Shown here piece by piece: positions 1-64,000 of a stretch of 64,000 bases of DNA; the stretch's first letter is position 1, and each line of letters begins with the position of its first letter. The stretch spans positions 1 to 64,000 of the forward strand of contig CALVJN010000004.1 of the NCBI GenBank assembly GCA_944332205.1, in the 5' to 3' direction. The translations under genes were made by a program, and so were the position numbers. The stretch is from an uncultured Bacilli bacterium (GTDB lineage Bacteria > Bacillota_I > Bacilli_A > RF39 > UBA660). The notes beneath the pieces were generated by a model that was given only the letters and a program-made list of their open reading frames with translations, did not search any database and had not been told where the DNA came from.

Positions 1-35
1 CTTGCCGGGTTGGGCTCTTTTATTATATCAAAAAA

Positions 36-57
36 GCCGCACCTTTGTGGTGCGGTT
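36..57. terminator. GC-rich hairpin at window edge
   Basis: GCCGCACC (36-43) pairs with GGTGCGGT (49-56) over a 5-base loop. The run of A on its left becomes a U-tract only on the minus strand, so it would terminate minus-strand transcription best. No minus gene lies to its right, so its owner is unclear. It could be the end of an RNA or gene beginning outside the window. Confidence 0.4.
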
Positions 58-73
58 CAAATTTCAATTTAGG

Positions 74-108
74 AAAATGCTAACATTAGAAACAAGTTAG
101 CATTTTTT
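74..108 (+). terminator. Rho-independent terminator
   Basis: AATGCTAAC (76-84) pairs with GTTAGCATT (96-104), followed by a T run. It closes whatever transcript enters from the left and isolates the spoVID-like gene. Confidence 0.7.
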
Positions 109-158
109 GTTATAAAATTTTTTTTATTACGTATATTCTAATAGAAAGGAATGATTTT

Positions 159-998
159 ATGCACGAAATAGTGTCATTTTCTAAAGAAATTGAATTTAAA
201 AATATGATTGATAAAATTACCTCTATTTCTTTAGATCATACTTTAGCATTAGAAGATAGTAATAACATTAGAGGAGATTTTATTGTATCTGGAAGTTATA
301 AAATGACAGCAGCCAGTCAAATAGAAAATAAATTTTCGTATAAAATACCTGTTGATATCGAAGTTGATTCTAAATATGATTTATCTAATCTTGTTATAGA
401 TATAGATGATTTTACTTATGAAATAATAGATGAAGAAATCCTTAAAGTTAAGATTGATTTGCTTCTTGATAAATTAGAAATAAAAGAAAAACTTGTATTA
501 GATGATATAAAAAAGAATGATTATAGTGATGATTTAGTTGTTGGTGATGATTTATTTATGGAAAAAAGCGAAAAAAAAGATTTGTCGATTCCAATTACAG
601 ATAGAGATAGTAATATTGATATTATTGACAGTAATGAAAATGATTTAGAAAGTAATGATGATTTAACAAAAGAAGTAGATAATGCTTTTAATAAAATAAA
701 TAATGAGATAAAAATGAACACCAATAATATAGACATATCTTGCGATGACAAAAAAGATGTAACAAAAGAAGAAAATTTAACTGACAACAATAATAGTCCT
801 TCATTATTTTCCTCTTTTGATTCTTCAAATGAAACTTATTCAACTTATAGTGTTTATATTTTAAGAGATGGTGATATTATTGAAAATATTATTAGTAAAT
901 ATAAAACTACTAGAGAAAAGTTAGAAGAATATAATGATTTAAGTAATCTAAAAACAGGAATGAAAATAATAATTCCTTGTGTAAAACAAGATGAATGA
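159..998 (+). CDS. spoVID: SpoVID-like spore coat assembly protein with LysM
   Basis: Probable spore morphogenetic protein that anchors the coat around the forespore. The N-terminal ~105 residues form a beta-rich domain resembling the SpoVID/SPOCS N-terminus. A long acidic, Asp/Asn/Ser-rich linker follows (about 110-225). The C-terminal ~50 residues are a LysM module: a YSVYILRDGD start, then a KTGMKIIIP end. The start is ATG with AGAAAGGA 8 bases upstream. The stop overlaps the next gene by 8 bases, and that gene is YsxE-like, which reproduces the B. subtilis order spoVID-ysxE-valS. It is shorter (279 aa) than B. subtilis SpoVID, mainly through a short linker. The assignment rests on architecture plus synteny; the N-terminal match alone is weak. 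Confidence 0.75.
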   Translation: MHEIVSFSKEIEFKNMIDKITSISLDHTLALEDSNNIRGDFIVSGSYKMTAASQIENKFSYKIPVDIEVDSKYDLSNLVIDIDDFTYEIIDEEILKVKIDLLLDKLEIKEKLVLDDIKKNDYSDDLVVGDDLFMEKSEKKDLSIPITDRDSNIDIIDSNENDLESNDDLTKEVDNAFNKINNEIKMNTNNIDISCDDKKDVTKEENLTDNNNSPSLFSSFDSSNETYSTYSVYILRDGDIIENIISKYKTTREKLEEYNDLSNLKTGMKIIIPCVKQDE

Positions 999-1881
999 AT
1001 TAAAAAAAATTATAAAAAAATATGGCTTTAATGTAAAAAAATATAGAAAGAACGGGAAAATACATATTATATCTACAGATAATGGCACCTATTGTTTAAA
1101 GAAAAAGCAAAGAGACGACTTGGATAAAATAATGAGTTATTTAAAAGCAAAACAATTTAATAATGTTTTAAATGTCAATCAAGATGATGAGTATGAAATA
1201 ACTAATTATATTGAAGAACTTCCAGTATTAAATGAAGATAAAGCAATGGAAGCAATTTATTTGATGAGCATGTTACATAATAAAACGACTTTTTATAAAA
1301 GCATTTCGCTAGATGATGTGAAATGCTTTTATGAAAATCAAGTTGATAAAATAATAGAATTAAAAAGTTATTTTGATAATCTTTGTTATATTTATGATAG
1401 TGATTTATTTTTATCACCAAGCAGGTACTTATTTATTAGGAATATTTCTTTTTTATTTAATGCCTTAGATTATAGTAAATTATATATTAATAAATGGTAT
1501 GACATAGTAAAAAACAAAAATAACAAAAGAGTAGTAATGAATCACAATAACTTAGATTTATCGCATATAATAATGAGTAACAATTCTTATTTGTTAAATT
1601 GGAATAAAGCAACAATTGATAGTCCAATTATGGATTTATATAATTTTTTTAAAAATAATTTTCTCCATATAAATATTAATTCATTATTTAGTGTTTATAA
1701 TTCTAAGTACCAATTATTACAAGAAGAACTTTTTTTGCTTTTTTCTCTTCTTTTGTTACCAAATAAAATAGAATTTTCATCTAGTGAGATTAACAATACT
1801 AAAGAAGTTTATGATCTGTATAAATATTTATCTAACATTATGGATTTTATTTCAGAATATAATGTGAAATATAATAAATAG
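991..1881 (+). CDS. ysxE: YsxE/CotS-family spore coat kinase-like protein
   Basis: A 296-residue protein of the CotS/YsxE group, which are aminoglycoside-phosphotransferase-fold proteins associated with the spore coat. The N-terminus has the typical small lobe with a 'GTYCLKKK' strand, where the Lys would correspond to the ATP-lobe lysine. The expected catalytic HxDxxxxN is degraded to MNHNNLDLSHIIM (about residues 185-197), so it probably lacks kinase activity. It overlaps the SpoVID-like gene by 8 bases, implying translational coupling. A hairpin terminator follows directly. The position next to spoVID and upstream of valS supports the call. Confidence 0.7.
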   Translation: MNELKKIIKKYGFNVKKYRKNGKIHIISTDNGTYCLKKKQRDDLDKIMSYLKAKQFNNVLNVNQDDEYEITNYIEELPVLNEDKAMEAIYLMSMLHNKTTFYKSISLDDVKCFYENQVDKIIELKSYFDNLCYIYDSDLFLSPSRYLFIRNISFLFNALDYSKLYINKWYDIVKNKNNKRVVMNHNNLDLSHIIMSNNSYLLNWNKATIDSPIMDLYNFFKNNFLHININSLFSVYNSKYQLLQEELFLLFSLLLLPNKIEFSSSEINNTKEVYDLYKYLSNIMDFISEYNVKYNK

Positions 1882-2070
1882 AAATGCTATTAGTTCAAAA
1901 AAAAGAATTATAGCATTTATTTTTGTTGTTATAAATATTAATATAAAAGATTGATAAAAAATTATTAATATTAAAAATAAAAGTAATACGGAATAAAATA
2001 AATTATTTCGTCTCTTTCTTTTACATAAGTCACATCTACAGAACATATTGTGTTTTTGTGGTTTAAACAT
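1852..2070 (-). CDS. small Cys-containing two-helix membrane protein
   Basis: A 72-residue ORF on the minus strand. It starts with ATG preceded by AGGTGAT at the spacing used by most genes here, which is the main reason to believe it. The N-terminus holds a compact Cys/His/Arg cluster (HNMFCRCDLCKRKRR) followed by two hydrophobic helices. Its 3' end overlaps the last 30 bases of the ysxE-like gene and spans that gene's terminator. No family is recognised. The cysteines could bind a metal, but this is inference. It may be spurious, since AT-rich antisense ORFs often look hydrophobic. Confidence 0.4.
   Translation of the reverse strand: MFKPQKHNMFCRCDLCKRKRRNNLFYSVLLLFLILIIFYQSFILIFITTKINAIILFFELIAFLFIIFHIIF
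1882..1924 (+). terminator. Terminator after ysxE-like gene
   Basis: AAATGCTAT (1882-1890) pairs with ATAGCATTT (1910-1918). Further pairing inside closes the hairpin on a loop of A residues, and TTTTT follows at 1920-1924. It lies inside the opposite-strand small ORF. Confidence 0.7.
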
Positions 2071-2219
2071 TGTAATCACCTATAATATTTTATGCTTTTA
2101 TTTATTAATAGTTAAAATTATCTTATATAGCATAAATATATTTATTTAAATTATTTATTTAAAACTATAAAACATTATGTTATACTTATTTTAAAGTAAG
2201 AGGATTGGTGATAAATATT

Positions 2220-3884
2220 ATGTATAACAAGACTAAAGCTTTTACATTAATAGAAATGATTGGCGTTATTATAATTATTGGTATGCTTTTATTAATTGTT
2301 TTTCCTGCTACAGTTAGACTTATTAAAGGAAATACTGAAAAAAAATTTAATCAATATTATGATTTAGTTGAAGAAGCAGCAATTTTATATGCTAGAAATA
2401 GAGTTGATGATTTAGGTGGGATAAGTGGTACAGGTTGTATAGAGGACATTACACTTTCAGATTTGATTTCTAATTCTTATATAAAAAAGTTTGATGAAGA
2501 AGATATAGTTTGCGGTAGTCCATCAGAACTTATACTTTCTGAATATGATGATATAGATTCTAGCCGTGATTATGTTGATATTAGAATAAGAAATAATAAA
2601 GGAAAAATATCAACAGAAGTAAGTTTAATCTGTGTAAAAGGAAAGAAAGTTTCATATTCAAAGTTGATAGAAAAAGAGGGTACTTGTGATAAGTATATTG
2701 CTGAAGCTAAAAATGTTTTATATGATGATATTTCTAAATTAACCTCACAAACAGATGATAATATTAATTATTTTATTACAGGCAGTAACCCAAACAATTA
2801 CGTTTTATATTCTGGGAAATTATGGAGAGCTATAAGTTATAATAGTAATAGTAAAACAATAAAATTAGTTTCGGATGAAGTAGTTACATTATTGCCATAC
2901 GATAACATTTCATCTGAATATTATAATAGCAATATTGATATTTGGCTAAATAATAAATTTTTGTCGACACTTAGAACTCCAGATTTATATTTATATACTG
3001 ACAATTGGAATTATACTACTGTTTCTGATGGAGCTAAACCTGCTGATACTAATATTATTCAATCAAAAGTTGGACTCCTAAACTATTATGAATTTAACAA
3101 AGTTAAGGAATACTTATTAACCAATTATAATTGGTGGCTTTCTTCAATGGCAAGTTCAACAAATTCTTGGTATGTAACAAACAGTAATTCTATTTCAAAT
3201 ATGCAAGTTTCTAGTTTCCTAGGAGTCAGGCCTTCTATTGTATTAAAATCAAATATAACATATATTAGTGGTGGAATTGGGACAAAGAACAATCCATATA
3301 AACTTGACGGAGATACAATAGCAAATTCAGGGAGCTTTCTTAATACTAGATACGCTGGAGAATACGTAACATTTGCTGGGAATAAATATAGAATTATTGA
3401 AACAACAGATAATTATACTAGATTAATATCGGATACTAATTTATCTTCTATTACAACAAGTTTTGATGATACAACAATAAATGTATATAATTCTGGTTCA
3501 AAAATAGGAAAACTTCTTAATAATGAATGGTATAATAATCTTAATGATTCGGATAAATTAAAACTAGTAGCAGCAGATTTTTGTATTTCAATTTTTAACA
3601 ATGCAACAAAATATATAAATTTTTGTCAAACTGACGATATAATTAATATAATAGTTGGTATTCCTAAAATTGGTGATATGTATACATTACCGACTGCATC
3701 AGGAGAATATTGGACTCTATCAAATTCAACTGATAAACTTATAAATACTATATCAGTAAATGGTACTGTTAGTGGACACTCGCTTGATTATACATCTGGA
3801 GTAAGACCTGTTATAAACATTTCAAGTAGTGTAAAAATTGCAAGTGGTAATGGCACAAGTAGTAGTCCTTATATTTTACAATAA
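2220..3884 (+). CDS. pseudopilin-like surface protein with duplicated ectodomain
   Basis: A 554-residue protein with a type IV prepilin N-terminus: a short basic leader, then AFTLIEMIGVIIIIGM with Glu at the +5-like position, running into a hydrophobic helix. The rest is predicted extracytoplasmic. It contains two similar modules (about 185-370 and 380-554). Each has a 'Y.G..WR/YR.I' opening, an RPSIVLKS or RPVINISS strand and an ending of the form SGGIGTKNNPYKL / ASGNGTSSSPYIL. The start is ATG 2220 with AGGATTGGTGAT upstream; a TTG 15 bases earlier lies in the ribosome site. No pilus assembly genes are nearby. A role in a competence/T2SS-like pseudopilus or as a surface adhesin is possible but unproven. 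It interrupts the conserved ysxE-valS order. Confidence 0.75.
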   Translation: MYNKTKAFTLIEMIGVIIIIGMLLLIVFPATVRLIKGNTEKKFNQYYDLVEEAAILYARNRVDDLGGISGTGCIEDITLSDLISNSYIKKFDEEDIVCGSPSELILSEYDDIDSSRDYVDIRIRNNKGKISTEVSLICVKGKKVSYSKLIEKEGTCDKYIAEAKNVLYDDISKLTSQTDDNINYFITGSNPNNYVLYSGKLWRAISYNSNSKTIKLVSDEVVTLLPYDNISSEYYNSNIDIWLNNKFLSTLRTPDLYLYTDNWNYTTVSDGAKPADTNIIQSKVGLLNYYEFNKVKEYLLTNYNWWLSSMASSTNSWYVTNSNSISNMQVSSFLGVRPSIVLKSNITYISGGIGTKNNPYKLDGDTIANSGSFLNTRYAGEYVTFAGNKYRIIETTDNYTRLISDTNLSSITTSFDDTTINVYNSGSKIGKLLNNEWYNNLNDSDKLKLVAADFCISIFNNATKYINFCQTDDIINIIVGIPKIGDMYTLPTASGEYWTLSNSTDKLINTISVNGTVSGHSLDYTSGVRPVINISSSVKIASGNGTSSSPYILQ

Positions 3885-3897
3885 TTAATTTACAATA

Positions 3898-3926
3898 TTT
3901 ACAAAGTACAAAAAAAGTATTATAAT
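3898..3926 (+). promoter_or_regulatory. sigma-A promoter for valS T-box leader
   Basis: TTTACA (3898-3903), a 17-base spacer and TATAAT (3921-3926). Transcription should start near 3933. Confidence 0.7.
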
Positions 3927-3932
3927 TTTTAC

Positions 3933-4150
3933 AATTACTATGAAGTTGAGGAGTATATTATATTAAAGTTAAGAGAGTTAGTGTTGGGTGCGAACTAATA
4001 CTTTTTATAATAGAAGGTAGCAACGGAGTAGAACTTTTAAGTAAATAGAAAGTTTCCGCATTACTAGCGTTATAGGTATAAAGCTGCGTAATTTTTACGA
4101 ATTAAGGTGGTACCGCGATATTTCGTCCTTATATATATAAGGATTTTTTT
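3933..4150 (+). promoter_or_regulatory. T-box riboswitch, Val specifier
   Basis: The T-box sequence AAGGTGGTACCGCG is at 4104-4117. A terminator hairpin TCCTTATA/TATAAGGA (4126-4143) with a T-run competes with the antiterminator formed by AAGG and CGTCCTT. The upstream stem I has the AGAGAG and GGTGCGAAC elements. The presumed specifier is GTA (4017-4019), which fits the downstream valS. Uncharged tRNA-Val should stabilise the antiterminator and switch on the HD-domain gene and valS. The specifier position is inferred from alignment by eye with the second T-box in the window. Confidence 0.9.
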
Positions 4151-4163
4151 ATTGGAGGAAAGT

Positions 4164-4895
4164 ATGTTTGATTTTAATTTAGTTAATCAAAAATTTAAAG
4201 ATTATGTCAATGGGTTTGATATAAACAATGAAAAAATAATGCTAAAGTATTATCACTCATTGGAAGTAGCTAATATTAGTTATGAAATTGCTAATAGATT
4301 AAATTTAAAAGAAGAAGATAAAAATTTAGCAAAATTAATTGGTTATCTTCATGATATTGGAAGATTTGAACAAGTAACTACTACTAATAGCTTTAAAGAC
4401 AAAAATATTGACCATGCTGATATAGGAGTAAAAGTATTATTTGAAGATAAATTAATCCGTAACTTTATTAAAGATGATAAATATGATGAAATTATAAAAA
4501 AATCAATAAAATATCATAATAAATACAAAGTACCTAATTTATTAAATGAAAGAGAAAAATTATTTATTAATATAATAAGAGATAGTGATAAAATAGATAT
4601 TTTTCGAGTCAGACTAGAAAATTATAACAATGAAATTTTAGAAATTCCTAGTGTTAAAGTCTTAGAAGAAATAAATAATTGTAAATCAATTAATATTAGT
4701 GATATAAAAAACAAAACAGATTCTCTTTTGTGTGTTATGGCTTTTATATTTGATTTTAATTATAAAGAAAGTATAGAAATTTTGAAGAGCAAAGGATACT
4801 ACAAAAAGTTTTTAGATAGTATTCAAACAAATGATATTAATAAAGAATTAATTAATAAAATAAAAACAAAATTATTGGAAAAATTAGAGGTGTAA
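4164..4895 (+). CDS. HD-domain phosphohydrolase
   Basis: A 243-residue cytosolic metal-dependent phosphohydrolase of the HD superfamily. The ligands visible are His in 'YYHSLEVAN' (about residue 28), the HD pair in 'GYLHDIGRFEQ' (about 73) and a later 'RDSDKIDIFR'. The substrate is unknown; related proteins act on nucleotides. The start is ATG 4164 with GGAGG 6 bases upstream; an earlier in-frame GTG at 4107 lies inside the T-box and is not a start. It ends one base before valS, so both are under the Val T-box, an unexpected partner for a synthetase. Confidence 0.8.
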   Translation: MFDFNLVNQKFKDYVNGFDINNEKIMLKYYHSLEVANISYEIANRLNLKEEDKNLAKLIGYLHDIGRFEQVTTTNSFKDKNIDHADIGVKVLFEDKLIRNFIKDDKYDEIIKKSIKYHNKYKVPNLLNEREKLFINIIRDSDKIDIFRVRLENYNNEILEIPSVKVLEEINNCKSINISDIKNKTDSLLCVMAFIFDFNYKESIEILKSKGYYKKFLDSIQTNDINKELINKIKTKLLEKLEV

Positions 4896-4896
4896 T

Positions 4897-7431
4897 ATGT
4901 TAGAAAAAAAATACGATCATAAAAGCGTTGAAAAAGATAAGTATAAAATATGGAAAGAAAAAGGATATTTTAAAGCAGGAAATGATTTATCTAAAAAACC
5001 ATTTTGCATAGTTATTCCACCACCAAATGTAACTGGTAATTTGCATTTAGGTCATGCCTTGAATGGTAGTATTCAAGATGTAATTGTTAGATATAAAAGA
5101 ATGGATGGTTATGATACACTTTGGTTACCTGGAATGGATCATGCTGCTATTGCAACAGAAGCAAAAGTAGTTAATAGATTGAAAAAAAATAATATTAATA
5201 AATATGAAATAGGAAGAGAAAAATTCTTGGATGAATGTTGGAAGTGGACTTATGAACATAAAGAAAATATTCATAAACAATGGGCAAAATTAGGAATTAG
5301 TATTGATTATTCAAGAGAAAGATTTACTTTGGATGAAGGATTAAATAAAGCTGTTTCAAAAGTTTTTGTTGATTTGTATAATGAAGGATTAATTTATCGT
5401 GGTGAAAGGATTATAAACTGGGATCCTATTGCTAAAACAGCTTTATCTAATGAAGAGGTTATTTATAAAGATGATAAAGGAGCATTTTATCATTTAAAAT
5501 ATTATATTGATGGAGAAGATAAATATTTAGAAGTAGCTACAACAAGGCCAGAAACTCTATTTGGAGATGTAGCAGTAGCAGTGCATCCAGAGGATAAACG
5601 ATATAAAAATCTAATAGGCAAAAACGTTATTTTACCTATTGTTAATAAAAAAATTCCAATTATTGCTGATACTCACGCTGATCCTAACTTTGGAACTGGT
5701 GTGGTTAAGATAACTCCTGCTCATGATCCTAATGATTTTGAAGTAGGTGAACGTCATAATTTAGAAAGAATTGTTATAATGAATGAAGATGCTACAATGA
5801 ATGAATTGACTGGTAAATATTGTGGTCTTACTCGTGAAAAATGTCGCGAAAAATTAGTTGAAGATTTAAAAGAAGCAAAATTACTAATTAAAGTAGAAGA
5901 AATGGTTCATAGTGTTGGACATAGTGAGAGAACTGATGCTGTTGTTGAACCATATTTATCTAAACAATGGTTTGTAAAAATGGATGAAATGGCAAGAGAT
6001 TTATTGTCTTCTCAAAAAAACACTAAAACTAAGATAAACTTTTTTCCTAAAAATTTTGAAAAAATATTAAAGCATTGGATGGAGAATTGCCATGACTGGT
6101 GTATATCTCGTCAATTATGGTGGGGACATAGAATACCGGCTTGGTATAAAGATAATGAAATATATGTTGGTATAGAACCTCCAAAAGGAAAAGGTTGGCT
6201 TCAAGATAACGATGTATTAGATACATGGTTTTCCAGTGCTCTATGGCCTTTTAGTACTTTAGGATGGCCAGATGAAACCGAAGATTTAAAAAGATATTTC
6301 CCTACTGATGTATTGGTAACAGCATATGATATTATCTTCTTTTGGGTAGCAAGAATGGCTTTTTCATCATTAAAACATATGAAAACAAGACCATTTAAAG
6401 ATTGTATAATTCATGGACTTATTCGTGATAAAGAAGGAAGAAAAATGTCAAAAAGCTTAGGAAATGGAATTGATCCAATGGATTTAATTGAAGACTATGG
6501 TGCAGATGCTTTAAGATTTTACTTAACAACAGCTTCTAGCATGGGAACTGATATTAGATTTGATACTGAAAAAGTATCAGCAAATTGGAATTTTATTAAT
6601 AAGCTTTGGAATGCTTCACGATTTGTGTTAATGAACATCGAAGAATTTTCTAAAAAGGATTTTTCATTAAATAATTTAAGTTTATGTGATAAATGGATTT
6701 TAACTAAGCTTAATACAACAATTAAAGAAGTTAGGCGTAATATGGATCATTATGAATTTAATAATGTAGGAGCTATTTTGTATTCTTTTATTTGGGATGA
6801 TTTTTGTGATTGGTATATTGAACTTTCTAAGGTGAATATGAATAATACAACTAAGAGCGTTTTAATTTTAACATTAACTGATATTCTTAAAATGTTACAT
6901 CCAATGATGCCTTATGTTACAGAAGAAATTTATTCAATATTACCTATAAGAGAGGCAGATTCAATTATGATTTCTGAATATCCTAAATATAATAAAAAAT
7001 ATATATTTGATGATGATAGTATAAAATTAGAAAAAATAATGAAAGATATTATTGCTATAAGAAATATGAAAGCTAATAATAATATTACAAAGGATTCAAT
7101 TATTGATATAGATGTTTCTAATGAATTTAAAAATATATATCTATCACAATTAAAAATTAAGGAAGAACAACTTTGTAAACCACATAGTAATCTTTTAGCT
7201 TCTAATTACAAATCAGAACTAATAAATATTACATATTATTATAATGGAGAAGAAAGTAAAAATAACGTAATTGAAGAAATTAAAAAATTAGAAGATTCTA
7301 TTGCTAGAAGAAAAAAATTATTAAGCAATGAAAATTACGTAAATAAAGCACCTAAAAATATAGTTGATTTAGATAGAAAAAAATTAGAAGAAGAAGAAAA
7401 ACGTCTATTAATAATAAAAAATAATAGTTAA
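4897..7431 (+). CDS. valS: valyl-tRNA synthetase
   Basis: Class I synthetase charging tRNA-Val. It has the HIGH-type motif PPPNVTGNLHLGHALN (about residue 40), an editing (CP1) domain containing 'TTRPETLFGD', a DWCISRQLWWGH block, and KMSKSLGNGIDP (about 516). The anticodon-binding region follows, then a C-terminal coiled coil rich in Lys/Glu (about 790-844) as usual for ValRS. At 844 residues it is slightly shorter than the B. subtilis enzyme. The ribosome site AGAGGTG lies in the end of the upstream HD gene. Controlled by the Val T-box leader and closed by a terminator. Confidence 0.97.
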   Translation: MLEKKYDHKSVEKDKYKIWKEKGYFKAGNDLSKKPFCIVIPPPNVTGNLHLGHALNGSIQDVIVRYKRMDGYDTLWLPGMDHAAIATEAKVVNRLKKNNINKYEIGREKFLDECWKWTYEHKENIHKQWAKLGISIDYSRERFTLDEGLNKAVSKVFVDLYNEGLIYRGERIINWDPIAKTALSNEEVIYKDDKGAFYHLKYYIDGEDKYLEVATTRPETLFGDVAVAVHPEDKRYKNLIGKNVILPIVNKKIPIIADTHADPNFGTGVVKITPAHDPNDFEVGERHNLERIVIMNEDATMNELTGKYCGLTREKCREKLVEDLKEAKLLIKVEEMVHSVGHSERTDAVVEPYLSKQWFVKMDEMARDLLSSQKNTKTKINFFPKNFEKILKHWMENCHDWCISRQLWWGHRIPAWYKDNEIYVGIEPPKGKGWLQDNDVLDTWFSSALWPFSTLGWPDETEDLKRYFPTDVLVTAYDIIFFWVARMAFSSLKHMKTRPFKDCIIHGLIRDKEGRKMSKSLGNGIDPMDLIEDYGADALRFYLTTASSMGTDIRFDTEKVSANWNFINKLWNASRFVLMNIEEFSKKDFSLNNLSLCDKWILTKLNTTIKEVRRNMDHYEFNNVGAILYSFIWDDFCDWYIELSKVNMNNTTKSVLILTLTDILKMLHPMMPYVTEEIYSILPIREADSIMISEYPKYNKKYIFDDDSIKLEKIMKDIIAIRNMKANNNITKDSIIDIDVSNEFKNIYLSQLKIKEEQLCKPHSNLLASNYKSELINITYYYNGEESKNNVIEEIKKLEDSIARRKKLLSNENYVNKAPKNIVDLDRKKLEEEEKRLLIIKNNS

Positions 7432-7438
7432 AATTTTC

Positions 7439-7465
7439 ACTTACTGATTTTGCAGTAAGTTTTTA
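7439..7465 (+). terminator. Terminator after valS
   Basis: ACTTACTG (7439-7446) pairs with CAGTAAGT (7453-7460), followed by a T-rich tail. Confidence 0.75.
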
Positions 7466-7466
7466 T

Positions 7467-7495
7467 TTGCTTTATCAATAATATAATTATATAAT
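7467..7495 (+). promoter_or_regulatory. sigma-A promoter for fmt
   Basis: TTGCTT (7467-7472), a 17-base spacer and TATAAT (7490-7495). The start of transcription would fall near 7502, leaving a leader of about 10 bases that is little more than the ribosome site. Confidence 0.7.
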
Positions 7496-7511
7496 TCTTA
7501 TAGGTGATATT

Positions 7512-8453
7512 ATGGAAAAAATTAAAGTTATATTTATGGGGACTCCTGAATTTAGTGTACCCATACTAGAAGGTTTGATAAGGGAATATAATGTAGTAGG
7601 GGTAGTTACTCAACCAGATAAAGAAGTAGGTAGACATAAAGAAATAGTTTTTTCGCCAATAAAAAAAATTGCGATAGAAAACAATATAAGAATTATTCAG
7701 CCAGCTAAGATAAAATCTGAATATAGTGAAATCTTAAATCTTAATCCAGATATAATTATAACTTGTGCCTATGGACAAATTATTCCTAAACAAATACTTG
7801 ATTTTCCTAAATATGGTTGTATAAATGTTCATGCTTCACTTCTTCCAAGATTAAGAGGAGGAGCTCCAATTCAACGAGCGATTATTAATGGTGATGAAAA
7901 GACAGGAATTACTATTATGTATATGAATGAATCTATGGATAGCGGAGATATTTTATCGCAACAAGAAATAAATATTCCTTTTGAAATGAATTATGGTGAA
8001 TTACATGATAAACTTAGTTGTCTTGGAAGTAGTCTTTTATTAGAAACTTTACCTAAAATAATAGATGGTTCAATAACACCAATAAAGCAAGATGAAGAAT
8101 TAGTAACTTTTGGGAGAATAATAAAAAGAGAAGATGAATTTTTAGATTTTGACACTACTACTATCAGTATATATAATAAAATAAGAGGATTATCGCCTAA
8201 TCCGGGTGCTTATTCTATATTAGAAGGTAAAATAGTAAAAATATATAAGTCTAGAATAGGTAAAAATTTAAGTAAAGCTTTAAGTGGTACTATAGTCAAT
8301 ATATATAAAGATGGTATTGGTGTTAAGACTCGCGATGGAGAAATTATAATTGAAGAATTAAAACTAGAAGGAAAAAAGAAAATTAATGCTTCAGAATATT
8401 TGAATGGTGTAAATAAAGACAAATTATTAGGAAAAAGATTTATGAAAGAGTAG
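7512..8453 (+). CDS. fmt: methionyl-tRNA formyltransferase
   Basis: Formylates initiator Met-tRNA using 10-formyltetrahydrofolate. The N-terminal formyltransferase domain opens with FMGTPEFSVPIL. The catalytic signature NVHASLLPRLRGGAPIQ (about 105-121) is followed by MDSGDIL. The C-terminal tRNA-binding domain contains 'IRGLSPNPGAY'. Its length of 313 residues is normal. ATG is preceded by TAGGTGATATT. It has its own promoter after the valS terminator. The def and priA genes that often accompany fmt are not adjacent. The gene for an uncharacterised membrane protein follows 7 bases downstream. Confidence 0.96.
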   Translation: MEKIKVIFMGTPEFSVPILEGLIREYNVVGVVTQPDKEVGRHKEIVFSPIKKIAIENNIRIIQPAKIKSEYSEILNLNPDIIITCAYGQIIPKQILDFPKYGCINVHASLLPRLRGGAPIQRAIINGDEKTGITIMYMNESMDSGDILSQQEINIPFEMNYGELHDKLSCLGSSLLLETLPKIIDGSITPIKQDEELVTFGRIIKREDEFLDFDTTTISIYNKIRGLSPNPGAYSILEGKIVKIYKSRIGKNLSKALSGTIVNIYKDGIGVKTRDGEIIIEELKLEGKKKINASEYLNGVNKDKLLGKRFMKE

Positions 8454-8460
8454 TGAATTT

Positions 8461-9204
8461 ATGAACTATAATAATGATAATTTTAATTATTCAAGTTTAA
8501 TTTTTAATAAGAAGTATCGTTCACGATTAATTTTAGCAATTTATACAATATTATTTATTATATTAATTATTTTTTTAAGAACGAGTATAAATAATAAAAA
8601 TTACAATGAATCTAATAATGAAGTATTTATTAATGAAAATGAAGATAATAAAAATGAGGAAAGTGAAAATTCATATATTAAATCATTATTTTCGTATATA
8701 GATATGAACAATTATAATTTTGAATTTAAAATATCTTATAATAATAATGTTTACATTTCTAGTGGCAAAAGATCAGATAGAAAGTATGACTTTACTTTAA
8801 CCGATGGGAATAATATTGTTCATTATCTAGTTAGTGGAAAACTTGTAAAAATAAAACAAGAAAATTCTTATGAAAATTCTATACTACCATATTTTTATAT
8901 TAATCATTTTGATAATGAAGTATTAAAATCAATTTTATCTAAGTCAAAACAAATATCTGAAAGTACTTATGAAATAACAAACGGTATTTTATCATCATTT
9001 GTAGATTCTAATTATAATTTAATTGTTGGGGATGATGAGTTGATAAACACAATAGAATTGGATATAAAAAATAATATTATTGTTGGCATAAATATGGACT
9101 TTACTAATTTGTTCAATGACTATGATGAAGTTTCATTATTAAAAATATCTTTGAATTATTTTGATTTCGGTTTAGTTGATGATTTTAATGTTAACTTTAA
9201 CTAA
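8461..9204 (+). CDS. membrane-anchored protein of unknown function
   Basis: A 247-residue protein. It has a short basic N-terminal tail and one transmembrane helix (about 22-40), then an Asn/Glu-rich linker and an extracytoplasmic beta-rich domain (about 75-247) with alternating hydrophobic strands. The shape is reminiscent of lipoprotein domains that hold lipids, but no signature was found. It begins 7 bases after fmt and is probably cotranscribed. The ribosome site is weak (AGTGA). Confidence 0.65.
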   Translation: MNYNNDNFNYSSLIFNKKYRSRLILAIYTILFIILIIFLRTSINNKNYNESNNEVFINENEDNKNEESENSYIKSLFSYIDMNNYNFEFKISYNNNVYISSGKRSDRKYDFTLTDGNNIVHYLVSGKLVKIKQENSYENSILPYFYINHFDNEVLKSILSKSKQISESTYEITNGILSSFVDSNYNLIVGDDELINTIELDIKNNIIVGINMDFTNLFNDYDEVSLLKISLNYFDFGLVDDFNVNFN

Positions 9205-9378
9205 AATTATTTATCATAGTTAATTAATAATAAAAGTATATTTTTTATAATTAATAGATAATTTACATTATTAAATATGAAAAATATTTAAATTTATATA
9301 AAAAAAAGATTTTTATTATCAAAAATATGTTGTAATTTAAACTTTTTGTATTATTTAATAAAAAAATCAAAAAAAAAC
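9205..9378. other. AT-rich intergenic region before the tRNA cluster
   Basis: Very AT-rich sequence with no convincing ORF. No clear terminator hairpin was seen for the preceding gene. The region ends in the tRNA promoter. Confidence 0.5.
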
Positions 9379-9407
9379 TTGCAATATTTAAAAACTTAGT
9401 ATATACT
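9379..9407 (+). promoter_or_regulatory. tRNA operon promoter
   Basis: TTGCAA (9379-9384), a 17-base spacer and TATACT (9402-9407), about 30 bases ahead of the first tRNA. Confidence 0.75.
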
Positions 9408-9438
9408 TTAGAAGTACGGCCGGTTATCGGTTAATAGT

Positions 9439-9515
<77 letters not shown>

Positions 9516-9522
9516 TATAATT

Positions 9523-9599
9523 GCCTCAATAGCTCAGTTGGTTAGAGCACTTGACTGTTAATCAAGGGGTCCTAGGTTCAAGTCCTAGTTGGGGCGCCA
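9523..9599 (+). tRNA. tRNA-Asn (GTT)
   Basis: Acceptor GCCTCAA pairs with TTGGGGC, the anticodon loop is CTGTTAA and CCA is encoded. It lies 7 bases after tRNA-Ile. Confidence 0.95.
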
Positions 9600-9606
9600 T
9601 TTTTTT

Positions 9607-9683
9607 GGCCAGTTGGTGAAGTGGCTTAACACACCGCCCTTTCACGGCGGCATTCATGGATTCGAATTCCATACTGGTCACCA
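9607..9683 (+). tRNA. tRNA-Glu (TTC)
   Basis: Acceptor GGCCAGT pairs with ACTGGTC, the anticodon loop is CTTTCAC and CCA is encoded. It lies 7 bases after tRNA-Asn. Confidence 0.95.
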
Positions 9684-9692
9684 AAGAGAATT

Positions 9693-9718
9693 AAACCTTG
9701 ATATCAAGGTTTTTTTTG
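9693..9718 (+). terminator. tRNA operon terminator
   Basis: The palindrome AAACCTTGATATCAAGGTTT (9693-9712) is followed by a T run. Confidence 0.75.
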
Positions 9719-9779
9719 TTTTTTCTTCTTTTTTTTTAATTATAAAGATGTTATAATTGCATTATGTATAGGAGGACTT

Positions 9780-10253
9780 ATGAAGAAGAATATTCTTTTC
9801 TTGTTTCTTATTTTTTTTGTTTTATGCATAAACATTAAAGTTAGTGCCTTAGATTATCGAATATCGTATGATAATGAATTTAATACAGATTTTAACATCA
9901 TATCCGGAGGTGAAGTATCTGTTGATTGTAATGGTATCTTTACCAAAGAAGCTTTAGACTTAATAAGTGATATTTTAGGCTGGTTTAGAATTCTTGCACC
10001 AGTAGCTTTAATTGTTTTAGTTGCAGTAGATTTTGGACAAGCAGTTTTATCACAAGATAATGATGCGTTGAAAAAAGCCAGTAGTAAAGTAATAAAAAGA
10101 GCAATAGCTACAGTAGCATTATTTTTTATTCCAACATTTGTAAGGGTACTAATTAACTTGCCTGGTGTTAGAAGTTCAATACAAATTCCAGAAGATCCTT
10201 TATGTGGTACTATGAAAAGCGTTATTACAGAAAATGATTTAAACATAAAATAA
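9780..10253 (+). CDS. VirB2/TrbC-like two-helix secreted protein
   Basis: A 157-residue protein with a signal peptide (about 1-24, ending KVSA). A short exposed segment is followed by two long hydrophobic helices (about 60-85 and 100-125) separated by a small polar loop containing SQDNDALKKAS. This signal-plus-two-helix plan resembles VirB2/TrbC pilins, but the match is by topology only. TATAAT at 9752 and an AGGAGG ribosome site support expression. The cysteine desulfurase gene starts 15 bases downstream. No type IV secretion genes are present in the window. Confidence 0.6.
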   Translation: MKKNILFLFLIFFVLCINIKVSALDYRISYDNEFNTDFNIISGGEVSVDCNGIFTKEALDLISDILGWFRILAPVALIVLVAVDFGQAVLSQDNDALKKASSKVIKRAIATVALFFIPTFVRVLINLPGVRSSIQIPEDPLCGTMKSVITENDLNIK

Positions 10254-10268
10254 ATATGAGGTGATATT

Positions 10269-11396
10269 GTGATTTATTTAGATTATTCAGCAACAACTCC
10301 AGTAAATGATGAGGTTTTGGATTCATTTTGTAAGACAACAATTGGTTATCCTGGAAACCCAAATTCTCTTCATAAATTAGGAATTGATGCAAAAAAATTG
10401 ATTGAAGCTTCTACCTCACAAATTGCAAATATTTTAAATGTTAAAGATAGTGAAATTATATATACAAGTGGTGCGAGCGAATCCAATAATTTGGCAATAA
10501 AAGGAATTGCTGATAAGTATAAAAATAGAGGGAAACATATTATAACTACTAATTTTGAACATTCTTCTATTTATGGACCACTTAGTTATTTACAAAAGCA
10601 AGGGTTTGATATTGATTTTGTTGAAACTTTGCCAAACGGATTAATAGATTTAAACAAATTAGAAAATCTTATTAGAGATGATACTATTTTAGTTACAGTT
10701 GCAAGTGTCAATAGCGAAATAGGAATAAGGCAACCAATTGAAAAAATATCCAATGTTGTTAAGAAATTTCCCAAATGTTTTTTTCATGTAGATATGACAC
10801 AAAGTATAGGGAAAGAGAATATTTCTTTAAATAATATTGATTTAATTTCTTTTTCGGCTCATAAGTTTTTTGGAATGAAAGGTATTGGAATTTTAGTTAA
10901 AAAAGAGAAAGTTTCTTTGGAACCATTAATTCATGGCGGGAAAAGTACAACAGCGTATAGAAGCGGAACACCGGCTTTGCCATTAATAGTTTCACTTGCT
11001 AAAGCACTCCGTCTTGCAACTATAGATATTGATAAAAAATATCAGTATGTAAGAAAAATAAATAAAATGTTAGTTGATAAATTAAGAGAATATCCTTTAG
11101 TCAGAATAAATAGTAATGAAAATTGTATTCCTCAAATACTTAATATTAGTATTCTTGGTTGCAAGCCAGAAACTATGCAACATGCCTTGGAAGAATATGA
11201 AATATATGTTTCTACCCAAACTGCATGTTCTAAAAATAGCAGTTTTTCAAAAGCAGTTTTTGCACTTACCAATGATGAAGAAAGAGCTTCTTCTAGTATT
11301 AGAATAAGTTTGTCATATATTACTACTGAAGAAGAATGCATGGAATTTTTAAAAGCTTTTTCGGCTTGTTATGAAAGGCTTACCAGCTTGAGGTGA
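10269..11396 (+). CDS. cysteine desulfurase (NifS/IscS family)
   Basis: A PLP enzyme taking sulfur from cysteine for Fe-S clusters or tRNA thiolation. It begins MIYLDYSATTPVN. The PLP lysine is in SAHKFFGMKGIG (about residue 200) and the persulfide-carrying cysteine in TQTACSKNSSFS (about 321). GTG start with AGGTGAT at the usual distance. Length (375) is typical. A thioredoxin-like gene follows 5 bases later and a redox membrane protein after that, suggesting a sulfur/thiol operon. The usual partner thiI or mnmA is not adjacent, so the acceptor is unknown. Confidence 0.93.
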   Translation: MIYLDYSATTPVNDEVLDSFCKTTIGYPGNPNSLHKLGIDAKKLIEASTSQIANILNVKDSEIIYTSGASESNNLAIKGIADKYKNRGKHIITTNFEHSSIYGPLSYLQKQGFDIDFVETLPNGLIDLNKLENLIRDDTILVTVASVNSEIGIRQPIEKISNVVKKFPKCFFHVDMTQSIGKENISLNNIDLISFSAHKFFGMKGIGILVKKEKVSLEPLIHGGKSTTAYRSGTPALPLIVSLAKALRLATIDIDKKYQYVRKINKMLVDKLREYPLVRINSNENCIPQILNISILGCKPETMQHALEEYEIYVSTQTACSKNSSFSKAVFALTNDEERASSSIRISLSYITTEEECMEFLKAFSACYERLTSLR

Positions 11397-11401
11397 AATA
11401 A

Positions 11402-11665
11402 ATGAAAATAATAAAAATAGGTGCTATGTGGTGCCCGGCCTGTATAATTATGAATAAATTTTGGAATAAGATAAAAGAAGAATTTAAAAATATTGAATTC
11501 ATCGATTATGATTTAGATATAGATGAAGAACAGGTAAAATCTTATAATGTTGGAAATATTTTGCCGGTTATAATAGCTATGAACAATAATATTGAGCAAT
11601 CACGATTAATTGGAGAGAAAAATGAGAAAGAAGTTTTAGAATTTATTAGAAAGATTGGTGTGTAG
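11402..11665 (+). CDS. thioredoxin-like protein, CPAC active site
   Basis: A small (87 aa) cytosolic thioredoxin-fold protein. The active site is MWCPACIIM (about residues 9-17), with Pro-Ala instead of the Gly-Pro of classical thioredoxin, and the cis-proline region is 'NILPVIIA'. It lacks a signal peptide. It is sandwiched between the cysteine desulfurase and a membrane thiol-redox protein and may pass electrons between cytosolic thiols and that protein; this is inference. Confidence 0.85.
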   Translation: MKIIKIGAMWCPACIIMNKFWNKIKEEFKNIEFIDYDLDIDEEQVKSYNVGNILPVIIAMNNNIEQSRLIGEKNEKEVLEFIRKIGV

Positions 11666-11666
11666 A

Positions 11667-12863
11667 ATGAAGAAGTTTATAGTATGTTTTATTTCTTTTT
11701 TGTTTCTATTTCCTTTTTCAACTTTTGCACTTTCTGATGATTATGATGATTTGATTTATGGAATTACTGGAGAATTTATTGAAGAAGAAATTGTAAATAT
11801 ATACTTTTTTTATGGCGATGGTTGTGAACATTGCGCTAAAGAAGAAAAGTTTTTGGATCAGATAATTAAAAAATATGAAAACAACGTTAGAATATTTAGA
11901 TATGAAACTTGGTATGACGATCATAACAAAAACTTAATGTTAAGCGTAAAAAAACTTCTTGGCAAAAATGAAAATATTAGCGTACCCTTTACAGTAATTG
12001 GAAAAGAATCGTATTCTGGTTATAATGATTATGTTGGCGAAAAAATGGAAAATCAATTACGAAAGTATTTGGAATTAGATATAGATAATTCAAATATCGT
12101 TGATGAAAATAAAGAAGAAATACCATTATTAGGAAGAGTAGATGTCAAAGAAGTTTCAATTCTCTTAATAGCAATTATATTAGGGCTCGTTGATGGCTTT
12201 AATCCATGTGCTATGTGGATTTTATTGTTTTTAATAAATATGTTATTTGGAATGGAAAATAAAAAAAGAATGTTATTTTTAGGAATAAGCTTCCTTTTTG
12301 TATCTAGTTTAGTGTATTTTTTATCTATGCTTGGACTTACAACGATTTTCTCGATGATATCGATGCCAGTTATTCGAAGTCTTATTGGTGTTGTTGCAGT
12401 TATAATTGGTTTTTATAATTTAAAAAAATATTTAAATATAAAAAAAAGTGACAATGAAGGATGTCATGTTGTTGATAGCACAAAAAGGAAAAAAATTTTT
12501 AATAGGATAAGAAAATTTACAACAGAAAAAAATTTATGGTTAGCTTTTTTTGGAGTAGTAGCTTTAGCAATTTCAGTTAATTTAGTAGAACTTGCTTGTT
12601 CAACAGTTTTCCCTGCCACTTTTGCTGAAATTTTAGCTATTAATGATGTGACTGGATTTAGTAGAATTTTATATTTATTAGTTTATACATTATTTTATAT
12701 GATAGATGATATGGTAGTTTTTGTTATTGCGGTTTGTACTTTAAGTATTGCAACAGCAAGCTCTAAATATGGAAAATATTCTTCATTAATCGGTGGAATT
12801 ATTATGCTAATCGTAGGATTACTTTTGATTTTTAAACCTGAATGGATAATGTTTAATTTTTAA
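11667..12863 (+). CDS. secreted thioredoxin-fold domain fused to CcdA/DsbD-like membrane domain
   Basis: A 398-residue thiol-redox protein. A signal peptide (about 1-22, ending TFA) precedes an extracytoplasmic thioredoxin-like domain with GDGCEHCAKEE (CEHC motif, about 48-58). Six or so transmembrane helices follow (about 160-398). The membrane part has a Cys in 'FNPCAMW' and another in 'VELACSTVFP', the positions expected for the DsbD/CcdA transmembrane disulfide pair. It therefore likely carries reducing power across the membrane. The start is ATG 11667, just after the upstream stop; a GTG 12 bases earlier is in the ribosome-site region. The domain order (thioredoxin domain first) is the reverse of many DsbD fusions. 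Confidence 0.85.
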   Translation: MKKFIVCFISFLFLFPFSTFALSDDYDDLIYGITGEFIEEEIVNIYFFYGDGCEHCAKEEKFLDQIIKKYENNVRIFRYETWYDDHNKNLMLSVKKLLGKNENISVPFTVIGKESYSGYNDYVGEKMENQLRKYLELDIDNSNIVDENKEEIPLLGRVDVKEVSILLIAIILGLVDGFNPCAMWILLFLINMLFGMENKKRMLFLGISFLFVSSLVYFLSMLGLTTIFSMISMPVIRSLIGVVAVIIGFYNLKKYLNIKKSDNEGCHVVDSTKRKKIFNRIRKFTTEKNLWLAFFGVVALAISVNLVELACSTVFPATFAEILAINDVTGFSRILYLLVYTLFYMIDDMVVFVIAVCTLSIATASSKYGKYSSLIGGIIMLIVGLLLIFKPEWIMFNF

Positions 12864-12887
12864 AATAGTAATAATTTAATAGCTCCT

Positions 12888-12916
12888 TGCGTATTATTTA
12901 ATGGTATGCTATAATT
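12888..12916 (+). promoter_or_regulatory. sigma-A promoter for zinc-ribbon gene
   Basis: TTGCGT (12888-12893), 17 bases and TATAAT (12911-12916). The leader is about 110 bases long and includes a small GTGATATATTCAC hairpin. Confidence 0.7.
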
Positions 12917-13031
12917 ATTCATGTGATATATTCACTGGATTTATATTTCTAATTATTCTCTCTTCTTAAAAAAAGAAAAGATAACTAGGTAGCAGGTCCA
13001 ATTATTTTTATTGATTAAGGAGGAGATTGTA

Positions 13032-13211
13032 ATGGCAGAAGCAGATTTTAAAGATAAGACTATAAAATGCATAGACTGTGGAACTGAATTTGTTTTTACA
13101 GCTAGAGATCAAGCTTTTTATGCTGAAAAAGGTTTTACAAATGAGCCAAAAAGATGCAAAGCTTGTCGTGAAGCTAGAAAAGCAGAAAAAAGAAATAATA
13201 CAAGTAAATAA
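13032..13211 (+). CDS. zinc-ribbon protein (zf-trcl type)
   Basis: A 59-residue cytosolic protein. Two CxxC pairs are visible: CIDCG (about 14-18) and CKACR (about 44-48), spaced by the conserved block 'QAFYAEKGF'. This matches the short prokaryotic 'probable zinc-ribbon' family, whose role is not established. ATG is preceded by AAGGAGGAG. An in-frame ATT/ATG extension upstream covers the ribosome site and is rejected. A strong promoter and a terminator make it a single-gene unit, consistent with high expression. Confidence 0.85.
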   Translation: MAEADFKDKTIKCIDCGTEFVFTARDQAFYAEKGFTNEPKRCKACREARKAEKRNNTSK

Positions 13212-13235
13212 CAAACATTATGTTTGTTTTTTTTT
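13209..13235 (+). terminator. Terminator after zinc-ribbon gene
   Basis: AACAAACA pairs with TGTTTGTT over a 3-base loop, followed by a run of T. Confidence 0.75.
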
Positions 13236-13282
13236 GACTTTTTTCGACAATAACAAATGATATTATTTTAATAGGTGATTTT

Positions 13283-13729
13283 ATGAAAAAAAAATTTGTC
13301 ATACCAGTAATAATTTCTATTATTTTAGGATTTATATCAGCTCAAATTATTTATTCTACATATAGAAAAAATTTAGAAGAAACTGATTATAATGTGTATT
13401 TGATTCAAGCAGGAAGTTATAATAATAAAGAAGATCTAATAACTGATTTCCCAGAAAATGATGAATATTTAATATTAGAAGAGAATGGATTTTATAATGT
13501 ATATGTTGGTATGACGACAGATTTAATTAATGCTAATAAGATTAAAAATTTATATTCAAATAAAAATTATGATACATATATTAAGCCAACAATCATTAAT
13601 AATATCGAATTTGTTAGCAATTTAGAGCAATATGATATATTAATATCAGAAGTAGATGATGAAGAAAATATTATATCGATAAATGACGTTATTTTATCTA
13701 GTTATGAAGAAATAGTTTTAGGAAAATAA
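13283..13729 (+). CDS. SpoIIB/SPOR-like membrane-anchored protein
   Basis: A 148-residue protein with a short cytoplasmic N-terminus, one transmembrane helix (about 5-27) and an extracytoplasmic domain. The segment YLIQAGSYNNKEDL (about 40-53) and the strand VYVGMTTD resemble the start and middle of a SPOR peptidoglycan-binding repeat. In B. subtilis, spoIIB sits just upstream of maf-radC-mreBCD-spoIVFAB, the same order as here without maf and mreB, so a SpoIIB-like role in engulfment is the best guess. ATG follows TAGGTGATTTT. The family match is weak without the synteny. Confidence 0.6.
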   Translation: MKKKFVIPVIISIILGFISAQIIYSTYRKNLEETDYNVYLIQAGSYNNKEDLITDFPENDEYLILEENGFYNVYVGMTTDLINANKIKNLYSNKNYDTYIKPTIINNIEFVSNLEQYDILISEVDDEENIISINDVILSSYEEIVLGK

Positions 13730-13763
13730 TTCGGTAAATGTAATAATTTATTAGGTGATGTTA

Positions 13764-14450
13764 TTGCGTATTAAAGATATTCCAAAATGTGAAAGACCGA
13801 GAGAAAGATTAATTTCTTGTGGTGCAAATAATCTTTCTAATGAAGAACTTTTATCTATTGTTTTTAGATGTGGAACTAAATCAAAATCAGCAAAAGAGTT
13901 ATCTTTAGATCTTTTAAAAGAAATTAAAAGTATATCTAATTTGAAAGACATAACTATTAACAAATTAAGTTTAATAAAAGGAATAGGGGTTTCTAAAGCT
14001 ACTATAATATTGGCAATTGTTGAATTAGGAAGGAGAATATTTTTAACTGATAAAAATATTGACTTTTCTAATTATACTAATTCACAAATGATATATAATA
14101 ATATAAAAAATATATTTTTTGATAAAAAGCAAGAATACTTTTTTTGTTTATATTTCGATAATAGACAGCATCTTATTGGACAAGAGTTATTATTTCGTGG
14201 TACCGTTAATAGAAGTGTTGTTCATCCAAGAGAAGTATTTAAATATGCATATTTATATTCTGCGACTAGTATAATTTGTATTCATAATCATCCAAGTGGT
14301 GATATTAATCCTTCAAAAGAAGATATAATTTTAACTAATTCACTTGTTTCAATTGGTTATATTAATAAAATACCAGTGGTTGATCATATTATTGTAGGAA
14401 ATAATAATTATTATAGTTTTGCTGATAATGGGAAAATTAATAGTAGGTGA
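13764..14450 (+). CDS. radC: RadC family JAB-domain protein
   Basis: About 228 residues. The N-terminus RIKDIPKCERPRERL is the conserved RadC opening, followed by a helix-hairpin-helix-like region (KGIGVSKATI). The JAB/MPN metal-binding motif HNHPSGDINPSKED lies near residue 173. The molecular function is unsettled despite the historical DNA-repair name. The start chosen is TTG 13764, because AGGTGAT is then at the spacing common in this genome and the RadC N-terminus begins correctly; GTG/ATG 6-9 bases upstream fall in the ribosome site. It sits between spoIIB-like and mreC, as in B. subtilis. Confidence 0.92.
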   Translation: MRIKDIPKCERPRERLISCGANNLSNEELLSIVFRCGTKSKSAKELSLDLLKEIKSISNLKDITINKLSLIKGIGVSKATIILAIVELGRRIFLTDKNIDFSNYTNSQMIYNNIKNIFFDKKQEYFFCLYFDNRQHLIGQELLFRGTVNRSVVHPREVFKYAYLYSATSIICIHNHPSGDINPSKEDIILTNSLVSIGYINKIPVVDHIIVGNNNYYSFADNGKINSR

Positions 14451-14454
14451 TAAT

Positions 14455-15201
14455 ATGAGAAAAAAAAAGAAATATAATAAAAGTTATTTTTTAAAAAAAA
14501 ATAAATATTTTTATTTATTATTTTTTGCTTTTCTATTTATTATTTCTATTTTAGTGACAAATAATATTTTTAATATAGAAAAGTATTTTCGAGATGTTCT
14601 TTTTTATCCTACTAGATTAATTCCATCTACTTCTTTTATTGAAGATGTAAATTATGAAATACAAAAAGAAAACGATGAATTAAAGGCTCTTTTAAATATT
14701 AAAGAAACTTTAAGTGAATATGATGTTATTTATGCCACTGTAGTAGAAAGAAATAATTTTTATTGGTTTAATACTTTAGTTATAAATAAAGGAAGTACTG
14801 ATGGAGTTGAAAATGGTTTAGCAGTTGTAGATAATAATGGTTTAGTAGGTTCAGTAAGTGATGTTTCAAATACTACTTCGATTATAAAACTTATAACATT
14901 AGATGATAAATATAATAGTATTTCGGTAAAATTAAAAGGTAATAACTATGAATTAAACAAGATTTTAAAAGTCAAAGATGGAAAATTAGTAATAGAAGGA
15001 ATAAACAAGGACATAAATATTCAAGTTGGTGATAAAATTGTCACAAATGGATTAAGTAATAAATTTCCTAGTGGAATAGCGATTGGGAAAGTTTCTTCAA
15101 TAAATGAAGATTTATACAATGTTAGTAATATTGCTACTGTAACTTTAGATGCTAATATAGATAATTTAAGATTTGTAGCTATTTTGAAGAGGAAAGTTTA
15201 A
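14455..15201 (+). CDS. mreC: rod-shape protein MreC
   Basis: A 248-residue membrane-anchored protein that organises the cell-wall elongation machinery outside the membrane. It has a basic N-terminus and one transmembrane helix (about 22-42), followed by a short coiled coil. Two beta-barrel modules come next, with 'VVERNNFYWFNTLVINKGS' and 'GDKIVTNGLSNKFPSGIAIG' typical of MreC. The start is ATG 14455 with TAGGTGATAAT upstream. It precedes mreD by one base. mreB, normally the first gene of this unit, is absent here and must lie elsewhere or be missing. Confidence 0.92.
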   Translation: MRKKKKYNKSYFLKKNKYFYLLFFAFLFIISILVTNNIFNIEKYFRDVLFYPTRLIPSTSFIEDVNYEIQKENDELKALLNIKETLSEYDVIYATVVERNNFYWFNTLVINKGSTDGVENGLAVVDNNGLVGSVSDVSNTTSIIKLITLDDKYNSISVKLKGNNYELNKILKVKDGKLVIEGINKDINIQVGDKIVTNGLSNKFPSGIAIGKVSSINEDLYNVSNIATVTLDANIDNLRFVAILKRKV

Positions 15202-15202
15202 T

Positions 15203-15676
15203 ATGATTATATTGGGATTTTTGTCTTTGATCTTTGATATTTTAATATTAAACTTTTCAAAATATTTATTTTCTAATATTTCTTTATTATTTCCTTATCT
15301 AACATTAACTTATATTGTTTGGAATTTTTACTTTTTTAATTTAAAAAATAAAACTTTTCTTATCATCTTATCATTTTTATATGGTATTTTAATAAATAAT
15401 ATTGCTCTTAGTTTAATTAATGTTTTTATTTTGGTATTATTTATTAGATTTTTAAAAAACAATTTCAAAGATAATTTTCTTTCTTTTTTAGTTATATTAG
15501 TATTTTGCTTATGTTTATATGATTTTTTAAATTTTTCTTTTATATCTTTGCAAGGACTATTAAATTTTAATATTTTTACTTTTTTGTATAAATTTTATAA
15601 TAGCATTTTTTTAAATATTTTATATGGTCTTTTTCTTTATTTTTTAAATTATGTTCTATATTCTAATAAGCAATAA
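15203..15676 (+). CDS. mreD: rod-shape protein MreD
   Basis: A 157-residue, very hydrophobic protein with about five transmembrane helices, the size and position of MreD. Sequence signatures in this family are weak, so the call depends on being directly downstream of mreC and upstream of spoIVFA. It acts with MreC in the elongasome. ATG follows AGAGGAAAG at the end of mreC, so the two genes are probably coupled. Confidence 0.85.
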   Translation: MIILGFLSLIFDILILNFSKYLFSNISLLFPYLTLTYIVWNFYFFNLKNKTFLIILSFLYGILINNIALSLINVFILVLFIRFLKNNFKDNFLSFLVILVFCLCLYDFLNFSFISLQGLLNFNIFTFLYKFYNSIFLNILYGLFLYFLNYVLYSNKQ

Positions 15677-15699
15677 TAATTATTAAATGAGATGATTTT

Positions 15700-16302
15700 A
15701 TGGATGAATATAAAAGTTTAAATAAATATTTAAATAAAAACTCATTAAATGATAACAATAGATTTAACAAATTTAGTAAAATTTTAATTAGCAAATTTCT
15801 TATCTCCTTAATTTTATTTCTTTTATTTTTAATAGGAAATAAAGTATCTTCAGATTTTAAATCTAACTTTTATAATATAGTTTATAATGATACATTTTCT
15901 TTTGCTAAAGTTAAAAGCTGGTACAGTTCAAATTTTGGAGAGGTTTTTCCACTTAATAATTTATTTCCAAACGATGTTATGGTTTTTAATGAAAGCTTTA
16001 CTTATGATAGCGCTAATTTATATAAAGATGGTGTGAGTTTAAAAGTTACTAATCAATATTTAGTTCCATTGCTTGATAGTGGCGTTGTTATTTTTTTAGG
16101 AGAAAAAGAGGAGTATGGTAATACTTTAATAGTTCAACAAGAAAATGGAATAGATGTTTGGTATTCTAATATTAACTTTAGTAATATATCAATGTATGAA
16201 TATTTAGAAAAAGGAAGATATATTGGTGAAGCAAATGGTGATATTATATATTTATTATTTCAAAAAGATGGGAAATTTTTAGATTATAAAGAATATATTT
16301 AA
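15700..16302 (+). CDS. spoIVFA: SpoIVFA-like regulator of the SigK protease
   Basis: A 200-residue protein with a cytoplasmic N-terminus (about 1-28), one transmembrane helix (about 29-47) and an exposed C-terminal domain resembling a degenerate LytM/M23 fold. The strands VTNQYLVPLLDSGVVIFLGE and 'GNTLIVQQENGIDVWYSNI' match M23 topology, but the zinc-binding His and Asp are missing, as in SpoIVFA. In B. subtilis SpoIVFA holds SpoIVFB and BofA at the outer forespore membrane and restrains the protease. Its stop overlaps the proposed start of the SpoIVFB gene. Confidence 0.85.
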   Translation: MDEYKSLNKYLNKNSLNDNNRFNKFSKILISKFLISLILFLLFLIGNKVSSDFKSNFYNIVYNDTFSFAKVKSWYSSNFGEVFPLNNLFPNDVMVFNESFTYDSANLYKDGVSLKVTNQYLVPLLDSGVVIFLGEKEEYGNTLIVQQENGIDVWYSNINFSNISMYEYLEKGRYIGEANGDIIYLLFQKDGKFLDYKEYI

Positions 16303-17038
16303 TTATTTTTATATTCACCCTTTTACATATATTTTAATATTTATATCACTATTAACAGCTAATTTTAAAAAGATAATTATTTATATGTCTATAATATTTA
16401 TTCATGAACTTGGTCATTTGCTAACTGCTAGGTATTTTAATTGGAAAATAGATAAAATATATATCTATCCATTAGGTGGAATAACTAAAATAAATGATAA
16501 AATAAATAAACCATTAAAAGAAGAAATAATTATTGTTTTGATGGGACCTATTTTTCAAATGATTTATTATTATGTTTTAATAAAAATGGGAGTTCAAGAC
16601 ATATTATTATTTAACTTGATTTTATTATTATTTAATTTGTTGCCTATATATCCTTTAGATGGAGGTAAAATTTTAAACCTAGTTTTTTCCTTCTTTTTAT
16701 CATATAAACTAAGTTATAAAATAACTTTTTTCTTTTCCTTTTTGTTTTATATTATTTTAGTATTGTTTTCATTATTTTATTTTCACTCTCTTTTTTTTAT
16801 TATTGTTATTTTTTTCTTAATTTTTAAAATAATAGATGAATATTCAAAAAAAGATTATTATTTTAGTAAATTCTTATTGGAGAGATATCTTAATAATTAT
16901 CGCTTTAAAAAAATCAAATTTATTAAAGGAATCAATTCAATGCAAAGAGATAAGACTCATTTTTTTAAGAAAAATAATCAAGTAATTACAGAAAAAGAAT
17001 TTTTAAGAGAACATTTTAATATAGTATATAATAAATAA
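16283..17038 (+). CDS. spoIVFB: SpoIVFB-like intramembrane metalloprotease, non-canonical start
   Basis: A site-2-protease family enzyme expected to cleave the pro-sequence of sigma-K. The zinc motif is FIHELGHLL (HExxH), the third ligand is in LLPIYPLDGGKIL, and several transmembrane helices are present. The first ATG (16385) lies only six codons before HExxH and would delete the first helix. Upstream in the same frame, codons 16283-16384 encode a segment containing YIHPFTYILIF and SLLTANFKK, matching the conserved 'HPF' and following helix of SpoIVFB. No ATG, GTG, TTG or CTG exists there; the only candidates are ATT 16283 or ATA 16286/16295. GGGA at 16270 lies 9 bases before ATT 16283. The coordinates given assume that start. 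A sequencing frameshift is the alternative. Confidence 0.8.
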   Translation: MIKNIFNYFYIHPFTYILIFISLLTANFKKIIIYMSIIFIHELGHLLTARYFNWKIDKIYIYPLGGITKINDKINKPLKEEIIIVLMGPIFQMIYYYVLIKMGVQDILLFNLILLLFNLLPIYPLDGGKILNLVFSFFLSYKLSYKITFFFSFLFYIILVLFSLFYFHSLFFIIVIFFLIFKIIDEYSKKDYYFSKFLLERYLNNYRFKKIKFIKGINSMQRDKTHFFKKNNQVITEKEFLREHFNIVYNK

Positions 17039-17092
17039 TTTAATTACTGTTTCTTTGTATTTAAAATTTCATATATTATATTAGGTGAATTT

Positions 17093-18493
17093 ATGAAAAA
17101 TTTATTTGAGTTGTACTGTATTGATGTTTTAGTTAATGATGTTAAAACTAATTCAAAAGAAGTATTTTTGAATGATGCGTTTGTTTGCATCAAAGGAGTA
17201 AAAGTTGATAGACATAAATATATCGATGAAGCAATTAAAAGAGGCGCTTCTTTTTTGATAGTTTCTAAGGGTAAAAAATACTCTATACCATATGTTAAAG
17301 TTAGAAACACTAATAAAGAATTAGTTAATATTTTATCTAACGTATATAATAATGCTAAAAACATTGGAATAATAGCAATAACAGGAACTGATGGAAAAAC
17401 TACAACAGCCTCTATTATAAGAGATATAATTGGTAATGATCTCTGTGGTTATATTGGAACAAATGGTATAAAAGGTAAATATTTTAACAACAGTAGCGAA
17501 AATACTACTCCTGCAATCGAATATAATTATAAATATTTAGATAAGTTTGCCAAAGAGGGATTAAAGTATGTTGCAATAGAAGCTTCTAGTGAAGGAATGT
17601 TACATAAAAGGTTAGAAGGATTTAAATTTAAAATAGGAATTTTAACAAATTTTACAGAAGATCATTTAAATGTTCATAAAACATTGAAAAATTATTTAAA
17701 ATGCAAGAAAAAAGTTTTTCATAATATAGATAAAGATGGTACAGCAATTTTAAATAAAGATGACCCATTTTATAAACAATTTAGAAAAAGTTGTACTTGT
17801 AATGTTATGACATATGGAAAAAATAAATATAGTACTCTTAGAATAATGGATTATGAATTGTTTTCAAATAAAACAAAGATAACATATATGTATAAAAAAA
17901 ATATTTTTGTAATAGAAAGTCCTTTAGTTGGAGAATTTAATGTTTATAATTTAAGTGCAGCTATTCTTGCTTTATTATCTTTAGATTATAATCTTTCGGA
18001 TATTAGAAAAAGAATTTTAAATATTAAGGTGCCATATGGTCGATGTGAATTTTTAGATTATAAAACAGAATATAAAATTTTTTTAGATTACGCTCATACC
18101 GTAAACGGGATTAAATCAGTTTTAACCTATTTAAACAATATAAAAAAAAGAAAAATAATTACTGTTATTGGTTCTGCTGGAGGAAGAGAAAAAGAAAAAA
18201 GACCAAGTATGGGTAAAGTTGCACAGAATTTATCTGATATTGTTATATATACTATGGATGATCCAAGATATGAAAATACCTTAGATATAATTAATGAAAT
18301 GGTAGATGAATCAAAAAGAAATTATTTTATTGAAATTGATCGTAAGAAAGCTATTTATATGGCATTAAATATAGCTGAAAAAAATGATATCGTTGCTATT
18401 TTAGGAAAAGGAAGAGATAATTATATGGCTATTCTAGATAAGAAAATTTTGTATAGTGATATAATAGTTTTAGATGATTATTTTAAAAAATAA
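17093..18493 (+). CDS. murE: UDP-MurNAc-tripeptide synthetase
   Basis: Adds the third stem-peptide residue to UDP-MurNAc-L-Ala-D-Glu in the cytosol. The N-terminal UDP-binding domain has VKTNSKEV. The ATP loop is GTDGKTTTASII (about residue 103), followed by 'ENTTPAIEYNYKYL' and LTNFTEDHLNVHKT. The C-terminal domain has LDYAHTVNGI. The residue-selecting motif reads MDDPRYEN. DNPR is the classical diaminopimelate motif; DDPR retains Pro-Arg, so the substrate (diaminopimelate or lysine) is not settled from sequence. Length of 466 is normal. ATG after TAGGTGAATTT. It follows spoIVFB and is closed by a terminator that the neighbouring repeat partly copies. Confidence 0.93.
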   Translation: MKNLFELYCIDVLVNDVKTNSKEVFLNDAFVCIKGVKVDRHKYIDEAIKRGASFLIVSKGKKYSIPYVKVRNTNKELVNILSNVYNNAKNIGIIAITGTDGKTTTASIIRDIIGNDLCGYIGTNGIKGKYFNNSSENTTPAIEYNYKYLDKFAKEGLKYVAIEASSEGMLHKRLEGFKFKIGILTNFTEDHLNVHKTLKNYLKCKKKVFHNIDKDGTAILNKDDPFYKQFRKSCTCNVMTYGKNKYSTLRIMDYELFSNKTKITYMYKKNIFVIESPLVGEFNVYNLSAAILALLSLDYNLSDIRKRILNIKVPYGRCEFLDYKTEYKIFLDYAHTVNGIKSVLTYLNNIKKRKIITVIGSAGGREKEKRPSMGKVAQNLSDIVIYTMDDPRYENTLDIINEMVDESKRNYFIEIDRKKAIYMALNIAEKNDIVAILGKGRDNYMAILDKKILYSDIIVLDDYFKK

Positions 18494-18506
18494 AATAATC
18501 ATTTTT
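18474..18506 (+). terminator. murE terminator, 3' arm included in the duplicated repeat
   Basis: ATGATTATTTT (18474-18484) pairs with AAAATAATCAT (18492-18502) and T residues follow. The repeat shared with 53965 onward begins inside the left arm at 18481, so the second copy carries the loop and right arm only. Confidence 0.65.
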
Positions 18507-18539
18507 AAACAAGCTGTAAAATAAAAAGAAAGATAATGA

Positions 18540-18565
18540 TTGAATAAAAAAAAGTTTGATATAAT
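18540..18565 (+). promoter_or_regulatory. promoter of cassette 1, short spacer
   Basis: TTGAAT (18540-18545) and TATAAT (18560-18565) with a 14-base spacer. The equivalent promoter of copy 2 has 16 bases because of a 2-base difference in the A-rich spacer. Confidence 0.5.
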
Positions 18566-18606
18566 AAAAATAGATAATAATAACTAAGAATAAGGAAGTG
18601 AAAAAA

Positions 18607-19101
18607 ATGGAAGAAGTACATAACCAAAAAGGAAATAATAAGCGAAAAAAAAGTGTTATAGGATTTTGGATATGCATAATAATAGCAATAGTAACAATAA
18701 CGAGCTCAATAGTAATGATAAGTGAAACAAAAAAAGTAAAAAATAATGATAAAGAAGAAACCACAGAAAAAGAGGAAGAAGAAATAAAGAGGCCAGAAGC
18801 AAACACAAATGAGGGAATAATAAAGGATAGAACAGAAAACGGAATAAGTTTTACAGAAACAACATTGACAATAGTAGAAAATGGATCAAGTTTTTCAACA
18901 TTAGTAACAAACACAACAGAAGAAGAAATAAAAGTAAGAGTATTTGAAATAAATTTTAAGAATGAAAAAGGAGAAGTAATAACGACACTATATGGATATA
19001 TAGGAGGAAGTTTATTGGCAAATGAATCAAGAAGAATATCGAGTAATGTAGATATAGAATTAAAAGAAGCAGTAGATATAGAATACAAAATAGTAGTTTG
19101 A
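18607..19101 (+). CDS. membrane-anchored FxLYD-like protein, cassette copy 1
   Basis: A 164-residue protein. A basic N-terminus is followed by one transmembrane helix (about 15-38) and an acidic Glu/Lys-rich linker (about 45-70). The C-terminal extracytoplasmic beta-sandwich-like domain (about 80-164) contains VTNTTEEEIKVRVFEINFKN and GGSLLANESRRIS. This strand pattern resembles FxLYD-type domains. The start is ATG 18607, with AAGGA 10 bases upstream; the GTG at 18598 abuts the ribosome site. It differs from copy 2 by one residue (Asn/Lys). It precedes the pseudopilin by 30 bases and probably works with it. Confidence 0.75.
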   Translation: MEEVHNQKGNNKRKKSVIGFWICIIIAIVTITSSIVMISETKKVKNNDKEETTEKEEEEIKRPEANTNEGIIKDRTENGISFTETTLTIVENGSSFSTLVTNTTEEEIKVRVFEINFKNEKGEVITTLYGYIGGSLLANESRRISSNVDIELKEAVDIEYKIVV

Positions 19102-19131
19102 TAAATAAATAAGTAGAAGGTTGGTGGAACA

Positions 19132-21726
19132 GTGAAAAAGAAGATAAAACCAATTACAAAGAAAATAAGGAATAAGAAAATAGGATTTACATTAATAGAA
19201 CTATTAGCAGTAATAATAATATTAGGAATAATAATGATGATAGCGATACCAAGTATAGCAGAATATATAGATTATTCTAGAAGGAATTCATATGTAGCAA
19301 CAGCAAGAGGATATCTAGATGCAACAAGAGTAAAAATAAATTCATATGAGTTTCCATTTGGAGATAGGGAAATAACATATTGGATACCAATAGAATGTTT
19401 GAACTTAGAAAGAGGAGAAGGAAAAAGTCCGTATGGAGACTTTTTAGAGGGATATGCGGTTGTAACATATACAGGGAGTGGATATAACTACTATTTTACA
19501 AGTAGAGATGAAGCAAAGAAAGGAATACTAGTAACACCATATAACGAAATAGATATAGACAGTATAATAAGTTTAAATTCTGAAATACAAGTTCAATTAG
19601 GAATAGGAGGAAGACCAAATGTAGGAATAATGGATAAAAATACATGTGATGCTGAGAATTTAAAGATAAAAGAAGCATTAGAAAATATAGAAGAAGGAGA
19701 AACAGCTACAGAAGATAAAGGATTAATAACAGATAAAAATCCGCCTAGTATAACGGTAAATATAATAAAAAGCGATATAAGCCATTCAAATATAACATTA
19801 ACAGTAACGGATGATGTTGGTTTATCTGAAGATAATAGATATGAATATTGTTTATCAAGTAGTAATACAGAAATAAAAGATTGCGAATTTAAAGAATATG
19901 AAAGTGAAAGACCATTTGAGGAAAATAGTCCTAATAGATATTTATGGGTATATCCAGTAAAAGATAAGCAAGGGAATATAAGTAATGGATATAGTAGTAT
20001 AGAAGAGCCATTCATGATAGCAGATATATCAACAGCGAGTTATGAAGTTACGCCTAAAGGATGGAGTGAAAGCAAGAAGGTAATAATAAACTATCCAGAA
20101 GGATATAAAAATGAATATAGTATAGATGGTGGTATAACCTGGAAAGAGTATACAGGAGAAATAACATTAACAGAAAACACAACAATAATATCAAGGATGA
20201 CAAGTGAAGATAAGTATATATCAGGATCAAGTCAAACAGTATCACAAATAGATCCAACAAAACCAACAAAAGCAGATTATACATATGAAATAAATAATAC
20301 GAGTGTAAAAATAACAGCATCAGGAGAAGATAAAGAATCAGGAATAACACATTATAGTTTCAGTAAAGATAGTGGAGAAAGTTGGAGTGAAGTTAGTACA
20401 AACCCAGTATATACATATACAATAGGAAGTGGAGAAGTAATAGAAGTAAAAGTTAAAGTATATAATGGAACATACGAAAATGATGGAGAAAGTAATAATT
20501 ATTTAATTAGTGAAGGAAAGACATTAAGAATACCGACATATACAGTAACACCAAGTAGTGGATGGAGTAACCAAAAGACAGTGGCAATAAATTATATTGA
20601 TGGCCATACTAAAGAATATAGTTTAAATAATGGAGTAACATGGAATACATATACGAATGCGCTTAGTTTAACTACTAATGCGACAGTAATGGCAAGAAGT
20701 GTTAGCGAGAAAGGGTCATTAATATCAAGTATAAACGTATCAAATATTGAAACAATAAAACCAACAGTTAACGTAAGTACTATTTCTTATAATGGTACAA
20801 GTTCAGTAATAAGAATAAATATTTCTGATAGTGGTGGAAGTGGACTATCAACAAGTAATAAATATCAATATTATTTATCAACAAGTAATACTACTCAAAC
20901 AGGAGGAAGTTGGCAAAATTATACTAATGGTGTTAATTTTACAATAAGTGGAACTTTAGGATTATACTATTTATGGGTATATCCTATAAGAGATAATGCT
21001 GGTAATTATAATGGAACATATACTAATGATACAATTCCATATGTAATAAGTTCATATAATTTATTAGTCGTATCACAAACGTTTAATTACACTGGTGGCG
21101 CTCAATATTTTTCACCTACAGTTTCAGGAAATTATGAGATAGAGTTATGGGGAGCATCTAGTGGCCGTGGTGGTCATGGAGCTTGGAGCGGCGGTGGCGG
21201 CGGTGGCAGTGCTAACGGTGGCTACTTAAAAGTTAAAGCATATTTGACTGCTGGACAAACTTATATAATTCAAGTTGGCGGAGCTGGAACAGGTGGAGCT
21301 GGAACAGGTGGCCAAATTGGATATGGTGGATATAATGGAGGCCAAAATGGAGGATCACCATGTGGCGTTGGCGGCGCTGGTGGAGGTGGTGGTGGAGCTA
21401 CTACCTTTGCTAATAGTACCATTATATATGCAAGTGCTAACGGAGCCGGTGGTGGAGCTGGTGGATGTGATGGTTCTAATGGAAGCTGTGCTGGTGGCGG
21501 CGGTAAAGGTGGTAGTGGATTAGGTAGTCAAGCAAATGGTGGACAGACTTATGGATTCTCTGGGGATGAATGCCCAAATGGCGTAATAGGAAGATGTTAC
21601 TCCTGCGACGGAGGTTCAGGAGAGGTTGGATCATTTGGATATAATCCTAGTTATGCTACATTTATTACAGGAAGTGCTGGTGCCAGAAATGGAAATGGAT
21701 TAGCAACTATTAAATTTATTGGCTAA
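19132..21726 (+). CDS. giant pseudopilin-like surface protein, glycine-rich tail A
   Basis: 864 residues. A basic leader (1-18) precedes a prepilin motif KIGFTLIELLAVIIILG with the cleavage-type Gly-Phe and Glu at +5. The ectodomain has Ig-like modules in the order A (about 205-295), B (300-380), C (385-470), B' (475-550) and A' (553-643); A/A' share RYLWVYPVKD / YYLWVYPIRD and B/B' share YSIDGGITW / YSLNNGVTW. The tail (about 645-864) is glycine-rich with GGGGGG runs and seven or so cysteines. GTG start with GGTTGGTGG upstream. Ile is almost always ATA in the first two-thirds, unlike neighbours. Identical to the copy at 54618 up to residue about 597. Pilus export genes are not nearby. Likely surface-displayed; binding target unknown. 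Confidence 0.8.
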   Translation: MKKKIKPITKKIRNKKIGFTLIELLAVIIILGIIMMIAIPSIAEYIDYSRRNSYVATARGYLDATRVKINSYEFPFGDREITYWIPIECLNLERGEGKSPYGDFLEGYAVVTYTGSGYNYYFTSRDEAKKGILVTPYNEIDIDSIISLNSEIQVQLGIGGRPNVGIMDKNTCDAENLKIKEALENIEEGETATEDKGLITDKNPPSITVNIIKSDISHSNITLTVTDDVGLSEDNRYEYCLSSSNTEIKDCEFKEYESERPFEENSPNRYLWVYPVKDKQGNISNGYSSIEEPFMIADISTASYEVTPKGWSESKKVIINYPEGYKNEYSIDGGITWKEYTGEITLTENTTIISRMTSEDKYISGSSQTVSQIDPTKPTKADYTYEINNTSVKITASGEDKESGITHYSFSKDSGESWSEVSTNPVYTYTIGSGEVIEVKVKVYNGTYENDGESNNYLISEGKTLRIPTYTVTPSSGWSNQKTVAINYIDGHTKEYSLNNGVTWNTYTNALSLTTNATVMARSVSEKGSLISSINVSNIETIKPTVNVSTISYNGTSSVIRINISDSGGSGLSTSNKYQYYLSTSNTTQTGGSWQNYTNGVNFTISGTLGLYYLWVYPIRDNAGNYNGTYTNDTIPYVISSYNLLVVSQTFNYTGGAQYFSPTVSGNYEIELWGASSGRGGHGAWSGGGGGGSANGGYLKVKAYLTAGQTYIIQVGGAGTGGAGTGGQIGYGGYNGGQNGGSPCGVGGAGGGGGGATTFANSTIIYASANGAGGGAGGCDGSNGSCAGGGGKGGSGLGSQANGGQTYGFSGDECPNGVIGRCYSCDGGSGEVGSFGYNPSYATFITGSAGARNGNGLATIKFIG

Positions 21727-21749
21727 TTAATATCCAAACAAATAACTAT

Positions 21750-21779
21750 TTATATTTTAATAAATAAAAAACATATAAT
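21750..21779 (+). promoter_or_regulatory. possible SigE-type promoter for sigK
   Basis: TTATATT (21750-21756) and CATATAAT (21772-21779) with a 15-base spacer fit the B. subtilis SigE consensus (kmATATT, 12-15, CATACAmT) except for the second -35 base. SigE drives sigK in B. subtilis. AT-rich background makes chance matches possible. Confidence 0.4.
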
Positions 21780-21795
21780 TAATTGGGAGGATTAT

Positions 21796-22488
21796 ATGTT
21801 TTTTAATTTATTAGAAAAACTTAAAAAAATATTTATATTTACTACGAGCTATTCCAATAATGTCTTTTTAGATCCGCTTAGTAGTGAAGAAGAGGAAGAA
21901 TGTATAAGAAAAGCAAATATGGGTGATAAAATAGCCCGCAATAAATTGATTGAACATAATTTAAGACTAGTTGCACATATTGTAAAAAAATTTGATTACA
22001 AAAATATTGATCAAGATGATCTTATAAGTATTGGTACTATTGGACTAATAAAAGGTGTAGATTCTTTTTCTAAAAGTCATGGAACTAAGATTACAACATA
22101 TTGTGCAAGATGTATAGAAAATGAAATTTTGATGTATTTTCGAAGTAATAATAAAACAAATAAAAATATTTCTATTAATGAATCAATCGGATTTGATAAA
22201 GAAGGAAATGAAATAACTATTCTAGATATTTTAAAAATGCCAAGTCCCGATTTTGTTGAAAAAATTAATGAAAAAGATAATGTTAAATTATTAATGAAAT
22301 ATTTAAATATCTTAACGCCAAGAGAGGTGTCTATTTTAGTAAAAAGATATGGACTAAATAATACAAAGGAAATGACGCAAAAAGAAATAGCCAAGGAACT
22401 TAAAATATCTAGAAGCTATGTTTCACGTATCGAAAAGAGAGCGTTAATGAAAATTCTAAGAGAGTTTATGAAAAATAACAAGACATAA
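21796..22488 (+). CDS. sigK: RNA polymerase sigma-K factor (pro-form)
   Basis: Late mother-cell sporulation sigma factor of 230 residues. A hydrophobic pro-sequence (about 1-21) is followed by LSSEEEEEC. Region 2 contains NLRLVAHIVKKFDYKNIDQD and LISIGTIGLIKG, and region 4 holds QKEIAKELKISRSYVSRIEK. Very close to B. subtilis SigK throughout. The gene is continuous, with no skin-like element interrupting it. The pro-sequence should be cut by SpoIVFB, encoded 5 kb upstream. ATG follows GGGAGGATT. A SigE-like promoter lies in the 70-base gap after the pseudopilin gene. Confidence 0.95.
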   Translation: MFFNLLEKLKKIFIFTTSYSNNVFLDPLSSEEEEECIRKANMGDKIARNKLIEHNLRLVAHIVKKFDYKNIDQDDLISIGTIGLIKGVDSFSKSHGTKITTYCARCIENEILMYFRSNNKTNKNISINESIGFDKEGNEITILDILKMPSPDFVEKINEKDNVKLLMKYLNILTPREVSILVKRYGLNNTKEMTQKEIAKELKISRSYVSRIEKRALMKILREFMKNNKT

Positions 22489-22497
22489 AAAATTGTA

Positions 22498-22526
22498 TAG
22501 ACTTTTTTTCTTATTAAAGTTATAAT
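22498..22526 (+). promoter_or_regulatory. promoter for deacetylase gene
   Basis: TAGACT (22498-22503), 17 bases and TATAAT (22521-22526). The -35 is a partial match. Confidence 0.45.
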
Positions 22527-22552
22527 TATCTTAAATATATGAGGTGTTCATT

Positions 22553-24028
22553 ATGAGTAGTAATGATAATTGTATAGAAGAAAATAAAAAAGAATTTAAA
22601 AAGAAAATAAAGTTAAAATATAAAAATATTTCAATCATAGGTATTGTTTTTATTACCTTTCTCGTTTTCTTTTCTTTATTTTATATCTTTTTTGTACCTA
22701 AGATAAGTTTAAAAGGTGATAGCTATTTAAAAATAGAGTATGGCAATGATTTTAAAGAACCTGGATATTCAGCTAGTTATTTAGGTAAAGATATAACTGA
22801 TAAAGTGTGGATTAATGGAAAAGTTGATACTACAAAAGTTGGAATTTACAATGTAAAATATAAAGTTAGAAAAAATAAGATTACTATTACTAAAAGTAGA
22901 AAAGTCGAAATTGTTGATACTGTCAAACCTGTTATTACGCTTTCAGGGGAGAAGAATGTTAATGTATGTCCATCATTTGAGTTTGAAGAAAGTGGCTATA
23001 ATGCTTTTGATAATTATGATGGTGACTTGACTGATAAAGTTAAAGTAGATATAAAAGATGATTCTGTTATTTATACTGTTTCTGATAGTAGTGGTAACAA
23101 AACAACTGTCACTAGAAAAATTAATAGGATAGATAATGAATCACCCATTATAACTTTAAAAGGTGGAGACAATTATTATATAACAGAAAAAACTAATTAT
23201 GTTGATCCAGGATATACTGCTTCTGATAATTGTGAAGGCGATTTAACAGAAAAAGTAAAAGTTGTTGGAAAAGTCGATGTTAATGTTGCCGGTAAATATT
23301 ACATTGAATACAGTGTATCAGATTCAAAAGGTAATAGTACTAAAGTAACTAGGACAGTTATAGTATCTAAAGAAATTCAAACTTCGAGCCCTATAAAAGG
23401 CGCTATATATCTTACATTTGATGATGGACCAAGTGCAACAATTACACCAAAACTTTTAGACATATTAAAAGAAAAAAATGTAAAAGCAAGTTTTTTTGTT
23501 ATTAATCATTCAAGTAATTTAGACTATTTAATTAAAAGGGAATATGATGAAGGACATACAGTAGCTTTACATAGCTATTCCCATAATTATTCGAGTGTAT
23601 ATAGTTCTGTAGATTCTTATTTTAATGATTTAAATGAAATTTCAAACAAAGTAGAGAAAATTACTGGTATGAAAAGTAATATAATAAGGTTTCCAGGTGG
23701 TGGAAGTAATACTGTTAGTAGAAATTATTCTAAAGGTATTATGTCAATTTTGACTAAAGAAGTTTTAAATAGAGGGTATCATTATTTTGACTGGAATGTT
23801 TCTAGTAATGATGCTGGTGGCGCTAAAACAAGTGATGATGTATACAACAATGTAGTCAAAAGTTTAAGTAAAAATAGAGCAAACATTGTTCTAATGCATG
23901 ATTTTGAAAATAATTACAAGACACTTAATGCAATTAGTGATATAATTGATTATGGAAAAGCAAATGGTTATCAATTTTTAGCTATTGATATGTCTACAGC
24001 TATGGTTAGACATTCAGTAAATAACTAG
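22553..24028 (+). CDS. membrane-anchored polysaccharide deacetylase with Ig-like repeats
   Basis: 491 residues. An N-terminal transmembrane anchor (about 29-52) is followed by three bacterial Ig-like (DUF5011-type) repeats (about 55-125, 126-200 and 201-275), each with a 'GYxAxDNxxGDLTDKVKV'-like pattern. The NodB deacetylase domain (about 280-491) has TFDDGP (metal Asp pair), HSYSH (metal histidines), RFPGGGSN, DWNVSSND and LMHD. It should remove acetyl groups from peptidoglycan or another surface glycan outside the membrane. The start is ATG 22553 with GAGGTG upstream. It lies between sigK and a surface protein; a spore-cortex role is possible but not shown. Confidence 0.92.
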   Translation: MSSNDNCIEENKKEFKKKIKLKYKNISIIGIVFITFLVFFSLFYIFFVPKISLKGDSYLKIEYGNDFKEPGYSASYLGKDITDKVWINGKVDTTKVGIYNVKYKVRKNKITITKSRKVEIVDTVKPVITLSGEKNVNVCPSFEFEESGYNAFDNYDGDLTDKVKVDIKDDSVIYTVSDSSGNKTTVTRKINRIDNESPIITLKGGDNYYITEKTNYVDPGYTASDNCEGDLTEKVKVVGKVDVNVAGKYYIEYSVSDSKGNSTKVTRTVIVSKEIQTSSPIKGAIYLTFDDGPSATITPKLLDILKEKNVKASFFVINHSSNLDYLIKREYDEGHTVALHSYSHNYSSVYSSVDSYFNDLNEISNKVEKITGMKSNIIRFPGGGSNTVSRNYSKGIMSILTKEVLNRGYHYFDWNVSSNDAGGAKTSDDVYNNVVKSLSKNRANIVLMHDFENNYKTLNAISDIIDYGKANGYQFLAIDMSTAMVRHSVNN

Positions 24029-24045
24029 AAGGAGTGAAGTTTTTT

Positions 24046-25503
24046 ATGAGTAAATTAAGGGGATTTTTGAAAAAATGGTTTATATTTTTAATGTTAGGAA
24101 TATTAATTCCTAACGTTGTTTTGGCAGCAGACAGTAGTATATTAGAAGGTGCAGATTTATCAAGCCCTGGTGAAATTATAAATTTAGACATTAAATTAAA
24201 TGTTTCATCAACAATAGATGAATATAACGCTCAACTTACTTATGAAACAGCTATTTTAGAGTTTATAGGAATAGAAAATAAGAATAATTGGAAAGGAAAT
24301 AATTCAATTACTGATAGCCCAGTTAAATTGTCTTTTACACATGATAATGGCGTTGCAGGAGAAACAGTAGTAGCAACGCTTAAATTCAAAGTTAAGACTG
24401 ATGTTACTAAAGCTGATACTTTACTTAGTTTGGAAGGAACAGCAGTAACTCAAGCTGATGACACAATAAGTAATTTACCAAAAGTATCTAAAACTATTGC
24501 TATTAAATCTACAGATAACACATTAAAGGATTTAAAATTAAATGGTAAGACAGTAGTTAACTTTTCACCAAATACTTATAGTTATTCTATTCAGGTTGAA
24601 GCAATAACAACAACAGCTAACATAGACGCTGTTTTAAATAGTCCGACTGCAAGTTTCGTAGAAAATTATGGCTCTAGAAGTGTTCAACTAGATTATGGCG
24701 AAAATGTTATTGAAATTAAAGTCAAGGCAGCATCAAATGCTGAAAAAACATATGTTATAAATGTTAATAGATTAGATAACCGTGGCACTAATAATGATCT
24801 AAAAAGTTTAATACTTAATTCAGGTAAAATAAAATTAAATTTTGATAAAGATACATTGGAATATAAAATAAAAACTTATAAATTAGATTCAATCGATATC
24901 GAAGCTTTATCTGTTGATGAAAAAGCAACTGTAAAAATTGAAAAGCCTGAAGAAATTATTATTGGGGAAAACATCATAAATATAATTGTTACTAGTGAAG
25001 ATGGTAACGATAAAACTTATAAAGTCATTTTGAATAATGTTGATTATGATATTGATACGAGCTTAAAAGATATTGAAATTTTTGGCTGTGATGAGGAATT
25101 GGAATTTGATCCAAAAATTTTTGATTATGAAATTATATATAAGTCAAAATATAAAGATTCTATTGTTATTAAGCCAGTTATTAATGCGACAGATGAAGAT
25201 GTAAAAATAGATGAGCCATTACTTGAAAAAACTTCAGTAATTGAACCAGGAACAGTGGTACAAATTAGAGTATATGCTACTGATGGAACAGAAAGTATGT
25301 ATACAATTACTTTTGTTAAAGATACAAGAATAAACTTTTTCTTCCTATTGGGACTTATAATATTTATTATTTTATTGATAATATTTATAAAGTTATTAAT
25401 AAAGAAAAATAAAGATAAAAATGTTGATGAAAAAGTTATTAATGAAACCCCTAAAGATATTGAAAAAACTAAAAAATTGCAGAAGATAAACTTAGGTAAC
25501 TAA
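24046..25503 (+). CDS. surface protein with cohesin-like and cadherin-like domains
   Basis: 485 residues. A signal peptide (about 1-29, ending LAA) precedes a cohesin/CBM-like beta-sandwich (about 32-150, with LDIKLNVSSTIDEYNAQLTY). Three 'cadherin-like beta sandwich' repeats follow (about 160-245, 250-330 and 335-425), each starting like 'LKDLKLNG...FSPNTYSYSI'. A C-terminal transmembrane helix (about 430-455) and a charged cytoplasmic tail come last. ATG 24046 with AAGGAGTGA upstream, 17 bases after the deacetylase. Probably a cell-wall-facing binding protein; ligand unknown. Confidence 0.8.
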   Translation: MSKLRGFLKKWFIFLMLGILIPNVVLAADSSILEGADLSSPGEIINLDIKLNVSSTIDEYNAQLTYETAILEFIGIENKNNWKGNNSITDSPVKLSFTHDNGVAGETVVATLKFKVKTDVTKADTLLSLEGTAVTQADDTISNLPKVSKTIAIKSTDNTLKDLKLNGKTVVNFSPNTYSYSIQVEAITTTANIDAVLNSPTASFVENYGSRSVQLDYGENVIEIKVKAASNAEKTYVINVNRLDNRGTNNDLKSLILNSGKIKLNFDKDTLEYKIKTYKLDSIDIEALSVDEKATVKIEKPEEIIIGENIINIIVTSEDGNDKTYKVILNNVDYDIDTSLKDIEIFGCDEELEFDPKIFDYEIIYKSKYKDSIVIKPVINATDEDVKIDEPLLEKTSVIEPGTVVQIRVYATDGTESMYTITFVKDTRINFFFLLGLIIFIILLIIFIKLLIKKNKDKNVDEKVINETPKDIEKTKKLQKINLGN

Positions 25504-25512
25504 GTTTATCTT
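25483..25512 (+). terminator. long hairpin between surface gene and yqeG
   Basis: AAGATAAACTTAG (25483-25495) pairs with CTAAGTTTATCTT (25500-25512) over a 4-base loop and includes the stop codon. The T-tract is weak (TTTCTTAAGG), so it may be a partial terminator or an mRNA 3' barrier. Confidence 0.5.
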
Positions 25513-25529
25513 TCTTAAGGAGGAATTTA

Positions 25530-26051
25530 ATGCAAAAATATATCCCAAAAATGTATAAGAAAAATATTTTTGATGTTAATTATGAAAAACTTAAAAAGAA
25601 TGGTATTAAATGTATTTTATTTGATTTAGATAATACACTTTTGACTGTTAACTCTAATAAAATTGATAAAAAAATAGGTAATTTTATAAATAAGTTAAAA
25701 AAGGACTTTTCAATTTACGTTATATCAAATAATAGTAATAAAAAAAGATTAGAAATAGTAACTAATACATTGGATATTCCATATATTTATTTTGCTTTAA
25801 AACCGCTTTCCTTTGGATTTAAAAAAATAATAAAAAAATATGGTTATAAACCGAACGAAATGTGTATTATAGGCGATCAAATTATAACAGATGTTTTAGG
25901 TGGAAATAGGATAGGGATTTTTACAATCTTAATAGAACCATTAGAATCTAAAGAATTGAAAATAACTTCTATTAACAGATTTTTGGAAAGAAAAATAATC
26001 CAAAAAATGGAAAATCTAGGTAAATTTAAAAAAGGAGTATTTTATGAATGA
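25530..26051 (+). CDS. yqeG: YqeG family HAD phosphatase
   Basis: A 173-residue HAD-superfamily protein of the YqeG type. The nucleophile motif is LFDLDNTLL (about residue 31), the motif II Ser/Asn region is YVISNNSNKK, and the motif III-IV region is MCIIGDQIITDVLGG. The substrate is not settled, though related proteins act on phosphatidylglycerophosphate or other phospho-esters. AAGGAGG precedes ATG. It overlaps yqeH by 8 bases, matching the B. subtilis yqeG-yqeH pair. Confidence 0.92.
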   Translation: MQKYIPKMYKKNIFDVNYEKLKKNGIKCILFDLDNTLLTVNSNKIDKKIGNFINKLKKDFSIYVISNNSNKKRLEIVTNTLDIPYIYFALKPLSFGFKKIIKKYGYKPNEMCIIGDQIITDVLGGNRIGIFTILIEPLESKELKITSINRFLERKIIQKMENLGKFKKGVFYE

Positions 26052-27051
26052 AGATAAATTTTGTGCTGGTTGTGGTGTAAAACTTCAAGACTTTAATATG
26101 TTATTCGAAGGATATACTGCTGATTTGTCTAATAATCTTTGCAGTAGATGTTTTAAATTGAAAAATTATGGCGAATATCAACTTACAACAAAGTCTAATG
26201 CTGAATATATTGATATTCTTAAAAGTATAAATGAAACAAAAGATTTAGTGCTTTATATTGTAGATTTATTTAATATTGAAAAAGATATAAAAATGATTCG
26301 TGAATATATTAGTAACAGATTGATATTAGTTGTAACGAAAAGAGATGTTTTGCCTAAAAGCGTAAATGATGAAAAAATTAAAGAGTATTTTACCAAATTT
26401 AATCTTGATTACCAAGATATTATTATAATTAGCTCAAAGAAAAATTATAATATTGATGAGCTATTTCTATTTATAAAGAAATATAAATCAAGCAAAAATG
26501 TTTATGTTGTTGGACATACTAATGTTGGTAAAAGTACACTTATAAAAAAATTAATGAAAAATTATTCTGAATTTGATTGTGACTTGACAGTTTCTGTTTT
26601 ACCATCAACAACTCTTAATAAAATAAATATTAAATTAAGTGATGATTTGAATTTAATAGATACTCCAGGATTAATAGACAGGGGTAATATTGTTAATTAT
26701 GTTGATTTTTCTGTTATGAAAAAAATAATTCCTAAAAAAGAAATAAAACCTAAAACTTATCAAGTTAAAATTAATCAGAGCCTTTTAATTAACGAATTAA
26801 TACGAATTGACTACATAGAAGGAACCAAAAATAGCTTTACATTTTTTGTGTCAAATGATTTAAAAATAAAAAAAATTAATAGTAATAAAAGTGATTCTAT
26901 GAAAGATATTATAAAAAGAAGTTTAGAAGTCGGGTATCATCAAGATATAGTTATAAATGGTATGGGTTTTATTAAAATAACCGACAAAGCAATTGTTGAT
27001 ATTTATATCGATAAAAATGTTGAGATATTTGTTAGAGATTCATTGATATAG
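26044..27051 (+). CDS. yqeH: ribosome biogenesis GTPase YqeH
   Basis: A 335-residue circularly permuted GTPase for 30S subunit assembly. It starts with a zinc finger (FCAGCGVKL and NLCSRCFKL, about 5-42). G4-like VTKRDVLPKS and G5-like ISSKKNYN come before G1 GHTNVGKSTLIKKL (about 158-171) and G3 DTPGL, which is the permuted order of this family. A C-terminal RNA-binding-like domain follows. It starts inside yqeG, so translation is coupled. Confidence 0.95.
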   Translation: MNEDKFCAGCGVKLQDFNMLFEGYTADLSNNLCSRCFKLKNYGEYQLTTKSNAEYIDILKSINETKDLVLYIVDLFNIEKDIKMIREYISNRLILVVTKRDVLPKSVNDEKIKEYFTKFNLDYQDIIIISSKKNYNIDELFLFIKKYKSSKNVYVVGHTNVGKSTLIKKLMKNYSEFDCDLTVSVLPSTTLNKINIKLSDDLNLIDTPGLIDRGNIVNYVDFSVMKKIIPKKEIKPKTYQVKINQSLLINELIRIDYIEGTKNSFTFFVSNDLKIKKINSNKSDSMKDIIKRSLEVGYHQDIVINGMGFIKITDKAIVDIYIDKNVEIFVRDSLI

Positions 27052-27093
27052 TTTATATTTTGTAAAATTTTTTGTAAATAATAATATTAAAAA

Positions 27094-27122
27094 TTGAATA
27101 AGAATTTGATAATTGTTATAAT
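27094..27122 (+). promoter_or_regulatory. sigma-A promoter for hydrolase-murF-ddl operon
   Basis: TTGAAT (27094-27099), 17 bases and TATAAT (27117-27122). Transcription should begin near 27129, only about 10 bases before the start codon. Confidence 0.75.
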
Positions 27123-27138
27123 TATTATGGGTGTAATG

Positions 27139-27864
27139 ATGATAATTAAAGTTAAAGATTTAGATATAAATTACATACAATATGGTGAGGGTAGTGACAT
27201 TGTATTGCTACATGGATGGGGACAGAATATTAAAATGATGGAACCAATAGGTGAAAAATTAGCTAGCAAATTTAAAGTTACTATTCTTGATTTACCAGGA
27301 CATGGAAATTCTAGTGAGCCTAAAGAAGCACTTACAATTTATGATTTTTGCGAAATTCTTAAAGAATTTTTAGATAAATTAAAGATTGATAATCCAATAA
27401 TAATAGGCCATTCTTTTGGTGGAAGAATAGCAATCATATATGCATCTCATTATGATACAGAAAAACTTATTCTTTTAGGCGCACCTTGTGTTAGAAAAAA
27501 AGAAAAGCTTGGTTTGAAAATTAAAACATTGAAACAACTGAAGAAAATTCCAGTTTTGAATAAATTTGAAGAATTTGCTAAAAAACACATTGGTTCTCGT
27601 GATTATAGGAACGCTAATCCAATAATGAGGCAAATCTTAGTTAATACAGTAAACGAAGATTTAAGTGATTGCGCAAGAAAAATTAAATGCCCAACTCTTT
27701 TGATTTGGGGAGAGTATGATAATGAAGCACCTGTAGAAGATGCTAAAATATTAGAAAAACTTATTGATGACTCTGGACTAATAATTTATCCAAATGGAAG
27801 CCATTATACATATTTAGAATTTTTAAATCCAGTTTGTAAAGTTATTAAAACTTTTATTGAATAG
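27139..27864 (+). CDS. alpha/beta hydrolase
   Basis: A 241-residue cytosolic hydrolase. It has the oxyanion-hole HGWG motif (LLHGWGQN, about 25-32), nucleophile elbow GHSFGG (about 91-96), acid near 'LLIWGEYDNEAP' and a late His in NGSHYTYL. The substrate cannot be told from sequence. The start is put at ATG 27139, giving GGTG five bases upstream; the upstream TTG at 27094 is the -35 box. It heads an operon with murF-like and ddl genes, which hints at a link to wall precursor metabolism. Confidence 0.85.
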   Translation: MIIKVKDLDINYIQYGEGSDIVLLHGWGQNIKMMEPIGEKLASKFKVTILDLPGHGNSSEPKEALTIYDFCEILKEFLDKLKIDNPIIIGHSFGGRIAIIYASHYDTEKLILLGAPCVRKKEKLGLKIKTLKQLKKIPVLNKFEEFAKKHIGSRDYRNANPIMRQILVNTVNEDLSDCARKIKCPTLLIWGEYDNEAPVEDAKILEKLIDDSGLIIYPNGSHYTYLEFLNPVCKVIKTFIE

Positions 27865-27878
27865 AAAGAAGGATTTTT

Positions 27879-29495
27879 ATGATATTGTTAGTTTGCTTTG
27901 TTTATTTTATTATGCTGGTGTATATTATTAATACATCAAGCAAATCAATACACATGTTACAGCAAAATTTATACAATGAAAATAATAGATATTTGAAGTG
28001 GTTAGGAAAAAACTTTAAAAATAGTTTTATAAATTTAAATTTATATGGGATTCTTTTTTCAATATTTTTATTTTTTTCGTTAAGTGATATTTTAGATGTT
28101 TTCTTTTTACTTATACTGATTTCTGTATATATTGTAAGCTTATTTATTGATAAGGAGAAAAGAAAACATGATCAAAATAAGAAACCGTTAGTTATTACAA
28201 AAAGAGTTAAAAGACTTATTGTAACTATCTCTATTATATATATTTTACCTGTAATCTTCTTTTTCATAAATACTAACTATAGAAATTTTTGCCTTTTAAT
28301 TTTGGCGATATTAACTAGTTTGAATTATTTGATAATATATTTTGCAAATCTTATTAATCATCCAGTGGAAAGAATTGTATATCATCATTTTGAAAGACTA
28401 GCTAAAAACAAGTTAAAGTCTATGAATAATTTGAAAGTTATAGGTATCACTGGTAGTTATGGTAAAACTAGCAGTAAGAACATATTAAATGATATATTAA
28501 AAATAAAATTTAATTGTTTAGCAACTCCTAAAAGTATTAATACCTTTAATGGCCTTATGATAACAATAAATAATAAGCTTAGTAAATTAGATGATGTTTT
28601 TATAGCTGAAATGGGAGCTTATGTTAAAGGTGAAATAAATGGTCTTTGTAAACTTGTTAACCCAAAATATGGAATAATAACATCTATCGGTACTGCTCAC
28701 TTAGAAACTTTTGGTAGTGAACAAAATATTATTGATGGTAAAATGGAATTAATAGAATATTTACCAAGTGATGGAATAGGTGTTTTAAATAAAGATGATT
28801 TAAAGCAAAAAAATTATAAAATAAAAAATAAAAATAAATGTAAAATAGTATGGATAGGTATTGATAATAAAGATGTAGATGTAAGAGCTAGTAATATTAA
28901 ATGTGACAATAAAGGAACTAGTTTTACTGTTAAATTTAAAGATTTAGAAAAAACATATGCTTTTGAAACAAAACTTTTAGGAAAACATAACGTTTATAAT
29001 ATTTTAGCTAGTATTGCTTTAGGATATGAATTCGGTATATCTATTAAAAATCTACAACAAGCAGTTAAGAAGGTTAAACCTGTAGAACATCGCTTAGAAC
29101 TAAAAAAACTTGGAGAATTTTATCAAATTGATGATGCATATAATTCTAATCCTGTAGGAGCTAAGAACGCACTAGATGTTTTAAATTTAATGAAAGGAAC
29201 TAAAGTTGTTGTTACTCCAGGGATGGTTGAGCTTGGGGAAAAAGAAGAAGAATATAATCGTGAATTTGGAAGACAGATTAGTGAAGTTGCCGATAAAGTA
29301 ATTTTAATTGGGGAAAAACAGACAAAATCAATTAAAGCGGGACTTGTTGATAAAAAATTTAATGAAGATAATATATATGTATTAAATGATGTTAGAGATG
29401 CTTATATTTTAATAAATAAGTTTAAAGAAAAAGAAGATCTTTATGCATTATTTGAGAATGACTTACCAGATACATATACGGAAATAGGAGGATAA
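27879..29495 (+). CDS. murF: membrane-anchored MurF-like ligase
   Basis: 538 residues. The N-terminal ~165 residues contain about four transmembrane helices, absent from classical MurF. The Mur-ligase core follows. The ATP loop is GITGSYGKTSSKN (about 188-200), with NTFNGLMITINNKL, EMGAYVKGEI and the C-terminal DDAYNSNPVGAKNALDVL, which match the D-alanyl-D-alanine-adding enzyme. It should join D-Ala-D-Ala to UDP-MurNAc-tripeptide at the inner membrane face. Three bases separate it from ddl, whose product is its substrate. The anchor could tether precursor synthesis to the membrane; that is inference. Confidence 0.88.
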   Translation: MILLVCFVYFIMLVYIINTSSKSIHMLQQNLYNENNRYLKWLGKNFKNSFINLNLYGILFSIFLFFSLSDILDVFFLLILISVYIVSLFIDKEKRKHDQNKKPLVITKRVKRLIVTISIIYILPVIFFFINTNYRNFCLLILAILTSLNYLIIYFANLINHPVERIVYHHFERLAKNKLKSMNNLKVIGITGSYGKTSSKNILNDILKIKFNCLATPKSINTFNGLMITINNKLSKLDDVFIAEMGAYVKGEINGLCKLVNPKYGIITSIGTAHLETFGSEQNIIDGKMELIEYLPSDGIGVLNKDDLKQKNYKIKNKNKCKIVWIGIDNKDVDVRASNIKCDNKGTSFTVKFKDLEKTYAFETKLLGKHNVYNILASIALGYEFGISIKNLQQAVKKVKPVEHRLELKKLGEFYQIDDAYNSNPVGAKNALDVLNLMKGTKVVVTPGMVELGEKEEEYNREFGRQISEVADKVILIGEKQTKSIKAGLVDKKFNEDNIYVLNDVRDAYILINKFKEKEDLYALFENDLPDTYTEIGG

Positions 29496-29497
29496 AG

Positions 29498-30673
29498 ATG
29501 ATAAAAGTCGGCGTTATTTTTGGTGGGGAATCAGTTGAACATGAAGTTAGTATAATTTCTGCTGTGCAGGCAATGAATAAATTAGATAATGAAAAATATG
29601 ATATTGTACCAATCTATATTTCGAAAGATAATGAATGGTATACTGGAACAGCATTAAGAGAAATAGATACTTTTAAAGATATTGAACTATTGAAGAGGTA
29701 TACGAAAAACGTAGTTTTATACAATAAAAGAGGAAGATTTGTTTTACAAAGCAAAGGAATTTTTAGAAGGATTGTAAATGACATTGATATTATACTTCCT
29801 GTTGTGCATGGTACTAATGTAGAAGATGGTGTATTACAAGGATATTTAAAAACAATTGGTGTACCTTTTGTTGGCAGTGATGTTACAGCTAGTGCAGTTG
29901 CACAAGACAAAGTTATTCAAAAAATGGTATTTCAAAATTCCAATTTACCTGTTGCTGATTATATTTGGTTTTATGATTGTGAATACAATGATGATAGCGA
30001 TGCAATTATAGAAAAAATTGAAAAAAAACTTGAATATCCTGTTATTGTAAAACCAGCTACTCTTGGTAGTAGTATTGGAATATCATCAGCAAAAAATAAA
30101 AAAGAGCTTGTAAAAGCTATTGAAGAAGCTATTGAATATGATGAAAAGATTGTAGTTGAAAAGAAAGTTGAAAATTTAATTGAAGTAAACATAAGTGTTT
30201 TAGGAAACTACGAATATCAAAATTTATCGGAAATAGAGCAAGTGATGACAGATAATAGCCTTCTAACTTACGATGATAAATATATAAATGGTGGAAAAAA
30301 AGTAGGAAAAGCTGGAATGGCTAGTGCCAGTAGAAAAATACCAGCAAATATTTCTGAAAAATTAAAAAGCGAAGTTCAAGAAATTGCAGTTAATGCATTT
30401 AAAACAGTGGGATTAAGTGGTGATGTTAGAATTGATTTCTTGATTGATGAAAAGAAAAAGAAAGTATATATTAATGAAATTAATTCTTGCCCTGGATCTC
30501 TTGCATTCTATTTGTGGGAACCAGTTGGTAAAAGATTTACGACACTTCTTGATGAAATGATTAACATTGGTATAAAAGATTATAAAAAGAGAGTAAACAA
30601 AATACATAGTTTTAAAACAAACATTTTAAGTGGCTATAGCGGTTTAAAAGGATGTAAAGGAAAATTAAAATAA
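29498..30673 (+). CDS. ddl: D-alanine--D-alanine ligase
   Basis: An ATP-grasp ligase producing D-Ala-D-Ala. The N-terminal FGGESVEHEVSIISA is characteristic; the omega/ATP region is VKPATLGSSIGIS and the metal-binding end is INEINSCPGSLAFYLWEP. At 391 residues it is longer than typical Ddl, and the usual NTxPGFT is replaced by NSCPGSLAFYLW, so it belongs to a divergent subgroup. GGAGGATAAAG precedes ATG. Cotranscribed with the MurF-like gene. Confidence 0.92.
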   Translation: MIKVGVIFGGESVEHEVSIISAVQAMNKLDNEKYDIVPIYISKDNEWYTGTALREIDTFKDIELLKRYTKNVVLYNKRGRFVLQSKGIFRRIVNDIDIILPVVHGTNVEDGVLQGYLKTIGVPFVGSDVTASAVAQDKVIQKMVFQNSNLPVADYIWFYDCEYNDDSDAIIEKIEKKLEYPVIVKPATLGSSIGISSAKNKKELVKAIEEAIEYDEKIVVEKKVENLIEVNISVLGNYEYQNLSEIEQVMTDNSLLTYDDKYINGGKKVGKAGMASASRKIPANISEKLKSEVQEIAVNAFKTVGLSGDVRIDFLIDEKKKKVYINEINSCPGSLAFYLWEPVGKRFTTLLDEMINIGIKDYKKRVNKIHSFKTNILSGYSGLKGCKGKLK

Positions 30674-30690
30674 ATTAGTGGGGTGATGAA

Positions 30691-31824
30691 ATGCTAGATA
30701 TTTTGGAATCTTCTGAAAATGGTTATAATGACTATTTTAATATCCAAAATCTTTCATTTAATCACCCTTTGACTAATTCTGAATTGGAAGAATTTAGATC
30801 ATTAATTTTTTCATTAAATAATCTTAATCAAATATATTTTAAAGGCACAATAGATATTAATAGTATTGAAGCGATAAAAGATTTACTTTCTATTAGCGGA
30901 TTTGTTGATGATAGTTTGATAGAAAAATGTATAGTAGCATCGTTTTCTGGAGATGAGCTAAAATCTATTCTAAATAGTAGATATGAAAATCCTGAAACTT
31001 GGAAGCTTTGCTATGACATTGATGATAATAATTATATGTTAGCGGATATCCCTAAATGTCGTACTTTCTTTTCATATATAGAAAGAATAAAATTATTAAT
31101 AGAGAAAGAGGAACTTAGTGATTTTGAGAAAGTATTAAAAACATACGATATTGTTAAACTTATCGAATATAGTAACACTTGCAGCGATTTATTACCTGAT
31201 ATTGTTATTAATCAAGAAGCAAATTCTTTAGGGTTTAATAAGATTTTTACATATATTTTAAAATCTTTAGGATTTAAATGTTTTATCGGAAAAGAAAAAT
31301 TAAGTAATCAAAAGGAATCTTTTATTTCAGCGGTTGATATTCATGATGACAAATACAATATTGATGGAATTTATTTATTTGATCCATCTATGGATTCTTT
31401 ATCAAAAGAAATTTATAAAAATGATGATGTTAGAATGATTAATTATAATTATTTTGGACTTAGATTAAAAGATATTAATAATTCAACTCATGGTGATTAT
31501 TTAACAGGGGCCTTAGGAATACTTTCAATTGAAGATTATGATTTCAGTCTTGCTAGATATTTAAATAACAGAAATAGCTCTATAAAAAAAGAGTTTCTTA
31601 GACTTGATGAGATATGCAATTTATCATATGAAGAACTATATAATAGAATAAAAAAGTCACAAATTATTCCATTTGAAACAATTGAACTAGCAATAAATAA
31701 TGTTCATAGTAATAGTCATCGTAAAGAAAATTATAGTAACTTATTAAGAGAAAATTATTTTTCTAGAAAAGAGGAATTGTTTAATCCAACGGTAGATGAA
31801 ATGTTAGAAGTAATGTTAAAATAA
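30691..31824 (+). CDS. uncharacterised protein, possible degenerate transglutaminase fold
   Basis: A 377-residue soluble protein with no signal or membrane helix. The central part (about 175-240) reads like a transglutaminase-like core: NSLGFNKIFTYILKSLGFKC, then FISAVDIHDDKYNIDGIYLF and DPSMDS. The catalytic Cys and His expected at the first two places are absent. The fold suggestion is therefore only by pattern, and enzyme activity is unlikely. ATG with GGGGTGATGAA upstream, 17 bases after ddl, so it is probably the last gene of that operon. Confidence 0.6.
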   Translation: MLDILESSENGYNDYFNIQNLSFNHPLTNSELEEFRSLIFSLNNLNQIYFKGTIDINSIEAIKDLLSISGFVDDSLIEKCIVASFSGDELKSILNSRYENPETWKLCYDIDDNNYMLADIPKCRTFFSYIERIKLLIEKEELSDFEKVLKTYDIVKLIEYSNTCSDLLPDIVINQEANSLGFNKIFTYILKSLGFKCFIGKEKLSNQKESFISAVDIHDDKYNIDGIYLFDPSMDSLSKEIYKNDDVRMINYNYFGLRLKDINNSTHGDYLTGALGILSIEDYDFSLARYLNNRNSSIKKEFLRLDEICNLSYEELYNRIKKSQIIPFETIELAINNVHSNSHRKENYSNLLRENYFSRKEELFNPTVDEMLEVMLK

Positions 31825-31850
31825 AGAAATTTTAGTAATTTCTTTTATTT
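31823..31850 (+). terminator. Terminator of ddl operon
   Basis: AAAGAAATT (31823-31831) pairs with AATTTCTTT (31837-31845), followed by TATTTT. Confidence 0.7.
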
Positions 31851-31870
31851 TGGGATAATAATATATAGTG

Positions 31871-31899
31871 TTGACAAATTAATTAAATATTAGTATAAG
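31871..31899 (+). promoter_or_regulatory. sigma-A promoter for topA
   Basis: TTGACA (31871-31876), 17 bases and TATAAG (31894-31899). Confidence 0.8.
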
Positions 31900-31922
31900 T
31901 AAATAAGAACGGAAGTGGATAT

Positions 31923-33953
31923 ATGACTAAAAACTTAGTAATAGTAGAATCGCCAAGCAAAAGTAAAACAATAGAAAAATATCTTGGTAGTGAATATAAA
32001 GTAGTTTCTTCTAAAGGACATATAAGAGATTTAGCTACAACAGGAAAATATGGTTTAGGAGTAGACATTGATAATGATTTTAAGCCAAGTTATATTCCAA
32101 TTGCAGGAAAGAAAAAAATAATAACAGAATTAAAAAAAGATATTAAAGATAGTACCAAAGTTTTTCTTGCAACTGACCCAGATCGAGAAGGGGAAGCAAT
32201 ATCTTGGCATTTAAAAGACGCTTTAGGAATAAAAGAAAATGATTATGAAAGAGTACTTTTTCACGAAATTACTAAGAATAAAGTAATAGATGCTTTTAAA
32301 AATCCTAGAAAAATAGATTATAATCTTGTAAGAAGTCAGGAAACAAGAAGAATTTTAGATAGAATAATTGGTTTTAGATTAAGTAAACTCATGCAATCAA
32401 AAACAGGAGGAAAAAGTGCTGGAAGAGTTCAAAGTGTTGCATTAAAGTTAATCGTTGATAGGGAAAGAGAAATTCAAAATTTTAAAAGTGAAGAATATTG
32501 GTCAATAGATGCTATTTTTAATGAATTTGAAGCTACATTATTTAATTATAAAAATAAAGAAATAAAAATTAGTAATGAAAAAGAAGCAAAAAATATCTTA
32601 TCTCAATTAGATTCACAGTTTATAGTTTCTTCAATATCAGAAAAAGAAAAATTAAAAAAAGCTAAACCTCCTTTTATTACCAGTACATTACAGCAAGATG
32701 CGTCTAACAAATTAAATTTTAATGCAAAAAAAACTATGTCACTTGCTCAAAAACTTTATGAGGGAATAGATATTGGTAATGATACTGTTGGTCTTATTAC
32801 ATATATGAGAACAGATTCTATTAGACTTAGTGATGATTATATAAACGAAGCTTATAAATATATAAATGATATTTATGGAAAAGAATACGTTGGTTATATA
32901 AAGAAAGCAAAGAAAAAAGAAAATGTTCAAGATGCACATGAAGCAATTAGACCTACTAGTGTTTTTAGAACGCCAGAAAAAATGAAACCATATTTAACTA
33001 ATGATTTGTATAAATTATATGAACTTATCTATTATAGAACACTTGCATCTTTAATGGCTGACGCTAAAGTAAATTCTACTAGTATAATTTTAGATAATAA
33101 TGATTATCAATTTAAAGCTACAGGACAAGTGCTTATTTATGATGGATACTTAAAAGTCTATAAAGAATTTGAAAAAAGCGAAGATAAAGCTTTACCAGTA
33201 TTAAAGGCAAATGATACTTTAATTGCTAATTCCATAGAAAAAGAACAACATTTTACACAACCTCCTAGTAGATATACTGAAGCAAAGCTTATTAAGGAAA
33301 TGGAAGATTTAGGTATAGGAAGACCTTCAACTTATGCTACTGTAATAGATACATTAAAAGAACGTGATTACGTAAAGTTAGAAGACAAAAAATTTATTCC
33401 AACAGAAATAGGCATTGAGACTACTGATAAATTACAAGAATTTTTTAGTGATATAATTAATGTTGAGTATACAGCAAATATGGAAACAGATTTAGATAAA
33501 ATTGCTGATGAAAAGCAAGACTATATTAAAGTATTACATAATTTTTATGATTCTTTTGAACCACTTGTAAAAAAAGCGTTTTCAGAAATGGAAAAGAAAG
33601 CCCCAGAAGAAACTGGTGATGTTTGTCCAGAATGTGGTAATCCATTAGTAATAAGGAATGGAAAATATGGTGAATTTATAGCTTGCAGTAATTATCCAAA
33701 TTGTAAATATATAAAGAAGGAAGAAAACCAAGTAAAAGAAATTACTAAATGTCCTAAATGTAGTGGTATGATAGTTGAAAAAGTAAGTAAAAAAGGAAAA
33801 GTGTTTTATGGATGTAATAATTATCCAAAATGCAAAGTAGCAACTTGGGATATTCCAACTGGTGATACTTGTCCTAATTGTCATGAACTATTAGTTAATC
33901 ATAATGGTACAATAAAATGTAGTAATTGTGATTATGTACAAAATAATAATTAA
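31923..33953 (+). CDS. topA: DNA topoisomerase I
   Basis: A type IA topoisomerase relaxing negative supercoils, 676 residues. The Toprim domain starts LVIVESPSKSKTIEKYLG and contains ATDPDREGEAISW. The catalytic tyrosine is in LITYMRTDSIRLS (about 293). Three C-terminal zinc ribbons follow: CPECGNP..CSNYPNC, CPKCSG..CNNYPKC and CPNCHE..CSNC. ATG after GGAAGTGG. In B. subtilis topA follows dprA and precedes trmFO; neither is adjacent here. Confidence 0.97.
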   Translation: MTKNLVIVESPSKSKTIEKYLGSEYKVVSSKGHIRDLATTGKYGLGVDIDNDFKPSYIPIAGKKKIITELKKDIKDSTKVFLATDPDREGEAISWHLKDALGIKENDYERVLFHEITKNKVIDAFKNPRKIDYNLVRSQETRRILDRIIGFRLSKLMQSKTGGKSAGRVQSVALKLIVDREREIQNFKSEEYWSIDAIFNEFEATLFNYKNKEIKISNEKEAKNILSQLDSQFIVSSISEKEKLKKAKPPFITSTLQQDASNKLNFNAKKTMSLAQKLYEGIDIGNDTVGLITYMRTDSIRLSDDYINEAYKYINDIYGKEYVGYIKKAKKKENVQDAHEAIRPTSVFRTPEKMKPYLTNDLYKLYELIYYRTLASLMADAKVNSTSIILDNNDYQFKATGQVLIYDGYLKVYKEFEKSEDKALPVLKANDTLIANSIEKEQHFTQPPSRYTEAKLIKEMEDLGIGRPSTYATVIDTLKERDYVKLEDKKFIPTEIGIETTDKLQEFFSDIINVEYTANMETDLDKIADEKQDYIKVLHNFYDSFEPLVKKAFSEMEKKAPEETGDVCPECGNPLVIRNGKYGEFIACSNYPNCKYIKKEENQVKEITKCPKCSGMIVEKVSKKGKVFYGCNNYPKCKVATWDIPTGDTCPNCHELLVNHNGTIKCSNCDYVQNNN

Positions 33954-34058
33954 GGATGATATGTAAGTTATAATTAGTATTTTTAATTGATTTTAAAACT
34001 TTATTATTAATGTTTATCTCTTTTATTTTGTTTGGTATAATATTAAAAGGTGATATAT

Positions 34059-36680
34059 ATGGAAAGAGTTATTCTTATTGATGGTAATAATATTCTTTTT
34101 AGAAGCTATTATGCTACAGCATATAATGGAAATATTATGAAGAATTCTAAGGGATTTCCTACAAATGCATTATATGGACTAGTTAATATGATTAATAAAA
34201 TTATACAAGAAGAAAATCCAACATATATTATGATTGCATTTGATAAAGGCAAGACTTTTAGACATGATAAATATTTAAATTATAAAGATGGTAGAATGGA
34301 TACACCCGATGAATTAAAAATACAATTTCCCAAAGCTAAAGAATTAGTAGAAGCTATGGGAATAAAATATTTTGAAATAGATAATTATGAAGCTGATGAT
34401 ATTATTGGAACATTTGCTAAAAAGTGCAATAATAATCCAGAATTTAATGGTGTTATTATAAGTAGTGATAAGGATTTATTACAACTTATAACTGATGAAG
34501 TTGAAGTAAAGTTGTTAAAACAAACTGGAAGTATCCGTATGACTCATAAAGAATTTTTGAATATTTATGGTATTGAACCACCAAGAATGGTTGATTTGAA
34601 AGCTTTAATGGGAGACTCATCTGATAATATTCCTGGAGTAAAAGGAATTGGTGAGAAAACGGCAATAAATCTTTTAAAAGAATACGAAACTTTAGATAAT
34701 TTGTATAATAATATAGATAATATTAAAGGAAAAGTAAAAGAAAAACTTATTTCTGATAAAGAATCAGCTTACATGAGTTATGATTTGGCTACTATTTATA
34801 CTGATGTTCCAATTGATACAGATTTTGAAAAAATTAGATATAAAGGCTATGATTTGTTTAAATATATAGAAATTTTAGAAGATCTAGAGTTTTATTCTCT
34901 TATTAAAAAGATGGATATAAAAAGTGAAGATTTAAAAAGTAATATAAATTCTGAAATCCCTTTTGAATATAAAATTGTAGAAGATATTAATGAAGTAAAG
35001 ATAAATAATGAATATTCTATCTATTTAGAATTATTAGGATACAATTATCACAAAAGCAAACCACTAGGAATAAGTATTTATGATGGCGTTAATTGTTATT
35101 ATATTCCTTTTGATTTAGTGATGGAAAATCCTGAATTATTATTAGAAAATAAATATGAAAAATTTACTTATGATTTAAAAAAACTTATTGTCGTTTTAAA
35201 GAAAAATAATCTACTAATTAACAATTGTAATTATGATGCAATGATAGCAGGATATTTATTAAATTATAATGTTAAAGATGATATTAGTTATATGATGAGA
35301 AATGATAACATCGATGTTAAATTTTATGAAGAAGAATTTGGAAGTGCTGCTAAATTAAAATGTCCAACTTTAGATATAGTAGCAGAAAATTGCTGTAAAA
35401 AAGCTAAATATATTTATGATACTAGAAAAAAAATATTAGATAAAATTGAGCAAGAAGAAGAAAGTTATTTATTTAATTCGATAGAGATGCCTCTAGTTTC
35501 TGTTTTAGCAGATATGGAATTAACAGGAATTAGAGTAGATGTAAATTATTTAAAAGAAATGGGAAGCGAGCTAGAAAAACAAATAAAAAATTTATCCAAA
35601 GAAATTTATGAATTAGCAGGGTGTGAGTTTAATATTTTATCACCAAAACAGCTAGGTGAAACTTTATTTGTTAAATTAGAAATACCGTATCCTAAAAAAA
35701 TTAAAGATAATAATTATTCAACAAGCAAAGATATTTTAGATAAGATTGCTAATTTTCATCCAATCGTAAATAAAATAGAAGAATACAGAATACTTGCAAA
35801 ATTATATAATAACTATGTAGTTGGTCTTATTGATGAAGTAGCTAGTGATGGAAGAATTCATACAATATTTAATCAAACTTTAACTAGAACCGGAAGATTA
35901 TCATCATCTAGCCCTAATCTTCAAAATATTCCTATTCGTTTAGAATATGGTAAACTAATAAGAAAAGCTTTTTTACCAGATAAAGATTCAATAATATTAT
36001 CAAGTGATTATTCACAAATAGAACTTAGAGTTTTTGCTCATATTTCTAAAGCTGATAATTTAATTAAAGCTTTTATAGAAAATCAAGATATTCATGCAAA
36101 AACAGCAAGCGATATTTTTGGAGTTCCAATAGAAATGGTAGATTCTAATATGCGAAGACAAGCTAAGGCTGTTAATTTTGGAATACTTTATGGTATTAGT
36201 AGCTTTGGTTTAAGTGAAGATTTGAACATTGATGTTTCACATGCTAAAAATTTTATTGATAATTATTTGAAGACATATCCAAGAATTAGTGAATATATGA
36301 AAGAAGTAATAGAAAATGCTCATTCTACAGGTTATGTAAAAACTTTGATGAATAGAAAAAGGGAAATTGATGAATTGAATAATAAAAATTATATGATTCG
36401 AAGTAGTGGTGAAAGAATGGCCTTAAATACTCCAATTCAAGGAACAAGTGCAGATATTTTAAAGAAAGCAATGGTTGAAATATATAATGAGTTTAATAAG
36501 AAAAATTTGAAGAGTAAAATATTAATTCAAGTTCATGATGAACTAGTTTTCAATGTCTTAAAAAGCGAAGAAAAAGAGGTTGAGTCAATAGTTAAAAATA
36601 TAATGGAAAATACTTATAAATTATCTGTTCCTTTAGTAGTTGATATAAATAAAGGAATTAACTGGTATGAAGCTAAGTAG
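34059..36680 (+). CDS. polA: DNA polymerase I
   Basis: 873 residues for gap filling and primer removal. The 5'-3' nuclease domain (about 1-290) has LIDGNNILFRSYYA, NYEADDIIGT and DSSDNIPGVKGIGEKTA. The middle 3'-5' exonuclease-like domain has lost the DxE metal site (IYLELLGYN), as in B. subtilis, so no proofreading is expected. Polymerase motif A is SSDYSQIELRVFAH (about 648), motif B RRQAKAVNFGILYG (about 698) and motif C QVHDELVF (about 824). The start is ATG 34059 with AAAGGTGAT upstream. A TATAAT at 34036 suggests its own promoter. Followed by mutM, a frequent arrangement. Confidence 0.97.
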   Translation: MERVILIDGNNILFRSYYATAYNGNIMKNSKGFPTNALYGLVNMINKIIQEENPTYIMIAFDKGKTFRHDKYLNYKDGRMDTPDELKIQFPKAKELVEAMGIKYFEIDNYEADDIIGTFAKKCNNNPEFNGVIISSDKDLLQLITDEVEVKLLKQTGSIRMTHKEFLNIYGIEPPRMVDLKALMGDSSDNIPGVKGIGEKTAINLLKEYETLDNLYNNIDNIKGKVKEKLISDKESAYMSYDLATIYTDVPIDTDFEKIRYKGYDLFKYIEILEDLEFYSLIKKMDIKSEDLKSNINSEIPFEYKIVEDINEVKINNEYSIYLELLGYNYHKSKPLGISIYDGVNCYYIPFDLVMENPELLLENKYEKFTYDLKKLIVVLKKNNLLINNCNYDAMIAGYLLNYNVKDDISYMMRNDNIDVKFYEEEFGSAAKLKCPTLDIVAENCCKKAKYIYDTRKKILDKIEQEEESYLFNSIEMPLVSVLADMELTGIRVDVNYLKEMGSELEKQIKNLSKEIYELAGCEFNILSPKQLGETLFVKLEIPYPKKIKDNNYSTSKDILDKIANFHPIVNKIEEYRILAKLYNNYVVGLIDEVASDGRIHTIFNQTLTRTGRLSSSSPNLQNIPIRLEYGKLIRKAFLPDKDSIILSSDYSQIELRVFAHISKADNLIKAFIENQDIHAKTASDIFGVPIEMVDSNMRRQAKAVNFGILYGISSFGLSEDLNIDVSHAKNFIDNYLKTYPRISEYMKEVIENAHSTGYVKTLMNRKREIDELNNKNYMIRSSGERMALNTPIQGTSADILKKAMVEIYNEFNKKNLKSKILIQVHDELVFNVLKSEEKEVESIVKNIMENTYKLSVPLVVDINKGINWYEAK

Positions 36681-36694
36681 TAAGGAGTGATATT

Positions 36695-37528
36695 ATGCCA
36701 GAAAAACCAGAAGTAATAACTGTTGCTAAAAAATTAGAAAAAAAAATTCTCGGCGAAAAGATAATTGATGTTAAAATATTTTATCCAAAAATGATTGATT
36801 ATCCTGACCTTGAAACTTTTAAAAAAAGTATAAAAAATCAAACTATCAATAGTATTACTACTAGAGGAAAATGGATAGTAGTAGAATTAGATACTGATTA
36901 TTTATTATTTCATTTACGAATGGAGGGTAAATTCTTTTTTAGAAATAAAAACGATGAAATAAATAAACATGAACATGTTATTTTTCTTTTAAATAATGGA
37001 GTCGAATTAAGATTTGCCGATGTTAGAAAATTTGCTAAAATAATGCTTATTCCAAAAGATAAACTTTTAACTATGAAACCATATACAGAACTAGGATTAG
37101 AGCCTTGGGATAAGAATCTTACAGTAGAATATTTAAAAGAAAAGCTTAAAAATAAAAAATTACCTATAAAAACAATTCTTTTAGATCAAAGTATCATAAC
37201 TGGTATAGGTAATATTTATGCAGATGAAATTTTATTTTTATCAAAGATTAATCCATTAACAAAGCCAAATTTACTTATCGACAATGACCTTAATAATATA
37301 ATAAAAAATACGATTAAAGTTTTGGATAAAGCAATAGAAGAAGGAGGAACCACAATTAGAAGCTATACCTCCGAAGAAGGAGTTACTGGACTATTTCAAA
37401 ATAATTTAAACGTACATCAAAGAGAAGGACAAGAATGTTATAATTGTAAAACAAAGGTTATAAAAATTAGAGTTGGTGGTAGAGGAACTTATTATTGCCC
37501 TAACTGTCAAAAGGAAATTATAAAATAA
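36695..37528 (+). CDS. mutM: formamidopyrimidine-DNA glycosylase
   Basis: Excises oxidised purines such as 8-oxoguanine and cuts the abasic site. Pro-2 and Glu-3 (MPEKPEV) are the catalytic residues; the usual Leu after PE is Lys here. The lysine of the H2TH region and 'DQSIITGIGNIYADEILF' are present. The C-terminal zinc finger is CYNCKT..GGRGTYYCPNCQ (about 248-272). 277 residues, normal. AAGGAGTGAT precedes ATG, 14 bases after polA. Confidence 0.95.
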   Translation: MPEKPEVITVAKKLEKKILGEKIIDVKIFYPKMIDYPDLETFKKSIKNQTINSITTRGKWIVVELDTDYLLFHLRMEGKFFFRNKNDEINKHEHVIFLLNNGVELRFADVRKFAKIMLIPKDKLLTMKPYTELGLEPWDKNLTVEYLKEKLKNKKLPIKTILLDQSIITGIGNIYADEILFLSKINPLTKPNLLIDNDLNNIIKNTIKVLDKAIEEGGTTIRSYTSEEGVTGLFQNNLNVHQREGQECYNCKTKVIKIRVGGRGTYYCPNCQKEIIK

Positions 37529-37553
37529 AAATGTTGCAATATTTGCAACATTT
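37529..37553. terminator. Bidirectional terminator between convergent genes
   Basis: AAATGTTGCAA (37529-37539) pairs with TTGCAACATTT (37543-37553) over a 3-base loop. The better U-tract is on the minus strand (TTTTTATTTTAT), so it mainly ends the minus-strand gene, but it also follows mutM. Confidence 0.75.
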
Positions 37554-38040
37554 AACTATTTGAACTAGATTTTAACATAACTTTAGGCTCTTCTTTTATA
37601 TGAGAAAAATATTCATCAATTTTTACCAGATTTTCAACTGATGAAGTAAAATTTTTACTTCGTTCTAATCTTCCTAATAATTGACTAGTAGTTAAAGAAG
37701 CTGAATTTAAAAAGTTTCTAACTAATCCTTGCTTTAAAAGACAATCAACTTCGATATCTTCAAGTAATTCTTCAATACGATTTTCAGATATAAGATTATT
37801 TGCATATTCAACATATCCATTTTTTCCATTATATAGTACACATCTTCTAAGTAATGCAGAATATATATCAGAATCCTCAAAATTATCAAATCTTTTACTG
37901 AAAAAACTCAATGCTTGTTGAATACTATAATTTGTTAAAGTTGTTTTAATAGCAAATTCTTCACCATAAAATTTTTCCATATATTGAAAATATTTTTTTA
38001 ATTGAATTTCAACTTCACGTTCCTCAAAAATTATTTCCAT
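37552..38040 (-). CDS. uncharacterised soluble protein
   Basis: A 162-residue, mostly helical acidic protein with no signal peptide or membrane segment and a Ser-rich C-terminus. No known domain was recognised. It is real by context: a TTGACT-17-TATAAT promoter on the minus strand, an AAAGGGGA ribosome site before ATG, and a hairpin directly after the stop. It is transcribed away from truB and towards mutM as a single-gene unit. Confidence 0.75.
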   Translation of the reverse strand: MEIIFEEREVEIQLKKYFQYMEKFYGEEFAIKTTLTNYSIQQALSFFSKRFDNFEDSDIYSALLRRCVLYNGKNGYVEYANNLISENRIEELLEDIEVDCLLKQGLVRNFLNSASLTTSQLLGRLERSKNFTSSVENLVKIDEYFSHIKEEPKVMLKSSSNS

Positions 38041-38066
38041 AATATATTCCCCTTTCGTGAGAAGCT

Positions 38067-38095
38067 ATTATACACCATTTTTAATCATTAGTCAA
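38067..38095 (-). promoter_or_regulatory. sigma-A promoter, minus strand
   Basis: On the minus strand TTGACT (38095-38090), a 17-base spacer and TATAAT (38072-38067). It drives the gene ending at 37552. Confidence 0.75.
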
Positions 38096-38106
38096 CTAAA
38101 TAATAA

Positions 38107-38136
38107 TTGTTAACTTCATTATTAATATAGTATAAT
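38107..38136 (+). promoter_or_regulatory. sigma-A promoter for truB
   Basis: TTGTTA (38107-38112), 18 bases and TATAAT (38131-38136), back to back with the minus-strand promoter. A good ribosome site (AGGTGAA, 38144) follows but leads only to an ATT-ATC-TAT-TAT-TAA string, well upstream of the truB ATG. Confidence 0.6.
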
Positions 38137-38207
38137 ATTTTCGAGGTGAAATTTTATTATCTATTATTAAATTTAAATGAATAGTAAATGGTAAATAAAA
38201 GTATATT

Positions 38208-39074
38208 ATGAGTGATGGATTGTTAATTGTAAATAAACCTAGTGGATATACTAGCAGAGATATAGTAAACATTGTAAGTGGAATTTTGAATACAAAAAAG
38301 ATTGGTCACTGTGGGACGCTTGATCCTATCGCTACTGGTGTTTTAGTATTGGCTATTAATGATGGACTTAAAGTTTTAGAATTTATGAACAATGATACTA
38401 AAGAATATATAGCAAATGTAAAACTTGGAATATCTACAGATACTTTAGATATTTCTGGAAATATTATTGAAAAAAAAGAGGAATATTTTCTTAATGGAGA
38501 CTTATTATTTAAAGTCATAAATAAATTCAAAAAGAAATATTTTCAAGAAGTTCCTCTTTATTCGTCTGTTAAAGTTAATGGTAAAAGACTTTACAAATAT
38601 GCAAGAGAAGGAGAACCTGTTATTTTACCTAAAAGAGAAGTTGAAATTTTTGAAATAGAACTTTTAAGTGCTAGTCATGATGAGTTTAGCTTTAGAGCAG
38701 TTGTTAGTAAAGGAACATATATTAGGAGTCTTATTAGAGATATAGGAAGTGAAATAAAAATTCCCTGTACAATGAGTAGCTTGAAAAGAATACGACAAGG
38801 TAGTTTTGATATTAATGAAGCAGTAACTATTAGTGATATAGAAAATAATAATTTTAAAATATTACCATTAGAAAGAGGGTTAGATAGATATCCTAGCGTT
38901 ATAGTTAATAGTAATTTAGCTAATAAAATAGAAAATGGTAGTATTTTAGATAATATTTATAATAGTGATATTATAGTTTTTAAGAATAATGATAATGAAG
39001 TGCTTGCTATATATAAAATTTATGATAAAAATACTAAGAAAATTAAACCTATAAAAGTATTTAAAAAAATATAA
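38208..39074 (+). CDS. truB: tRNA pseudouridine-55 synthase
   Basis: Makes pseudouridine 55 in the tRNA T-loop. The N-terminus GLLIVNKPSGYTSRDIVN and the catalytic block GHCGTLDPIATGVLVLAI (Asp near residue 44) are clear, as is 'SKGTYIRSLIRDIG'. 288 residues. The ribosome site before ATG 38208 is poor (AAAAG), and no better start was found. Its usual partner ribF is not adjacent. A TTGTTA/TATAAT promoter lies about 70 bases upstream. Confidence 0.95.
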   Translation: MSDGLLIVNKPSGYTSRDIVNIVSGILNTKKIGHCGTLDPIATGVLVLAINDGLKVLEFMNNDTKEYIANVKLGISTDTLDISGNIIEKKEEYFLNGDLLFKVINKFKKKYFQEVPLYSSVKVNGKRLYKYAREGEPVILPKREVEIFEIELLSASHDEFSFRAVVSKGTYIRSLIRDIGSEIKIPCTMSSLKRIRQGSFDINEAVTISDIENNNFKILPLERGLDRYPSVIVNSNLANKIENGSILDNIYNSDIIVFKNNDNEVLAIYKIYDKNTKKIKPIKVFKKI

Positions 39075-39115
39075 TTTTAATATTTGAAAATGTAACATCA
39101 ATATATTATTTTTAC

Positions 39116-39125
39116 CATATAATAT
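39116..39125 (+). promoter_or_regulatory. possible sporulation-type -10 element
   Basis: CATATAATAT fits the SigK -10 (CATAnnnTA) and nearly the SigE one. The candidate -35 AC at 39095 is one or two bases too far. No sigma-A -35 lies at the right distance from the TATAAT inside it. Suggestive only. Confidence 0.3.
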
Positions 39126-39147
39126 ATAAGAATATATTGGAAGTTAT

Positions 39148-40008
39148 ATGTTTTGTTACAAAGGAAATGATAGTAGTTTAAATCATTGCGCACCATGTCT
39201 ACGAGTATATTCTGTTCCAGGCCCACAAGGAGCAACAGGACCAACAGGCCCACAAGGAATAACAGGACCAACAGGGCCAGAAGGAGCAACAGGAAATATT
39301 CAAGCAAATCCATATAATTTATATGTTCAATCTACAGCACAACCAGGAGGAGATGGAAGTCAAATTTCACCATTTCAAACAATTGAACAAGCACTAACTA
39401 TAGCAAAGACTAACGGGATTATTAATGTTTTAAGCGGAACTTATCCTATTACCCAACAGCTTGTTTTAAATATATCAGGATTAACCATTAAAGGAATGGC
39501 CGGAGCATTAATTTTACTTCGAAATTCAATAATACTATTTTTATGTAATGGTGATAACATTACAATTGATGGACTTAATATAACCAGTGATAATCCTTAT
39601 CCAGTTGAATTCATACAAATAGCAGGCGACAATAATCAAATTTTAAACTGTAAAATTTATGGACCAGAACAATTTGGCGATTCTTCAACATGGGTAGTAA
39701 ACAGAGGTTTTGTTACTCAAATAAATACAACAAATTTATTAGTAAGGAACAATATTTTTCATACCTTGAGACAACCAGCATATTTAAATCCTAATTCTAC
39801 TGGAACGATTATGGATAATGTCGTATACAATACTAGAGGATATGTAGTTGATCAAGCAATTTTTTTATTTTCTGGAAATTCTTGGGGAATTCCGGAAAAT
39901 GCAGTAGATATTGCATTGTTAGCAGGAACTAAAACAGGTGCACCATATGATCCGATTTCAGCTTTGTCATCTAGTAATAGTGGTGCTGCAGTTAGTGATC
40001 AAAGATAA
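39148..40008 (+). CDS. collagen-like beta-helix protein, possible exosporium component
   Basis: 286 residues. A short N-terminus with cysteines (about 1-22) precedes about eight collagen-type Gly-X-Y triplets (GPQGATGPTGPQGITGPTGP and on, about 25-48). The rest (about 50-270) has the short strand repeats of a right-handed parallel beta-helix, e.g. GLTIKGMAG, NITIDGLNI and NQILNCKIYG. No signal peptide or anchor is visible, as in many exosporium proteins made in the mother cell. Given SigK and coat genes in the window, a spore-surface filament role is likely but not proven. A phage tail-spike-like origin for the beta-helix is also conceivable. Confidence 0.75.
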   Translation: MFCYKGNDSSLNHCAPCLRVYSVPGPQGATGPTGPQGITGPTGPEGATGNIQANPYNLYVQSTAQPGGDGSQISPFQTIEQALTIAKTNGIINVLSGTYPITQQLVLNISGLTIKGMAGALILLRNSIILFLCNGDNITIDGLNITSDNPYPVEFIQIAGDNNQILNCKIYGPEQFGDSSTWVVNRGFVTQINTTNLLVRNNIFHTLRQPAYLNPNSTGTIMDNVVYNTRGYVVDQAIFLFSGNSWGIPENAVDIALLAGTKTGAPYDPISALSSSNSGAAVSDQR

Positions 40009-40153
40009 AAATATTAGTAACAAACTATAATAATACATAAATTATGTTAAAATTCAAAATAAAAAGAATTATTAAAAAATTATAATAATATTAATAAACA
40101 AATGAATTTGAATGTTAATATAAAATATTATCTGTAAAATTTATTTATAATTA
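40009..40153. other. AT-rich gap before hisS T-box
   Basis: Nothing recognisable: A/T-rich sequence with no supported ORF and no clear terminator for the collagen-like gene. Confidence 0.5.
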
Positions 40154-40182
40154 TTGAAAAAAAAATATTAGTGTTGTAAAAT
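40154..40182 (+). promoter_or_regulatory. sigma-A promoter for hisS-aspS leader
   Basis: TTGAAA (40154-40159), 17 bases and TAAAAT (40177-40182). Confidence 0.7.
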
Positions 40183-40188
40183 ATAACT

Positions 40189-40386
40189 AACTTCTTGCAA
40201 AAAGAGTAATTAATGCTAATTTTTTAGAGAGAGTATAGTCGGTGAAAATACTTAAATTTAATTAATGAAAGACATTTGCTTTTATGAAGACTCGTGTATT
40301 CGCGTTAAGAAGTGAGCATAATTTATTTTATGGAATTAAGGTGGCACCGCGATTTATTCGTCCTTATGTTGCTACCTTTTTATTTT
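40189..40386 (+). promoter_or_regulatory. T-box riboswitch upstream of hisS-aspS
   Basis: The T-box sequence AAGGTGGCACCGCG lies at 40338-40351. AAGGTGGCA can pair with TGCTACCTT (about 40370-40378) to form the terminator, followed by TTTTTA, or AAGG can pair with the CCTT of CGTCCTT in the antiterminator. Stem I includes AGAGAG and CGGTGAAAATAC. At the position equivalent to GTA of the valS leader the sequence is GAC (40271-40273, Asp), overlapping CAT (40273-40275, His). It should respond to uncharged tRNA-Asp, and possibly tRNA-His. Confidence 0.9.
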
Positions 40387-40399
40387 AGGAGGAATATGT

Positions 40400-41728
40400 A
40401 TGATAAGTAAACCAAAAGGATGTTACGATATTTATGGTGAAACTGCTAAAAAATGGCAATACGTTAATAAAATTATTGATTCGTTAATGGAAAAATATAA
40501 CTACAACTATATAAGAACACCAATATTTGAATCAAGTGAACTTTTTCATCGTGGAATTGGTGAAACAGCGGATGTTGTAACTAAAGAAACTTATGATTTT
40601 AATGATAGGGCAAATCGTAATATGACACTTCGACCTGAAGGAACAGCAGGGATTGTTAGAAGCTATATAGAAAACAAAATGTATGGAGATGCTAATCAAC
40701 CAATAAAATTATATTATAATGGTACTATGTATAGATATGAAAGACCACAGTCAGGTAGAGATAGAGAATTCACACAATTTGGTGTTGAAGTTTTAGGTGC
40801 TGATGATCCTATGGTTGACGCAGAAGTTATTTCTATACCAGTTGTTCTTTTATCTATGTTAGGTTTAAAAGGAATTAAAGTAAAAATTAATTCTTTAGGG
40901 GATAGAGAATCACGCGATAATTATCGTAATGCTTTATTAGATTATTTTAGACCTCATATTAAAGAGTTGTGTGAAGATTGTAATGACAGATTGGAAAAAA
41001 ATCCACTTAGAATTTTGGATTGTAAGGTTGATAAAGATAATCCATTGTTGAAAGATGCTCCTAAAACACTTGATTATTTGAATGAAGAAAGTAAGAAAAG
41101 ATTTGAAGAAGTAAAGTCTTTTCTTGATGAGCTAGGAGTTGATTACGAAGTCGATTATCGAATAGTAAGAGGATTAGATTATTACAATCACACAGTTTTT
41201 GAAATAGAAGCTGATGTTGAAGGCTTTGGTTCTAATAATGTTTTAGCAGGAGGAGGACGTTATAATGGATTAGTAGATACTTTAGGAGGCCCAAATACAT
41301 CATGCATTGGATTTGCTTGCGGAATTGGAAGAATTATTCAAGCACTAGATTTAGAAAAAGTTAGATTACCTATAATTGATGATATTGAAGTTTTTGTAAT
41401 GTATGTATCTGAAACTGAAAAAAAGTATGCAACTTCATTAGTTCAATATTTACGTGGTAATGGATTTCGTGTAGAAACAGTATACACTAAGCGTGGATTA
41501 AAAGCTCAATTTAAACAAGCTGATAGACTAAAAAGTAAGTATTTGATAATTTTAAATGATGACGATTTAAAAAATGATGAAATAAAGATAAAAAACAATA
41601 AAACAAAAGAAGAAGAATTAATAGGAATTGATTACTTAATATATTATTTAGATGAACATTTAAGTGATGAAATTTCAGATTTAGATTATGATGAATGTAG
41701 ATGTGGAGGTCATGATGAAAAGATATAA
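40400..41728 (+). CDS. hisS: histidyl-tRNA synthetase
   Basis: Class II synthetase, 442 residues. It begins KPKGCYDIYGETAKKWQYV. Motif 2 lies in YERPQSGRDREFTQFGVEVL (about 114-133), the histidine-specific region is RGLDYYNHTVFEI, and motif 3 is in SCIGFACGIGRII. A C-terminal anticodon domain follows, with a His/Cys-rich tail (DECRCGGHDEK). GGAGGAATATGT precedes ATG. It overlaps aspS by 14 bases; both follow the T-box. Confidence 0.96.
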   Translation: MISKPKGCYDIYGETAKKWQYVNKIIDSLMEKYNYNYIRTPIFESSELFHRGIGETADVVTKETYDFNDRANRNMTLRPEGTAGIVRSYIENKMYGDANQPIKLYYNGTMYRYERPQSGRDREFTQFGVEVLGADDPMVDAEVISIPVVLLSMLGLKGIKVKINSLGDRESRDNYRNALLDYFRPHIKELCEDCNDRLEKNPLRILDCKVDKDNPLLKDAPKTLDYLNEESKKRFEEVKSFLDELGVDYEVDYRIVRGLDYYNHTVFEIEADVEGFGSNNVLAGGGRYNGLVDTLGGPNTSCIGFACGIGRIIQALDLEKVRLPIIDDIEVFVMYVSETEKKYATSLVQYLRGNGFRVETVYTKRGLKAQFKQADRLKSKYLIILNDDDLKNDEIKIKNNKTKEEELIGIDYLIYYLDEHLSDEISDLDYDECRCGGHDEKI

Positions 41729-43463
41729 TAATGCACAATTTAATATTGAAGATGTTGGAAAGAAAGTAGAGCTTTATGGCTGGGTTCAAAAGAAAAGAAA
41801 TTTAGGAGGTCTCGTTTTTATCGATTTAAGAGATCGCTCTGGAATAATTCAAGTAGTTATTACGCCAGAAAATGAATACTATGATTTAGCTTCATCATTA
41901 AAAAGTGAATCAGTAATAAGTGTTACAGGAACAATAAGTGAAAGAGAAAGCAAAAATTTAAAACTTAAAACTGGTGATATAGAAGTATTAACAGATAAAT
42001 TAGAACTAATCAACCCTTCAATTGATATTCCTTTTGAAATATTGGATGATACAACAGCGCTTGAAGATACAAGATTGAAATACCGCTATTTAGATATAAG
42101 ACGTGATGCAATTAAAAATAATCTTATTTTACGTCATAATGTTACGATGATTACAAGGAATTTTTTATCTGAAAGCGGGTTTATAGAAGTTGAAACTCCA
42201 ATTTTATGCGTTCCAACTCCAGAAGGTGCTAGAGACTACTTAGTTCCTTCAAGAATTTCTAATGGAAATTTTTATGCTCTACCACAGTCTCCGCAAATTT
42301 TTAAACAGCTTTTAATGATAGGTGGAATAGAAAAATATTTTCAAATTGCAAGATGCTTTCGTGATGAAGATTTACGTGCTGATAGACAACCAGAATTTAC
42401 GCAAATTGATATTGAAATGAGTTTTTCTTCTGAAGATGATATATTTTCAGTAGTAGAAGGTTTAATGAAAGAAATTTTTAAAAAAGTAAAAAATATTGAA
42501 TTAGATAAATTTGAAAGACTTACTTATGATGAATGTATTAATCGTTTTGGAACGGATAAACCTGATACTAGATATGAGATGGAAATAGTTGATATTACAG
42601 AAATATTTAGTAAAACTTTCTTTGAAATTTTTAGTAATATAATAGCAAATGGTGGAATAATAAATGCAATTGTATTAAGAGATTTAGCTTCTACAGTATC
42701 ACGAAAAGATATTGATAAATATACTGAATTTGTAAAAATATATAAAGCTAAAGCATTGTCATATCTAAAATATAACAATGGAATTTTATCCGGGTCTATT
42801 TCAAAGATATTAAACGATAAAGAACAAGAAAGTCTTATTGATAAATTAAACTTGAAAGAAAACGATATGGTTTTTATTGTTGCAGATAAAAAGCAAATTG
42901 TAAAAACTGCTTTAGGCGCATTAAGAATTAAATTAGCTAATCAATATAATTTGATAAACAATGAAATTTATAATTTCTTATGGGTTACGGACTTTCCGAT
43001 GTTTGAGTATTCAGAGGAAGAGAAAAGATATGTAGCTGCTCATCATCCATTTACTTCTCCAAGATTAGAAGACGTTGATAAGCTTCTTACTGATAAGGAA
43101 AATTGTTATTCTCGTGCATATGATTTGGTTTTAAATGGATATGAATTACTTAGTGGTTCAGTTAGAATTCATGATAGTTTTGTTCAAGAAAAAGTCTTTG
43201 AAGCAATTAACATGACACCTAAAGAAGCTGAAGAAAAATTTGGATTCTTTTTAGAAGCTTTTAAGTACGGAGCACCACCACATTGTGGAGTAGGTATTGG
43301 TCTTGAAAGATTAATTATGATACTTGCCAATACTGATAATATTAGAGACGTTGTAGCATTTCCTAAAACTGCCAGCGCATCATGTTTAATGACTGAAGCT
43401 CCAAATAAAGTAAGCTCTAAACAGCTTTCAGAATTGGGAATAGAAGTTATAAACAATAAGTAA
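41715..43463 (+). CDS. aspS: aspartyl-tRNA synthetase
   Basis: Class II synthetase of about 582 residues. It has an N-terminal OB anticodon domain (YGWVQKKRNLGGLVFIDLRD), motif 2 CFRDEDLRADRQPEFTQID (about 213), a bacterial GAD insertion domain (about 290-400) and motif 3 GVGIGLERLIMIL. The start is ATG 41715 (or 41712), with GGAGGT inside the hisS end; in-frame codons further upstream are hisS-internal. Translation is coupled to hisS. A terminator follows. Confidence 0.96.
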   Translation: MKRYNNAQFNIEDVGKKVELYGWVQKKRNLGGLVFIDLRDRSGIIQVVITPENEYYDLASSLKSESVISVTGTISERESKNLKLKTGDIEVLTDKLELINPSIDIPFEILDDTTALEDTRLKYRYLDIRRDAIKNNLILRHNVTMITRNFLSESGFIEVETPILCVPTPEGARDYLVPSRISNGNFYALPQSPQIFKQLLMIGGIEKYFQIARCFRDEDLRADRQPEFTQIDIEMSFSSEDDIFSVVEGLMKEIFKKVKNIELDKFERLTYDECINRFGTDKPDTRYEMEIVDITEIFSKTFFEIFSNIIANGGIINAIVLRDLASTVSRKDIDKYTEFVKIYKAKALSYLKYNNGILSGSISKILNDKEQESLIDKLNLKENDMVFIVADKKQIVKTALGALRIKLANQYNLINNEIYNFLWVTDFPMFEYSEEEKRYVAAHHPFTSPRLEDVDKLLTDKENCYSRAYDLVLNGYELLSGSVRIHDSFVQEKVFEAINMTPKEAEEKFGFFLEAFKYGAPPHCGVGIGLERLIMILANTDNIRDVVAFPKTASASCLMTEAPNKVSSKQLSELGIEVINNK

Positions 43464-43482
43464 GGCATAAAAGCCTTTTTTG
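43462..43482 (+). terminator. Terminator after aspS
   Basis: AAGGC (43462-43466) pairs with GCCTT (43473-43477), followed by T residues. Short stem. Confidence 0.6.
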
Positions 43483-43562
43483 GTTTTAATTAATATTTGA
43501 ATTTACAAAAAAATATACTAATGTATAATTCTAATTTGTTAGATTTTATAAGGAGAATTTTT

Positions 43563-43943
43563 ATGGAACAAAGTTTAATAGATGAATATAATAACAAGAG
43601 CAAGGATAGAATAAGTTGTGATAATTCTGTTAGTGAATATAAGGAAACACTAGAAGATTGTCGAATGGAGTTAATTAATTTAAAAATAGAAAGTAGTAAT
43701 GCCTTTTCTATTTTATGTCATCCCATTAGAACAATTAGAGTTAATTACTATTTAAGAAAACTATCTGAAATAGAAAACAGGTTCTATTCATTATTAGATG
43801 CAGATTTATTAAATTTTATTGATGATACTGCTCCTATTACTGAAGAAGCTTTAACTGAGGCCTATAGATTTTATAAGCCCATACAAATTAGAACTTTTAT
43901 TAATAAAAGTTCATCAACTTTAAAAAAAATGTTAATTCGATAG
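43563..43943 (+). CDS. uncharacterised small soluble protein
   Basis: 126 residues, predicted mainly helical and acidic in the N-terminal half, more basic at the C-terminus. No transmembrane helix, signal or known motif was seen. The start is ATG 43563 with AAGGAGAA upstream; in-frame sequence before it is not preceded by a ribosome site. It stands alone between the aspS terminator and yebC. Confidence 0.65.
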   Translation: MEQSLIDEYNNKSKDRISCDNSVSEYKETLEDCRMELINLKIESSNAFSILCHPIRTIRVNYYLRKLSEIENRFYSLLDADLLNFIDDTAPITEEALTEAYRFYKPIQIRTFINKSSSTLKKMLIR

Positions 43944-44009
43944 AAAATTTATTAAATATTTGCAATATTTTTGTTATACTAAGATAGAAATAATTAAAGA
44001 GGTGAATTT

Positions 44010-44729
44010 ATGAGTGGACATTCAAAATGGGCAACAATTCATAGAAAAAAAGGTGAATTGGATGCTGCAAGAGGTAAAATATTTCAAAAAATAGCAAAAG
44101 AAATTTATGTTGCTGCAAAAGGAACAAATGGTGATCCTGACTCTAATCCTGCTTTACGCGCTGTAATTGAAAAAGCAAGAGGAAATAATATGCCTAAAGA
44201 GAATATTCAAAAGGCAATAGATAAAGCAATTGGAGCAGGTGACGCCGAAAACTATGAACAAGTTCGTTATGAAGGATATGCTTCTGGTGGAGTAGCCTTA
44301 ATGATTGATTGTTTAACAGATAACCGTAATAGAACTGCTATGTTAGTAAGAAGTACACTTACTAAAAAAGGTGGAAATTTAGGAACAGATGGTTCTGTAT
44401 CTTATTTATTCGAAAGAAAAGGTGTCATTGTAATAGATAAAAAATTAGATGAAGATACCATTATGTTAACAGCTTTAGATAACGGAGCAGTAGATGTTGT
44501 TGTCAATGATGATAGTTATGAAATATATACAACTACGGATAGCTTTTTGAAAGTTAAAGATGCTTTAGAAATTTTAGGTGTAAAAGAATTTATAACTAGC
44601 GAAATAACTTTTATCGCTAAAAATACTATAAATTTAGATGATGAAACAAAAGAAAAAGTTTTGGAATTAGTTGAACAATTAGATGATCTTGATGATGTAC
44701 AAAACGTATATCATAATTTAGAAGTCTAA
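44010..44729 (+). CDS. yebC: YebC/PmpR family protein
   Basis: 239 residues. It starts with the invariant MSGHSKWATIHRKKG and contains NPALRAVIEKARGNNMPKEN and YEGYASGGVALMID. The family was named for transcriptional regulation; recent work links members to translation of difficult sequences, so the exact role here is open. GAGGTGAA precedes ATG. gpsA starts 12 bases downstream. Confidence 0.95.
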   Translation: MSGHSKWATIHRKKGELDAARGKIFQKIAKEIYVAAKGTNGDPDSNPALRAVIEKARGNNMPKENIQKAIDKAIGAGDAENYEQVRYEGYASGGVALMIDCLTDNRNRTAMLVRSTLTKKGGNLGTDGSVSYLFERKGVIVIDKKLDEDTIMLTALDNGAVDVVVNDDSYEIYTTTDSFLKVKDALEILGVKEFITSEITFIAKNTINLDDETKEKVLELVEQLDDLDDVQNVYHNLEV

Positions 44730-44741
44730 GCTGAGGTTTAA

Positions 44742-45719
44742 ATGAATATAGCTATATTAGGAACAGGGGCGTATGGAATTGCTTTAGCTCTTATGTTTCA
44801 TAAAAACAATAACAAAGTAAAAATGTGGACAAAGTTTAAAGAAGAAAAAGATTCTATTTTAAAAAATAGAATTAATGAAAAAGTATTACCAAATGTAAAA
44901 ATACCAGAAGACATTATAATTTCTAATAATTTTGAAAAAGTAGTAGAAGATGCCAATCTTATTGTTATTGCTGTGCCAGCAGCATTTGTTGATGATGTTA
45001 GTATTAAATTAAAAGAATATATAAAAAAAGATCAATATGTTCTTTTAGCTTCAAAAGGAATAGAAAGAGATAGTTGTCTTTTTGTTGGAGATATTTTTAA
45101 TAAACATATAAAAACAAAAAAATATGCAATTGTATCTGGACCTTCGTTTGCAATTGATATAGTTACTAATTGTCCTATTGGGTTAACTATTGCTAGTAAA
45201 AGTAAAAAAACTATAAAATTGGTAAAATCATGTCTAGAAAGTGATACATTAAAATTAAGAAGTACTACTGATATTATTGGTGTTGAAATTTGTGGATCAA
45301 TAAAGAATGTTATAGCAATAGCAGCAGGTATTTTAGATGGCATGGGCTATCCAGAATCAACTCAAGCTATGTTTATTACAGAATCTTTACACGACATAAA
45401 AGAGTTGATTAATAAATTGGGAGGAGATAAAAAAACTATTTTATCTTTTGCCGGATTTGGTGATTTACTATTAACTGCCACTAGCAAAAAAAGTAGAAAT
45501 TTTTCTTATGGATATATGATAGGAAAAAAAGAAGATAAAAATAAGATTAACAAATATGTAAAAAATACTACTATTGAAGGTCTTTACACAATAAAATCAA
45601 TTTATAAATTATTAAAAAATAAAAAAGTAAAAATACCTATTATTAATTTAATTTATGACATTATAGAAAATAAAAAAGAAGTAGAAAAACTTCCAGAATT
45701 TTTGATATCAAAAAAATAA
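44742..45719 (+). CDS. gpsA: NAD(P)-dependent glycerol-3-phosphate dehydrogenase
   Basis: Reduces dihydroxyacetone phosphate to sn-glycerol-3-phosphate for phospholipid synthesis. The nucleotide-binding loop is ILGTGAYGIALA at the N-terminus. Signatures SKGIERD, GPSFAIDI, the catalytic-lysine block GSIKNVIAIAAGILDGMGYP and GFGDLLLTATSKKSRN are all present. 325 residues, normal. TGAGGTTTAA precedes ATG. Likely cotranscribed with yebC. Confidence 0.95.
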   Translation: MNIAILGTGAYGIALALMFHKNNNKVKMWTKFKEEKDSILKNRINEKVLPNVKIPEDIIISNNFEKVVEDANLIVIAVPAAFVDDVSIKLKEYIKKDQYVLLASKGIERDSCLFVGDIFNKHIKTKKYAIVSGPSFAIDIVTNCPIGLTIASKSKKTIKLVKSCLESDTLKLRSTTDIIGVEICGSIKNVIAIAAGILDGMGYPESTQAMFITESLHDIKELINKLGGDKKTILSFAGFGDLLLTATSKKSRNFSYGYMIGKKEDKNKINKYVKNTTIEGLYTIKSIYKLLKNKKVKIPIINLIYDIIENKKEVEKLPEFLISKK

Positions 45720-45750
45720 CAAATGAGTTAATATTCATTTGTTTTTTATT
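45719..45750. terminator. Bidirectional terminator, gpsA and DNA glycosylase
   Basis: ACAAATGA (45719-45726) pairs with TCATTTGT (45735-45742). T-runs follow on both strands, serving the two convergent genes. Confidence 0.75.
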
Positions 45751-46243
45751 TAGTATCAGTTTTTTCTTTAATTATTTTATAATAAGAAAGTAGAATATTA
45801 TCGATATTTTTAGGACAATTAGCAGCTGAAGTACTAGGTAAATATATTGCCTCTATTTTAGTATTTTGATAACATAATTTTTTATATAGATCATATGCTT
45901 TTCTTCCAGTAGTAAAAATAGTAGTAATAGAAGAGTTATTTAATATAATAGATAAATCATTAGCAACGGGATTTTTTATTGAACTATCACTAGATGAAGA
46001 AATTTCGCAGCTTTGTAAAACGTCAAATAAGGCAATTTTATTTTTTTTTAAAAACATAATTTTTTCTTCTTTAGAACTTCCAATTTTAGTATCGTAAACT
46101 TTTTCTAATGTAGTCCAAAATTTATTTGTAGGGTGTGAATAATAAAATCCTAATTCGCGTGATTTTAAGGAAGGCATACTTCCTAATATTAATACTTTGG
46201 AATCATTAAAATAGATAGGTTCTAATGTATGAAAGACTAGCAT
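45746..46243 (-). CDS. DNA-deoxyinosine glycosylase (UDG family 6)
   Basis: A 165-residue uracil-DNA-glycosylase-superfamily enzyme. It opens HTLEPIYFNDSKVLILGSMP, with SLKSRELGFYYSHPTNKFW typical of the family that removes hypoxanthine from DNA. The C-terminal motif LPSTSAANC is the counterpart of the UDG 'HPS' motif. GGTGATATT precedes ATG on the minus strand. It complements MutM in base-excision repair. Confidence 0.88.
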   Translation of the reverse strand: MLVFHTLEPIYFNDSKVLILGSMPSLKSRELGFYYSHPTNKFWTTLEKVYDTKIGSSKEEKIMFLKKNKIALFDVLQSCEISSSSDSSIKNPVANDLSIILNNSSITTIFTTGRKAYDLYKKLCYQNTKIEAIYLPSTSAANCPKNIDNILLSYYKIIKEKTDTK

Positions 46244-46317
46244 AATATCACCAAAAATAATATATCTTTTTTCTTATATTTAAGCAATATTTTTATAAGA
46301 TAATAAATTTAAAAATA

Positions 46318-46346
46318 TTTACATATTAAAATAATTACTATATAAT
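46318..46346 (+). promoter_or_regulatory. sigma-A promoter for lysS
   Basis: TTTACA (46318-46323), 17 bases and TATAAT (46341-46346). Confidence 0.75.
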
Positions 46347-46374
46347 ATATTCAAATTGAAAAGGAGTAATCTTT

Positions 46375-47853
46375 ATGAGAGAATTTACAGAACAAGAGTT
46401 AGTTAGAAGAGAAAAACTTGATTTTTTAAGAGAAAAAGGAATTGATCCTTTTGGTAAAAAATATGATGTTAATACTACGACTAAAGATTTAAAAGAAGAA
46501 TTTGAAAGTAGTACAACAGAAGAGCTTGATGAATTAAAAAAAGAAGTTTCTATTGCAGGAAGAATTATGACAAAAAGAGGTAAAGGTAAAGCAGGATTTA
46601 TAAACCTTCAAGATAAATATGGACAAATTCAAATATATATTAAATTAGATAATATTGGAGAAGAAGCCTATTCTGTATTTGATAAATCAGATTTAGGAGA
46701 TATAGTAGGGATTAAAGGAACTGTTATGCGTACTCATATGGGAGAATTGAGTATTCGTGCTTTAGAATTTACACATCTAGTTAAAGCCCTTCGCCCTCTT
46801 CCAGATAAATTTCATGGTTTAGTTGATATTGAAGAGAGATTCAGAAGAAGATATGTTGATTTAATAGTTAATGAAGATGCTCGCAAGGTAGCATTTTCTA
46901 GAGCAAAGATTATCAGATCAATTCAACATTATTTAGATAATCTTGGCTATACAGAAGTAGAAACTCCAGTTTTAGGAACTATTCTAGGTGGTGCAGCAGC
47001 TAGACCATTTGTTACGCATCATAACACTTTAGATATTGATATGTATTTAAGAATTGCTACTGAGCTATCACTAAAAAGACTTATCGTTGGAGGAATGGAT
47101 GCTGTATATGAAATTGGAAGGTTATTTAGAAATGAAGGAATGGATAAAAATCATAATCCAGAATTTACTACAATTGAAGTATATAAAGCGTATAGTGATT
47201 TAGAAGGTATGATGGAATTAACAGAAGGAATTATTTGTAACGCTTGTATGGAAATAAATAATTCTTATGATATAGAATTTCGTGGACAAAAGATATCATT
47301 AAAACCAGGATTTAAAAAGATCTCAATGTGTGAAGCAATAAAGAAAGAAACGGGAATAGATTTCAAAAATGTCAAAACTTTTGAAGAAGCTAAGAAAATT
47401 GCAGAAGAACATAATATCGAAATAGAAAACCATTTTAGCTTTGGCCACATAGTAAATGCTTTCTTTGAGAAATATGTTGAAGAAACATTAATTGAACCAA
47501 CATTTGTTTATGAGTATCCAATAGAAATAACACCACTTGCTAAAAAAGAACCAAGTGACGAAAGGTTTACTCAAAGATTTGAACTTTTTATTGCTGGGGG
47601 AGAATATGCTAATGCTTATACTGAATTAAATGATCCAATAGATCAGTATGAAAGGTTTGAAAATCAATTAAAAGAAAAAGAATTAGGAAATGAAGAAGCA
47701 AATGAAATGGATATTGATTTTATAGAAGCATTAGAATACGGAATGCCACCAACAGGTGGAATGGGAATGGGAATAGACCGTTTAGTAATGTTACTTACTA
47801 ATAGTGAGACAATAAGAGAAGTAATTTTATTCCCAACAATGAAATTAAAGTAA
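46375..47853 (+). CDS. lysS: lysyl-tRNA synthetase, class II
   Basis: 492 residues. The N-terminal OB domain has VSIAGRIMTKRGKGKAGFI. Motif 1 is in GYTEVETPVLGTILGGAAAR, motif 2 is FRNEGMDKNHNPEFTTIE and motif 3 is GGMGMGIDRLVMLL. AAAAGGAGTAAT precedes ATG. Unlike valS and hisS-aspS it has no T-box and only a short leader, so it seems constitutively expressed. Confidence 0.97.
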   Translation: MREFTEQELVRREKLDFLREKGIDPFGKKYDVNTTTKDLKEEFESSTTEELDELKKEVSIAGRIMTKRGKGKAGFINLQDKYGQIQIYIKLDNIGEEAYSVFDKSDLGDIVGIKGTVMRTHMGELSIRALEFTHLVKALRPLPDKFHGLVDIEERFRRRYVDLIVNEDARKVAFSRAKIIRSIQHYLDNLGYTEVETPVLGTILGGAAARPFVTHHNTLDIDMYLRIATELSLKRLIVGGMDAVYEIGRLFRNEGMDKNHNPEFTTIEVYKAYSDLEGMMELTEGIICNACMEINNSYDIEFRGQKISLKPGFKKISMCEAIKKETGIDFKNVKTFEEAKKIAEEHNIEIENHFSFGHIVNAFFEKYVEETLIEPTFVYEYPIEITPLAKKEPSDERFTQRFELFIAGGEYANAYTELNDPIDQYERFENQLKEKELGNEEANEMDIDFIEALEYGMPPTGGMGMGIDRLVMLLTNSETIREVILFPTMKLK

Positions 47854-47860
47854 TTAAATG

Positions 47861-47894
47861 AGTTCATTTTATATTTATAATTTGAACTTTTTTT
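47861..47894 (+). terminator. Terminator after lysS
   Basis: AGTTCA (47861-47866) pairs with TGAACT (47883-47888), followed by a run of T. Confidence 0.6.
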
Positions 47895-47946
47895 ATTGCA
47901 CAAATATATTACCAAGTAGTAAAATATTATGAGAAAGGATAATATC

Positions 47947-48603
47947 ATGACTTTAAAAGAAAAAATTGAAATACCAAAATATTCACTAGGCGAGGAAATA
48001 ATGAGTGCAATAACTCATGGAATAGGAGCATTATTATCAGTTGCTGCTTTAGTTATCTGTATTGTTTTTAGTGCAATAAGTGGAAGTGCATTGTCTGTTG
48101 TAAGCAGTTGTATCTATGGTACTACACTAATAATTCTTTATACAATGTCTACATTATATCATTCATTAAAAGTAAATAATGCTAAAAGAGTATTTAGAAT
48201 TATTGATCATTGTAGTATATATCTTTTAATTGCTGGAACATATACTCCTTTTACATTGTTAGCTTTACCAAAAACTATTGGATTAATATTATTTTCAATA
48301 ATATGGATAGTAGCAATATTAGGTATTGTTCTGAATTCTGTAGACTTAAAAAAATTTAGAGTTATTTCTTTTATGAGTTACCTCATATTAGGCTGGATTA
48401 TTATTTTTGCTTTTAAACCATTAACTGAAACAGTAGCTAAATCGGGGATAATGTTATTAGTTGCTGGCGGATTTTGTTATACTGTAGGTTGTATTTTTTA
48501 TGGCGCTGGAAATAAAATTAAATATATGCATTCAATATTTCATTTATTTGTTTTAGCAGGGTCAATTCTTCATTTCTTTTCTATATTACTTTATGTTATT
48601 TAA
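47947..48603 (+). CDS. hemolysin III / PAQR family membrane protein
   Basis: 218 residues with seven predicted transmembrane helices. Family signatures include EEIMSAITHGIGALLSVAAL, 'STLYHSL', IIDHCSIYLLIAGTYTPF and a late H in 'HSIFHLFVLAGSILHFF'. These are the metal-coordinating histidines and Asp of the PAQR/HlyIII fold. Function is uncertain; the hemolysin name is historical, and related proteins affect lipid homeostasis. The start is ATG 47947 with GAAAGGA upstream. Confidence 0.92.
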   Translation: MTLKEKIEIPKYSLGEEIMSAITHGIGALLSVAALVICIVFSAISGSALSVVSSCIYGTTLIILYTMSTLYHSLKVNNAKRVFRIIDHCSIYLLIAGTYTPFTLLALPKTIGLILFSIIWIVAILGIVLNSVDLKKFRVISFMSYLILGWIIIFAFKPLTETVAKSGIMLLVAGGFCYTVGCIFYGAGNKIKYMHSIFHLFVLAGSILHFFSILLYVI

Positions 48604-48671
48604 ATAATGCAATAAATTAAGTAGAAGTATTAAAAAAATTTAAAATTTGTTATAATTATAATGTGATAGAT

Positions 48672-50150
48672 ATGAAAAAATATAAGTTTTATATATTATT
48701 GGTTATAACAATCTTATGCATGACAATTATATTAACTAGGAAAGAATTTCAAAATGATACTTTCTATACTATAAAAGTAGGAGAACAGATATTTAAAACA
48801 GGAATTGATATGAAAGATCACTTTTCTTGGATGAATAATCTTTCTTATACTTATCCTCATTGGTTATATGATGTTATTATTTTTTTAATTTATAATTTGT
48901 TTGGATTTACAGGAATATATATATCAACATTAATTTTTGCAAACATTTTATTGATTACTATGTATTTTACATTAAATAATATAATTAAGAATAAAGGATT
49001 ATCATATATATTAGTAGTAATTCTAGGCTTAACTTTGAAAAACTTTATAACTGCAAGGGCACAGTTAATAAGTTTTATTCTCTTCCTGCTAATTTTATAT
49101 TTTATTGAAAAATTGCGTGAAAATGGTAAAAAAAAATATATATATTATATATTTATTTTCTCATTATTAATTGCTAACTTTCATTCGGCAGTATTTCCTT
49201 TTATATTTGCATTATTTCTTCCATATATAGTATCAGATTTTCTTTTTCTTTTTTTTAAGAAAATAAATAAAAATAATTTTAAAAAAATAAATTTTGGTAA
49301 GATTGAAATTGATAGTCCAAAAAATTTTAAAAAAATTATTATAGCATTTTTAGCATCACTTTTATCTGGTATTTTTACTCCAAATTTCCCTATAGCATGT
49401 ACATATTTTATTAAAACAAAGATGGGAATAACTATGTCTTATATAACGGAACATTTACCAACTACTATCGATAAAAGGCCAGAATTCTTTATAATAATTG
49501 GAATATTAATAATTTTAGTGTTACAACGAAAGATAAAAATAAGTTTAAATGATTTATTTTTGCTTGGTGGGCTATCTTTTTTAACGCTTATGTCTAAAAG
49601 AAGTTATGCTTTGTTTGCTATTTTATCTATATTTAGTATAGGAAGAATAATAAATCAATTTTTTAATGCAAAGTTAAAGAAAGAAAAAATAGAAGAATTC
49701 TTAAATAATGACATTACTTTTATTACATTTAATTTATTATTTATTATTTCGTCTGTTTTAATAATTAATAGTAACACTTCAAAAGATTATATTAATTATA
49801 GTAAATATCCAGAAAAGGCAAGTAACTATATACTAGAAAATTTAAATATCAAGAACATAAGAATATATAACGAATATAATTTTGGAAGCTATTTATTATT
49901 TAAAAATATTCCAGTTTTTATAGATTCAAGAGCTGATTTATATACAGAAGAATTTAATAAAGACTGTACTATTTTTAAAGATGGCGTTGTAAGAAAAGCA
50001 AGCAATTATGAAGAAATATTTAGTAAATATAAAATTTCTCATATTCTTATTTATAATACTAATATTTTAAATACTATTCTTAAAAATGATAATAATTATA
50101 GAAAGATATATATTGATAAATATTTTAGTATATATGAAAAATTGACATAA
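48672..50150 (+). CDS. multispanning membrane protein, GT-C glycosyltransferase-like
   Basis: 492 residues with about ten transmembrane helices. After the first helix comes an exposed loop FYTIKVGEQIFKTGIDMKDH followed by FSW, with Asp/His residues placed like the first loop of GT-C enzymes. Near the C-terminus is FIDSRADLYTEEF, a motif common in this uncharacterised membrane family, then a soluble segment. It may transfer a lipid-linked sugar, but no acceptor or donor is evident. ATG 48672 has a weak ribosome site; TATAAT occurs at 48651. Confidence 0.65.
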   Translation: MKKYKFYILLVITILCMTIILTRKEFQNDTFYTIKVGEQIFKTGIDMKDHFSWMNNLSYTYPHWLYDVIIFLIYNLFGFTGIYISTLIFANILLITMYFTLNNIIKNKGLSYILVVILGLTLKNFITARAQLISFILFLLILYFIEKLRENGKKKYIYYIFIFSLLIANFHSAVFPFIFALFLPYIVSDFLFLFFKKINKNNFKKINFGKIEIDSPKNFKKIIIAFLASLLSGIFTPNFPIACTYFIKTKMGITMSYITEHLPTTIDKRPEFFIIIGILIILVLQRKIKISLNDLFLLGGLSFLTLMSKRSYALFAILSIFSIGRIINQFFNAKLKKEKIEEFLNNDITFITFNLLFIISSVLIINSNTSKDYINYSKYPEKASNYILENLNIKNIRIYNEYNFGSYLLFKNIPVFIDSRADLYTEEFNKDCTIFKDGVVRKASNYEEIFSKYKISHILIYNTNILNTILKNDNNYRKIYIDKYFSIYEKLT

Positions 50151-50170
50151 ATTATAATTTATGTTATAAT
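50142..50170 (+). promoter_or_regulatory. consensus sigma-A promoter with palindromic spacer
   Basis: TTGACA (50142-50147), 17 bases and TATAAT (50165-50170). The 18-base perfect palindrome CATAAATTATAATTTATG (50146-50163) fills the spacer. The -35 overlaps the stop of the upstream gene. Confidence 0.7.
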
Positions 50171-50198
50171 TACCAAGCATGAATGGGGGGAAAGTAAT

Positions 50199-50549
50199 AT
50201 GACAAAAGGTGTGAAAAATATTATATTAGGTGTTACTGTAGGAGCTGTTATTTCAGCAGGTATAGTATTGTGCAAAACAAATAAACATAATGAATTACAA
50301 TTAAAATCACAAGAAACACAATTAGAAAGTCCAAAAATTGAAAAAGTTATTGTATATAATGATGGAAGTATGACTTTTTTAATGGATTTCCCAGAGGAAT
50401 ATGGAATAGAAGAAGAACCTTATATTGAACAAAGACCTGATGATGTTTTGTATATTGAAGTATACAATGAAAACGGAGAAAAAGAAATAGTTCTACCAAC
50501 AGAAACATTAGAGCAAGAACCAGTACAGAAGAAAATAAAAAAATATTAA
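50199..50549 (+). CDS. small membrane-anchored acidic protein
   Basis: 116 residues. One N-terminal hydrophobic segment (about 7-25, containing a Cys) is followed by an acidic soluble domain with strands KVIVYNDGSMTFLMDFPEEY and VLYIEVYNENGEKEIVL. No known family was recognised. A GGGGGGAAAG ribosome site and a fully consensus promoter imply strong expression. A hairpin follows the gene. Confidence 0.7.
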   Translation: MTKGVKNIILGVTVGAVISAGIVLCKTNKHNELQLKSQETQLESPKIEKVIVYNDGSMTFLMDFPEEYGIEEEPYIEQRPDDVLYIEVYNENGEKEIVLPTETLEQEPVQKKIKKY

Positions 50550-50550
50550 T

Positions 50551-50597
50551 TTTACAAATAAAAGAATGTCCTTGTTACAATTCTTTTTATTTTGTAA
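50551..50597 (+). terminator. Terminator-like hairpin after the acidic protein gene
   Basis: AAAAGAAT (50560-50567) pairs with ATTCTTTT (50580-50587), with outer pairing of TTTACA against TGTAA. T-rich tail. Confidence 0.6.
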
Positions 50598-50613
50598 CCC
50601 ATTTGGAGGCTTT

Positions 50614-51468
50614 ATGAATAAAAAAATTATAGTAGATAGAGAAATGAAAATTTATGATTTTTTAAGAGAAAAATTATTATCATTATCTAAAAATAATATT
50701 AAAAGTATTCTGAGAAGAAAAATGGTTATGATTAATAACGAAATTGTAACTTCCTACGATTATAATGTAAAAATTAATGATGTTGTAATTATAAAAAACA
50801 ATGTTATAGAGTCGAATTTTTCAAAGGAAATAAAAATTATTTATGAAGATAAGTCAATTATAGTAATAGATAAACCAAGTGGTATTTTAACTATTGCGAC
50901 AGAAGAAAATAAATATGACAATTTTAATTTATATAGTATTTTGTCAAAGTATGTAAAAAAAGAAAATGCTAATAATAAAATTTTTATTGTTCATCGTCTT
51001 GATAAAGATACCTCAGGTGTAATAATCTTTGCAAAGAGTGAGAATATTAAAGAAAAATTACAAAAAAATTGGAATGAAACTACTAATAGAATTTATTATG
51101 CAGTAGTGATTGGTAATACTAAAGAAAAAGATACTTTAATGAATTATTTACAAGAAGATAAAAGATTAAGAACTTATGTTTCTGATAGTGGAAAATTAGC
51201 TATAACAAATTATGAAAAAATAAAATCAAATAGTAAATATTCTTTGTTAAAAATAAAGATAAACAGCGGTAGACGAAATCAGATTAGAGTTCAATTAAGT
51301 AATATAAATCATCCAATTTTAGGAGACAATAAATATGGCATAAAAGATAAAAGCGCAAAAAGAATGATGTTACACGCTAGTATACTTGAGATAGTTAATC
51401 CGATCAGTAATAAAAAAATGAAATTTGAATCTAAAGTACCAAGTTTATTTTATAAAAAAGTTGAATAA
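50614..51468 (+). CDS. RluA-family pseudouridine synthase
   Basis: 284 residues. An N-terminal S4 RNA-binding domain (about 10-70) is followed by the catalytic domain with DKPSGILTIATEEN, the active-site Asp in FIVHRLDKDTSGVIIFAK (about 135) and GRRNQIRVQLSNINHPILGD. It modifies uridines in 23S rRNA or tRNA; which site cannot be told. The start is ATG 50614 with TTGGAGGC upstream. Confidence 0.92.
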   Translation: MNKKIIVDREMKIYDFLREKLLSLSKNNIKSILRRKMVMINNEIVTSYDYNVKINDVVIIKNNVIESNFSKEIKIIYEDKSIIVIDKPSGILTIATEENKYDNFNLYSILSKYVKKENANNKIFIVHRLDKDTSGVIIFAKSENIKEKLQKNWNETTNRIYYAVVIGNTKEKDTLMNYLQEDKRLRTYVSDSGKLAITNYEKIKSNSKYSLLKIKINSGRRNQIRVQLSNINHPILGDNKYGIKDKSAKRMMLHASILEIVNPISNKKMKFESKVPSLFYKKVE

Positions 51469-51532
51469 ACATATTTGTTAAAAAAAAGAATATATGATAC
51501 AATTTTTATGGACAATTATTAGGAGGACTTTT

Positions 51533-52339
51533 ATGAAAGTAATAAAAAATACTTTAGCTAATTTTAATAGATATACTTTTTTGATGAAACAATTAATATT
51601 AAGAGATTTTAAAGTAAAATACAAAAGAAGTGTATTAGGTATAGTTTGGAGCTTACTTTATCCAGTTCTTATGATGGCTGTAATGGCAATGGTGTTTTCA
51701 CAAATGTTTAAATTTAATGTAGAAGGAGTTAATTATTTAGTATATTTAATGACTGGGTTAGTAATTTTTAATTATTTTAGTGAAGCTAGTAATACTGCTA
51801 TGACATCTGTTGTAACAAATTTTTCATTAATAAACAAAGTATATATTCCTAAATATATTTTTCCTATTGCAAAAACATTATTTGTTGGAATAAATTTTCT
51901 TTTAACCTTAATTCCTTTGCTAGTAATAATACTAGTTACTGGAAGTGGAGAAACAAGATGTGTGATTAATGTTTGGTATATTCTATTGCCATATATATTT
52001 GTATGTTTATTGTTGTTTACGATGGGAATTGGTTTGTTTTTATCTACTATTTCAGTATTTTTAAGGGATATGTTTTATATCTATGGAATAATTATAACAA
52101 TTTGGAATTATGTAACACCTGTGTTTTATGATATATCGATAATACCTACAGTGTTACAACCAATATTTAAATTAAATCCGTTATATATGTTTATAAATAG
52201 TGCAAGAACAATAATATTGTATGGGACACCTCCATCATTAATACAAATTCTTAGCATGCTCATAATAAGTTTATTAACACTTGTAATTGGTGCAATTGTG
52301 TTTAAGAAAAATCAAGATAAATTTATATATTATGTATAA
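51533..52339 (+). CDS. ABC-2 polysaccharide/teichoic acid exporter permease
   Basis: 268 residues with six transmembrane helices. The N-terminal LILRDFKVKYKRSVLGIVWS and 'LLYPVLMMAVMAMVF' are typical of TagG/Wzm permeases that export lipid-linked glycans. ATG 51533 follows AGGAGGACTTTT. It pairs with the ATPase gene 68 bases downstream. No teichoic-acid or glycan synthesis genes are adjacent. Confidence 0.9.
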   Translation: MKVIKNTLANFNRYTFLMKQLILRDFKVKYKRSVLGIVWSLLYPVLMMAVMAMVFSQMFKFNVEGVNYLVYLMTGLVIFNYFSEASNTAMTSVVTNFSLINKVYIPKYIFPIAKTLFVGINFLLTLIPLLVIILVTGSGETRCVINVWYILLPYIFVCLLLFTMGIGLFLSTISVFLRDMFYIYGIIITIWNYVTPVFYDISIIPTVLQPIFKLNPLYMFINSARTIILYGTPPSLIQILSMLIISLLTLVIGAIVFKKNQDKFIYYV

Positions 52340-52407
52340 ATACTAAAATATTAGAAAGGAAGTTAATTAACTTAATACATTTTATTAAAGTTAATAATAT
52401 AGAATAT

Positions 52408-53211
52408 ATGATAAAAATTGATAATGTGTCTATGAAATTTGACTTAGGTATTGAAAAAGGATCATCGTTAAAAAATATGTTTATCTCTCTTTTTGATAAA
52501 AAAAGAAGAAGAAAAAAAGAATATTTTTGGGCACTAAATAATGTAAGTTTTGATGTAAAAAAGGGTGAGGTAGTTGGATTAATAGGAAGTAATGGAGCAG
52601 GGAAAAGTACTCTACTTAAAGTAGTTAGCGGGGTAATGAAACCAACTAAAGGACAAGTAATTGTTAATGGGAAAATAGCTCCTATGATTGAACTAGGTGC
52701 AGGGTTCGATCCGGAGCTAACTGCTCGTGAAAATATTTATCTAAATGGTGCTGTTTTAGGATATTCAGAAAACTTTTTAAATGAAAAATTTAATGAAATT
52801 GTAGAATTTTCAGAATTAAAAGATTTTCTTGATGTACCGGTTAAAAACTTTTCATCTGGAATGGTAGCGAAACTTGCTTTTTCAATATCAACAATTGTTG
52901 ATCCTGAAATTTTAATTGTCGATGAAATTTTATCAGTTGGTGATATAAAATTTCAAGAAAAAAGTAAAAATAAGATGATGGATTTAATAAAAGGAGGAAC
53001 AACTGTTCTTTATGTTTCACATTCAATAGAAAGTATTAAAGAATTATGTGATAAAGTAGTTTGGTTGGATCATGGTAGTGTTGTAAAAATAGGACCAGCT
53101 AAAGAATTGTGTTCACAATATTATTTAGCACAAATGGGAATTACTGAAGAAGAAGCAGAAAAAAGAAAAAAAGATGAAACCACTAAAATCAAAAATAAAA
53201 AAAAGAAATAA
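52408..53211 (+). CDS. ABC transporter ATPase, TagH/Wzt type
   Basis: 267 residues. Walker A GLIGSNGAGKSTLLKVVSG (about 66-84), signature NFSSGMVAKLAFSIS (about 151-165), Walker B ILIVDEILSVGD and the H-loop YVSHS. The 'APMIELGAGFDPELTARENI' block is characteristic of glycan-exporting ATPases. It lacks the long C-terminal carbohydrate-binding domain of Wzt, ending in a Lys-rich tail. The ribosome site at ATG 52408 is poor; a better one (GAAAGGAAG) lies about 50 bases upstream without an in-frame start. Confidence 0.9.
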   Translation: MIKIDNVSMKFDLGIEKGSSLKNMFISLFDKKRRRKKEYFWALNNVSFDVKKGEVVGLIGSNGAGKSTLLKVVSGVMKPTKGQVIVNGKIAPMIELGAGFDPELTARENIYLNGAVLGYSENFLNEKFNEIVEFSELKDFLDVPVKNFSSGMVAKLAFSISTIVDPEILIVDEILSVGDIKFQEKSKNKMMDLIKGGTTVLYVSHSIESIKELCDKVVWLDHGSVVKIGPAKELCSQYYLAQMGITEEEAEKRKKDETTKIKNKKKK

Positions 53212-53653
53212 TTTTATTAGAAAATTTTTACTTACAACACTTACAATTATTTGGATGGGGATAATTTTCTTTTTTTCTAATCAAAAAGCAATAGCTTCTA
53301 ATAATATCAGTGATGGAATCATTGATAAAATTGTAATTAAAACATATAGTGTATTTAAAAATGATGTTTCTACTATAGAAAAAGAGTTTATAAAAAAATA
53401 TTTTACACGACCAATAAGAAAACTTGGACATTTTGTTGTATATTTTATTTTAGGAATTTTAGTATTTTTTACTCTAAAATCGTACAATATAAAGTTATCG
53501 TTAACTTACTACGCAATATTAATATGTTGTATTTATGCATTTAGTGATGAATTTCACCAACTATTTATACCTGGTAGAAGCTGCCAAATTTCTGATGTAG
53601 TACTGGATACATTTTCTAGTTCGTTTTCTATTTTGCTATTTAATAAAAAATAA
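53174..53653 (+). CDS. VanZ-family membrane protein
   Basis: 159 residues with four transmembrane helices. It carries the family motifs KLGHFVVYFILGIL and YAFSDEFHQLFIPGRSCQIS followed by DVVLDT. VanZ proteins are linked to glycopeptide/lipoglycopeptide tolerance, but most chromosomal members have unknown roles. It starts inside the ABC ATPase gene (38-base overlap), with AAAGAAAAAAAG as ribosome site, so its expression is coupled to the exporter. No vanHAX genes are present. Confidence 0.88.
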   Translation: MKPLKSKIKKRNNFIRKFLLTTLTIIWMGIIFFFSNQKAIASNNISDGIIDKIVIKTYSVFKNDVSTIEKEFIKKYFTRPIRKLGHFVVYFILGILVFFTLKSYNIKLSLTYYAILICCIYAFSDEFHQLFIPGRSCQISDVVLDTFSSSFSILLFNKK

Positions 53654-53964
53654 GTTATTGATTAAATAGTGTTAGTAAGCAATAAATTTGATAAATGAAA
53701 TTATTATAAGGAGTGAATTTGAATCACTCTTTTATAATGCTCTTAATTAAGAAAAGTTTAGTAACAAACTAATTATATTGCTTATAATGAAAAGAATTAT
53801 TTTAATAGACTTAATAATACTATTTGTCGTTTAAGTTATAACGTTATTAATATTATATTTAAATTAATTTTCAATGTATTTAATATTTTGTATAAATTTA
53901 ATATTTTTTTATTAAATAAAAATAGTATTAATAAAATTTTAATTAACACTATTTATAATACAAT
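53654..53964. other. intergenic region before repeat copy 2
   Basis: About 310 bases without a supported gene. It holds a terminator (53709-53734) and an 11-base perfect inverted pair: AAATAGTGTTA (53664-53674) and TAACACTATTT (53944-53954). The right arm ends 10 bases before the direct repeat begins. Confidence 0.6.
53709..53734 (+). terminator. Terminator after vanZ-like gene
   Basis: AAGGAGTGA (53709-53717) pairs with TCACTCTTT (53725-53733) over a 7-base loop and is followed by T residues. Confidence 0.7.
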
Positions 53965-54023
53965 TTTTAAAAAATAAAATAATCATTTTTAAATAAATTG
54001 TAAAATAAAAATAAAGATAATGA

Positions 54024-54051
54024 TTGAATAAAAAAATAAGTTTGATATAAT
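54024..54051 (+). promoter_or_regulatory. promoter of cassette 2, 16-base spacer
   Basis: TTGAAT (54024-54029) and TATAAT (54046-54051) with 16 bases between, two more than in copy 1 and closer to optimal. Confidence 0.6.
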
Positions 54052-54092
54052 AAAAATAGATAATAATAGCTAAGAATAAGGAAGTGAAAAAA

Positions 54093-54587
54093 ATGGAAGA
54101 AGTACATAAACAAAAAGGAAATAATAAGCGAAAAAAAAGTGTTATAGGATTTTGGATATGCATAATAATAGCAATAGTAACAATAACGAGCTCAATAGTA
54201 ATGATAAGTGAAACAAAAAAAGTAAAAAATAATGATAAAGAAGAAACCACAGAAAAAGAGGAAGAAGAAATAAAGAGGCCAGAAGCAAACACAAATGAGG
54301 GAATAATAAAGGATAGAACAGAAAACGGAATAAGTTTTACAGAAACAACATTGACAATAGTAGAAAATGGATCAAGTTTTTCAACATTAGTAACAAACAC
54401 AACAGAAGAAGAAATAAAAGTAAGAGTATTTGAAATAAATTTTAAGAATGAAAAAGGAGAAGTAATAACGACACTATATGGATATATAGGAGGAAGTTTA
54501 TTGGCAAATGAATCAAGAAGAATATCGAGTAATGTAGATATAGAATTAAAAGAAGCAGTAGATATAGAATACAAAATAGTAGTTTGA
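54093..54587 (+). CDS. membrane-anchored FxLYD-like protein, cassette copy 2
   Basis: 164 residues, identical to the product of 18607-19101 except for Lys instead of Asn at residue 6 or so. Same layout: basic tip, one transmembrane helix, acidic linker and an exterior beta-rich domain. It is cotranscribed with the second giant pseudopilin 30 bases downstream. Keeping both copies of this small partner intact suggests that each pseudopilin needs one. Confidence 0.75.
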   Translation: MEEVHKQKGNNKRKKSVIGFWICIIIAIVTITSSIVMISETKKVKNNDKEETTEKEEEEIKRPEANTNEGIIKDRTENGISFTETTLTIVENGSSFSTLVTNTTEEEIKVRVFEINFKNEKGEVITTLYGYIGGSLLANESRRISSNVDIELKEAVDIEYKIVV

Positions 54588-54617
54588 TAAATAAATAAGT
54601 AGAAGGTTGGTGGAACA

Positions 54618-57575
54618 GTGAAAAAGAAGATAAAACCAATTACAAAGAAAATAAGGAATAAGAAAATAGGATTTACATTAATAGAACTATTAGCAGTAAT
54701 AATAATATTAGGAATAATAATGATGATAGCGATACCAAGTATAGCAGAATATATAGATTATTCTAGAAGGAATTCATATGTAGCAACAGCAAGAGGATAT
54801 CTAGATGCAACAAGAGTAAAAATAAATTCATATGAGTTTCCATTTGGAGATAGGGAAATAACATATTGGATACCAATAGAATGTTTGAACTTAGAAAGAG
54901 GAGAAGGAAAAAGTCCGTATGGAGACTTTTTAGAGGGATATGCGGTTGTAACATATACAGGGAGTGGATATAACTACTATTTTACAAGTAGAGATGAAGC
55001 AAAGAAAGGAATACTAGTAACACCATATAACGAAATAGATATAGACAGTATAATAAGTTTAAATTCTGAAATACAAGTTCAATTAGGAATAGGAGGAAGA
55101 CCAAATGTAGGAATAATGGATAAAAATACATGTGATGCTGAGAATTTAAAGATAAAAGAAGCATTAGAAAATATAGAAGAAGGAGAAACAGCTACAGAAG
55201 ATAAAGGATTAATAACAGATAAAAATCCGCCTAGTATAACGGTAAATATAATAAAAAGCGATATAAGCCATTCAAATATAACATTAACAGTAACGGATGA
55301 TGTTGGTTTATCTGAAGATAATAGATATGAATATTGTTTATCAAGTAGTAATACAGAAATAAAAGATTGCGAATTTAAAGAATATGAAAGTGAAAGACCA
55401 TTTGAGGAAAATAGTCCTAATAGATATTTATGGGTATATCCAGTAAAAGATAAGCAAGGGAATATAAGTAATGGATATAGTAGTATAGAAGAGCCATTCA
55501 TGATAGCAGATATATCAACAGCGAGTTATGAAGTTACGCCTAAAGGATGGAGTGAAAGCAAGAAGGTAATAATAAACTATCCAGAAGGATATAAAAATGA
55601 ATATAGTATAGATGGTGGTATAACCTGGAAAGAGTATACAGGAGAAATAACATTAACAGAAAACACAACAATAATATCAAGGATGACAAGTGAAGATAAG
55701 TATATATCAGGATCAAGTCAAACAGTATCACAAATAGATCCAACAAAACCAACAAAAGCAGATTATACATATGAAATAAATAATACGAGTGTAAAAATAA
55801 CAGCATCAGGAGAAGATAAAGAATCAGGAATAACACATTATAGTTTCAGTAAAGATAGTGGAGAAAGTTGGAGTGAAGTTAGTACAAACCCAGTATATAC
55901 ATATACAATAGGAAGTGGAGAAGTAATAGAAGTAAAAGTTAAAGTATATAATGGAACATACGAAAATGATGGAGAAAGTAATAATTATTTAATTAGTGAA
56001 GGAAAGACATTAAGAATACCGACATATACAGTAACACCAAGTAGTGGATGGAGTAACCAAAAGACAGTGGCAATAAATTATATTGATGGCCATACTAAAG
56101 AATATAGTTTAAATAATGGAGTAACATGGAATACATATACGAATGCGCTTAGTTTAACTACTAATGCGACAGTAATGGCAAGAAGTGTTAGCGAGAAAGG
56201 GTCATTAATATCAAGTATAAACGTATCAAATATTGAAACAATAAAACCAACAGTTAACGTAAGTACTATTTCTTATAATGGTACAAGTTCAGTAATAAGA
56301 ATAAATATTTCTGATAGTGGTGGAAGTGGACTATCAACAAGTAATAAATATCAATATTATTTATCAACAAGTAATACTACTCAAACAGGAGGAAGTTGGC
56401 AAAATTATACAATAGGTTCTACATTTAATATCACTGGAACTAATCAGACAAAATATTTATGGGTATATCCTATAAGAGATAATGCTGGTAATTATAATGG
56501 AACTTATACTAACGATGCAGTTCCATACGTAGTTGGTACATATAAATTTGTAACTAATTATACAATAACATATAATTTAGGCGGTGGAAGTGCAACCAAT
56601 CCAACTAGTTATACATATGAAACAAATACTTTCACATTAACTAATCCGACAAGAAAGGATTATACTTTTTTAGGATGGACAGGTAGCAATGGAACCACTC
56701 CAAGTAAGACAGTAACAATTCCTAAAGGTTCTACAGGAAATAGAACATATACGGCTAATTGGCAATTAGCTTGCTCTAATACGCCGGTATATACATATAC
56801 AGGTAGGCATCAATTTATAAATGATGGAAATGGCAATTGGCGAATAAAGTTTTTAACAAGTGGAACATTTACATTAACTAAGCCGCTTTGCTCTAATACA
56901 ATAGATGCATTCTTAGTAGGTGGAGGTGCTGGAGGCTTCAATGGTGGAAATGAGAACAATTTTGAATCAGGAGGTGCTGGTGGTGGCGGTGGATACACTA
57001 GAACTTCCAAATATGTCCAAATAACAATAAACACTCCGTATCAGATAGTAATTGGTTCAGGAGGAGGCGTTGCTTCTAATGGCGGTTCTTCTTCAGCATT
57101 TGGTTTTATAGCTAGTGGAGGCTATGCATCTTCCAATGGTGGAAATGGTGGCTCTGGTGGTGGAGCTGGTGGATCTTGGGATGGAAATCCAGGAGGAAGT
57201 AATGGTGCCAGTGGTAATGGATTGGGGCAAACAGTTCAAGCTGGACCAAATGGTGAAACTGGTAACACATGTGAATTTGGTGAATATCCTTGTAGTACAG
57301 ATAAATTGTACTCTGGCGGTGGCGGTGGCGGCGCTGGAGGACAATCATATATTGCTGGAAATTATGGAGCTAGAGGCGCTTCTGGTGGCGCTGGTGGCGG
57401 AGGAAAAGGCGGAGATTCCGATAGTTGGAGTAGTGGTTATTGGGAAAGTCAACCAGGTGGTGCAGGAACTGCTAATACCGGTGGCGGCGGTGGCGGCGGC
57501 GGTAGTAGCGCAAATGGAATTGAACCAGGTGGAATAGGGGGTTCTGGAATTGTCATAATTAGAAATTCCAGATAA
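54618..57575 (+). CDS. giant pseudopilin-like surface protein, glycine-rich tail B with InlB repeat
   Basis: 985 residues. Residues 1-597 or so equal those of the copy at 19132: leader, KIGFTLIELLAVIIILG prepilin motif and Ig-like modules A-B-C-B'-A'. After a mosaic stretch (about 598-643) it departs. An InlB B-repeat/Flg_new-like module (about 649-715, TITYNLGGGS ... FLGWTGSNG ... YTANW) is followed by a glycine-rich domain (about 745-985, with LVGGGAGG, GGGGGGAGG and VIIRNS), ending with a beta-type strand. A few Cys residues are present (NTCEFGEYPC). The tail resembles glycine-rich lectin-like domains but not tail A at sequence level. GTG start, GGTTGGTGG ribosome site. A strong terminator follows. 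Confidence 0.8.
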   Translation: MKKKIKPITKKIRNKKIGFTLIELLAVIIILGIIMMIAIPSIAEYIDYSRRNSYVATARGYLDATRVKINSYEFPFGDREITYWIPIECLNLERGEGKSPYGDFLEGYAVVTYTGSGYNYYFTSRDEAKKGILVTPYNEIDIDSIISLNSEIQVQLGIGGRPNVGIMDKNTCDAENLKIKEALENIEEGETATEDKGLITDKNPPSITVNIIKSDISHSNITLTVTDDVGLSEDNRYEYCLSSSNTEIKDCEFKEYESERPFEENSPNRYLWVYPVKDKQGNISNGYSSIEEPFMIADISTASYEVTPKGWSESKKVIINYPEGYKNEYSIDGGITWKEYTGEITLTENTTIISRMTSEDKYISGSSQTVSQIDPTKPTKADYTYEINNTSVKITASGEDKESGITHYSFSKDSGESWSEVSTNPVYTYTIGSGEVIEVKVKVYNGTYENDGESNNYLISEGKTLRIPTYTVTPSSGWSNQKTVAINYIDGHTKEYSLNNGVTWNTYTNALSLTTNATVMARSVSEKGSLISSINVSNIETIKPTVNVSTISYNGTSSVIRINISDSGGSGLSTSNKYQYYLSTSNTTQTGGSWQNYTIGSTFNITGTNQTKYLWVYPIRDNAGNYNGTYTNDAVPYVVGTYKFVTNYTITYNLGGGSATNPTSYTYETNTFTLTNPTRKDYTFLGWTGSNGTTPSKTVTIPKGSTGNRTYTANWQLACSNTPVYTYTGRHQFINDGNGNWRIKFLTSGTFTLTKPLCSNTIDAFLVGGGAGGFNGGNENNFESGGAGGGGGYTRTSKYVQITINTPYQIVIGSGGGVASNGGSSSAFGFIASGGYASSNGGNGGSGGGAGGSWDGNPGGSNGASGNGLGQTVQAGPNGETGNTCEFGEYPCSTDKLYSGGGGGGAGGQSYIAGNYGARGASGGAGGGGKGGDSDSWSSGYWESQPGGAGTANTGGGGGGGGSSANGIEPGGIGGSGIVIIRNSR

Positions 57576-57620
57576 AGATTAATTAAAAAAAATCAAAATA
57601 AACAACATATAAGTAATTAT

Positions 57621-57653
57621 ATAGTTAGTGTGCAATACACTAACTATTTTTTT
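57621..57653 (+). terminator. Terminator of cassette 2
   Basis: ATAGTTAGTGT (57621-57631) pairs with ACACTAACTAT (57637-57647) over 5 bases, then a T run. No equivalent terminator was seen after cassette 1. Confidence 0.85.
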
Positions 57654-57806
57654 AATTTATATGATTCAAAAAAATAAATAATAATACTTTTATAAAATTA
57701 CATACAATTTTATGTTTATTTTATTTACTGTCTAATATTATTTAATTATTTCATAATATTTGCATTTTTAATATGATTATTTTATTATTAATATAAGGTG
57801 AATAAT

Positions 57807-58226
57807 ATGAAGTATTATTTTATAACTTTATTTTTAATTGTTTTAATTTCATATTTAGGAATTTTTATTAAAACTGAAAGAAAAATTTGGGAAGCTTTAG
57901 TTCCTGGGTATAATATATATATTTTATTTAAAATATTAGATTTACATATCTTTTTATTTATATCTTTAATTATCTTAATTTTAATTCCTATAACAAGCAA
58001 GTTCTTTATTTTATTAATTGTGGTTAATCTTCCTTTTATAATATCAGATGCTTTTGGATACAAACTATTTTATGGTTTTTTAATATTGTTATTTCCAATT
58101 TTTTTTCTTCCTTACGTAGTTTTTAAAGGAACCTATATATATTCAGAATATAAGAGTGGAAAAGATAATTTAGAAGATGAAAGATTAGATAAAATGATTG
58201 AAGAAAGTTTGAGGAATTGTTCATGA
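57807..58226 (+). CDS. DUF5684-like membrane protein
   Basis: 139 residues with four hydrophobic helices and an acidic C-terminal tail. The segment WEALVPGYNIYILFKI (about 25-40) resembles the 'P-x-x-N-x-Y-x-L-x-K-I' core of small membrane proteins often found beside signal-peptidase or secretion genes. Function unknown. ATG 57807 with AAGGTGAAT upstream. The stop and the next start overlap as ATGA. Confidence 0.65.
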   Translation: MKYYFITLFLIVLISYLGIFIKTERKIWEALVPGYNIYILFKILDLHIFLFISLIILILIPITSKFFILLIVVNLPFIISDAFGYKLFYGFLILLFPIFFLPYVVFKGTYIYSEYKSGKDNLEDERLDKMIEESLRNCS

Positions 58227-59119
58227 AATTTTTTTTAAGACATAAAATATTCCCAGTTGTTCTTTTAATGATAACTTTCATCTTCTATATCTATTTTTGT
58301 AGAAAAGTAGAAATTAATCCTTTAATTGATAGGAATTCAATTCATTATGTTAATGATTTATATATGTCTAATGAATTATTTTATAATAATTTAAATTATC
58401 AAGAACAAAATTTGTACATAAAGCTTTTAGAATCAATAAAAGATTATAAATCCAATTATTATATAAATATCAATAAAGATAGTTGCTATTCATTAGAAGA
58501 GTGTGCTTCAATGGGAACTAAAGTAATGGATTCAATAATTATGGACCATCCTGAATTACTACAAATAGCTAGTTATTCTTGGTCGTATAACAGTTTACAA
58601 GATAGTGAAAATGTCAAATTAACATTTAGTTATGCTATTAAATTTAGTTTTATAAGTAAATTAGGTGAGATGCGAATTGCAAGAATCATAGATAAAATAA
58701 AAAAAGATACAGTGAATATGGACGAAATAGAAAAAGTTAAATATGTGTATGAATGGATTGGAAAAAATAATAAGTACAACAAAACTTTTATGTACTTTAA
58801 TAGTAATCAATCGGCATTTACAGTTTTTATTAATCATAATTCAGTATGTGCAGGTTTTGCTAAAGCTAGTCAAATTATTTTTCAGAATATTGGCATAACT
58901 TCATATTACGTAACTGGAACATCTACAGGACCTCATGCTTTTAATATAGTAAAAATTAAGGATAGTTATTACTTATATGATTCTACAATAGCGAGTTCAT
59001 TAAATAATGAAAGTGGTAATTTTTATAAAGGCTTAGAGCAAAAATATTTAAGTGGTTATAAAATAGACAATCAAGATTTATATCCAGTTTTAAATACAAA
59101 CGAAATTTTCATTAATTAG
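58223..59119 (+). CDS. membrane-anchored transglutaminase-like protein
   Basis: 298 residues. An N-terminal transmembrane helix (about 9-28) precedes a helical region and a transglutaminase-like core. The full triad is visible: Cys in NSVCAGFAKASQIIF (about 212), His in GPHAFNIVKI (about 240) and Asp in YLYDSTIAS (about 253). It could act as an extracytoplasmic cysteine protease or cross-linking enzyme. ATGA overlap couples it to the preceding membrane protein. It lies 0.6 kb after the second pseudopilin cassette, behind that cassette's terminator. Confidence 0.85.
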   Translation: MKFFLRHKIFPVVLLMITFIFYIYFCRKVEINPLIDRNSIHYVNDLYMSNELFYNNLNYQEQNLYIKLLESIKDYKSNYYININKDSCYSLEECASMGTKVMDSIIMDHPELLQIASYSWSYNSLQDSENVKLTFSYAIKFSFISKLGEMRIARIIDKIKKDTVNMDEIEKVKYVYEWIGKNNKYNKTFMYFNSNQSAFTVFINHNSVCAGFAKASQIIFQNIGITSYYVTGTSTGPHAFNIVKIKDSYYLYDSTIASSLNNESGNFYKGLEQKYLSGYKIDNQDLYPVLNTNEIFIN

Positions 59120-59139
59120 CATAACTATTTGTATTATTA

Positions 59140-59168
59140 TTGAATAATATAGTATAATATGCTATAAT
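59140..59168 (+). promoter_or_regulatory. sigma-A promoters for CBS-pyrophosphatase
   Basis: TTGAAT (59140-59145), 17 bases and TATAAT (59163-59168). A second overlapping pair, TTGTAT (59129-59134) and TATAAT (59153-59158), has an 18-base spacer. Confidence 0.7.
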
Positions 59169-59203
59169 TTGCTAACAATAAATTTATTTACATGGAGGCT
59201 AAT

Positions 59204-60820
59204 ATGGAAAAAATATATATTTTTGGACACAGAAGTCCCGATACGGATTCTGTAACAAGTGCAATCGCTTTAGAATATTTAAAAAAGTCCTTAGGAGTAT
59301 ATGCTGAAGCTAGAATTTTAAGTGAAATGAATGATGAAACCAAATTCGTTTTAGATAAATTTAATATTAGGCATCCGAAATATTTAAACGATGTAAAATT
59401 GCAAATAAAAGATATTATTTATCACAAAGATTTATATCAGCTAGATACTTCATCAATAGAAGACATATATAATTATATGTATCAAAATAACACCACTGGT
59501 GTACCAATAGTAGATAAAAATAGAAAATTCATAGATATAGTAACTGCTAAAATGGTTTTGAAAGAAGTTTTTAAGAGTGATGATGATAATTTATATACTT
59601 CATATAATAATATTTTAAAAAGTTTATTAGGAAAAGAAGTTTTAAAATTCGATGATGAAATACGTGGTCATGTAACAACGGTATCTTATAAGAGTACAAC
59701 ATTTTTAGAAACATTTAATTTCACTAGTGATGATATTTTAATTGTTGGTGATAGACATAGTATTATTGAAGCAGCAGTAATAAAAAAAGTAAAACTTTTA
59801 GTAATAACTGGTAATGGTGAAATAAAGGAAGAACATATAAATATAGCTAGAATGAACGGAGTAAATATTATTAGAACACCTTTTAATACTTTTAAAACTG
59901 TAAAAAAGATATTATTGAGTAATTATATAAAAAATTTAAAAACCGAAAATAGGCCATATACTGTTTTAGAAAATGATTATTATGATGATTTCTTAGAAAA
60001 TACAACTAAATTAGGATTTAATAATTATCCTGTAGTAGATAAGAAAAATATTTGTAAGGGTTTAATTAGAATAACTGATATAAATAAAAAGAATCGAAAA
60101 AAAGTTATTTTAGTTGATCATAATGAATCAGAACAAAGCGTTATAGGTCTTGATGAAGCTGAAATTATGGAAGTTATAGATCATCATAAAATTGGCAATA
60201 TTTCAACTAACAATCCTATTAATTTCAGAAACATGGCTGTAGGAAGCACAAATACCATTGTATATCACTTGTTTAAGGAAAATAGAGTAGAGATACCTAA
60301 AACAATAGCTTCTTTGATGTTAGCAGGAATAATATCAGATACTTTAGCATTAACAAGTCCAACAACGACAGAAAAAGATAAAGAAGTAGTGATTAAATTA
60401 GAAGAAATAAGTGGTTTAGATTATAAAAATTTTGCTAAAGAACTTTTCAACTCTAGTATTAATTTAGAAAATAAAAGTGAATATGATTTAATAATAACTG
60501 ACATGAAAAGTTTCCAAAATAATGGAAGGACATTTAAAGTTTCACAAATAATTACAATGAATATTAGTAATATTTTGGAACGAAAAGATAAACTAATTGA
60601 AGAGTTGAATAAATTCAAAGAAGTAACTCAAAGTGATTTTGTAATACTAATGATAACTGATATAATAAGTAATGGTTCATATATTTTATATGATAATACA
60701 CCTTTAACATATAATGTTTTACAAAGAGCTTTTAATAAAAATATTTATGAAGGAATGTATTTAGAAAATGTAGTATCCAGAAAAAAACAAATAATTCCTT
60801 TATTAATGGAAACAGAATAG
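59204..60820 (+). CDS. manganese-dependent inorganic pyrophosphatase with CBS and DRTGG domains
   Basis: 538 residues. A family II pyrophosphatase of the DHH superfamily: IYIFGHRSPDTDSVTSAIA (metal His/Asp) at the N-terminus, VDHNESEQSVIGLDEAEIME and IDHHKIGN (DHH motif) later. A regulatory insert with two CBS-like regions (about 65-120 and 260-300) flanks a DRTGG domain (about 125-240), so activity is probably controlled by adenine nucleotides as in clostridial CBS-PPases. The start is ATG 59204 with GGAGG 7 bases upstream; the in-frame ATG 12 bases earlier overlaps it. It hydrolyses pyrophosphate in the cytosol. Confidence 0.95.
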   Translation: MEKIYIFGHRSPDTDSVTSAIALEYLKKSLGVYAEARILSEMNDETKFVLDKFNIRHPKYLNDVKLQIKDIIYHKDLYQLDTSSIEDIYNYMYQNNTTGVPIVDKNRKFIDIVTAKMVLKEVFKSDDDNLYTSYNNILKSLLGKEVLKFDDEIRGHVTTVSYKSTTFLETFNFTSDDILIVGDRHSIIEAAVIKKVKLLVITGNGEIKEEHINIARMNGVNIIRTPFNTFKTVKKILLSNYIKNLKTENRPYTVLENDYYDDFLENTTKLGFNNYPVVDKKNICKGLIRITDINKKNRKKVILVDHNESEQSVIGLDEAEIMEVIDHHKIGNISTNNPINFRNMAVGSTNTIVYHLFKENRVEIPKTIASLMLAGIISDTLALTSPTTTEKDKEVVIKLEEISGLDYKNFAKELFNSSINLENKSEYDLIITDMKSFQNNGRTFKVSQIITMNISNILERKDKLIEELNKFKEVTQSDFVILMITDIISNGSYILYDNTPLTYNVLQRAFNKNIYEGMYLENVVSRKKQIIPLLMETE

Positions 60821-60838
60821 ATTATATATTCTGTTTTT
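60809..60838 (+). terminator. Terminator after pyrophosphatase
   Basis: ACAGAATA (60811-60818) pairs with TATTCTGT (60826-60833), followed by T residues. Confidence 0.7.
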
Positions 60839-60840
60839 AA

Positions 60841-60869
60841 TTGCAAAGAAATTATTGTTATGATAAAAT
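60841..60869 (+). promoter_or_regulatory. sigma-A promoter for metal permease
   Basis: TTGCAA (60841-60846), 17 bases and TAAAAT (60864-60869). Confidence 0.6.
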
Positions 60870-60895
60870 CAAATGGTAATAAAGTGAGTGATATT

Positions 60896-61741
60896 ATGCA
60901 AGAAGTTATTGTAGATACTTTAATTGACTCGATTAAATTAATTCCTTTTTTATTTTTTGCTTTTTTAATAATAGAATTAATTGAACATAAATTTAATAAA
61001 AAAACAAAGGAAATGATAAGTAGATCAGGACATTTTGGACCTTTAATAGGAAGCATTTTAGGTCTATTTCCCCAATGTGGTTTTAGCGTATTGGCTACTA
61101 ATCTTTATACGACTAGAATTATAACTTTTGGAACCTTAATTGCAATTTATTTATCAACAAGTGATGAAATGTTACCTATTATGTTGTCAAATAATACTGA
61201 TATAACTACTATATTACAGCTTTTAAGTATAAAGTTTGTTTCTGGATTATTTTTTGGATTTTTAATTGATTTTGTTATGAAAAAGAAAAATAAGCAAAAG
61301 AAATTAGATTATCACATTTGTGATGATGAGAATTGTCACTGTGAAGAGGGAATATTTTTTTCTTCTTTTAAACACACAATTAATACAATTTTATTTATAG
61401 CGATAGCAACATTTATTTTAAATACAACAATTCATTATTTTGGTGAAGAAAACATTGAAAATATTTTTTTAAAGAATAATATATTTGCTCCATTTATATC
61501 TAGTTTAATTGGTTTAATTCCCAACTGTGCTTCTAGTGTTATTATAACAGAGTTATATTTAAACAATGTTATATCTCTTGGAACAACTGTTGCTGGATTA
61601 TTAACGGGAAGTGGAGTAGCACTTTTAGTTTTATTTAAAACAAATAAAAATATAAAACAAAATTTTACAATATTATTAACTATTTATGGAATAGGAGTTC
61701 TTATTGGAGTGTTTATTGAAACTTGTCAACTTTGTTTTTAA
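60896..61741 (+). CDS. putative heavy-metal/manganese permease (ArsP_2 type)
   Basis: 281 residues with about eight to ten transmembrane helices in two inverted-looking halves. Each half has a related core: GPLIGSILGLFPQCGFSVLA and SSLIGLIPNCASSVIITELY. The cytosolic linker carries a metal-ligand-like cluster, YHICDDENCHCEE. This matches the family of putative 10-TM metal exporters. The ion is not known. The start is ATG 60896, with GTGAGTGAT upstream; the in-frame ATG at 60860 lies in the promoter. It converges with the P-type ATPase gene, only 16 bases apart. Confidence 0.85.
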   Translation: MQEVIVDTLIDSIKLIPFLFFAFLIIELIEHKFNKKTKEMISRSGHFGPLIGSILGLFPQCGFSVLATNLYTTRIITFGTLIAIYLSTSDEMLPIMLSNNTDITTILQLLSIKFVSGLFFGFLIDFVMKKKNKQKKLDYHICDDENCHCEEGIFFSSFKHTINTILFIAIATFILNTTIHYFGEENIENIFLKNNIFAPFISSLIGLIPNCASSVIITELYLNNVISLGTTVAGLLTGSGVALLVLFKTNKNIKQNFTILLTIYGIGVLIGVFIETCQLCF

Positions 61742-61757
61742 AAAAAATAATAGTTTT

Positions 61758-64000
61758 TTAGACTCCGCCTACTATTCCTTTTTTTCTTAAATATATTTTT
61801 CTTAAAAAATCTATTGGAATCACTGTAGATGCCATTAAAATCATTATTTGTAATTCTTTAAAATTAAGGCCTATTGTTCTAAACAAATTTCCTCCAAAAT
61901 ATATTAATAAAATTTGTATTATTGTAATTAAAATTACTATTGTTAAAAATACTTTGTTTTTTAATATGTTAGACAATATATTTAATCTATGAGTTCTAGC
62001 ATTAAAACTATTAAATATATCGATAAAGATAAATAATCCAAAGAATGCTGACATTAAATATTTTGGATTATTACGATAAATATTTATAAATATAGGTAAT
62101 TTTAAAAATAATATACATAGTAAGAATGAATAAAAACCAGTAAAAAATATTTCACCAAACATGTATCTATTTATAATAGATTCATTTTTTTTCTTTGGAG
62201 GTTCTTTCATATACTCTAAAAGTGGCGGTTCAAAAGCAAATGCTAAACCCGTTAATGTATCCATAACCATATTTATCCATAACATTTGAATAACTGTAAC
62301 TGGTGTGTCAATTCCAATAAATGACCCAATAAATGATAATCCTATTGCCGATAAGTTAATTGTCAGTTGACATATAACAAATTTTCTTATGCTTTTAAAT
62401 ATTGTTCTTCCATATAAAATTGCTTTTGAAATGGACAAAAAATTATCATCTAGAATTACTATATCAGAAGCTTCTTTGGCTACTTCTGTGCCACTTCCCA
62501 TAGCAAAACCAACATCAGCATTTTTTAAAGCTGGAGAATCATTTACACCATCTCCGGTCATTCCTACTACTAAGTCAATACTTCTAGCAATTTTTACTAA
62601 TCTTGTTTTATCGGAAGGAAGACTCCTTGCTACAATTCTTAAATTTGGCAATATCTTTATAATTTCTGAATCAGACATTTTGTTTAATTCATTAGAAGTT
62701 ATTACTATATCATTTTTACTAGTTAAAAGATTTAATTCTTTTCCAATAGCAATTGCAGTATCTTTATTATCTCCTGTAATCATAACCGTTTGAATACCAG
62801 CATTTCTTACCAAATTTAATCCTTCTACTGCTTCTTTTCTAATATCATCTTTAATACTTACTATAGCTACTAAAGTTAAATTTTGAAAAGTATGTTTATA
62901 TGGATTACCAGTTGCTAAAAGTATTACTCGTATACCTTTTTTTGTAATATTTTCAATGTAACTTTCAATTTTATTTTTATCATTTAAAACTTCTCTAATA
63001 CCATTAGAATTATAATAATAATTACAAAATGGTAGTATTACCTCAGCAGCACCTTTAATGAGTTTAATTTTTCCATTATGATCAATTATAGTTGATGAAT
63101 ATTTCTTTTTGCTATCAAATTGTTCTGATTCTATTTTTTTAATATTTTGATTTTGTTTGGTGTGAATAAAAGAAAATAGAGCTCGATCAGTTATATTCCC
63201 ACCAACTACTTTATTATTATCATAAAAACAATCTGTATTATTAAGAATACTTGTGCTAAAAATATTATAAAATTTAGGATATTTTAAAATATCTTTTTCT
63301 GTATAATATTGTTTTAAATAACCATCAGCAACGCCGACCACTTCAAGTTTACCTTTTGTAAGAGTACCAGTTTTATCTGTGAATAAGATATTAATGTTTC
63401 CAGCTGTTTCAATACCAACTAGTTTTCTAACTAAAACATTATTTTTTAACATTCGTTTCATATTTGAAGATAACACTAGAGTAATCATCATTGGAAGTCC
63501 TTCTGGAACAGCAACTACTATAATAGTAACTGAAAGTGTAAGTGCATACAAAATATAGTTAGTCATTAAAGGAATATTTTGTATTGTTTCTTTTATTAAT
63601 TGAATATCAAAATTATTCTTTATAATTATCATAGAAAATAAGTATGACAAAGAGACTAATATAGCTCCAATATATCCTATTTTGCTTATTATAAGCGCTA
63701 AAGAGCGTAGCCTAATCTTTAAAGGACTTTCTGGCGCATCTTCTCCAAGTTCTAAATTCATTTTTCCATATACAGTATTATTTCCGACTGCTGTAACTTT
63801 CATTATAGCTTTTTTCGAGTAAACAGTAGTTCCTCTATATACTTTATTATTTTCATTTATATCTATATCAACAGCTACTTTTTCCTTTTCCTTGGCTTCT
63901 CCATTAAGTGTTGATTCATCTACCGATATTTCACCATTGATAATAATACCATCTGCCGGTATTTTGTCTCCAGATTCTAAAATAACAATATCGCCTTGAA
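61758..64000 (-). CDS. P-type calcium-transporting ATPase, 5' end outside window
   Basis: A cation P-type ATPase read leftwards. The open frame continues to the window edge, so the first part (cytoplasmic N-terminus and first two helices) is missing; at least 747 codons are present. Visible are the actuator-domain region (ESGDKIPADG, VDESTLNGEA), the ion-binding helix 4 VVAVPEGLPM, the phosphorylation motif ILFTDKTGTLTKG, the nucleotide-domain GAAEVILPFC, the hinge TGDGVNDSPALKNADVG and C-terminal helices. PEGLP and the overall pattern fit PMCA/SERCA-like calcium pumps. An ATG at 63803 is internal and not the start. Confidence 0.93.
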   Translation of the reverse strand, partial: QGDIVILESGDKIPADGIIINGEISVDESTLNGEAKEKEKVAVDIDINENNKVYRGTTVYSKKAIMKVTAVGNNTVYGKMNLELGEDAPESPLKIRLRSLALIISKIGYIGAILVSLSYLFSMIIIKNNFDIQLIKETIQNIPLMTNYILYALTLSVTIIVVAVPEGLPMMITLVLSSNMKRMLKNNVLVRKLVGIETAGNINILFTDKTGTLTKGKLEVVGVADGYLKQYYTEKDILKYPKFYNIFSTSILNNTDCFYDNNKVVGGNITDRALFSFIHTKQNQNIKKIESEQFDSKKKYSSTIIDHNGKIKLIKGAAEVILPFCNYYYNSNGIREVLNDKNKIESYIENITKKGIRVILLATGNPYKHTFQNLTLVAIVSIKDDIRKEAVEGLNLVRNAGIQTVMITGDNKDTAIAIGKELNLLTSKNDIVITSNELNKMSDSEIIKILPNLRIVARSLPSDKTRLVKIARSIDLVVGMTGDGVNDSPALKNADVGFAMGSGTEVAKEASDIVILDDNFLSISKAILYGRTIFKSIRKFVICQLTINLSAIGLSFIGSFIGIDTPVTVIQMLWINMVMDTLTGLAFAFEPPLLEYMKEPPKKKNESIINRYMFGEIFFTGFYSFLLCILFLKLPIFINIYRNNPKYLMSAFFGLFIFIDIFNSFNARTHRLNILSNILKNKVFLTIVILITIIQILLIYFGGNLFRTIGLNFKELQIMILMASTVIPIDFLRKIYLRKKGIVGGV

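Follow-up and report, generated by a model that had tools for sequence, protein, structure and literature searches.

A T-box leader with a GAC specifier and an overlapping histidine triplet upstream of hisS-aspS in an uncultured Bacilli bacterium

The hisS-aspS operon and its leader RNA

The window—the whole 64,000-nucleotide stretch of DNA that was analyzed (positions 1 to 64,000 of contig CALVJN010000004.1)—comes from an uncultured bacterium whose lineage is Bacilli-type, not clostridial, and whose close relatives are labeled "uncultured Bacilli" or "Tenericutes." On its forward strand, which carries all of the leader and operon features described here, a T-box leader RNA (40190–40368) lies directly upstream of hisS, which encodes a histidine–tRNA ligase (40400–41728; NCBIfam TIGR00442, 469 bits) and is followed by aspS, which encodes an aspartate–tRNA ligase (41712–43463; NCBIfam TIGR00459 and NF001750, 781 and 821 bits, respectively). 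The aspS open reading frame opens at 41688, and a start at 41712 or 41715 is more likely. Just upstream of the leader, 39148–40008 encodes a short protein with collagen-like repeats (GPQGATGPTGPQG) whose tail is repetitive. Elsewhere in the window, within 3931–7431, a T-box with a GTA (Val) specifier is followed first by a gene ending at 4895 that probably encodes an HD-domain hydrolase, and next by valS (4897–7431). In relatives, Val T-boxes are again seen ahead of similar genes (L309, L316, L329, L338, and L352).

The leader matches RF00230 over the complete model (1–219) with a cmscan score of 96.5 bits (E = 6e-20), which exceeds the gathering score of 93. In the Rfam alignment, Stem I contains an AGAGA motif (40226–40230) and an apical GGTG motif (40241–40244). 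The specifier loop has AAGAGTA (40202–40208) on its 5′ side and GAA (40267–40269) on its 3′ side, and is closed by a lower helix in which a 5′ arm GCAAA (40197–40201) pairs with a 3′ arm TTTGC (40275–40279). Stem I was read from the Rfam alignment and a motif-plus-helix parser, not from single-sequence folding, in which the T-box fold of Stem I was not recovered (z = 0.27). Further downstream, an antiterminator AAGG(UGGCACC)...CCTT (40338–40365; Rfam alignment and sequence) carries the T-box bulge UGGC (40342–40345). It overlaps the 5′ arm of a competing intrinsic terminator (40338–40386; RNA fold of −13.8 kcal/mol, z = −2.3), which consists of the arms AAGGTGGCA (40338–40346) and TGCTACCTT (40370–40378) followed by a T-rich tract. 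Together, the terminator with its T-rich tract and the antiterminator indicate putative transcriptional control of hisS-aspS.

Specifier frame and matching tRNA

The first-pass annotation had described this leader as a hisS-aspS T-box with GAC as specifier, which holds in every part, and had placed GAC (Asp) at 40271–40273 and an overlapping CAT (His) at 40273–40275, which is exact to the nucleotide. Codons for both encoded functions are thus present within 40271–40275, and the question is which of them is read. When the specifier loop (GAA-A-GAC-A-UUUGC) is aligned to the covariance model, the Rfam consensus GAA-a-uuc-a-CC lies over GAA-A-GAC-A-UU. GAC falls in the canonical specifier columns, confirming the annotated frame, and A40274 is the conserved purine directly 3′ of the specifier, for which a structural role has been described (PMC7583486). 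The remaining base of CAT, T40275, starts the lower Stem I helix, where its 5′ partner is A40201. This closing pair covaries within the genus, because it is A-T in leaders with GACAU, as here, and G-C in sister species with GACAC. Reading CAU would take the conserved purine as second base of the codon and disrupt the closing pair; with two pairs opened, the lower helix would be down to three. It would also require a G-U wobble with the only tRNA-His detected in the genome (anticodon GTG), and in TBDB only 5% of the His specifiers predicted are CAU (PMC7778990).

The 3′ ends of the two tRNAs separate them further. The only tRNA-Asp detected in the genome has an anticodon (GTC) that matches the GAC specifier, as does the amino acid of the aspS product encoded in the operon, and it has G as discriminator (end G-CCA), while the discriminator of tRNA-His is C (end C-CCA). 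The UGGC bulge is complementary to the GCCA end of tRNA-Asp, matching its G73 and not the C73 of tRNA-His. C73 cannot pair with the C of UGGC, although a three-base UGG:CCA contact could still form. Among GAC hisS leaders, the variable base of the bulge is C in 54/90, which share UGGC with the leader in the window, and U in the other 36/90, but never A or G, whereas 57 of 59 other T-boxes have U at this position and the remaining 2 have C (p = 9e-14). Both C and U are able to pair with G73, and the bulge composition fits tRNA-Asp as the predicted ligand of GAC hisS leaders. The proposal that CAT serves as a His specifier is therefore not supported: its third base is paired in Stem I and covaries as A-T or G-C, and UGGC mismatches the C discriminator of tRNA-His.

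We consider it likely that the leader works as a conventional T-box attenuator of transcription, with GAC as the triplet through which uncharged tRNA-Asp is sensed, and that CAT is an incidental His triplet. When aspartyl-tRNA is scarce, the GUC anticodon of uncharged tRNA-Asp would pair with GAC, while its GCCA end would pair with the UGGC bulge and hold the antiterminator (40338–40365) against the terminator, which would allow RNA polymerase to run on into hisS-aspS. HisRS would be regulated as well because its gene is in the same operon as aspS. This account combines computed results (the motifs, the geometry of pairing, the tRNA matches, and the comparison across leaders) with steps of tRNA binding and switching that are inferred from how T-boxes are known to work.

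The overlapping His triplet in relatives and controls

We gathered hisS leaders from the same genus and family, from the class, and from named genomes. Of these, 122 had a T-box core and a specifier region that could be assigned, with GAC in 90, AAC in 31, and another specifier in 1. The parser needs GAA and AGTA/AGCA. For about 43 hisS leaders it gave no placement or a wrong one, and these were read by eye from their sequence, as were several of the Asn and Tyr control specifiers. The leader of L078 (AAC-A-A) was excluded from the GAC and AAC counts. A phylum-wide search with the GAC pattern returned mostly Bacilli and known hisS leaders. One match (L399, G121:C21:14467-14564) lies upstream of asnS; with GAAAGACGCAAG it fits the GAC T-box pattern and seems to place an Asp specifier ahead of this gene.

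An overlapping CAY is present in 73/90 GAC hisS leaders (81%) and in 34/45 asnS, asnB, and tyrS controls (Fisher p = 0.50), the leaders being related to one another and the counts behind the Fisher tests not independent. Split by specificity, the controls with CAY are 20/23 for Asn (87%; p = 0.76) and 14/22 for Tyr (64%; p = 0.09). Where A follows the NAC specifier, a pyrimidine comes next in 73/82 GAC hisS leaders and 34/39 controls (p = 0.77). The closing base of the lower helix is a pyrimidine in 55/56 well-parsed non-His T-boxes of all specificities, its being paired partly by construction in that the parser sets the helix start by pairing. The same genome provides controls without any His gene: the leaders of asnS (GAA-U-AAC-A-UUUG) and asnB (GAAAG-AAC-A-CUUCG), two genes that we named from their sequences, both carry an overlapping CAY. 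More widely, the asnS, asnB, and tyrS T-boxes of the genomes sampled share with the hisS-aspS leader a NAC specifier, the conserved A, a pyrimidine in the closing pair, and the CAY by-product, but they differ from it in having no His gene and, in nearly all cases, UGGU rather than UGGC. L324, from the same genus, encodes a stand-alone AspRS of the aspartate–tRNA(Asn) ligase type; hisS is absent, and the T-box (133 bits) shows GAC-A-C.

CAY would thus arise by default, because the last base of a NAC specifier is followed by the conserved A and by the pyrimidine that closes the lower helix, which would make the CAT in the window a by-product of T-box anatomy. An overlapping His codon taken alone is uninformative because a NAC specifier usually precedes A and a pyrimidine and, judged from these sequences, the GAC/CAT overlap is no more than chance would give. 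Claims of overlapping specifiers can be held against this simple null, under which about three-quarters of Asn, Tyr, and Asp T-boxes are expected to show a His codon in the overlap. Of the dual Asp/His sensor put forward in the first-pass annotation, the Asp half stands, with GAC in the specifier columns and a fitting UGGC, but the His half does not, CAY being equally common in NAC T-boxes that have nothing to do with His. A double sensor is unsupported because most switches with a NAC specifier show an overlapping His codon anyway.

The distribution of CAY among relatives agrees with the second codon not being conserved beyond T-box anatomy. GACAY is kept throughout the genus, CAY being present in all nine same-genus leaders. 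Wide conservation of GACAY was initially taken as support for a dual sensor, and was abandoned as such after the Asn and Tyr controls. In a same-family set of 34 leaders from genome searches, GAC is present in 34/34 and CAY in 25/34. On a HisRS tree (FastTree), CAY switches between presence and absence about 12 times within the GAC leaders, and the group with GAC but without CAY requires at least nine changes when only strongly supported branches are counted. The annotation had pointed to conservation of GACAY in relatives as a check, with loss of CAY while GAC is kept as the outcome contrary to dual sensing, and 17 leaders across several relatives show just this loss. Examples with intact hisS-aspS T-boxes by Rfam are Exiguobacterium (L139; GACCC, 132 bits), Aliibacillus (L107; GACGC, 120 bits), and an uncultured Bacilli bacterium (L091; GACGT, 90 bits).

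Alternative readings and known hisS-aspS leaders

The overlap of GAC with a His codon in hisS-aspS T-boxes is already known. It was published in 2009 by Gutierrez-Preciado et al., who are cited for GACAC in such leaders and for the idea of two alternative structures (PMC5313534 and PMC4342826). As represented there, these T-boxes of Bacilli/Lactobacilli have the same operon, a GAC specifier, and an overlapping His codon, while the leader in the window differs in having CAU instead of CAC, in being compact, and in belonging to an uncultured, small-genome Bacilli lineage. A further parallel, as cited in PMC4052509, is the two-codon T-box of Clostridium acetobutylicum (Saad et al. 2013), in which two overlapping codons, for Asn and Glu, likewise give two amino acid outputs. 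For that T-box both tRNAs are reported to bind, but the leader described here is known from its sequence and its second codon is no commoner than in unrelated T-boxes.

These precedents lend some plausibility to a dual sensor, in which tRNA-Asp would be read at GAC, and tRNA-His at CAU once one or two pairs had opened at the top of the lower helix and the tRNA had slid by two bases, so that a shortage of either would induce the operon. Both codons are present and correspond to the two genes, GACAY is retained across the genus, binding of two tRNAs to overlapping codons has the C. acetobutylicum precedent (as cited in PMC4052509), and alternative structures have been proposed for hisS-aspS leaders themselves (as cited in PMC4342826). 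We nevertheless regard it as unlikely. CAY is not enriched over the Asn and Tyr controls and has been lost repeatedly while the operon stayed intact, the tRNA-His discriminator mismatches UGGC, and CAU, a rare His specifier, carries the cost in wobble and helix pairs set out above. In addition, GACAC was thought by Gutierrez-Preciado et al., according to PMC5313534, to pair mainly with tRNA-Asp.

What keeps dual reading in consideration is that some Bacilli have lost GAC and retained CAY. In hisS-aspS leaders of Bacillaceae and Planococcaceae, GAC is replaced by AAC (GAACAC, AACAC, and AACAU) with CAY retained in 30/31. Such leaders would have to sense either tRNA-His in a shifted register (CAC/CAU) or tRNA-Asn, and the bulge in Planococcaceae, UGGA, can pair neither with G73 nor with C73. 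Because GAC was lost and CAY kept in these families, a dual ancestor is possible. The leader in the window might then retain the ancestral hisS-aspS state, with tRNA-Asp read at GAC and tRNA-His at CAU in two registers, while Asp reading alone would survive in some Bacilli (GACNN) and the shifted triplet alone in others (AACAY). We give this scenario a small chance. Lineages in which the triplets are separated, GAC without CAY or AAC with CAY, make the old question of hisS-aspS sensing directly testable. Across L095–L153 (Bacillaceae and Planococcaceae), AAC occupies the canonical specifier frame (GAATGAACACTCC, GAATAACAC, and GAACAACAT), the Planococcaceae having a TGGA core. The hisS-aspS leader of Bacillus sp. 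BA3 (L134, 3159–3395; 115 bits) has AACCC, that is, AAC with neither GAC nor CAY.

Two other readings fare worse than sensing of tRNA-Asp via GAC. It is very improbable that the leader is a degenerate one that responds poorly to any tRNA, as might be suspected from a reduced genome of 1.25 Mb, a moderate Rfam score, and Stem II columns of RF00230 that are mostly unmatched, because all essential motifs are conserved, the leader persists in close relatives with compensatory changes, and its UGGC suits tRNA-Asp. Least probable is a sensor for His only, with CAU functional and GAC incidental, for which hisS being the first gene and CAY being the only one of the two triplets left in Bacillaceae and Planococcaceae might be invoked. 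Against it, GAC occupies the canonical columns and is present in every leader of the 34-leader family set, 9/34 of which have no CAY, and UGGC fits tRNA-Asp.

Two further arrangements were seen among the collected hisS regions. Upstream of hisS in L163, L164, L071, and L077 there is an apparent T-box with a very short Stem I that has no AGAGA or GGTG, and an Rfam scan of L163, L164, and L071 gave no match at E 0.01. In these four, GAC lies in a hairpin loop (e.g., AAGG-AGTGACG-CCCTT) followed by a TGGCACC core, and CAY is lost. In L078 (2512–2696), the apparent gene order is hisS-asnS-aspS; with asnS added to the other two genes, the leader carries an Asn specifier (AAC-A-A).
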